Assembly (NCBI GenBank): GCA_016789905.1
Contig: JAEUQC010000035.1
Span: forward strand, 1-33,729
Reading direction: 5' to 3'
DNA: 33,729 nt
Source: Bryobacterales bacterium
GTDB taxonomy: Bacteria > Acidobacteriota > Terriglobia > Bryobacterales > Bryobacteraceae
The position numbers and the translations under genes were made by a program. This document shows, one piece after another, positions 1 through 33,729 of the stretch. A model generated the notes under the pieces. The model ran no database searches and was not told where the DNA came from. It worked only from the letters and a program-made list of their open reading frames with translations. The first letter of the stretch is position 1. Each line of letters opens with the position of its first letter.

Positions 1-2
1 CC

Positions 3-25
3 GCGGAGGACTCCAATTCCTCCGC
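3..25. other. 8-bp inverted repeat downstream of lon
   Basis: Arms gcggagga and tcctccgc are perfectly complementary around a 7-nt loop. There is no T-run on either side, so it is only a possible transcription end for the leftward lon gene or for a gene outside the window. I see no gene or other recognisable element in the rest of bases 1-162. Confidence 0.3.
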
Positions 26-162
26 TGGCGGGAACATTGTCCTAAGATATGGCCATTCGTACTCCAACACCGATTCATCGCTCATCTATCCATCATAGGA
101 TGAATCCGGGCGAGCGACTCATCCTTAAGTTAGCGCCTATGCTCCTCGCTCCCCCTTTCCAA

Positions 163-2535
163 TCACGCCGCGGCGCTGTCGGTTAATCTGGGCTTCAGCG
201 CCGGTATCATATCCGCCAGCACCTCTTCCACCCGCTCCACGAACAGGAACTCCAGTTCCGCGCGCACGCTCTCCGGCACATCGCGCAGGTCCTTTTCGTT
301 CGCATTGGGCAGAATCACTCGTTTCATCCCGGCCCGCCGCGCGGCCAGTACTTTTTCCTTCACGCCTCCAATTGGCAGCACCAGCCCGGTCAGCGTAATC
401 TCCCCGGTCATGGCCGTGTCGTTCCGCACCGGCAGCTTGGTGTAGGCCGAAGTCATCGCTGTCGCGGCCGCAATCCCAGCCGACGGCCCGTCCTTCGGAA
501 TCGCGCCCGCCGGAACATGCACGTGTACGCCGTATTCCTTGAACAGCTTCGGGTCCAGCCCCAGTTCCCCGGCGTGCGACCAGATATAGCTCTGCGCCGC
601 TTTCATCGATTCCTGCATCACTTCGCCAAGTTGGCCGGTTATCGTCAGCCCCTTGCCTTCCGGCAGCGTGGTCGCCTCCAGATACAGCACATCACCGCCG
701 GATTCCGTCCACGCCAGCCCCGTCACAACCCCCGCCGGCAGGCTCTTGCGGAACCGCTCCGGCTGAATCAGTTCCGGGCCCAACAGGTCCAACACCCGCG
801 CCTGGTCAACGGTCACCGCCGCCTCGCCGGTCTCCACCAGTTTCAGCGCCACCTTCCGCACCACCTTTGCAATAGAGCGCTCCAGCCGTCGCAGCCCCGC
901 CTCCCGCGTATAGCCGCTAATGATGAACCGCAGCCCGTCGTCGGTAAACTCCGCCTGCTCCGGCTTCAGCCCCGTTTCGGTCAGTTGCCGCGGAATAATG
1001 TAGCGCCGCGCAATCTGCACCTTCTCCTCTTCGCTGTAGCCAGACAGCCGGATCGTCTCCATCCGGTCCAGCAATGGCCGCGGTATCGTATCCAGCGTAT
1101 TCGCCGTACACAGGAACATCACCTTCGATAGATCGAAATCCAGGTCCAGATAGTTGTCCCGGAACGTCCGGTTCTGCTCCGGGTCCAACACCTCCAGCAG
1201 CGCATGCGCCGGGTCCCCCCGGAAGTCGCGGCCCACTTTGTCCACCTCGTCCAACAGGATCACTGGATTCCGCGTCCCGGCCCGCCGCATCGCCTGCAGC
1301 AGGCGGCCCGCCATCGCTCCAATGTAGGTCCGCCGGTGCCCGCGCAGTTCCGCCTCGTCGTGCATCCCGCCCAGGCTCATCCGCTCAAACTTCCGGCCCA
1401 GTGACCGCGCCACCGATTGCCCAATGCTCGTCTTCCCCACCCCCGGAGGCCCCACCAGACACAGTATCGGCGCCTTCGCGTTCGGGTTCAACTTCATTAC
1501 GCTCAAATGTTCCAGTATCCGGTCTTTTACTTCCTTCAACTCATAGTGGTCTTCGTCCAGTATCTGCCGCGCGTTCCCGATGTCCAGATTGTCCTCGGTC
1601 GTCTGGTGCCACGGCAGTTCGAGCACAAACTCCAGCCACCCCCGCGTCACCTGGTAGTCCGGCGACGCCGTGTTGGTCCGTTCCAGCTTCTTCAGCTCCC
1701 GGTCCACTTCCTTCTTCGCCGCCTCCGGCAGGTTCGCCTTCTCGGCCTTCTCCCGCAGTTGCGCCAGGTCTCCGGCGTCGTCCCGGTCGCCCAACTCCTG
1801 CTGAATCGCCTTCATCTGCTGCCGCAGCGTATAGTCCCGCTGCTCTTTCGACATCTCGTTGCGCGCCTCAGTGGCGATCTTGCTCTTCAGCTCCAGCACT
1901 TCCACTTCGTGCGAAAGGTACTTGTGCAACTCCCGCAGCGCGTCCAGCCGTGTCGCCGCTTCCAGCAGTATCTGCTCTTTATCCACTGGCAGCGACATCA
2001 TCGAGGCCAACAGATACACCATGTGCAGCGAATCTTCCTGCCCTCGCAGCACTCGGCCCAGGTCGGAACTTGAGTCTCCATGCGCCAGCGTGATCGCCCG
2101 CGTGGCCAGGTCCAGAATCTCCCGTTCCAGCGCCTCCACCTCGGTCCCCGTATCCTCCGGCAGCGGCATCGCGGTCACCCGCGCCCGCAGGTAAATCGCG
2201 GCCCCGTCCTCATCGGAAACCTCGTCCACCTTCAGCAGCCGCGCCCGCTCCTCCCCCATCACCATCAGTTCCATCATCCCGCCCGCATGGCGCTGTATCC
2301 GCCGCACCACGGCAATCGTCCCCACCGTGTACAAATCGGCTTCCGCTGGCGACTCCATCGCGGAATCGCGCTGGGAGACAATGAAGATCTCCTTCTCCTC
2401 AGTCGCCAGCGCCGCCTCCACCGCCGCCTGCGTGGACTTCCGGCCCACACTCAATGGCAGCATCAGGCCGGGAAAAAGTACCGTATTCTTCAGCGGCAGA
2501 ACCGGCAGGCTGCGAAATTCTTCAGATTGGGCCAT
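163..2535 (-). CDS. lon: ATP-dependent protease Lon (LonA type)
   Basis: ATP-driven cytoplasmic serine protease that degrades misfolded and short-lived regulatory proteins as a hexamer. The 790 residues match normal LonA length. Order seen: N-terminal substrate-binding LAN domain (about 1-210), coiled-coil stretch rich in K/E (about 215-300), AAA+ module with Walker A GPPGVGKT at 362-369 and Walker B ILLDEVDK, then the Lon protease domain with catalytic Ser685 in PKDGPSAG and Lys728 in GGVKEKVL. The start ATG at 2535 opens [23 protein letters not shown], a typical Lon beginning. It lies 31 bp downstream of clpB on the same strand, so the two probably form a stress operon. Identification is by motif and full-length architecture. 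Confidence 0.97.
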
Positions 2536-2566
2536 TATTTCCTCTTTTTCTTAGTTACGCGTTTCA

Positions 2567-5188
2567 CTAGGCAACCGCTGTGATCGGGGGCGAAAAATCC
2601 AGTTCCCCCCGCAGCGGATTCAGTTCGACTTTGACAATTTGGCCATCGCGGATCTCACCGCCAATCAGCCTTCGCGCCAGCGGCGTCTCCACTTCTTTCT
2701 GGATGATACGCTTTAACGGCCGGGCTCCAAAATTCGGATCATACCCGTTGCGCACCAGCCAGCCCAGCGCCACATCGCTGAACTCCAGCACAATATTCCG
2801 CTCCGCCAGCCGCTTGCGCAGACCGTTCAGTTGAATCTTCACAATCTCTTTCAGGTGTTCTTCGCTCAATGCATGGAAGACGATGATCTCGTCCACCCTG
2901 TTCAGAAATTCCGGACGGAATCCCTGCCGCAGCTCCTCCATCACCGCGCGCTTCATCCGCTCATAGGCATCGCCACGCCAGTCGCCCTTGTGCTCCAGAA
3001 TCCGCGGGCTGCCTATGTTACTCGTCATAATCACAATCGCGTTCTTGAAATCCACCGTCCGCCCCTGCCCATCGGTCAGCCGGCCGTCGTCCAGCACCTG
3101 CAGCAATATGTTGAAAATGTCGCTATGCGCTTTCTCGATTTCATCGAACAGAATCACGCAGTACGGCCGCCGCCGCACCGCTTCCGTCAATTGGCCGCCC
3201 TCTTCGAATCCCACATATCCCGGAGGCGCCCCCACCAGCCGCGATACCGTGTGCTTCTCCTGATACTCCGACATATCAATCCGGATCATCGCCCGTTCAT
3301 CGTCGAATAGAGATTCGGCCAGCGCCCGCGCCAGCTCCGTCTTCCCCACCCCCGTCGGGCCCAGGAAAATAAAGGAGCCAATCGGCCGGTTCGGGTCTTT
3401 CAATCCGCTGCGCGCTCGCAGTACGGCATCGGCCACCGCGTCCACCGCCTCCTCCTGGCCAATCACCCGCTCATGCAGTTCTTTCTCCATGTTCAGCAGC
3501 TTCTGGTTATCCCCGGCCAGCAGCTTCGTCACCGGCACCCCGGTCCAACGGCTCACCACCGCCGCGATATCCTCCTCCGCCACTTCTTCTTTAATCAGCC
3601 GGCCTGTCGTCTCGCCCGCCTCCAGCGCCGCGCTCTCCCGCGCCAGGTCCTTTTCCAGCGCCACCAGCGTTCCGTACTTCAACTCCGCCGCCTTATTCAA
3701 ATCGTACGAACGTTCCGCCCGCTCAATGTCCGCCTTCACGGTCTCAATTTTTTCCTTAATCCCGCGCAGCACGTCCACAGCTTTCTTCTCGTTCTGCCAC
3801 TGCGCCCGCAAGGCGTCGGCCTGCCCCTTCAACTCGGCCAGCTCTTTTTCCAGCCGCGTCAGCCGGTCCTTCGACGCCGCATCGGACTCCTTCCGCAGCG
3901 CCTCCCGTTCAATCTCCAACTGCATCAGCCGCCGCTGCACCTCGTCCAGCTCACTCGGCACCGAATCGATCTCCGTCCGCAGCTTCGCCGCCGATTCATC
4001 CACCAGATCAATCGCCTTGTCCGGCAGAAACCGGTCCGTGATATACCGGTTCGAAAGCACCGCCGCGCTCACCAGGGCAGCGTCTTTAATGCGAACACCG
4101 TGATGCACCTCGTAGCGCTCTCGGAGGCCACGCAGTATGGAAATGGTGTCTTCAACGTTGGGCTGGTCAACCAGCACCGGCTGGAACCGCCGTTCCAGCG
4201 CCGGGTCTTTCTCAATGTACTTCCGGTACTCGTCAAGCGTCGTCGCCCCAATGCAATGCAGCTCTCCCCGGGCCAGCAGCGGCTTCAGCAGATTGCCCGC
4301 GTCCATCGAGCCCTCCGCCTTCCCCGCTCCCACCACCGTATGCAGCTCATCGATGAAGAGGATGATCTTACCCTCGGCCGAAGTCACTTCCTTCAACACG
4401 GCCTTCAATCGCTCTTCAAACTCCCCGCGGAACTTGGCCCCAGCAATCAGCGCCCCCATGTCCAGCGCAATTAGCTTTTTCTCTTTGATCCCTTCCGGCA
4501 CGTCCCCGCGCACAATCCGGTTCGCCAGCCCCTCGGCAATCGCCGTCTTCCCAACGCCCGGCTCGCCAATCAGCACCGGGTTGTTCTTCGTCCGGCGCGA
4601 TAGCACCTGGATCACACGCCGTATCTCCTCATCCCGCCCGATCACCGGGTCCAGCTTGTTCTGCGCCGCCAGTTGCGTCAGGTCCCGGCCATACTTCTCC
4701 AGCGCCTCGTAGCTCGCTTCCGGGTTCTGCGTCGTCACCCGCTGCGCCCCCCGGATCTCCTTCAACGCACTCTCAATCCGTGCCCGCGTCAATCCAAACT
4801 CTTTCAACAGCTTCCCCGCCGGGCCATTGTCGCCCGTAAAGGCTAATAGCAAATGCTCGACGCTTACATAGTCGTCCTTCATCCGCTTCGCCTCGGCCTC
4901 GGCGTCGCTCACCAGCTTGGTCAGCCGTGTCGTCACGTACAGCGATTCCGCGTTCGGCGCCCCCGAAACCTTCGGCAGCTTGTCCAGTTCCTGCACCACC
5001 CGCAGCGAAAACGTGTCCAGCGCCACGTTCGCCCGTTTCAGCAGCGAGGGCACCAGCCCCTGCTCCTGCCGCAGCAGCGCCGCGAAGAGATGTTCGCCAT
5101 CTAGTTGATTATTCGAGTTTTGGACCGCGATGGACTGAGCGGAGCGGAGCGCATCCTGCGATTTTTCGGTCAGCTTGTTGAGATCCAT
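2567..5188 (-). CDS. clpB: ATP-dependent chaperone ClpB
   Basis: Hexameric Hsp100 disaggregase that works with DnaK to pull proteins out of aggregates. At 873 residues it has the usual ClpB length. Visible parts: Clp N-terminal repeat domain (1-145, beginning [18 protein letters not shown]), first AAA+ domain with Walker A GEPGVGKT at 208-215, the long coiled-coil middle domain (about 400-530, many K/E/R heptads) that separates ClpB from ClpA/ClpC, second AAA+ domain with Walker A GPTGVGKT at 610-617, and the C-terminal D2-small domain. A purine-rich AGAGAGG stretch lies about 10 nt before the ATG. It is the first gene of the clpB-lon pair. I found no CIRCE-type inverted repeat upstream. Confidence 0.97.
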
Positions 5189-5218
5189 GATGTGAGTGCC
5201 TCTCTATCAATTAAATGC

Positions 5219-5247
5219 AGTGTAGCACCATAAAGTTTCGAAAACAA
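5219..5247 (-). promoter_or_regulatory. Candidate sigma70-like promoter of clpB-lon
   Basis: Read leftward, TTGTTT (5247-5242) and TACACT (5224-5219) are separated by exactly 17 nt. A TGC directly before the -10 gives an extended -10 (TGn). It lies 31-59 nt upstream of the clpB start. This is a pattern match only; the same TGC-TACACT string recurs upstream of the DGR template repeat. Confidence 0.4.
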
Positions 5248-5274
5248 TCACTTGCTCGTCTGTAATCCCAGCCA

Positions 5275-5838
5275 CTAGCCGCGATCCCGAAAAACCCACT
5301 TGCAACCCACCCCCCGCCACAAGCCGCGAACCGGGAAACTCCACATGCAACCCCAAATCCCGCCGGGACACGTTTCAACGTGTCCCAGAACGCGCTACCA
5401 CCCCACAACGGCGTACCGCCCGCCTGAACCCCCGCCGCAAGCCGCGAACCGGGAAAACCCCACATGCAACCCAAATCCCGCCGGGACACGTTTCAACGTG
5501 TCCCAAAACGCACTACCACCCCCACAACGGCGTACCGCCCGCCTGAACCCCCGCCACAAGCCGCGAACCGGGAAACCCCACATGCAACCCAAAATCCCGC
5601 CGGGACACGTTTCAACGTGTCCCAGAACGCACTACCACCCACAACGGCGTACCGCCCGCCTGAACCCCCGCCGCAAGCCGCGAACCGGGAAAACCCCACA
5701 TGCAACCCCAAAACCCGCCGGGACACGTTTCAACGTGTCCCAGAACGCACTACCACCCCCACAACGGCGTACCGCCCGCCTGAACCCCCGCCACAAGCCG
5801 CGAACCGGGAAACCCCTCCGGCAACCCCCAACCCCCCA
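5275..5838. repeat. Tandem array of about 118-bp repeats with a 22-bp palindrome
   Basis: Four near-identical units with period 118-119 bp, plus degenerate partial copies at both edges. Each full unit holds a perfect palindrome with arms gggacacgtt and aacgtgtccc around TC, at 5365-5386, 5483-5504, 5602-5623 and 5720-5741. The rest of the unit alternates between CGCCGCAAGCC and CGCCACAAGCC variants. The strand-wide open frames through it are low-complexity and change frame with unit length, so I see no gene here. It separates clpB from the 3' end of the next leftward gene. The unit resembles a dispersed intergenic REP-like element; the array at the right end of the window shares its core. Confidence 0.9.
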
Positions 5839-5872
5839 AACTGAGTTGCCCCCACCTAGGAAAACCCGGAAT

Positions 5873-8383
5873 CTAACGCACCACTACCGAATACGCCTTC
5901 GACCCCTGCGCCCCCACCCGCAACACCAAGGGATACGTCCCCGGCCCAACTCCCGCCGGAATCTCTACATTCACCTGGTACACACCCCCAATAATCCCCG
6001 GTGCCCCGCCTGCAAACGTCACCGGAGCCTCCGCTCCCCCCAGCGTCGCCGTCACCGTCCCAGTCACAGGCAACACCGGCGAAGCCGGCACAAAATCGCC
6101 CAGCGCCAGCGTCCCGGTCAGAACGCCCAGCCCCGTCGCATACACCGCCAGGCTCCGCCCCTCCTGCACCGCGGCGAAGATGCCCGGTGTCGCCGCCTGC
6201 ACACGAATCGTCGCCGGATAGAACAATTGCAGCCCCTGCCAGGAAAAGTACAACTGATACGAATTCCCCGCCGGCGCCGCTATCGGCGTCGCCACCGTCA
6301 CCTGTTGGTCGTTCGAATACACCACCGGCAGCGTCGTCCCGGTCAACGCCGATTCCGGAATCGTTCCCGAAAAATTCCCCAGCACCAGCGCCGGATAGGG
6401 CGCCGGCTGGCCGCCGGCCCGCAGCACGCCATCCAGCACCAGCCCCTGACCCTCTGCCGGTCCCAGCCCCGTCCCGAAAAGCGTCACCAGTCCACGGGGG
6501 GAAACCGTGTCGGCAAAGTCGTAGGACGCAGCATTCACTACCGCGTTGATCTTCGGCTGCGGCGTCCATCGGCACGCCTCGGCGCCCTCAAAACGATAAA
6601 AACCGCCATCGTTGAAATGCACGAACACCGCCCCGCCTCCAGCCGTCACATAGTCGGGCGTGCTTGCGGTTTCCAGCCATTCAATCCGTCCCGGCTCCCC
6701 CCGGAACAACCGGCCCGCGGCAATGAAATACGGCGGCGCCACAGATGTCATCGGCAGGAATCGCAGCCCGCCCCGCACCTCGCCAAGCCCGGCCGGCGTC
6801 AGCCGCCACGCGCTCCGGAAGTTCGTCCCGTTCCCGGCGATCGCCACCGCCGTCCCGTCCTCCATGCGCCCCATCGAGTTCAACCCCGGTATCGTAATCC
6901 GGCTCACCGTCTGGCTCGCCCGCGTCCATACCGACACTTCCACCGTCAATACCCCGCCAGCCGGCGTCGACGCCGCCGCGTTCCAATAAATGTTCCCCTG
7001 TTCGTCCGTCGTTATCCGTTGTAGCGTGGAAAAAGTTCCCAGCGGCGCAAATACCACCGACTGCCCATCCGCCGTTTTCAACTCCGTCACCTTCCCGTCC
7101 ACCCCAACCACCAGAATCCGCCGCCGGTTCACGTCCGCCAACACGATCCGGCCCGCCGGGTCCACCGCGAACGTCACCAGCCCGAAAATACTCAGCTCCG
7201 TCGCCGTTTTTCCGTCCGCGTCTCCAATGTCATTGCCCCCCCCCACAATGAACTTCGCCGCCTGCCCGGCCCGCACTTCCACAATTCCGCTCCGGCCCTC
7301 CAACGTCGCCGAATAGAGCAGCGAATTGTTCCGCGCCAAATACGCTCCAAACGGCGGCGCCTGCCCGTCCACCACGGCCGGAACCGGCGCCCCGCCCAAT
7401 ACGGTCTGCACCCGGTTGGCAATCCGCACCAGCGGCGTTCGCTGCTCCGGCCTCGTTGAGCCCTCGAAATAGAGCTCGCCGCCCGGCCCCACCGCCCGCG
7501 GCGTCCCCGTAAACGGTGGATACGGCGCCGCACCCGTTTCAATATTCCCATCCGCCCGCAGCGGAAACACGCGATTAGCCGTCGCCGCCGCCGGCGTCCC
7601 ATCACCCAGCAGCAGTATGTTGATCGATGCGTCGAAGTTTGAATTCACCGTCCGAATCATCCCGTCCGCCGTTATCGATCGAATGTGCCGTCCCGATAAG
7701 TCACGCAGCCATAGGCTCCCATCGCGCAGCGGAATCACCTGCCGCGGCGACGATAGCGCCGCCTCCGTCGCCGGCCCGTCATCCCCCGTTCGCCCCGCCG
7801 CCGCTGCCACCCGCGTCGATCCGGCTATCGTCCGCAACCGCCCGTCTCCCTCCAGCCGCCGCACCCGGTTGAACCCGTCCAGTATCACCAGCGCTCCTTC
7901 CCCCGAGAAGGCAATATTCACAATCCCGCCCAGGTTCACCTCCGCCGCCGGTCCCGACTCCCCATTGAAACCCGGCCGCCCCGATCCCGCCGCCACCTCA
8001 ATGCGTTCCCCGGCTATCTTGAACACACGCCCCACCGACACAAAATGCACCACCCCATCCGGCGCCACCGCAATCTGTGTCACGTTCGCCAGCGCCGTCC
8101 CCAACGCCGGCCCGGGCCCCATCGTCTCCGCCCGCGCTCCCGTCCCGGCCACCGTCCGCATCCGCCCGTCCCCATCGATTCGCCGGATCCGGCTCGCCGT
8201 GTCGAACAGGTAAACTACGTTCCCCGGCGCTACCGCCATCACCGCCGTCTGGAACGTTTGCGATTCGGTCGCCCGCTCTCCTTCCTCCACCTTAAGCGGA
8301 GGCTGCGCCGGGCTCAGCGGAACGAAACGGCACTCTTGCGCCAGCGCCGAAAGACTAACAACCAATAGACAGAGGATTCGCAT
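5873..8383 (-). CDS. Secreted NHL/beta-propeller-like protein with TIGR03437-type C-terminal domain
   Basis: Starts with a Sec signal peptide (MRILCLLVVSLSALAQ). Residues about 45-500 contain repeated blade-like segments such as VYLFDTASRIRRIDGDGRMRT and LVILDGFNRVRRLEGDGRL, the pattern of NHL-type propellers. From about residue 610 (INAVVNAASYDFADTVSPRG, then LVTLFGTGLGP) it matches the C-terminal domain typical of Solibacter proteins (TIGR03437). It ends with a bacterial Ig-like fold segment (VNVEIPAGVGPGTYPLVLRVG). Likely exported or surface-exposed; the substrate is unknown. It has 836 residues, no clear Shine-Dalgarno before the ATG at 8383, and is downstream of a small acidic gene on the same strand. 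Function beyond adhesion or carbohydrate/protein binding cannot be inferred. Confidence 0.85.
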   Translation of the reverse strand: MRILCLLVVSLSALAQECRFVPLSPAQPPLKVEEGERATESQTFQTAVMAVAPGNVVYLFDTASRIRRIDGDGRMRTVAGTGARAETMGPGPALGTALANVTQIAVAPDGVVHFVSVGRVFKIAGERIEVAAGSGRPGFNGESGPAAEVNLGGIVNIAFSGEGALVILDGFNRVRRLEGDGRLRTIAGSTRVAAAAGRTGDDGPATEAALSSPRQVIPLRDGSLWLRDLSGRHIRSITADGMIRTVNSNFDASINILLLGDGTPAAATANRVFPLRADGNIETGAAPYPPFTGTPRAVGPGGELYFEGSTRPEQRTPLVRIANRVQTVLGGAPVPAVVDGQAPPFGAYLARNNSLLYSATLEGRSGIVEVRAGQAAKFIVGGGNDIGDADGKTATELSIFGLVTFAVDPAGRIVLADVNRRRILVVGVDGKVTELKTADGQSVVFAPLGTFSTLQRITTDEQGNIYWNAAASTPAGGVLTVEVSVWTRASQTVSRITIPGLNSMGRMEDGTAVAIAGNGTNFRSAWRLTPAGLGEVRGGLRFLPMTSVAPPYFIAAGRLFRGEPGRIEWLETASTPDYVTAGGGAVFVHFNDGGFYRFEGAEACRWTPQPKINAVVNAASYDFADTVSPRGLVTLFGTGLGPAEGQGLVLDGVLRAGGQPAPYPALVLGNFSGTIPESALTGTTLPVVYSNDQQVTVATPIAAPAGNSYQLYFSWQGLQLFYPATIRVQAATPGIFAAVQEGRSLAVYATGLGVLTGTLALGDFVPASPVLPVTGTVTATLGGAEAPVTFAGGAPGIIGGVYQVNVEIPAGVGPGTYPLVLRVGAQGSKAYSVVVR

Positions 8384-8417
8384 GCGGTCGAAATCATCAT
8401 ACCCCGCCGCCTCTCCA

Positions 8418-8708
8418 TTAATCGTTTTCCCGGTATTCCAGCGGCACGTCGTCCTCGCGCACCTGCCGCGTCCGAACCTCGCTCAAACTCCCATCGGCCG
8501 CCTCTTCCATGCTCGCAACCAGTTCCGCTTCCAGAAATTGCCCTTCTTCCACCAACTCCTCGACGCTCTCCGATGCCACGTCTTCCACATCCGGCAATCC
8601 CTGTATATCCCCCGACTGTCCCGCCGACCCTGGCCCCAATCCCCGCTTCCGCTTCTGAACGCGGCTCACCGGCGAAATGCCGCCACCGAATTCACTATGG
8701 TTGCTCAT
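8418..8708 (-). CDS. Small acidic hypothetical protein
   Basis: Ninety-six residues if started at the ATG at 8708 (MSNHSEFGGGISP), which has a GGGGG stretch just upstream. A start 66 nt further upstream is possible but adds residues that look non-native and crowds the divergent kinase gene. The second half is strongly acidic (VEDVASESVEELVEEGQFLEAE) with no membrane segment or known motif. It is 34 bp upstream of the NHL-like gene and divergent from the sensor kinase. No family is recognised. Support is the biased composition and clean start. Confidence 0.55.
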   Translation of the reverse strand: MSNHSEFGGGISPVSRVQKRKRGLGPGSAGQSGDIQGLPDVEDVASESVEELVEEGQFLEAELVASMEEAADGSLSEVRTRQVREDDVPLEYREND

Positions 8709-8815
8709 GCCCCCATTCTGCCATGCAATCACATTAAAAAATACCCTTCGTTTCACACCCGTGCAGCCCCTCAATACTTGCCTCCAAAATCGCCTCGTTC
8801 TGTCGATAAGCTACC

Positions 8816-11746
8816 GTGATGGGACATGTTCGCGGTCTCGCGCTGGCGTGTGCACTCGGGATGGGTCTTCCATGCCCGGGCGATGTCCCCGCTGTGCCCC
8901 TCGGCGAAATCCGCGCCGGCCTCCATCGGAAAGTACCTCGGCTTTCCGTTCGTGGCGTCGTTACCGAGGCCCGCCCGGGAGCCGGGCATCTCATCCTCCA
9001 GGACGGCTCCCACGCCATTTACGCCGAGTTTAAGAAAGGCGTCCTCGACCCGCTCCCCGCCCCCGGCGATCTCGTCGCAGTTTCAGGATCTCCGGACTAC
9101 ACCGGGTTTTCTCCCTACATTCAAGCCGACCAGTTCTCCGTCCTTGGCCACCCAGGCTTGCCCTCGCCGGTCCCCATCGATCCCGAACGAATGGAACTCG
9201 GCGCCTACGACCTCCGCTATGCCGTCCTGACTGGCACTCTGATTGACTCCGAACCTCTCCCCCCCGGCCCGCGCGACCCCAACCGCAGGTTCTACCATAC
9301 CCTCCTCGCGCGCGGAGTTCGCTATACCATTCGGGCCCGCGGCGACGAGGACGCTAAGCTCCGCGACCTGCTCGACGCTTCCCTCCAGATTCGCGGTGTC
9401 GTCTTTTCAACGTTTCAGGACAAATGGTTCTGGGGCTCCTCACTCCACCTCATCCGCCCCGAAGACGTCACCCTCTTACGCCGCGCCGATGCCCTTCCCT
9501 TCGATCGCCCCATTCAGCCCGTCGTCGGCGTCATGACCTTCGCCGCCGGCGGCCGTCCGCTCCACCGCGTTCGCGTCCGCGGAATCGTCACCCTCAACGA
9601 ACCCGAGTACGGCGTCTACATCCAGGAAGGCGCCTTCGCCATCAAGCTGCTCGGCCGTTCCGTCGCCGCCCTCTCCATCGGCCAACACATTGAAGCCGCA
9701 GGGTTCGAAGGCGTCAGCCCCCAGCGCATCCCCATCCTCCGCGATGTCGTCATTCGCCCCTCTACTCACCCCGTCTCTAAGCTCACCTCCTCGGCCGACT
9801 TGGCCGAACTCTGGAAAAAGAACTTCGAGGGCCGCGAACTGCTCGTCGAAGGCGTCGTGGGCCAATTGGACCATGGCCGTGAGTGGGTCTCGGCTGGCCT
9901 GGATTCCACCGCAGGTCTCGTCTGGGTTCGCCTTCGCTCCCGGTACTTGTCGGTTCCCCCGGAAACCGGCGCCCGCCTGCGCGTTTCCGGTGTCGTCCAC
10001 TACAGCCGCGTCCCGGGCAGGCTGGCCCCGTCAGAGGTCTTTGTCATCGCCCGCGGCCCTGCCGATTGGACCGTCCTCCAACCAGCCCCCCTCACTGATC
10101 GCGTTCCTTGGAAATTCCTCGCCGGCGGCATTGGCCTCCTCGCCATCCTCGCCGCCATTTGGGTCCATCTGCTTCGCTCCCAGGTCGCCCGCCAAACCCT
10201 CGAACTCTCCAAAGCCAAACAGGGCGCCGAAGCCGCCAGCCTCGCCAAAAGCCAGTTCCTGGCCAATATGAGCCACGAGATCCGCACCCCCATGAACGCC
10301 GTCATCGGCATGACCGGTCTCCTCCTTGACATGGACCTCCCGCCGGAAGCCAAAGACGGACTCAACACCGTTCGCCTCAGCGGTGATTCCCTCCTCGGCA
10401 TCATCAACAACATCCTCGATTATTCGAAGATCGAAGCTGGCTACCTCCAACTTGAAGACCAGCCCTTCGACGTTCGCGAGTGCATCGAAGAGTCGCTCTC
10501 CCTGGTCGCCTCCACCGCCAATAACACCGGCCTCGAATTCCTTTACGACGCCGCGCCCGCCCTCCCTCCCATCATCGCCGGTGATCACGCCCGCCTTCGC
10601 CAGATTCTCGTCAACCTGCTCGGCAACGCCGCCAAATTCACCAAATCCGGCAATATCGTCGTCTATGCCAACGCCCGCCCAGCCGGCCCGGCAGCCATGG
10701 AAATCGAATTCGAAGTGCGCGACAACGGCATTGGTATCCCTGGCGATCGCCTTGACCGTCTCTTCCGCTCCTTCTCCCAGGTCGATCCTTCCACCACCAG
10801 AGTTTACGGCGGCACCGGTCTCGGCCTCGCCATCAGCAAACGCCTTACCGAAGCTATGGGCGGCCGTATCGCCGTCGAAAGCGTTCCCGGCCAGGGTTCC
10901 AGCTTCTTTTTCTCCATCGTCGCCGCCATTCCCGCCGGTCCTCCGCCGCAGCCTCCCTCCTTCCCGGACGGCCGCCGTGTCCTCGTCGTCGATCCCAGCG
11001 ATGATGCCCGTCGCGTTCTCTCCGCCCGGTTACAGAACTGGGGCCTTTCCGTCGTTGCCGTCCCCTCCACGGAACACGCACTCTCCGCCCTCGGCACGCA
11101 ACGCTTCGACGTCGCATTCATTGACCATGCCGTGAACGCCGCAGCCGGCATCAGTTGCGTCGAATCTCTTCTCGCCGCCGAATTCGGCGCACCCATCGTG
11201 CTCCTCACCCACGGCGCCTCCCCCTCCCGCGAAAACCCCAGCCACACCTTCGCCCGCCTCAGCAAACCCCTCACCTCCGCCTCTCTGCGAAAGGTCCTTC
11301 TGAATGTTTTTTCGCCAGATCCGCCGATACCGGCCGTTCCGGGCCGCGACTCCTGCCCCGCCGACCGCCAGTTCCGCATCCTCCTTGCCGAAGACAATCC
11401 GGTAAATCAGAAAGTCGCCATCCGCCACCTCGAAAAACTCGGCCAACGTGTCGACGCCGTTGGCAACGGCCTCGAAGTCCTCGATGCCCTCCGCCGCACT
11501 CACTACGACGTCATCCTCATGGACGTTCAAATGCCCGAAATGGACGGCCTCGAAGCAACCCGCCGCATCCGCGCCGAATGGCCCCATAAAACCCGACCCT
11601 GGATCGTCGCCCTCACCGCCGGCGCCTTCGTCAACGACCGCCAGCAGTGCCTGGAAACCGGCATGGACGACTATCTATCGAAACCCTTCCGCCGCGAAGA
11701 TATCCACGCCGCCCTCGCCCGCGTCCCCGCCGCCCTCGCCTCCTAA
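8816..11746 (+). CDS. Membrane hybrid sensor histidine kinase with two receiver domains
   Basis: Phosphorelay sensor of the inner membrane. An N-terminal hydrophobic signal/anchor (about 5-22) is followed by a roughly 400-residue extracytoplasmic region made of OB-fold-like repeats (LSVRGVVTEARPG..., VRVRGIVTLNEPE..., LLVEGVVGQL...). A transmembrane helix lies at about 432-453, followed by a short coiled coil. The HisKA domain has the phospho-acceptor His487 in SHEIRTPMN. The HATPase has the N box (LVNLLGNAAKF, Asn600/604), DNGIGIP and GTGLGLAI. Two receivers follow: the first has Asp770 in FIDHA and Lys in SKPL, the second Asp903 in LMDVQMP, Thr in ALTAG and Lys in SKPF. Both look able to be phosphorylated. 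GTG (8816) and ATG (8819) are adjacent possible starts. No separate response regulator is adjacent, so the output partner is elsewhere. The Oar-like receptor follows 64 bp downstream. Confidence 0.92.
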   Translation: MMGHVRGLALACALGMGLPCPGDVPAVPLGEIRAGLHRKVPRLSVRGVVTEARPGAGHLILQDGSHAIYAEFKKGVLDPLPAPGDLVAVSGSPDYTGFSPYIQADQFSVLGHPGLPSPVPIDPERMELGAYDLRYAVLTGTLIDSEPLPPGPRDPNRRFYHTLLARGVRYTIRARGDEDAKLRDLLDASLQIRGVVFSTFQDKWFWGSSLHLIRPEDVTLLRRADALPFDRPIQPVVGVMTFAAGGRPLHRVRVRGIVTLNEPEYGVYIQEGAFAIKLLGRSVAALSIGQHIEAAGFEGVSPQRIPILRDVVIRPSTHPVSKLTSSADLAELWKKNFEGRELLVEGVVGQLDHGREWVSAGLDSTAGLVWVRLRSRYLSVPPETGARLRVSGVVHYSRVPGRLAPSEVFVIARGPADWTVLQPAPLTDRVPWKFLAGGIGLLAILAAIWVHLLRSQVARQTLELSKAKQGAEAASLAKSQFLANMSHEIRTPMNAVIGMTGLLLDMDLPPEAKDGLNTVRLSGDSLLGIINNILDYSKIEAGYLQLEDQPFDVRECIEESLSLVASTANNTGLEFLYDAAPALPPIIAGDHARLRQILVNLLGNAAKFTKSGNIVVYANARPAGPAAMEIEFEVRDNGIGIPGDRLDRLFRSFSQVDPSTTRVYGGTGLGLAISKRLTEAMGGRIAVESVPGQGSSFFFSIVAAIPAGPPPQPPSFPDGRRVLVVDPSDDARRVLSARLQNWGLSVVAVPSTEHALSALGTQRFDVAFIDHAVNAAAGISCVESLLAAEFGAPIVLLTHGASPSRENPSHTFARLSKPLTSASLRKVLLNVFSPDPPIPAVPGRDSCPADRQFRILLAEDNPVNQKVAIRHLEKLGQRVDAVGNGLEVLDALRRTHYDVILMDVQMPEMDGLEATRRIRAEWPHKTRPWIVALTAGAFVNDRQQCLETGMDDYLSKPFRREDIHAALARVPAALAS

Positions 11747-11810
11747 CCAAACCCCCGCGCCTTTTGTATATACTCCCCCCTGACCCACGTCAGCCCCAAG
11801 GAATTTATAC

Positions 11811-14800
11811 ATGCGCTACCTCCTCGCTCTCCTTTCCTTCGCTCTTCCCGCCCTTGCCCAAACCGCCACCGGCACCATCAATGTCGTCGCTGAGGATTCC
11901 ACCCAGGCCGTCATCCAAAACGCCACCATCACCGTCACCAACAAAGCCACCGGCCTCTCCCGCTCCGGCGCCGCCGGCGAACGCGGCGAGTTCCAGGCCA
12001 CCTTCCTCCCCGCCGGTGAATACTCCATCACCGCCCAGTCACCCGGCTTCAAACGTTCCAACATCGCCAGTTTCACTCTTCAGGTCGATCAGAACGCCAC
12101 CGTCCGCCTCACCCTCACCCCAGGCGACGTCGTCGAAACCGTTCAAGTCTCCGAATCCACCCCACTCCTCGAAGCCGACACCTCCTCCCTCGGCCAGGTC
12201 ATCGAAAACAAGAAAATCCTCGAACTCCCCCTCAACGGCCGCAACCCCTTCGCCCTCGGCCTCCTCGCCGGCAACACCACTCCCGTCACAGGCATGGGCA
12301 CCAATCTCCCCTTCATCGCCGGTGGCGGCCGATTCTCTTCCAACGAAGTCCTCCTCGATGGCGTCGACAACAACACCACCGTCACCGCCGGCGCCATCGG
12401 CCGCAGCGGCGTCGCCCTCCAGCCCAGCGTCGACGCCGTCCAGGAGTTCAAAGTCAAAACCAACTCCTTCTCCGCCGAATTCGGCCACGCCGCCGGCGCC
12501 GTCATCTCCGCCACCATCAAAAGCGGCGCCAACGACTACCACGGCACTCTCTTCGAATTCCTTCGCAACGACAAACTCGACGCCAATAACTTCTTCACCA
12601 ACGCCGCCGGCCTCCCCCGCGCCGCCTTCCGCCAAAACCAGTTCGGCGGCGTCTTCGGCGGCCGCATTATCCGCAACAAAACCTTCTTCTTCGGCGATTA
12701 CCAGGGCACCCGCCAGCGCACCGCCGCCGCCTCCTCCATCGGCAGCCTTCCGCCCACCGCCATCCGCTCCGGGGATCTCTCCTCCCTCCGCACCCCCATC
12801 TTCGATCCCCTCGCTCGCCGTCTCGCCGCCAATGGCGCCGTCGTCAGCACTCCCTTCACCGGCGCCGTCATCCCCCAGTCCCGCATCAACGCCTCCTCCA
12901 CCGCCGTCCTCAAACTCATCCCCGAACCCAACTTCGGCGTCGCCGGCGTCCAGTCCCGCAACTTCTTCCGCCAAATCCCCCGCGGCTTCGATCAGGACCA
13001 GTGGGACGTCCGTGTCGATCACGCCCTCACCGCCAACCACAACCTCTTCGGCCGCGTCTCTAAAAGCAATCAAACCAACCCCCAGCCCGGCACCATCGAC
13101 GGCTTCATCGGCGGCGGCAGCACCCTCTATCGCGACATCTTCCAGGCCGTCCTCAACGACACCGTCGTCTTCTCCCCCACCACCGTCAACGAGTTCCGCG
13201 CCGGCTACACCCGCCACAACGGCAGCCGTATCGTCAACGAAGTCGCCGACGGCGCCAAATTCGCCACCGAAAACCGCGTCGCCCTCTTCCCCTTCCCTGT
13301 CTCCGGCTTCCCCTCCATTGCATTCAACTTCTCCGGCGAAGGCACCGGCTCCACCCAGTTCGACGGCTTCGGCGGCGGCTCCAGTGACCTCAACTACGAA
13401 AACCGCTTCCACTTCGCCGACACCGTCTCCATCAACCGCTCCCAGCACGCCATGAAGTTCGGCGCCGACTTCCGCCGCAACCGTTTCGACACCCTCCGCG
13501 GCAACCCCTTCTTCGGCCAGTTCATCTTCGGTTCCATCTTCTCTTCCAGCAGCGACACCCCAGGCTCCGGCGCCCCCTTCGCCGATTACCTCATGGGCTT
13601 CCCCTCCCTCATCCAGGGCACCCAAATGCTCGATTGGGGCCGCCAGGCCGATGTCTACTTCGGCGCCTTCTTCCAGGACGATTGGAAGCTCTCCAAAAAG
13701 CTCACCCTCAACTTCGGCCTCCGCTACGACCTCTACACCCAGCCCATCGATATCCGTAACCGCGGCGGCCTCTTCGATCTCGATAAAGCCCGCTTCGCCG
13801 TCCCCGGCGCCGATGGCTACACCCGCGCCATTGTCGACGGCGATCACAACAACATCGGCCCCCGCGCCGGCTTCGCCTGTCAGGCCGGCCGCCGCTGGGT
13901 CATGCGCGGCGGCTACGGCATCTTCTACGGTCTCCGCGATCAGAATCAGGAGGTCACCCAACTCGCCGGAAACAATCCCAATACCCCAGCCCTCATCGCC
14001 CCCGTCGTCAGCGCCTCCCGCACCGTCGCCCCGCCCTACACCATCAATACGCCCGTCCTTGCCGGCCCCACCGCCACCACCCTCGAAGCCTATAGCGCCA
14101 CGTCCCCCCTCACGCGCACCATCCGTTCCCAGGGCTTCCACGACGCCCGTTTCCCTCGCCTCGAACAGTACAACTTCTCCCTGCAGTTCCAGCCCGCCGA
14201 AGCTCTGCTCATTGAAACCTCCTACCAGGGCGCCCGCGGCCGCGACCTCGCCACGCTCTTCATCAACGTCAACCAGGTGCCCTTTGAATACGCCCTCGAC
14301 GGCCGTAACATCCAGCGCAACCGGCCCTACCCCATGGTCAACGGCACCGTCATCCCAACGTTCTCAAAGGCCAAGTCCAACTACAACGCCTTCAACCTCC
14401 GTGTCGAAAAGCGCCACCGCAACGGCCTCAACTTCCTCGCCAACTACACCTGGCAGAAGAACATGGAGGAAGGCGGCTCCGGCCCCAGTGCGTTCACCCA
14501 GAACGGCGGCACGTCCATTGCGCTCGACGCCTATAACCTCTCCCGCGAAAAGGGCCTAGCGCCCATCGACGTGGCCCATATCTTCAACGTGAGCTACGGC
14601 TACGAACTCCCCTTCGGCCCCGGCCAGCGTTGGGCCAGCGGCGGCGGCCCGCTCGGCAAGGTCATCGGCGGCTGGCAGGTCAACGGCATAACCACGCTCC
14701 GTGGCGGCTTTCCCACCGACATCCGCACCAACCGCCTCCCGCCCATTTTCAACACCTTCAACGTGCCGGACCGCGTCAAGGGCGAACCCGTTCAAGTCAC

Positions 14801-15185
14801 CAGCAACCGCGGCCCCGATCGCTTCTTCAACCCCGCGGCCTTCCGCGTCCCGGGCACCACGCCGTCCAACACCGGCGCGCCCATTCAGCTCTTCGGCGAT
14901 TCGGCCCGCCGCGTCGCCCGAGGCCCCGGCTCGGTCAACTTCGATTTCTCGCTCTTCAAAGAAGTGACATTCAACGAGCGCATGCGCCTCCAGTTCCGTG
15001 CCGAGGCGTTCAACCTCACCAACACGCCCACGTTCTCGCTCGCCAGTTCCAACAGCCCGCCTATGACCTGCATCGGCCGCACGCCCGGCTCCGCCTGCAA
15101 CGACAACAACCCGGAGTTCGGCAAGCTCAGCGGCGCCCAGGCCACCGGCCGCCAGTTGCAGTTCGGTTTGAAGTTTTTGTTCTGA
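11811..15185 (+). CDS. Oar-like TonB-dependent outer-membrane receptor
   Basis: 1124 residues. Signal peptide MRYLLALLSFALPALAQ; carboxypeptidase-regulatory/Ig-like beta-sandwich domain at about 20-105 (ATGTINVVAEDSTQAVIQNATITV); plug domain at about 115-240 (ILELPLNGRNPFAL, EVLLDGVDNN, VQEFKVKTN); then a long beta-barrel with alternating aromatic strands ending in LQFGLKFLF, the terminal Phe expected of outer-membrane barrels. The family is strongly expanded in Acidobacteria, where such proteins import large substrates or act as surface proteins; the substrate is not known here. Codon third positions are strongly C-rich up to about position 14200. The purine-rich aaggaat sits before the ATG. 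Confidence 0.93.
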   Translation: MRYLLALLSFALPALAQTATGTINVVAEDSTQAVIQNATITVTNKATGLSRSGAAGERGEFQATFLPAGEYSITAQSPGFKRSNIASFTLQVDQNATVRLTLTPGDVVETVQVSESTPLLEADTSSLGQVIENKKILELPLNGRNPFALGLLAGNTTPVTGMGTNLPFIAGGGRFSSNEVLLDGVDNNTTVTAGAIGRSGVALQPSVDAVQEFKVKTNSFSAEFGHAAGAVISATIKSGANDYHGTLFEFLRNDKLDANNFFTNAAGLPRAAFRQNQFGGVFGGRIIRNKTFFFGDYQGTRQRTAAASSIGSLPPTAIRSGDLSSLRTPIFDPLARRLAANGAVVSTPFTGAVIPQSRINASSTAVLKLIPEPNFGVAGVQSRNFFRQIPRGFDQDQWDVRVDHALTANHNLFGRVSKSNQTNPQPGTIDGFIGGGSTLYRDIFQAVLNDTVVFSPTTVNEFRAGYTRHNGSRIVNEVADGAKFATENRVALFPFPVSGFPSIAFNFSGEGTGSTQFDGFGGGSSDLNYENRFHFADTVSINRSQHAMKFGADFRRNRFDTLRGNPFFGQFIFGSIFSSSSDTPGSGAPFADYLMGFPSLIQGTQMLDWGRQADVYFGAFFQDDWKLSKKLTLNFGLRYDLYTQPIDIRNRGGLFDLDKARFAVPGADGYTRAIVDGDHNNIGPRAGFACQAGRRWVMRGGYGIFYGLRDQNQEVTQLAGNNPNTPALIAPVVSASRTVAPPYTINTPVLAGPTATTLEAYSATSPLTRTIRSQGFHDARFPRLEQYNFSLQFQPAEALLIETSYQGARGRDLATLFINVNQVPFEYALDGRNIQRNRPYPMVNGTVIPTFSKAKSNYNAFNLRVEKRHRNGLNFLANYTWQKNMEEGGSGPSAFTQNGGTSIALDAYNLSREKGLAPIDVAHIFNVSYGYELPFGPGQRWASGGGPLGKVIGGWQVNGITTLRGGFPTDIRTNRLPPIFNTFNVPDRVKGEPVQVTSNRGPDRFFNPAAFRVPGTTPSNTGAPIQLFGDSARRVARGPGSVNFDFSLFKEVTFNERMRLQFRAEAFNLTNTPTFSLASSNSPPMTCIGRTPGSACNDNNPEFGKLSGAQATGRQLQFGLKFLF

Positions 15186-15193
15186 CATAGCGC

Positions 15194-15219
15194 CGGCACG
15201 CCACCCGGGCATCGTGCCG
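15194..15219. terminator. Inverted repeat after the Oar-like gene
   Basis: Arms cggcacg (15194-15200) and cgtgccg (15213-15219) pair perfectly around a 12-nt loop, 9 bp after the receptor stop codon. No T-run follows, so it is at best a weak or Rho-assisted terminator. It marks the left edge of the DGR cassette. Confidence 0.3.
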
Positions 15220-15231
15220 TCCAATGGATTG

Positions 15232-15573
15232 ATGCCCACTTCACCAACTCCGCCCGTCGCACTCGAAAGAGCCTACTCACTCACCCTTCGGCTGATCGCA
15301 AAAACAAACAGCCTGCCCCGCTCCCACCGCTTCACGCTCGGAGACCGCATCTATGCCCTATCCCTCGATCTCGTTACCAGCCTGACGCAGGCCACCTTCA
15401 GCCATGACAAATCGCGCACCCTGGAAACGGCAAGCGAGCGGGTTAACTCACTCCGCATTCTCCTCCGCCTTGCCCAAGACCTCAAGCTCCTGTCGTTCGA
15501 TTCCTACGTCCACGCCACCACCAGCTTGGACGAAATCGGCCGTATGATCGGCGGTTGGCGGAAAGCGCGATGA
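15232..15573 (+). CDS. avd: DGR accessory variability determinant (Avd-like four-helix bundle protein)
   Basis: 113 residues from the ATG at 15232 (GGA seven nt upstream); an in-frame GTG at 15214 is the alternative start. The sequence is almost entirely helical with heptad-like hydrophobics (ALERAYSLTLRLIAKTN, IYALSLDLVTSLTQA, ASERVNSLRILLRLAQDLKLL, YVHATTSLDEIGRMIGGWRKA), matching the four-helix Avd/S23-like fold. Avd proteins form a positively charged pentamer that binds the DGR reverse transcriptase and the template RNA and are needed for mutagenic cDNA synthesis. The stop overlaps the RT start (ATGA at 15570-15573), so the two are translationally coupled. Assignment rests on length, helix pattern and location before a DGR-type RT and TR/VR pair. 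Confidence 0.88.
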   Translation: MPTSPTPPVALERAYSLTLRLIAKTNSLPRSHRFTLGDRIYALSLDLVTSLTQATFSHDKSRTLETASERVNSLRILLRLAQDLKLLSFDSYVHATTSLDEIGRMIGGWRKAR

Positions 15574-16633
15574 GCGAACTCTGGGCGCACCTCACCGGGG
15601 CCCCAAACCTCTTCCATGCCGCCCGCCGCGCTGCCGCCGGCAAAAAGTCACGCCCCGATGTCGCCGCCTTTCTGGCCAATCTGGAACCCGAACTCTTCCG
15701 CCTCCAGCGCCAACTCCTCTCCGGCGCCTACCGCCCCGGCCCCTGCCGCGACTTCCGCATCGCCGATCCCAAGCCCCGCCTCATCTCCGCCGCACCCTTC
15801 CCGGACCGCGTCATCCATCACGCGATAACGAACGTCGCCGAACCCCTATTCGAGCACCGCTTCGTTCCTTACTCCTACGCCTGCCGCACCGGTTTCGGAA
15901 CCCACAAAGCGCTCGACCACGCCCGCCAGTCCTGCGCCCGCCACTCCTTTGTCTTGAAGCTCGATATCCGCAAATACTTCCCCTCCATGGACCATCAAAT
16001 CCTCCTGGACCTCCTCGCCCGCGTCATCCGCTGCCCCAACACCCTGAAACTGATCGAAACCATCCTCGCCAGTTCCTCCCTCCCGGAGGACATGATCCAC
16101 TACTTCCCCGCCGATACCCTATTCACGCCCACCAGCGCCGTCGCGGGCTCCCTCTCGGCAATCAAACCTCTCAGTTTTTCGCCAACGTCTACCTCAACCC
16201 CATGGACCAAATGATAGTCCGCAACCTCCGTCCCGGCGCCTACGCCCGCTACGTCGACGATTTCCTGCTCTTCTCCCACAGCAAGGAACAACTCCACGAA
16301 ATGCATCACGCCATCCGCGAATTCCTCTACGGCCTCCGCCTCTCCCTCCACCCCGGCAAATCCCGCGTCTACCGCTGCCTCGATGGCTTTCCATTCCTCG
16401 GCTTCCGTTTGTTCCCGGATCATATGCGTCTGGTGCGCCCAAACGTTGTCCGCTTCCGCCGCCGCCTCCGCCAACTGCATGCGGACTTCCATGCCGGGCT
16501 TATCAGCAAGGAAACGGTCAATCAATCCGTGCGGGCCTGGATCGGCCATGCCATGCATGGGGACACCTGGCATCTCCGCGAACAGTTATTTGAACAGTTC
16601 CCGTTCCTTTCAGGCATATTCCCGCCCGAATAG
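15570..16633 (+). CDS. DGR reverse transcriptase, frameshifted in this sequence
   Basis: RNA-directed DNA polymerase that copies the template RNA with errors at adenines. The ATG at 15570 overlaps the avd stop (ATGA). N-terminal part in one frame: MSELWAHLTGAPNL..., RISAAP-type segment KPRLISAAPFPDRVIHHA, and motif A with Asp132 in LKLDIRKYFPSMD. The reading frame then moves by -1 between about 16128 and 16141. Conserved RT sequence resumes in the other frame as RGLPLGNQTSQFFANVYLN, catalytic YVDD at 16250-16261, and the thumb region GFPFLGFRL. Joined, the product is about 354 residues, normal for DGR RTs. One missing base would restore LFTPTS-RRRGLP. The unshifted frame ends at 16214. Whether it is a sequencing artefact, a real mutation or recoding cannot be decided here; I see no classic slippery heptamer. 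Confidence 0.92.
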
Positions 16634-16649
16634 CGCGGCCCTGGCCGCG
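16634..16649. other. Perfect hairpin directly after the RT stop
   Basis: Arms cgcggcc and ggccgcg flank CT, beginning on the base after the RT TAG. It could terminate or stabilise the rightward RT message, or form the 3' end of the leftward template RNA. No T-run on either side. Confidence 0.4.
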
Positions 16650-16737
16650 AGCCGAGCCCAAGACCAGGACCTGTTTTTGTTTGACGTAAGGTTGCCCCCG
16701 CGTCGGGACCGCCGCCCGGTAATGGAAAAGCACGCTC

Positions 16738-16755
16738 CCGCCGATCCCTCGGCGG
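16738..16755. other. Perfect hairpin in the TR spacer
   Basis: Arms ccgccga and tcggcgg (7 bp) around the tetraloop tccc, midway in the spacer between TR and the RT 3' end. Consistent with a folded DGR spacer RNA that recruits RT/Avd; role inferred. Confidence 0.4.
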
Positions 16756-16793
16756 AACTCTGGCGGCAGGCAGTTACACCTGTTCCATGTCCA

Positions 16794-16906
16794 CCGGCCA
16801 GCCGGAACCCCAGGGTATTGTTCTGTTCGTCCGGTTGGTTGTTGTTACGGTACGACGAGCGCGCGTTCCTTCGATTGTTGTTGAAGGCCCCGCCCCGCCA
16901 CACGTT
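16794..16906 (-). repeat. DGR template repeat (TR)
   Basis: A 113-bp non-coding copy of the last part of the target gene, offset by 241 bp from the VR. In coding sense it reads as VWRGGAF-NNN-RRNARSSYR-NNN-QPDEQNN-TLGFRLAG, with AAC/AAT codons at the positions that vary; this codon choice is the usual DGR design because adenines are the mutable bases. It has 30 adenines in coding sense; 19 differ in the VR and 11 do not. The 83 other bases are all identical. The adenine-poor stretch 16794-16815 at the 3' side (initiation of mutagenic homology) is unchanged. Confidence 0.96.
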
Positions 16907-16926
16907 ACGGCTGCGTTCCGCTTCAC

Positions 16927-16935
16927 AGTGTAGCA
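16927..16935 (-). promoter_or_regulatory. Candidate extended -10 element for the template RNA
   Basis: Read leftward it is TGC-TACACT, an extended -10, placed about 21 nt before the TR begins. The same nine bases form the candidate clpB -10. No good -35 is visible, which extended -10 promoters can tolerate. Purely a pattern inference. Confidence 0.35.
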
Positions 16936-16947
16936 ATGCCAGTCCGG

Positions 16948-16969
16948 GCGAGGGGGCTCGCCCCCTCGC
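16948..16969. other. Strong hairpin between VR and TR
   Basis: Arms gcgagggggc and gccccctcgc (10 bp, perfect) around TC, 53 bp past the target stop codon and 65 bp beyond the VR edge. In some DGRs a hairpin or cruciform just downstream of the VR promotes retrohoming; this one is farther away than in the Bordetella phage. It may alternatively end the target transcript, but no T-run follows. Confidence 0.5.
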
Positions 16970-17021
16970 GCTCCCCCGCCGGCATTCCAGGTCGCGCGTC
17001 AAAAGGAAAAGGGAAAAAACC

Positions 17022-20000
17022 TCAAGGGATTCCCCCGGCCAGCCGGAACCCCAGGGTAAGGCTCTGAACGACCGGCTGGCCGAAGAGACGGCACGACGAG
17101 CGCGCGTCCCTCCGATTGTTGCCGAAGGCCCCGCCCCGCCACACGTAGGTTCCGGAGCCCTTCTCCCACTCGGAGGAAGTCCACTCCCACACATTCCCGA
17201 TCATGTCGCAAGCCCCCTCCGCGCTCGCTCCTGAGGGATACAATCCCACCGGCGTTGGACGATGCAGATTGCTTTCGGAATAGTTGGCTCGCGACGGATT
17301 GATATCCGCGTTACCCCAGGGATACTTCGTACAGTTCGGCCCTCGCGCCGCCCGCTCCCACTCCTCCTCCGTTGGTAGCCTTCCCCCGGCCCACTTGCAG
17401 TAGGCTGCCGCCTGGTGCCAGGTCACATGCACAACTGGCCAATTTGGATACTCCAACTGCACTTCCCATTTTTCTGGCACCCGGTTTGGGGCGTTGCCGT
17501 CCTCTACGAAGCGCTGATACTCGGCCACTGTCACCGGGTATTTGCCAATTCGGAAAGCCGCCAAGTCCACCACGCGCGGCGTCTCATCTTCATACGCCTC
17601 CTTATCGTAGTGCCGCCCGTGTTTATCCTCGCTCTGCGCGCCAATCCAGTAGTTCTCTGACGCCGGAATCTCTACCCACTCCTGTTTCGCCAGCCGCGAA
17701 TCCCCAGCCTGTCCCAACGCCTCCGCCGCCGCCAATCGGTCATCAAATGGTACACTTCTCGACTTCTCCCCATCAAAAATATCCATCACCAGCCGTAGGG
17801 ATTCCGCATACCGGAGATCGGCCACCTCATACCCCGCCAAGTCCTGTAGCAGCGCCCCAATGAAGCCCACACATTGCGCTCGCCGGGCGAGCGTCGGCCG
17901 CTCTCCCATCCCATCCAGCACATTCCGCAGAAACGCGTTCACCTTCGCCGGCCCCGCTTTATACAGCAACCCGCCATACAGCAGCACCGTCTCCCGCCAC
18001 TCCGGCCGGTAAATCTTCGCGTCGTCTCCCAGCAACAATGCGTGTTGGTCCGCGTCCTCCAGTCCCGCAATCTCCAGCGCCGCTAAATACTCCTGAAACG
18101 TCAAGTGCCAAAACGCGATATCCTCCCCTCGGCTCACCACAATGCCGCTATCCGACTCTTCGGCGACCAGAAACCGTTCCACCTCATCCTTCGTCCCAAA
18201 TCGGCCTCGCAACCGGTCCCCCGCCCAGGCCAGCGGCGCCTGCTTCCGGCGGCCCTCGGAATCAAGTTGCATCGCCAGCGCCAACGTCCGCAACCGCATT
18301 AGACACTCGTCCGGACTCTTTCGCCCTGCCGCCCTGTCCCGCTTCTCCGACAGCCATTTCACAATGGAAGCGTACAGGTCCACCCGCTTCTCCGGCAGCT
18401 TCACGTTGTTATGCTGCAGCACCGCCAGCGCCGTCAGCATCACCGGATTCCGCGCCATCTTCCGGATCTCCCGCCTTCCGTTAACCGACGATAACAACTC
18501 CTCCCGGAACTTCCTCTCCGCCGTACCATCCGCCGGATACAACAGCTTGGCCAGCTTTGCCAGAAACTCACAAATCGCCTCCGGCTCCAGATCTCCAATC
18601 GACCGTTCCTCAAACCCCGAAATCAGCACCTTGCCTTCCGGTCGCGATGTAACTACAAACCGGCACCCGGCATAGGCCGCGGCAGATTTCCCAATCAGTT
18701 TCGCCATCCATTTGCGGGATGTCCGGTCCGGCGTCTCGTCCAGCCCGTCGATCAAAACCTGGCAGCCGCCCGCCTGGAGTTTCTCGCGAAAATACTCCGC
18801 CCCCAATTCGCATAGATTGTTTTCTTCGCAGTGGTTCTCCAGAAACAGCGGAATCCACTCGGGTGACGTATCCTCCGCCGGCCCCGTCTTGGGGTACCGC
18901 TGGCCGACGAAGTTCGCAAGCGCCGCCGCCTCTATCCGCACCGGCAATGGCGCCCCTTCTCGCCAATCGCGGCTCAAATGAAACGCCACTCGCTTCAGAA
19001 ACGTGCTCTTCCCCGCCCCCGGATCGCCCACCAGCAGCAAAGTCCTATGCGCGTCAAGCGCTTCCTCGAGCGGAATGGACCGCCCGCGATCTCCCACACC
19101 ATCCGCCGCTCCCGTGGTCGTCAACGGAAGATAGAACTCGTCCATCGGGAACTTGTATGCCTTGTTCTCTCCCACCACCAACCCCTGCACCTCGAAGTAA
19201 CATGTCGCCTCGCGCATCGCATGCAGATAGCGGCTTGGATCATGGGCCTTCTTCGGCGTCCATGCCTGGCCATAGGCCGAAAAACGAAGGTCCTTCTTTG
19301 TGATCCAGGTGTCGCCCTTCTCGGAACTCCGGTTGTCCCCAATCCACTCCTTCCGGCCCATGTCGTATCCGCGCGTCCACCGCTCGACTCCCGTAGCCGT
19401 CAGCCGCAAACATTGATACTGATTCGGCACCTCGGCTGGCCGCTGCGCCCGCTCCAATGCCGCGCTGCCCGTCGACACCACCAGCAGATCCCCCAGCCGG
19501 TCCCACTTCGCATTGTGCGTGTGTCCATGCAACAGCAGATCCAGCGATCCGCCTAAAATCTGGCGCAAATCCCCCGCATCCCGCAGATTCTCATCGTCGT
19601 CCGTATCGCCCCGGATCACATTGTGATGCACCAGCCCCAGCACCGCCCAGTCCTCCCGCGGATACCGCGCCAACTCCCGTTCAAACCATCGCAATTGGTT
19701 CTCGCCAACCTGCCCATAGTGCGTGTTGTCCAAATGGCTCTCCGCCATCGTCGAATTCAGCCCCGCCACAACCAGCCGAAGTTCCGGCATCTCCCAAAGG
19801 CTCCACGGCTGCGCTTCGGTAAACGGAGTCCCGTAAAACTGCTTATACAGGTTCGCGTAGAGCTCCCACTTCGGCCAGAAAGGAGGTTTCGGCTTTTTCT
19901 CATTCCCTTCGCATTGAGCAAAGTACGCTTCGCAGAGCTTGCGATTAATGTCGTGATTCCCCGGAACAATCGCCACGCGCTCCCGCGGAATTTTCAGGTA

Positions 20001-20264
20001 ATTGCAGAGCCCATCAAGCAACAAATAGACATCGTCAAACTCACTCTTCCGCCCCCACTCCGCCAAATCCCCGGTCACCACCACCGCATCCGGCTTCACG
20101 CCGTAGTCCGTCCGCAAACCCTCCAGATCCAGTTCCAGCCGCTTGTATAGAGTGTCAAACTGCAGGTCCTCATCCGCCGTCTGCCAATTCCCAAATCTAT
20201 GATGCCGCCCAAACTGCGTGTCGGAAAGGTGAAGGAGAGTAACTGAGTCGCGTTCGGCCGCCAT
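17022..20264 (-). CDS. DGR target: phosphoesterase-NACHT NTPase-FGE/lectin-fold variable protein
   Basis: 1080 residues, no signal peptide or membrane segment, so cytoplasmic. Residues about 8-300 form a calcineurin-like metallophosphoesterase: HLSDTQFG (Asp15, with Gln17 where His is usual), GDLAEWG (Asp66), GNHD (102-105), VHHN (213-214), GHTH (247-250). Residues about 395-720 form a NACHT-type STAND NTPase: Walker A GDPGAGKST (413-421), Walker B LIDGLDE (504-510), TSRP sensor, and FWHLTFQEYLAALE closing the module. After a helical linker, 860-1080 is an FGE-sulfatase domain of C-type-lectin fold (PVTVAEYQRFV, GGRLPTEEEWERAARG, YPWGN, GNVWEWTSS, WRGGAF, GFRLAG). The last 41 residues carry the VR. 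By family analogy, ligand binding by the variable domain would trigger STAND oligomerisation and activate the phosphoesterase effector. The start is divergent from the GH42 gene, 61 bp apart. Confidence 0.94.
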   Translation of the reverse strand: MAAERDSVTLLHLSDTQFGRHHRFGNWQTADEDLQFDTLYKRLELDLEGLRTDYGVKPDAVVVTGDLAEWGRKSEFDDVYLLLDGLCNYLKIPRERVAIVPGNHDINRKLCEAYFAQCEGNEKKPKPPFWPKWELYANLYKQFYGTPFTEAQPWSLWEMPELRLVVAGLNSTMAESHLDNTHYGQVGENQLRWFERELARYPREDWAVLGLVHHNVIRGDTDDDENLRDAGDLRQILGGSLDLLLHGHTHNAKWDRLGDLLVVSTGSAALERAQRPAEVPNQYQCLRLTATGVERWTRGYDMGRKEWIGDNRSSEKGDTWITKKDLRFSAYGQAWTPKKAHDPSRYLHAMREATCYFEVQGLVVGENKAYKFPMDEFYLPLTTTGAADGVGDRGRSIPLEEALDAHRTLLLVGDPGAGKSTFLKRVAFHLSRDWREGAPLPVRIEAAALANFVGQRYPKTGPAEDTSPEWIPLFLENHCEENNLCELGAEYFREKLQAGGCQVLIDGLDETPDRTSRKWMAKLIGKSAAAYAGCRFVVTSRPEGKVLISGFEERSIGDLEPEAICEFLAKLAKLLYPADGTAERKFREELLSSVNGRREIRKMARNPVMLTALAVLQHNNVKLPEKRVDLYASIVKWLSEKRDRAAGRKSPDECLMRLRTLALAMQLDSEGRRKQAPLAWAGDRLRGRFGTKDEVERFLVAEESDSGIVVSRGEDIAFWHLTFQEYLAALEIAGLEDADQHALLLGDDAKIYRPEWRETVLLYGGLLYKAGPAKVNAFLRNVLDGMGERPTLARRAQCVGFIGALLQDLAGYEVADLRYAESLRLVMDIFDGEKSRSVPFDDRLAAAEALGQAGDSRLAKQEWVEIPASENYWIGAQSEDKHGRHYDKEAYEDETPRVVDLAAFRIGKYPVTVAEYQRFVEDGNAPNRVPEKWEVQLEYPNWPVVHVTWHQAAAYCKWAGGRLPTEEEWERAARGPNCTKYPWGNADINPSRANYSESNLHRPTPVGLYPSGASAEGACDMIGNVWEWTSSEWEKGSGTYVWRGGAFGNNRRDARSSCRLFGQPVVQSLTLGFRLAGGIP
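17035..17147 (-). repeat. DGR variable repeat (VR)
   Basis: Matches the TR base for base apart from 19 positions, all at template adenines. It spans residues 1040-1077 of the target. Substituted residues relative to the template are Tyr1040, Gly1048, Asp1053, Cys1058, Leu1060, Phe1061, Gly1062, Val1065, Val1066, Ser1068 and Leu1069; two further codons change silently. Outside these limits the homology ends abruptly. The 3' part contains the small palindrome ccggc-ca-gccgg at 17035-17046. Confidence 0.96.
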
Positions 20265-20325
20265 ATCTCGCCAATCATATCAACCGTAACCTCCACGCTC
20301 CGCCCAGCGGTGATATAACAGCCCC

Positions 20326-22479
20326 ATGCAACGCCGCGCCTTCCTCGCCTCCCTCCCCGCCGCCTCCCTCCTCCACGCCCAATCCCCCGCCAGCCCCGTC
20401 TTCCCCTACGGCGCCGTCTACTTCCGCAAGTCCAACCCGCCCGAAGAAGACTGGGCCGCCGACCACAAACTGGCCGCCCAAATGGGCATCAACAACTTCC
20501 GCCACTGGTTCATGTGGTCGGCCATCGAAGTCGCCCCCGGCAAATTCGACTGGCGCGACTACGACCGCATGTTCGATCTCGCCGCCGAAAACGGCATCAA
20601 AGTAACCGTCGCCGAAATGATCACCGCCGCCCCCGAATGGATGTACGATCAGTTAAGCCACGCCCGCTATCTCGCCTCCGACGGCACCCGTACAGACTCT
20701 TCCATCTCCGGCTCCTCCGCCACCGGCGGCTTCCCCGGCCTCTGCCTCGATAACGAAGACGCCCGCGAACGCGCCGCCGCCTTCCTCACCGCACTCGTCA
20801 ACCGCTACAAAGACCATCCCGCCATGTGGGCCTGGGACCTCTGGAACGAACACGCCTGGCCCGGCGGCGCGCCGCCCAAAATGCTCTGCTACTGCGACGC
20901 CACCCAGCAAAAGTTCCGCGCCTGGCTCCAGAAAAAATACGGCACCCTCGAAGCCCTCGGCAAGGCCTGGTATCGCTACAGCTACGCCGATTGGTCCAAC
21001 GTCCATCCGCCCCGCTCCTTCGGCGGTTACCCCGAAAGTCTCGATTGGCTCGAATTCCGCACCGACAACATGTTCCGCCTCCTCCAATGGCGTGTCGATC
21101 TTGTCCGCGCTCTCGACAAACGCAACCGCGTCACCGCTCACGGCATCGCCTCCACCCTCGAAGGCCTCCCCGCCTCAGCCAACGACGATTGGCGCTCCGC
21201 CTCCCACGTCGATTCCTGGGGCCTCACCTGGGTCGCCTCCCGCAAAGGCAGCGAACTCTGGAAACAGTTCCACGCCCTCGACCTCACCCGCGCCGGTGCC
21301 CGTGGCAAACCCTTCTGGCACGCCGAAGCCCAGGCCGGCCCCCTCTGGATGCAGCCCCAGGTTATCGGCCGCCCCCGCGAAGATGGCCGCATCACGGAAG
21401 CCAAAGACGTTCGCCTCTGGAATCTCATCTCCATGGCCGGCGGCGCCACCGGCATCCTCTATCCCCGTTGGCGCCCCCTGCTCGATGGCCCTCTCTTCGG
21501 CGCCTTCGGCCCCATGGGTCTCGATGGCTCCGTCACCCCCCGCGCCGAAATGGCCGGCTCCCTCGCCCGCTGGGCCAATGCCAATAAGGACGTCTGGCGC
21601 TCCCGCCCCGTCCGTGGCGATGTCGGCATCGTCTTCGTCCCGGAAGCCGAAGTCTTCAATTTCGTCCAGCAAAACGGCAGCACCAAACACTACGCCGAAT
21701 CCGCCCGCGGCGCCTACCAGGCTTTTTTCGACTCCCATATCCAGCCCGATTTCGTGCACCTCGACGACATCGCCCAATACCCCTTCGTCTACCTTCCCTA
21801 CCCCATTCACTTGAAAGAGGCGAGCGCCCGAAAGCTCGAAACCTACGTCCGCAACGGCGGCATCCTCGTCAGCGAAGGCTGCCCCGGCTACTTCGGCGAA
21901 CGCGGCAAAGTCGGCACCGTTCAGCCCAACTACGGCCTCCACTCCCTCTTCGGCGCCCGCGAAAGCTACGTCGAATTCACGCCCGACCTGCTCGAAAACT
22001 CCACCTTCATCGCCAACGGCCAGCAAGTCGGCAGCCGCTACTTCATCCAGCAGTATTCGCTTGCTGGCGGCAAACAGGCGGGTTCGTTTTCTAACGGCGC
22101 CATCGCCGCCGTCGAACACTCGGCCGGCAAGGGCCGCACGCTCCTCCTCGGCGCCTTCCCCGGCGGCGCATATTTCCTCCACCACGCCCCCGCCACCCGT
22201 CTCTTCTTCGCCCGCCTCCTCGAATGGGCCGGCGTCAAACCGGTGCTCCAAATCGATGAACCCGCCGTCCAGGCCCGCCTCCACACGGGTGCGGGCGGCA
22301 GCTATCTCTGGGTCGTCAACCCCACCCACGCCACCCGTTCGGTCACCGTCACCCTCGCCGCCGCCTGCAACGGCGCCACCGAACTCTGGCAATCCGGCAT
22401 CCCCGCCCCAAAGGTCACCGGCCGCCAAATCCAGCTCACCGTGCAGGACCGCAACGTCGCCGTCCTTCGTCTCGGCTAG
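20326..22479 (+). CDS. Exported GH42-like beta-galactosidase family glycoside hydrolase
   Basis: 717 residues. The N-terminus MQRRAFLASLPAASLLHAQ is a signal peptide of Tat-like form. A (beta/alpha)8 barrel follows (YFRKSNPPEEDWAADHKLAAQMGINNFR..., typical GH42 opening), with acid/base Glu175 in WDLWNEHAW and probable nucleophile Glu334 in FWHAEAQAG, then the GH42 trimerisation/amidotransferase-like domain (PYPIHLKEASARKLETYVRNGG) and a C-terminal beta domain. It would cleave terminal beta-galactosides or related sugars in the periplasm; exact specificity is unknown. Convergent with the small membrane-protein gene (19-bp gap). No clear Shine-Dalgarno site is visible. Confidence 0.88.
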   Translation: MQRRAFLASLPAASLLHAQSPASPVFPYGAVYFRKSNPPEEDWAADHKLAAQMGINNFRHWFMWSAIEVAPGKFDWRDYDRMFDLAAENGIKVTVAEMITAAPEWMYDQLSHARYLASDGTRTDSSISGSSATGGFPGLCLDNEDARERAAAFLTALVNRYKDHPAMWAWDLWNEHAWPGGAPPKMLCYCDATQQKFRAWLQKKYGTLEALGKAWYRYSYADWSNVHPPRSFGGYPESLDWLEFRTDNMFRLLQWRVDLVRALDKRNRVTAHGIASTLEGLPASANDDWRSASHVDSWGLTWVASRKGSELWKQFHALDLTRAGARGKPFWHAEAQAGPLWMQPQVIGRPREDGRITEAKDVRLWNLISMAGGATGILYPRWRPLLDGPLFGAFGPMGLDGSVTPRAEMAGSLARWANANKDVWRSRPVRGDVGIVFVPEAEVFNFVQQNGSTKHYAESARGAYQAFFDSHIQPDFVHLDDIAQYPFVYLPYPIHLKEASARKLETYVRNGGILVSEGCPGYFGERGKVGTVQPNYGLHSLFGARESYVEFTPDLLENSTFIANGQQVGSRYFIQQYSLAGGKQAGSFSNGAIAAVEHSAGKGRTLLLGAFPGGAYFLHHAPATRLFFARLLEWAGVKPVLQIDEPAVQARLHTGAGGSYLWVVNPTHATRSVTVTLAAACNGATELWQSGIPAPKVTGRQIQLTVQDRNVAVLRLG

Positions 22480-22498
22480 CCAACGCAAATCGCCGCGT

Positions 22499-22993
22499 TC
22501 ACTCGGCGGAGGGCAGCCCCACTTGCTTTCCCTCCCCCCGGTACAACCGCCGTATCCGGATCTCTAGGGTAACCAACGCAACTGGCGACAGTACCGGCCC
22601 AGCCTCCAGCCTCCTCATTTGGTCGTCGATGAGTGAGAGGATTCGCCCATGAATCTCTCGCTCCACTCCTAGGTCGTGCCGAACCCTCTCGCGGCTCCGC
22701 AACGCTCGATAGAGAGTGTAGACCCCGGCCAGCATCAACGTCCCTGCTCCAGCGCCCGCGCCGATTTGATACTTCGCACCCAGTGCCGCTATCTGTCCCT
22801 TTGAATCGAGCGAGATCACGAACGCCAGAATTAGACCGCCGTAGACCATCAATCCGCCAAACAGAGTCGCCAAAATATTGCGTTCGCGAACCTCGTTTAG
22901 CCGGTCGATGGATTCGCTCGATGTCTCCGCCAGCGAAACCAGATCTTGCAACTCCCTCACAATCGGATGTATCTGCTCATTCGTTTCTGTCAT
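22499..22993 (-). CDS. Two-helix membrane protein coupled to GTPase
   Basis: 164 residues from the ATG at 22993, which overlaps the upstream GTPase stop as ATGA; longer starts would run deep into that gene. A soluble helical N-terminus (IHPIVRELQDLVSLAETSSESIDRLNEVRERN) is followed by two transmembrane helices (about 42-62, ATLFGGLMVYGGLILAFVIS, and about 74-95, QIGAGAGAGTLMLAGVYTLYRAL), then a charged coiled-coil-like tail. The shape resembles the two-helix membrane modules found with bacterial conflict-system NTPases (SLATT or TRADD-N-associated membrane domains), but I cannot assign a family from sequence alone. It probably acts at the membrane with the GTPase. Confidence 0.8.
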   Translation of the reverse strand: MTETNEQIHPIVRELQDLVSLAETSSESIDRLNEVRERNILATLFGGLMVYGGLILAFVISLDSKGQIAALGAKYQIGAGAGAGTLMLAGVYTLYRALRSRERVRHDLGVEREIHGRILSLIDDQMRRLEAGPVLSPVALVTLEIRIRRLYRGEGKQVGLPSAE

Positions 22994-23820
22994 GAATGAA
23001 ACTCCGAAATCGCCGCAATCGCCTGCATGAACTCGCGAAGGATCTTCAACTGTTCCTGTCGTTCCAATCCCGACTTCGCCACTTCGCCATTCCACGAAAA
23101 ATCCCGCTCAAACGCGCACGTCTCCAATACATGAACCGCCACGTTCTGTTGCCCGATATCTCTTTGGAAATCGGCCAGCGCCCGCCCAAATCCACCTGAT
23201 CCCAATGGGTGGTAATGGTCCAACGCTGCCTGTCGATCACCCGCAAACAAATCGACCTTGTTCACAGCCACCGCCAGCCACTTCGGACGGCTGTGTTGCT
23301 TTTGCAGCTTCCGTATATCGGAAAGCACCACGCGAAGATCTTCAATCTCCAGCCGCAAATTTCGCTCTCGTAGCTTTGCGATTGTGTCCAGCCCGTCGTT
23401 CTGGATCAGCGCTCTGGCCGATGCTGGATTCCTCGGGGCAACGTAGCCGTAATCCACCAAGTGAATCACACCCTCCAAACCAGCGTTGTTTTGAAAAGTG
23501 CTGATCGCGCCCGCCGCGCGGAAACCCTCCTGCCCTGGCAGAATTCGAACCAGTTTCGTCCAAGCGCCCGCCGTGATCGCCGCCACCTCAACGCTTCTCG
23601 ATTCATCGGGAATCTCAAACGCCAAATCGCGCGCGCTTCCATGCATCTGCGCCGCCAGTATTGTCTTTCCAACCCCGGCATGGCCCGTAAGTACAATTTG
23701 GGTGGCACCTCGGTCGGCGTACGCTTTCAGTTGCGTCCAATATCTCTGTATCGAATGACGATAACTATAGCCCTGTACACCAAGGCGAGCAGCGAGCGAA
23801 ACTGCGGTGGTCCACTCCAT
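22990..23820 (-). CDS. P-loop GTPase-like protein
   Basis: 276 residues. Walker A GHAGVGKT at 46-53, a G3-like LPGQEGF at about 94-100, and the guanine-specificity motif NKVD at 187-190 in WLAVAVNKVDLF indicate a TRAFAC-type small GTPase. The closest analogies are GTPases associated with two-helix membrane partners in conflict or signalling systems. No effector domain is fused. It is the first gene of a two-gene unit with the membrane protein (4-nt overlap) and is divergent from the aldo/keto reductase gene, with a 149-bp gap where I see no clear promoter. The start ATG at 23820 lacks an obvious Shine-Dalgarno sequence; a later start is unlikely because the P-loop is near residue 46. Confidence 0.82.
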   Translation of the reverse strand: MEWTTAVSLAARLGVQGYSYRHSIQRYWTQLKAYADRGATQIVLTGHAGVGKTILAAQMHGSARDLAFEIPDESRSVEVAAITAGAWTKLVRILPGQEGFRAAGAISTFQNNAGLEGVIHLVDYGYVAPRNPASARALIQNDGLDTIAKLRERNLRLEIEDLRVVLSDIRKLQKQHSRPKWLAVAVNKVDLFAGDRQAALDHYHPLGSGGFGRALADFQRDIGQQNVAVHVLETCAFERDFSWNGEVAKSGLERQEQLKILREFMQAIAAISEFHS

Positions 23821-23969
23821 TGTTAGGGAATCGATTTAGGACAGGCGCCGGCTGGGGCCAGCCATCTACAACACAGTATCGCATCTCATACTCCCCCGGT
23901 GATTCCGTCCAATAGCTCTCCCCCCTCTCCCGAAAACTCGTATATCCTTGGCGTAGGAGGCTCTTCCCA

Positions 23970-24836
23970 ATGACCCATCTCTCCCGCCGCAACTTCCTCT
24001 CCAGCGCCATCGGCGCCGGCCTGCTCTCGGCCACCTCCGTCCACGGCAAGGCAACCGATTGGGTCACCCTCGGCAAGTCCGGCGTCAAAGTCACCCGCCT
24101 CGCCTTCGGCACCGGCTCCAATGGCGGCCGCGTCCAGCGCGCCCTCGGCCAGGAAGAGTTCACCCGCCTCGTTCGCCACGCCTACGACCGTGGCATCCGT
24201 TTCTTTGAAACCGCCGAATCCTACGGCGAAATGCACAAAATGCTCGGCATCGCCCTCAAAGGCATCCCCCGCGACACCTACCGCCTCATGTCGAAGGTGA
24301 CCACCCGCCCCAACACCGATCCCCACGCCAAAATCGACGAACTCCGCTCCCTCATTCAAAGCGACTACTTCGACGTCCTTCTCCTCCATAACCAGCACTT
24401 CGCCACCTGGCCCACCGATTCACTCCGCTGGCAGGACGCCCTTCTCGAAGCCAAACACAAACAGGCTATCATCGGCCACGGCGCCAGCGTCCACGGCCTC
24501 CCCGCTCTCCGCAAGTTCCCCGGCAACAAGTGGCTCGAAGTCGCCCTCATGCGCATCAACCACAAAGGAACCAAAATGGACGCCGAGGACTTCGCCACCC
24601 GCGGTCTCGGCAACGTTCCGGAGGTCACCACCCACGCCCGCCAACTTCACTCCGAAGGGCTCGGCCTTATCGGCATGAAAGTGATCGGCGAAGGCGCATT
24701 CACCACCCGCGAAGACCGCCAGCGCGCCATGCACCACGCCTTCAATAACGCCGGTGTCGACGCAGTCACCGTCGGCTACAAAAGCACCGCCGAAATCGAC
24801 GAGGCCATCGAGAACCTCAACCTCGCCCTCCAATAA
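23970..24836 (+). CDS. Tat-exported aldo/keto reductase family protein
   Basis: 288 residues, AGGAGG nine nt before the ATG. Twin-arginine signal SRRNFLSSAIGAG. The TIM-barrel aldo/keto reductase core begins VTLGKSGVKVTRLAFGTGS. The catalytic Tyr is in ESYGE, Lys in MSKVTTRP and His in LLLHNQ. The usual catalytic Asp of the DTA motif is replaced by Glu (FFETAESYG). NADPH-dependent carbonyl/sugar reduction is the family reaction; substrate not inferable. Downstream is the convergent esterase-propeller gene (22-bp gap). Confidence 0.88.
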   Translation: MTHLSRRNFLSSAIGAGLLSATSVHGKATDWVTLGKSGVKVTRLAFGTGSNGGRVQRALGQEEFTRLVRHAYDRGIRFFETAESYGEMHKMLGIALKGIPRDTYRLMSKVTTRPNTDPHAKIDELRSLIQSDYFDVLLLHNQHFATWPTDSLRWQDALLEAKHKQAIIGHGASVHGLPALRKFPGNKWLEVALMRINHKGTKMDAEDFATRGLGNVPEVTTHARQLHSEGLGLIGMKVIGEGAFTTREDRQRAMHHAFNNAGVDAVTVGYKSTAEIDEAIENLNLALQ

Positions 24837-24858
24837 TCGGCCGGGCCGCCGCGAAACC

Positions 24859-26481
24859 TCACCGCAACACACCCACGCTCGTCATCGACCATGGCAGGTG
24901 CTTCAACTGGTGTACAATCTTCCCCGCACCGTCGAACTCGACTATCCGCCCGCCCATGTAATCGGTGACTAACAATCCCCCTCCCTCCAGCGGTGCGAAC
25001 CCCGACGTCCAGGCCATCCGCGCCTTGTCATTCGCCCCGCCATAAACCGTCATCACTTTCCCATCCGCACCCACCTTCCGCACCTCCCCCGGCCCCGCCA
25101 GTCCAATCAATACGGACCCATCCGCCAACGGCAGCGCGTGCGCCGGCATCCGCCCCGGAAACTCCCACTTCTTAACCACCCCGCCCGTCGCATCCAACTC
25201 CAGTATCAGCCCCGCCTTCTGCACCGCCACCAGCGTCGTCCCCGCCGCCGTCCGCCGCGCCCGCCGCATCGCCAGCCCCTTATACTCCGGCTTCTCCACG
25301 CTCCACGCCGTGCTCCCATCCGCCCGAACCTCAAACACCCTTGCCCGCATATCATCCACCAGCAGCGTGTTCCCATTCGCCAGCCGCTGCGCGCTAACCA
25401 GGTTCACCCCCGTCATCTTAAACTGCCACGCCACCTTCTGCTCCCCATCCAATTCGGTCACCACCCCCTTCGGGTCTTCAATGTAAAGTACTCCCCCGCG
25501 CTCCAGCGTCGCCGCCTCCGTCGCCCGGTTGTTTGCCCGCCGCCAAAGTACCCGCCCGCTCGGCCAGGCCAGGCCAATAATCGCCGCCCCCGTTCCATGA
25601 TCGGTCACCACAATCGTCCGCGCTTCCGCCAGCGCCGGCTTCAATTTCCGGTTCAGGAAATCCAGCGTCCGCGCAAACGCCCGCTCCTCATCGGCGCCCT
25701 TGAACCCGTGCCCCGCCTCGGCTATCGTTTCCAGTTCCGCCTCCACCCCAACGCTTTTCAGCCGCTCCACCAAAAACAGCGACTGCTCAAAAGGAACATT
25801 CTGGTCCCGCGTCCCGTGAATCGCCAGCACCGGCGCCGAATCCGGATTCACCCACGCCAGCGGACTCGCCCGGTAATGCGTGTCCAACGCTGCCTCCCGG
25901 TCCCCGCCCAACAACTGCGGCAGCGCCGTCGCCGCGTTCCGGCTGCCCTCATAGGCCCGCCGCATGTCAGACCGTCCGTAATAACTAACCGCGCAATCCA
26001 CCGCCGACGATACGTGCCCGTTCGGCCCATTTCCCTCCAGCCCCGCCACGCCCCGCGTCACCGCCAGAAACTGCGCCCACGTCGCCCCGGCCGACACCCC
26101 AATCGCCCCTATCCGCTCCCCATCCAAACCGTACTTTGCACCGTTCGCCCGCAGGTATCGCACCGCACTCTTCACGTCGTGCAAAGGCAGCGGAAACTGA
26201 AACATCGGCGTCAGCCGGTAGCTCACCGTCGCCGCCACATACCCGTTCGCCGCCAGCCGCTTGGCCATCCCCAGCATGCTGTCGCGCTTCCCGCCGCTAA
26301 ACCCGCCCCCGTGAATCAGCACCACCCCCGGATACCGCCCCGTCCCCTTCGGCCGCGCGATGTCCATCTCCAGCCGGCCCATCGGGCCCGGCGCATAGGC
26401 CACCCCGGTATCCACCACCACCTCCGGCGTTTCCGCCGCCCACGCCATCACCGTCACCACTGCCAGCAGGAGAACTCTCAT
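24859..26481 (-). CDS. Secreted alpha/beta-hydrolase (esterase) fused to a PQQ/NHL-like propeller
   Basis: 540 residues with a signal peptide (MRVLLLAVVTVMAWAA). Residues about 25-280 are an alpha/beta-hydrolase of the esterase/lipase (BD-FAE-like) group: oxyanion HGGG at 57-60, nucleophile Ser130 in GVSAG, Asp226 in HGTRD, His258 in AGHGF. Residues about 285-540 carry repeated blades of the type GRVLWRRANN, DGEQKVAWQFKM, DGSTAWSVEKP, ATGGVVKKWEFPG, as in PQQ-like propellers seen alone in Acidobacteria and Planctomycetes. A plausible role is deacetylation or ester cleavage on plant polysaccharides; substrate unproven. Both halves are in one uninterrupted frame. Confidence 0.87.
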   Translation of the reverse strand: MRVLLLAVVTVMAWAAETPEVVVDTGVAYAPGPMGRLEMDIARPKGTGRYPGVVLIHGGGFSGGKRDSMLGMAKRLAANGYVAATVSYRLTPMFQFPLPLHDVKSAVRYLRANGAKYGLDGERIGAIGVSAGATWAQFLAVTRGVAGLEGNGPNGHVSSAVDCAVSYYGRSDMRRAYEGSRNAATALPQLLGGDREAALDTHYRASPLAWVNPDSAPVLAIHGTRDQNVPFEQSLFLVERLKSVGVEAELETIAEAGHGFKGADEERAFARTLDFLNRKLKPALAEARTIVVTDHGTGAAIIGLAWPSGRVLWRRANNRATEAATLERGGVLYIEDPKGVVTELDGEQKVAWQFKMTGVNLVSAQRLANGNTLLVDDMRARVFEVRADGSTAWSVEKPEYKGLAMRRARRTAAGTTLVAVQKAGLILELDATGGVVKKWEFPGRMPAHALPLADGSVLIGLAGPGEVRKVGADGKVMTVYGGANDKARMAWTSGFAPLEGGGLLVTDYMGGRIVEFDGAGKIVHQLKHLPWSMTSVGVLR

Positions 26482-26535
26482 AGTTTCGCCCGCTTAGAAT
26501 ATCCCAACCCGCGCCCCATGCGGGGCCTGGCCCGC

Positions 26536-27477
26536 TCAGTTGAAATGAACAATATCCGGCCGTGCCGACGTTAGCGATAGGTCCCGGCACAGCAAACACG
26601 TGCTCTTGTAATCGCCCCGAATCGCCAGCACCGCCTCCGGCACTTTCAGATAGTCGTCGTCCAGGTTCTCCGTCGCAATCGACATCCGCGGCCGGAACTT
26701 CCGGATCGTCTCCGCCGCCCCCGAAATCGCCTGCCGCTCTGCGCCCTCAATGTCCATCTTGATGTAGTCCACTTTCCCCAGCCCCAGTTCCGCCACCATC
26801 TTGTCGATCGTCGTCAGCGGCAGCCGCACCTTCACCGGCGTCTGTCCCGCCACCTCGTCGCGCGTCTTCATCACAAACGAATCCAAGGCCGAATTGGTGT
26901 AGATGTTCATCTCGAAAAAGTCGTCTTTGTCCCAAACACCCTTCGCGTAAACCACCACGCGGCCCTCGGCGATCTCTTTGGCGAACGTTCGCTTCATCGC
27001 CTCCACATTCCCTGGCGATGGATCCACCGCCACCACTTTGCTCGCCCCAGCCGTCAGTGCCTCATGCACAAACGTCCCCGTGTTCGCCCCGCAGTCCAGC
27101 ACCACATCGCCCGGCCGCACACGGTACTCGCCGTCTCCATACACATGCGTCAATTGCTCGGTCAGCACAAACTGCAGCGCGCTTCCCTTCGGCGCATAGA
27201 AATCCCGCACCGGCGTTCGGTGGACCACCAGGTCCGTTCCCATCACCGGTTCCACTTTCGTGTCCCGCAATAGCCGCCAATTCGTAATCGCCGCTTGCAC
27301 CGCATGAATTGGCAGCACCCGCGCCAGGCTGCACCCATTGGCCTGTCCCATCGCCACCACCGCGCCGCTTCGCGCCACCACCCCGGCCACATACAGCCCC
27401 GCCGCCGCCAATAGCACCAGCGGTATCCCCGCCAGCGGACGTATCCGTCGCTTTACGCGAGTGCGCTTCTCGCTCAT
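26536..27477 (-). CDS. Membrane-anchored FkbM family methyltransferase
   Basis: 313 residues. A basic start (MSEKRTRVKRRIRPLAG) leads into one transmembrane helix at about 18-34 (PLVLLAAAGLYVAGVVA). The SAM-binding motif is VVLDCGANTGTF, followed by VVAVDPSPGNVEAMKR and the FkbM hallmark KVDYIKMDIEGAE. FkbM enzymes O-methylate sugars or polyketide/lipid hydroxyls; here the anchor suggests work at the membrane face. GGAGG lies only 3 nt before the ATG at 27477, so the true start could be slightly different. Upstream, divergent, is the ADOP permease gene. Confidence 0.88.
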   Translation of the reverse strand: MSEKRTRVKRRIRPLAGIPLVLLAAAGLYVAGVVARSGAVVAMGQANGCSLARVLPIHAVQAAITNWRLLRDTKVEPVMGTDLVVHRTPVRDFYAPKGSALQFVLTEQLTHVYGDGEYRVRPGDVVLDCGANTGTFVHEALTAGASKVVAVDPSPGNVEAMKRTFAKEIAEGRVVVYAKGVWDKDDFFEMNIYTNSALDSFVMKTRDEVAGQTPVKVRLPLTTIDKMVAELGLGKVDYIKMDIEGAERQAISGAAETIRKFRPRMSIATENLDDDYLKVPEAVLAIRGDYKSTCLLCRDLSLTSARPDIVHFN

Positions 27478-27596
27478 ACACCTCCATCGGCGGTTCCTCC
27501 CCTAACCTGTATTGCAATTGTCAACATTTGTTGCCTCGCACTTTTCTTGGAATACCCGGGAAGAGAATCCGCCCCCGCAACGTCAATGGAAACAAC

Positions 27597-30029
27597 ATGA
27601 ACCTGTTCAGTTCCTGGTGGCTCGATCTCAAACTCGCCGTCCGCATTTTGGCCAAGCACCCCGGCATCTCCTTCGCCGGCGCCGCCGGCATTGCGGTCGC
27701 CGTCGCTCTCGCCGCCGGTGCCTCCAGCGTCATCTATGACAACTTCCTCACCACCGCCCTCCCGCTCCACGAAGGCCATCGCATCGTCGCCCTCGAACTC
27801 TGGGATTCCGCCGCCGGCAAACCGGAACCCCGTCTCACCCGCGATTTCCAGCTATGGCGCCACCAATTGAAATCCGTCCTCGAACTCGGCGCCTTCCGCA
27901 TCTCCTCGCCCAATCTCATCTCCCCCGGCGCCCCCCCGGAAAGCGTGCGCGTCGCCGCCATCACCGCTTCCGGCTTCTCGGTCGCCCGCGTCCAGCCGCT
28001 CCTCGGCCGATTTCTCCAGGAACAGGACGAACACCCCGCCTCGCCCCCCGTCGTCGTCATCGGCGAATCCGTCTGGCGCCACCGCTTCGCTGCCGATCCC
28101 GCCATCCTCGGCCGTTCCCTCCGCCTCGGCGCCACGTCCAACACCATCGTCGGCGTCATGCCCTTTGGCTTCGCCTTTCCCGTCAACGATCAGCTCTGGG
28201 TTCCCCTCCGCCTCGGCCCCGCGGTGCCCGAACCTCTCTCCGGTCCGCCGCTAGTTGTCTTCGGCCGCCTCGCCCCCGCCGCCTCGCTCCATAGTGCGCA
28301 GGCCGAACTCACCGCTCTCGGCCGCCGCGCCTCGCTCGATTTCCCAACCATCTACACCACCCTGCGTCCCCAAATCATGCCCTACCCCCGGCCCTTCGCC
28401 GGCATCCACCAGGGCGTCGATGTCTCCGCCCTTTTCGGTATGCAGGGCATCTTCTTCGCCCTGCTCGTCCTCGTCTCCCTCAACGTTACAGTTCTCGTCT
28501 ACACCCGCACCGCCATGCGCCAGTCCGAAATCGGCCTTCGCACCGCCCTCGGCGCCAGCCGCGGCCGCATCGTTGGCCAGCTTTTCATTGAGGCCTTCGT
28601 CCTCTCCGCCCTCGCCTCCCTCGCCGGTCTCGCCCTCGCCTCGCTCGCCCTCCGCTGGGTCGCCGGCGCCACCGCCCACATCGCTTCCGCCCTTCCCTTT
28701 TGGATGACGTTCCAGCTCTCCTGGCAATCCGGCCTCTACGCCGCCGCCCTCACCGTCGTCGCCGCCGCCATCGTCGGCATCGTCCCCGCCCTCCAGGCCA
28801 CAAAGTCCAATCTCCAGTCCGGCCTCAAAATCGCCGAAACCGGCGGCATGGCCCTCGGCCGAACCTGGACAATTCTCGTCGTCGCCCAGGTTGGCTTCGC
28901 CGTTGCCTTCCTGCCTCCCGCCCTTGTCGCCGCCTGGAACGACGCTCGTGACGGTTTCGCCGGTCTCGGCTTCCCCGCCCAGGAATTCCTCTCCGCGAAG
29001 CTGGATTCGGACATCCCCGATAACACCCCGCGCTTCGCCGCCTCCCAAGCCGAATTCATGCGCCGGCTGGAGGCCCATCCGCAAGTCGCCACCGTCTCGT
29101 TCTCCCGCTTCCATCCCGGCAACGAGGGCGGCGCTTCCATCGCCGCCGAAGGCCAGCCATCGGAGGTCCGCGAGGCCCGTTGGAACCATGTCGATATCAA
29201 CTTCTTCGGCGCCTTCAACGTTCCCGTTCTCGCCGGCCGTGTCTTTCAACCAGCCGATCTCGCCGCCTCCCCCGCCGCCAGCCAGGCGGTGGTCGTCAAT
29301 CTTCCCCTTGCCCAGCAGCTCTTCGCCGGCAACGCCCTCGGCCGCCGCATCCGCTACGCTCGTCCAAACGCCACTCCCGGCCCCTGGCTTGAAATCGTCG
29401 GCATTGTCGCGGACTTCCCCACCGGCGCCAGCCCCGGCATGCGCGATCAGTTGCAGCTCAAGGTCTATCACGTCATCCCGCCTGGCGCCGCGCGTCCCGC
29501 CGCCCTTGCCATCCGCCTCCGCCACGTCGCCCCGGCCGCCTTCAGCCCGGCCCTCCGCCAATTGGCTCTCTCGGTGAATCCGGACCTCCATCTCACCGAA
29601 ATCCAGGGCTTGGACGCCGTCATGCGCGGCGAGCAATGGATCAGCCGCATGACCGCCGCGGTCTTCCTTGCCATCACGCTCAGCGTGCTTCTGCTCTCCG
29701 CTGCGGGAATCTACGCGTTAATGTCGTTCACCGTCTCCCAGCGCCGCAAGGAGATCGGGATTCGCCTCGCCTTGGGCGCCGGCTGGCGTCACATCGTCGC
29801 CGGCATCTTCTCCCGCGCCCTGGCGCAATTGGGCACCGGCGCCCTCCTCGGCGCCGCCCTGGGCGCGCTGCTCGAACGCGCCTCCGGCGGCGTCCTGCTC
29901 CGCGGCAACGCGGCCGTGGTCGTGCCCATCGTGGCCGCTGCCATCGTCGCCGTCGGCTTCCTCGCCGCCCTCGGCCCCACTCGCCGCGGCCTCCGCACCG
30001 AACCAACCTCCGCCCTACGCGAACAATAG
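27597..30029 (+). CDS. ABC transporter permease, ADOP type (MacB/FtsX, two units)
   Basis: 810 residues from the ATG at 27597 (GGA seven nt upstream). An in-frame start at 27309 would overlap the FkbM gene on the opposite strand and gives a proline-rich non-protein-like lead, so I rejected it. Two MacB-periplasmic/FtsX units: first transmembrane helix at about 23-45, a large extracytoplasmic domain, three helices with RQSEIGLRTALGASRGRIVG, a second unit beginning TWTILVVAQVGFAVAFLP, another extracytoplasmic domain, and three C-terminal helices with RRKEIGIRLALGAGWRHIV. This duplicated layout with no adjacent ATPase is the acidobacterial duplicated orphan permease family (TIGR03434-like). Substrate unknown. 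Confidence 0.9.
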   Translation: MNLFSSWWLDLKLAVRILAKHPGISFAGAAGIAVAVALAAGASSVIYDNFLTTALPLHEGHRIVALELWDSAAGKPEPRLTRDFQLWRHQLKSVLELGAFRISSPNLISPGAPPESVRVAAITASGFSVARVQPLLGRFLQEQDEHPASPPVVVIGESVWRHRFAADPAILGRSLRLGATSNTIVGVMPFGFAFPVNDQLWVPLRLGPAVPEPLSGPPLVVFGRLAPAASLHSAQAELTALGRRASLDFPTIYTTLRPQIMPYPRPFAGIHQGVDVSALFGMQGIFFALLVLVSLNVTVLVYTRTAMRQSEIGLRTALGASRGRIVGQLFIEAFVLSALASLAGLALASLALRWVAGATAHIASALPFWMTFQLSWQSGLYAAALTVVAAAIVGIVPALQATKSNLQSGLKIAETGGMALGRTWTILVVAQVGFAVAFLPPALVAAWNDARDGFAGLGFPAQEFLSAKLDSDIPDNTPRFAASQAEFMRRLEAHPQVATVSFSRFHPGNEGGASIAAEGQPSEVREARWNHVDINFFGAFNVPVLAGRVFQPADLAASPAASQAVVVNLPLAQQLFAGNALGRRIRYARPNATPGPWLEIVGIVADFPTGASPGMRDQLQLKVYHVIPPGAARPAALAIRLRHVAPAAFSPALRQLALSVNPDLHLTEIQGLDAVMRGEQWISRMTAAVFLAITLSVLLLSAAGIYALMSFTVSQRRKEIGIRLALGAGWRHIVAGIFSRALAQLGTGALLGAALGALLERASGGVLLRGNAAVVVPIVAAAIVAVGFLAALGPTRRGLRTEPTSALREQ

Positions 30030-30299
30030 CCCAAACCGGTCTGGCCCCCCGCCGTGGCAGCGCCGCAGGAACGCACCTGGTTAAAACGCAGGTGACTGAC
30101 AACACCTTCCCGCCAAAATAGGAGCCCCGCCGATTAGTCGCTTTTGGGTGTCCCCAGAGGAATGCGGTCACAACCCATCGGTATTTATTTTTCCGCCAAC
30201 AACCTTCCTATAATCAACATTTTAGGCTATCCAGTACCAAATCTCACTTAGTACCGGGCCGCTAACTCGCATGGTAAAACGGAACTAAGGGAGAGTATC

Positions 30300-30902
30300 A
30301 TGCCATCTACTGCACAACAACAAAAGCGTGCTGAACAAGCACGCATCAACGGAGCCAAATCCAAGGGAGCAACAACACCTGAAGGACAGGCAAAGGCCCG
30401 CACCGCGTCTTTGCAACACGGCCTTTACGCCACCGAGGCCACGCTCCATTCCACCATCGACCAAACGCAATACGCCGAACTGCGCGCCCACTACCACTCC
30501 GTCTGGTCGCCCGAAAACGCCTACTTCGCCGACAAAGTCGACGACCTCGTCAGCTACCGCTGGGAACTCAACCGCCTCCGTGAAGTCCGCCGCCAGCAGA
30601 TGGCCGAAGTCTTCGCCGACCTCCGCACCGTCGCCGAAGCCGAGATCTACGCCACCGACAAACGCAACATCTTCGAAAAGCTCGACCTCCGAATCCGCCG
30701 TTGCAACCTCGAACTCTCCCGCATCGAGCGCGACCTCGTTCGCCTCACCAAACACTTCAAATCGCCGGGAGCCTCCCACAAGCCCCTCAAAACAAACGAA
30801 GTCCAATCCGTAACGTTCCCTGGCTACCCGGAAACCCACAGTTTCCAGATACCAACCATGCCGCCAACCGTCGCCCCCGCCGCCGGTGAGCCGCCAAACT
30901 AG
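30300..30902 (+). CDS. Hypothetical protein with SKG-TPEGQAKA N-terminal motif
   Basis: 200 residues; AGGGAG six nt before the ATG. The N-terminus ARINGAKSKGATTPEGQAKARTASLQHGLYA matches a motif (ingA-KS-GPKTPEGKar...HGL) frequent in unannotated acidobacterial proteins, often thought to bind nucleic acids. Residues 60-155 are helical and charged (WELNRLREVRRQQMAEVFADLR, IEKLDLRIRRCNLELSRIERDL). The last 40 residues are proline-rich. Preceded by a roughly 270-bp AT-richer gap (30030-30299) in which I see no gene. No function assigned. Confidence 0.8.
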   Translation: MPSTAQQQKRAEQARINGAKSKGATTPEGQAKARTASLQHGLYATEATLHSTIDQTQYAELRAHYHSVWSPENAYFADKVDDLVSYRWELNRLREVRRQQMAEVFADLRTVAEAEIYATDKRNIFEKLDLRIRRCNLELSRIERDLVRLTKHFKSPGASHKPLKTNEVQSVTFPGYPETHSFQIPTMPPTVAPAAGEPPN

Positions 30903-30994
30903 CCCGGAATCCGGCCGCAACACCCAAATTTTAGGCCCGCACACCCGCTCGCACACTCGAACTGCGTCCAAAAATGTAGAATCGTAGCAACCAA

Positions 30995-32032
30995 ATGGAT
31001 CGCAGACTCCTCCTCCAATCCGCCGCCGCCGCGCTCACCGCCCAATCACCCAACAAAATCCGCGCCGCCATGCTCGGCACCGGCCACAGCCACTTCTATG
31101 GCAAGTACAAAGCCATGCTCGATTCTCCCGATTACGACATCGCCGGCGTCGTCGAAAGTAACGCCGCCGCTCGCGCCGCTCTCCAAAAAGATCCCCGCTA
31201 CGCCGCCGTCAAATGGCTCGACGAAGCCTCCATCCTCCGCGATCCCTCCATCCAACTCATCGTCGTCGAATGCCGCGTCTGGGAGGCTCTCCCCTGGGGC
31301 AAAAAGGTCATCGCCGCCGGCAAACACCTCCACCTGGAAAAACCCGTCGGCAACGAATGGAAGCCCTACAAGGACCTCGTCGAAGAGGCCCGCCGCAAGA
31401 ATCTGCTCTTTCAATCTGGCTATCTCTGGCGCTTCCATCAGGGCGTCATGGCCGCCATCGACGCCGCCAAAAAAGGCTGGCTCGGCGAAGTCTATATGGT
31501 CCGCGGCACCATGAATTCCGATCGCGGCGCCGACGAACGCGCCATCGAAGCCAAATACAAAGGCGGCGGACTCTTCGAACTCAGCGGCCACGTCATTGAC
31601 CGTATGGTCGAACTCCTCGGCCGCCCCGCCACAGTCAAAAGCTGGCTCCGCCACGACACCAGCGTCAACGACAAACTCGCCGACAACAACCTCGCCGTCT
31701 TCGAATTCCCCCGCGCCCTCGGCGTCGTCGCCCAGTCCACGAAAATGGGCGGCTCCGGTGACCACCGTTCGTTCGAAATCATCGGCACCGACGGCACCTT
31801 CATCGTCAACCCGGAGTCCAACCCGCCCCGCCTCCGCGTCTTCATGCGCAACGCCCAAGGGCCCTACAAAGCCGGCTGGCAGGATCTCACCATTCCCCCC
31901 CAGCCCCGCTTCATCCCCGATTTCGCCGAACTCGCCCGCGCCATCAAAACCAAACAGCCCCTCAAGCACTCCTACGACCACGAACTCCTCCTCCACGAAA
32001 CCCTTCTCCGCGCCTCCGGAGAACTCGCATGA
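30995..32032 (+). CDS. Gfo/Idh/MocA family oxidoreductase
   Basis: 345 residues. A short hydrophobic Tat-like lead (MDRRLLLQSAAAALTAQ) precedes the NAD(P)-binding Rossmann fold: AAMLGTGHSHFYGKY, IAGVVESN, and the dinucleotide-site motif HLEKPVGNE. The C-terminal alpha/beta domain follows (GGLFELSGHVIDRMVELL, DLTIPPQPRFIPDFAELARAI). Family members oxidise or reduce sugars, inositols or glycosides. The stop overlaps the next gene by 4 nt (ATGA at 32029-32032), so both are coupled and probably act on one sugar pathway. Confidence 0.9.
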   Translation: MDRRLLLQSAAAALTAQSPNKIRAAMLGTGHSHFYGKYKAMLDSPDYDIAGVVESNAAARAALQKDPRYAAVKWLDEASILRDPSIQLIVVECRVWEALPWGKKVIAAGKHLHLEKPVGNEWKPYKDLVEEARRKNLLFQSGYLWRFHQGVMAAIDAAKKGWLGEVYMVRGTMNSDRGADERAIEAKYKGGGLFELSGHVIDRMVELLGRPATVKSWLRHDTSVNDKLADNNLAVFEFPRALGVVAQSTKMGGSGDHRSFEIIGTDGTFIVNPESNPPRLRVFMRNAQGPYKAGWQDLTIPPQPRFIPDFAELARAIKTKQPLKHSYDHELLLHETLLRASGELA

Positions 32033-33129
32033 TCACCCGCCGCGCCCTCCTCGCCGGCGCCACCGCGGCCACCACCATTGCCAACAGCGCCATCACCGTC
32101 GGCGTCCTCGGCACGGGTAACCGTGGCGCCTACGTCGCCGCCATGCTCGCCAAAAACACCCCGGCCCGCGTCGTCGCCCTCTGCGACATCGTGCCCCAGG
32201 CCCTCGACGCCGCAAAAAAACAAATCGGCGTCGAAAACCCGCGCCTCTATTCCGATTTCCGCCAACTCCTGGCCAGCGATATCGACGCCATCTTGATCGC
32301 CACGCCCGTCTTCCTCCACGCCGAACACTTTGAAGCCGCCGTCAAATCCGGCAAACACATCTACATCGAAAAGCCCGCCTCCATGGATGTCGCTGGCTGC
32401 AAGCGCATCATGCGCGCCGCCGACGCCGCCGACCGCAAAATCAACATCACCTTCGGCTTCCAGCGCCGTTACGGCCAGGTCTACCAAAAGGCCAAACAAC
32501 TCGCCGATTCCGGCGCCATCGGCAAAATCCACTTAGGCTTCGCCCGTTTCATCAAAAGCGAAGGCCTCAGCCGCTCCGGCCCACGAATCCCCGAACCCCG
32601 GACCGCCGCCGAAAAAAGCGCACAGTGGGGCCAGTGGAAAAGCCTCTCCGGCGATCTGATTGTTGAAAACAACGTCCACTCCATCGACGTTCTCAACTGG
32701 TTCCTCGGCGGCCACCCGCAAAGCGCCATCGGCTCCGGCGGCGCCACGCTCCCCAAGCGCGGCGACACGCGCGACCACAACTTTGTGGCTTTTGAATACC
32801 CCAACGGCGTGCAGGGCCAGCTCTCCGGCACCACCCTCGCCTCCCCCGGCTACCGCGATGTCGTCGAACAGTTCTTCGGCCCTAAGGGAACCATCGAGAC
32901 ATCCGAAAACCATTGGCGCCACTTCCGCGGCCCGAAGGATGAAACCGTCGAAAGGTCTCCCCGCAATATCACCATCGATTCGGTCGCCGCCTTCGTCCAA
33001 CGCATCCAGTCCGGCACGCCGGAAAACGTCGGCGTCCGCGGTGCTGAAAGCACCCTCACCGCCATTCTCGGCCGCATGGCCATGGACCTCCGCCGCGAAG
33101 TCACCTGGGACGAAATGATGAAGGGCTAA
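32029..33129 (+). CDS. Gfo/Idh/MocA family oxidoreductase with Tat-like signal
   Basis: 366 residues, ATGA-coupled to the preceding paralogue. Tat-like lead MITRRALLAGATAATTIANS, Rossmann motif VGVLGTGNRGAYVAAML, cofactor motif IYIEKPASMD, and the C-terminal substrate domain with VENNVHSIDVLNWFLGG (His in the substrate pocket). It is closer to the sugar/glycoside dehydrogenase branch with a GNRG motif; the first protein differs (GHSH), so the pair are distant paralogues, not a recent duplication. Substrate unknown. Confidence 0.9.
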   Translation: MITRRALLAGATAATTIANSAITVGVLGTGNRGAYVAAMLAKNTPARVVALCDIVPQALDAAKKQIGVENPRLYSDFRQLLASDIDAILIATPVFLHAEHFEAAVKSGKHIYIEKPASMDVAGCKRIMRAADAADRKINITFGFQRRYGQVYQKAKQLADSGAIGKIHLGFARFIKSEGLSRSGPRIPEPRTAAEKSAQWGQWKSLSGDLIVENNVHSIDVLNWFLGGHPQSAIGSGGATLPKRGDTRDHNFVAFEYPNGVQGQLSGTTLASPGYRDVVEQFFGPKGTIETSENHWRHFRGPKDETVERSPRNITIDSVAAFVQRIQSGTPENVGVRGAESTLTAILGRMAMDLRREVTWDEMMKG

Positions 33130-33145
33130 CCCCACCCCCACCACC

Positions 33146-33729
33146 GATTACGCCCTTGCTCTGATCCGTGAGCCCGCCGCAAGGATCACTCAGCACCCGG
33201 CACGCAGCACGACTGCGGGGACATCGCCTTGGCGTGTCCCCCCTTTCCCGTACTCTTCAGCAACCCCCCACATGCAACACGCCCGCCATCCCCACCCCCA
33301 CAACCGGTTACGCCCTCGCTCTGATCTGTGAGCCCGCCGCAGGGATCAACCAGCACCCGGCACGCAGCACGACTGCGGGGACATCGCCTTGGCGTGTGCC
33401 CCCTTTCCCGTACTCTTCAGCAACCCCGTACAACACGGCGGGTTACAGCTTGCGCAATCCGGCGCCGCCGATGACCAGGCTGATCTGCAACCCCACACAT
33501 GCAACACGCGCGCCATCCCCACCCCCACAACCGGTTACGTCCTCGCTCTGATCTGTGAGCCCGCCGCAAGGATCAACCAGCACCCGACACGCAGCACGAC
33601 TGCGGGGACATCGCCTTGGCGTGTCCCCCCTTTCCCGGACTCTTCAGCAACCCCGTACAACACGGCGGGTTACAGCTCGCGCAATCCGGCGCCGCCGATG
33701 GCCGGGCTGATCTGCACCCCCACACATGC
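33146..33729. repeat. Tandem repeat array of about 227 bp units, runs off the window
   Basis: Three copies. Each has a bulged palindrome (arms ggggacatcgcc and ggcgtgtcccc) at 33216-33240, 33377-33402 and 33604-33628. Copies two and three are 227 bp apart. The first unit lacks about 66 bp (the stretch beginning gtacaacacggcggg), so its spacing is 161 bp. The flanking words ccccacatgcaac and the gggaca...tgtccc core also occur in the array at 5275-5838. No coding signal is seen. Confidence 0.88.

Follow-up and report, generated by a model that had tools for sequence, protein, structure and literature searches.

An inverted diversity-generating retroelement in a Bryobacterales genome, with an adenine-only footprint in a predicted NLR-like sensor and a reverse transcriptase gene lying in two frames

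We analyzed a 33,729-nt stretch of contig JAEUQC010000035.1 from a Bryobacterales bacterium (assembly GCA_016789905.1), hereafter the window. It holds a diversity-generating retroelement (DGR) with a template repeat (TR), a variable repeat (VR), a target gene, the accessory gene avd and a reverse transcriptase (RT) gene. The features of the locus are as follows.

15176..16697, no strand: stretch with avd, RT and the far end of the spacer, missing in the same-genus locus L157 (G013:C521; blastn)
15214..15573, plus strand: avd, accessory variability determinant, 119 aa (PF22296 bAvd, 68.3 bits, cut-off 40)
15570..16214, plus strand: first open piece of the RT gene (RVT_1 positions 8-106, 28.9 bits, just below the cut-off of 29.6)
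16133..16633, plus strand: second open piece of the RT gene, in another frame (RVT_1 positions 148-205, 31.1 bits)
16626..16790, minus strand: structured spacer (Sp) of the TR RNA (covariance model R1, 176.6 bits; R1 was trained on six sequences, among them the window's)
16790..16906, minus strand: TR, with its adenine-only core at 16794-16906
16927..16935, minus strand: candidate promoter element of the extended -10 type (TGnTAYACT) for the TR RNA; its end lies 20 nt before TR
17022..20264, minus strand: target gene, 1080 aa (Pfam, AlphaFold2 model, Foldseek matches)
17023..17037, minus strand: terminator-like hairpin and T run at the end of the target gene (terminator-like site scan)
17031..17147, minus strand: VR, codons 1040-1078 of the target gene
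17037..17618, minus strand: FGE / C-type-lectin-fold sensor domain with VR (PF03781, 149.8 bits)

The avd product was also recognized by NF033474 (DivGenRetAVD, 88.8 bits, cut-off 80), and the gene that adjoins TR is, by its sequence, a DGR-type RT. The first RT piece is DGR-like to about 16136, where its frame departs from RT sequence before a stop at 16214; by tblastn it covers residues 1-189 of a sister RT at 68% identity. The second piece covers residues 189-342 at 85% identity and keeps the YVDD catalytic motif. The frame change falls between the two pieces, whose open frames overlap from ~16133 to 16214, and with the gene in two frames no intact RT able to catalyse is predicted from this assembly, the one assembly from which the break is known. 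Searches with DGR RT queries found no other DGR-type RT in the window's genome, which is rated 99.13% complete and has three other RT loci. An intact RT of the same inverted lineage, that of locus L057, had as its top PDB match the ‘Reverse transcriptase’ chain of the 8ub7 series (E 2.2e-52), and RT dN was below dS in 10/10 comparisons of members of this lineage. Both avd and RT are plus-strand genes that run towards TR; that they are on the strand opposite TR and VR had been missed in the initial annotation.

On the minus (coding) strand, TR 16794-16906 and VR 17035-17147 align without gaps over 113 positions and differ at 19, every one of them an adenine in TR. Pairwise alignment thus gave the same counts as the initial annotation, and its figures of 11 unchanged TR adenines and 83 identical non-adenine positions were exact on recount: 19 of the 30 core adenines are changed (9 A>G, 8 A>T, 2 A>C), while non-adenine positions are identical in 83/83 cases. 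The probability that 19 differences randomly placed among 113 positions would all strike the 30 adenines is 3.2e-14. The repeat extends four bases past this core, to 16790 in TR and 17031 in VR, and at this 3' edge there is a single non-adenine difference (T in TR at 16793, G in VR at 17034). The claim that non-adenine change is entirely lacking therefore holds for the core but not for the full 117-nt repeat, which differs at 19 adenines and one non-adenine. VR forms the 3' end of the target gene. A third copy of the repeat elsewhere in the genome was rejected, as a search of all 8.08 Mb (216 contigs) returned just these two.

Mutagenic retrohoming at the locus is well supported by sequence comparison. 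Of 119 listed target homologs, 60 aligned over >150 residues, and the 24 with at least 55% identity were used to calculate entropy; the 17 TR-adenine codons showed 2.19 bits, as against 0.41 bits for the 22 other VR codons (Mann-Whitney p 3.5e-7). Further support comes from those four inverted loci in the window's group whose TR and VR are both complete (in L056 and L134 one of the two is missing or bases are masked). At 13 non-adenine TR columns that differ among these four species, VR carries the base of its own TR in 49/52 cells, the misses being two in L017 and one in the window, whereas the best of the 23 other VR-TR pairings reached 39 cells. This match indicates that VR was rewritten from TR after the species split and, because all four species have RT on the opposite strand, that homing continued in the inverted arrangement. 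Hypervariability of homologs at TR-adenine codons and the tracking of VR with its own TR thus uphold the original reading of a DGR signature rather than duplication plus drift, as do the adenine-only divergence, the Avd, the DGR-like RT gene and the C-type-lectin-fold target. No second strain of the window's species was found, and the 90% cluster of the target protein has one member, from one contig.

Pfam assigns to the target a metallophosphoesterase domain (aa 9-251), a NACHT domain (407-568) and an FGE/C-type-lectin sensor (883-1076); FGE is treated as a CLec subtype in the available text of Dore et al. (2024; PMC10907252). The sensor domain matched 29 distinct PDB sequences at E ≤ 1e-5, chiefly of FGE or EgtB type. 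An AlphaFold2 model of the full-length target, built with 37 sequences, had a mean pLDDT of 86.7 and a pTM of 0.64, and a model of the sensor domain alone was unusable (mean pLDDT 34). In Foldseek the target model matched FGE-type structures, with longer alignments to NLRC4 (4kxf, E 5.2e-12) and NOD2 (5irm, E 5.5e-12); TM-scores of 0.22-0.32 by either length are low and the rmsd of 11-16 is large. As predicted from the sequence and the model, the protein has a STAND/NLR-like layout, with effector, NACHT NTPase and C-terminal sensor in a single chain.

A PADLOC search of the target gave weak matches, the best at 2.9e-8 over residues 57-111. Its N-terminal metallophosphoesterase domain is similar to that of the DS-9 anti-phage phosphoesterase (NCBIfam NF053862, 93.5 bits), but the score is far under the curated cut-off of 420 and the architecture differs. 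The N-terminal parts joined to a diversified C-terminal domain are various: metallophosphoesterase in the window and L063, TIR in L019, trypsin-like in L059, kinase in L021 and caspase in L080 and L083. No N-terminal part of such kinds was found in L057 and L134 (the latter frame being partial), two of the eight loci scanned. Dore et al. (2024; PMC10907252) propose, in the portion available to us, that such DGR targets are antigen sensors of conflict systems, a proposal they call untested, and this variety of N-terminal parts fits it.

The spacer fills the interval from TR to the stop codon of RT, on the strand that carries TR, and adjoins the RT gene at that gene's 3' end. Five other loci have spacers 85.8-86.7% identical to the window's. 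Over the whole length, the window and its sister L017 are 88.7% identical in the spacer and 91.5% in TR, and their RT DNA is 74.6% (first piece) and 80.0% (second piece) identical. A structure derived from six spacer sequences has 51 pairs, with 98.4% of cells paired and seven pairs changed on both sides (compensatory); as controls for these seven, shuffling gave 0/500, and sliding the columns by 1-3 left 0 or 1. Variable pairs include 18 G-U cells vs. 1 A-C, an excess that points to the TR strand as the RNA. The window's TR RNA folded alone gave no signal above shuffles (z -0.93; 41/200 shuffles equally good), so that the structure rests on the six-sequence comparison.

The window had no Rfam match at the gathering threshold, which places the spacer RNA outside the curated families. 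Its own covariance model, R1, was built from the six inverted loci and searched in 32 sources, these six included. Outside the window's group, R1 was found on the TR strand within 20 nt of the TR 3' end in 15/25 TR-bearing loci (13 at E ≤ 0.01), a set that includes the inverted L080; it was absent from that position in the other 10, the match in L068 lying 56 nt away. Within the family, 28/237 genomes had R1 matches at E ≤ 0.001, and a phylum-wide sample of 396 genomes returned the window's own match only. Since the spacer of the BPP-1 DGR is described, in the accessible part of the source, as recruiting RT-Avd and priming cDNA (PMC12875486), the spacer here may by analogy play the same role. 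The R1 model offers a route to the template RNA, to its strand and to dead DGRs that does not need VR.

Candidate signals for separate transcription of this RNA lie on either side of TR. The TGnTAYACT element stands at the identical 20-nt distance in four of the five inverted loci searched (window, L017, L057 and L058) and is absent from L080, which belongs to a separate inverted lineage. A sigma-70 scan found no two-hexamer site in 16500-17300. The same interval holds two terminator-like sites, vs. a mean of 0.7 in shuffles: the one at the end of the target gene and a second inside the spacer. The T run of the former is kept in A2, and its stem is incompletely kept in L057 and L058.

Our comparison covered DGR loci of the same genus and family: 50 sources, one of them the window, were scanned for RT and for repeats with an adenine bias. 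RT and TR are on opposite strands in the window, L017, L057, L058 and L080, and on the same strand in the other loci that have both; in L056 and L134 the spacer is on the strand opposite RT. An RT tree of 46/47 loci (one with <150 aligned residues was omitted) unites the window, L017, L056, L057, L058 and L060 with support of 1.0 and places L080 elsewhere, grouped with L095 (0.998). On this single FastTree tree there would be two separate inverted lineages, the wider groups that hold them having supports of 0.79 and 0.91 and the grouping of the window clade with its sister 0.64. Hosts of the window's RT group are named as Acidobacteria or Terriglobia MAGs and a peat Solibacteraceae (L122-L125, L128, L134). 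L060 (the same as L125) and L134 come from one genome (G118), their contig ends sharing a 149-base overlap.

The inverted form itself is already known, having been described in 2012 in Shewanella baltica, Vibrio sp. RC586 and Photobacterium angustum (Schillinger et al., 2012; PMC3521204) and in 2019 as the ‘G5’ cassette with RT inversed (Yan et al., 2019; PMC6642488). The window is an inverted DGR in this sense (Schillinger group 4, Yan G5), and its group is another lineage of that form. As far as the available parts of those two papers go, it shares with the earlier examples an RT ORF on one strand with TR, VR and target on the other, and long repeats with ~20 adenine changes; it differs from them in its acidobacterial hosts and predicted NLR-like target. 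The window lineage further differs from known inverted DGRs in the structured spacer RNA and candidate TR promoter described for it, and in an RT that is lost or broken in 7/9 sampled genomes. Among the open-licence papers listed by our literature searches, none pointed to an acidobacterial inverted DGR, as judged by titles and the openings of abstracts.

Several RTs of the inverted lineage carry lesions. The window's is frame-broken, L058 has an internal stop, L060 is frame-broken, and L017 has YVGD instead of YVDD and a reading frame that continues beyond the usual end; by sequence, those of L056 and L057 look intact. On a strict count, lesions occur in 4/6 loci of the inverted lineage vs. 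3/37 elsewhere (Fisher p 0.004), a post hoc comparison for which p is ~0.03 under two other rules. The count omits 4 of the 47 loci, in which a contig end cuts the RT (L020, L071, L087, L090), and four partly aligned RTs (L074, L079, L086, L092) are taken as intact in the main count and as lesions in an alternative one. Among related database RT clusters at ≥70% identity, 42/42 keep YxDD and 36/42 are at least 340 aa long with both motifs checked, in a search that favours full-length proteins. Since these 36 are full-length, the inverted RT lineage at large is not dead; for the same reason, and because the count is post hoc, the idea that RT lesions are a property of the lineage is no more than suggestive.

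The same-genus L157 adds a second mode of loss. By blastn the window matches it at 11828-15175 (90.3%) and 16698-18404 (82.8%), two matches that lie 27 bp apart in L157, so that the locus there lacks both genes (avd and RT) together with the far end of the spacer. We read this as a deletion, because RT and spacer have the same junction in other genera. TR and VR remain in L157, where over 116 nt they differ by 17 adenine substitutions, one non-adenine substitution and a gap of three bases, and the rest of its genome is known to hold a single distant RT match (29% identity, E 7.7e-6). A clean footprint can therefore outlast the RT and is no proof of current activity. In L155 and L156 one repeat is joined directly to the spacer, and no RT match was found in the 12-14 kb fetched around them. 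The RT-less L157 and these fused repeats would fit later stages of loss. Across the nine genomes with a spacer above 80 bits, the RT was judged intact in two (G124, G193), carries a lesion in four (G000, G005, G021, G118) and was not found in three (G013, G183, G186), two of which are incomplete genomes (G013 at 75%, G183 at 86%).

Given these results, we consider it quite probable that the locus is an inverted-type DGR with an adenine-only footprint in the tip of an NLR-like sensor, that its RT is broken as assembled, and that retrohoming here was recent and has since stopped. The initial annotation had taken the absence of non-adenine change as an argument for recent activity; recent retrohoming is supported, whereas current activity in this strain is doubtful because the RT lies in two frames, no other DGR-type RT was found in the genome and a same-genus genome lacks avd and RT at the orthologous position. 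While the system worked, transcription from a minus-strand promoter a short way upstream of TR would have yielded a TR RNA that extends across the structured spacer as far as the RT gene's end. RT and Avd, encoded on the other strand, would bind to this spacer and make a cDNA of TR in which adenines are read as random bases; the cDNA would then replace VR, so that as many as 17 codons of the C-type-lectin-fold sensor change. If the protein works like other STAND proteins, an invader would be detected by the sensor and the NACHT core would oligomerise, with the metallophosphoesterase as effector.

The rival that survives best, although we think it unlikely, is that the DGR is fully active and the strain has an intact RT, the frame break being an assembly or sequencing error. 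The break is a net single-base change, an error type that assemblies can make, and the perfect identity of core non-adenine positions, the low RT dN and the full-length look of most related database clusters all suit an active element. Against an error, the other long frames of the window (16 frames, ~29.5 kb) are uninterrupted by inspection; five of the seven scanned match families over the expected domains, the other two being weak or partial. Three other inverted-lineage genomes also carry RT lesions, each different, and a congener has no RT at the same place. It is very improbable that the break is programmed, the RT being made by ribosomal frameshifting between the overlapping pieces: the overlap of open frames would allow it, but the RTs of L017, L056, L057 and L058 are single-frame there, L060 breaks elsewhere, a late shift within the overlap would drop the conserved GLPLGNQTSQ, and no slippery site was noticed by eye. 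Complementation of the broken RT in trans by another DGR RT of the genome has a still smaller chance; the three other RT loci might have provided it, but DGR RT queries find this locus alone in a nearly complete genome, and the 20-kb regions around those three hold neither a tblastn match to the sister DGR RT (1e-5) nor a TR/VR pair, and on these searches we rejected it. Ordinary duplication with drift or gene conversion, without a retroelement, would account for two tandem copies 241 bp apart, but can be set aside given 19/19 core differences at adenines, the Avd and RT genes, and homologs that are hypervariable at the same codons.

The reading of a recently active, now probably stopped inverted DGR bears on how receptors may be kept. 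DGRs have been proposed to supply bacteria with adaptive sensors. Congeners and related genera appear to display successive stages: an intact RT (L056, L057), a broken RT (window), avd and RT deleted with TR and VR remaining (G013), and one repeat fused to the spacer (G183, G186). Because such stages are visible, ‘mutate, then freeze’ becomes a testable idea. We tentatively suggest, as a view that is more speculative than our reading of the locus itself and that may well prove wrong, that DGRs of this family are a temporary workshop for NLR-like receptors. In the inverted form, a TR-spacer RNA from its own strand would diversify the sensor; RT and Avd would then disappear, through a point lesion as in the window, a clean deletion as in L157 or a collapse of VR and TR as in L155 and L156, and the receptor left behind would be fixed and germline-like. 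The spacer would be an RNA family outside Rfam that marks DGRs, dead ones included. A further suggestion from the inverted form is that RT-Avd is able to work on an RNA transcribed separately, off the other strand. What makes the locus interesting, in our view, is mainly its conserved spacer RNA and the stages of loss that can be seen.

In BPP-1, the DGR of a Bordetella phage, the target is a phage tail protein, whereas that of the window is predicted to be a bacterial STAND protein. The two systems share RT and Avd, a TR RNA with a structured 3' spacer and adenine-specific mutation; in BPP-1, according to the accessible part of its description, avd, TR and brt form one operon, whereas avd and RT of the window lie opposite TR (PMC12875486). 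A closer counterpart in target type is found in the NACHT/STAND-CLec targets of Thiohalocapsa PB-PSB1 and other multicellular bacteria, which likewise have a NACHT core and a C-terminal CLec sensor diversified by a DGR; DGR RT genes are reported, in the available text, as lost or interrupted there too, by transposons, MITE-like arrays and deletion (Dore et al., 2024; PMC10907252). RT loss in the window lineage differs from what that text describes, taking the form of a frame break or clean deletion, with no second DGR RT found in the window's genome. The N-terminal metallophosphoesterase fusion likewise sets the window target apart from the PB-PSB1 targets as they are presented there, and the words metallophos, phosphoesterase, Acidobacter and frameshift are absent from the main text of that article (PMC10907252). 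In sequence, the PB-PSB1 protein P0161 has the same three Pfam domains as the window target and is 34% identical to it.

Among the 17 stretches of related genomes that were fetched around matches to the spacer RNA, the structured RNA 3' of the TR, 12 (L155 to L166) gave no match to a DGR RT at 1e-6. Some of these 12 run out at contig edges. The weak matches among them to R1, the covariance model built from six inverted loci, may reflect chance, and others may represent orphan template RNAs.

In L058, the inverted locus of the window's RT group whose RT carries an internal stop, the target gene (4291-7118) also appears to be frame-broken, with two overlapping open frames, and the entire locus may therefore be in decay. 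At another locus, L170 (G196:C184, 8103-9837), the RT lies on the plus strand, opposite its own Avd and the spacer RNA on the minus strand, and the RT gene is split over two frames.

Within the window, two small minus-strand genes (22990-23820 and 22499-23095) lie close to the receptor gene and could constitute a further defence or regulatory unit. In a profile search, the former had a weak match to AAA_16 (21.9 bits, under the cut-off of 32.6). Elsewhere in the window, a tandem array at 5311-5827, comprising about 4.4 copies of a 118-bp unit with 93% matches, sits between a clpB-like gene and its neighbour; its units contain the palindrome GGGACACGTTTCAACGTGTCCC. Tandem repeats of longer period (160 and 227 bp) occupy the contig end (33130-33729) and are possibly the reason that the contig stops at 33729.
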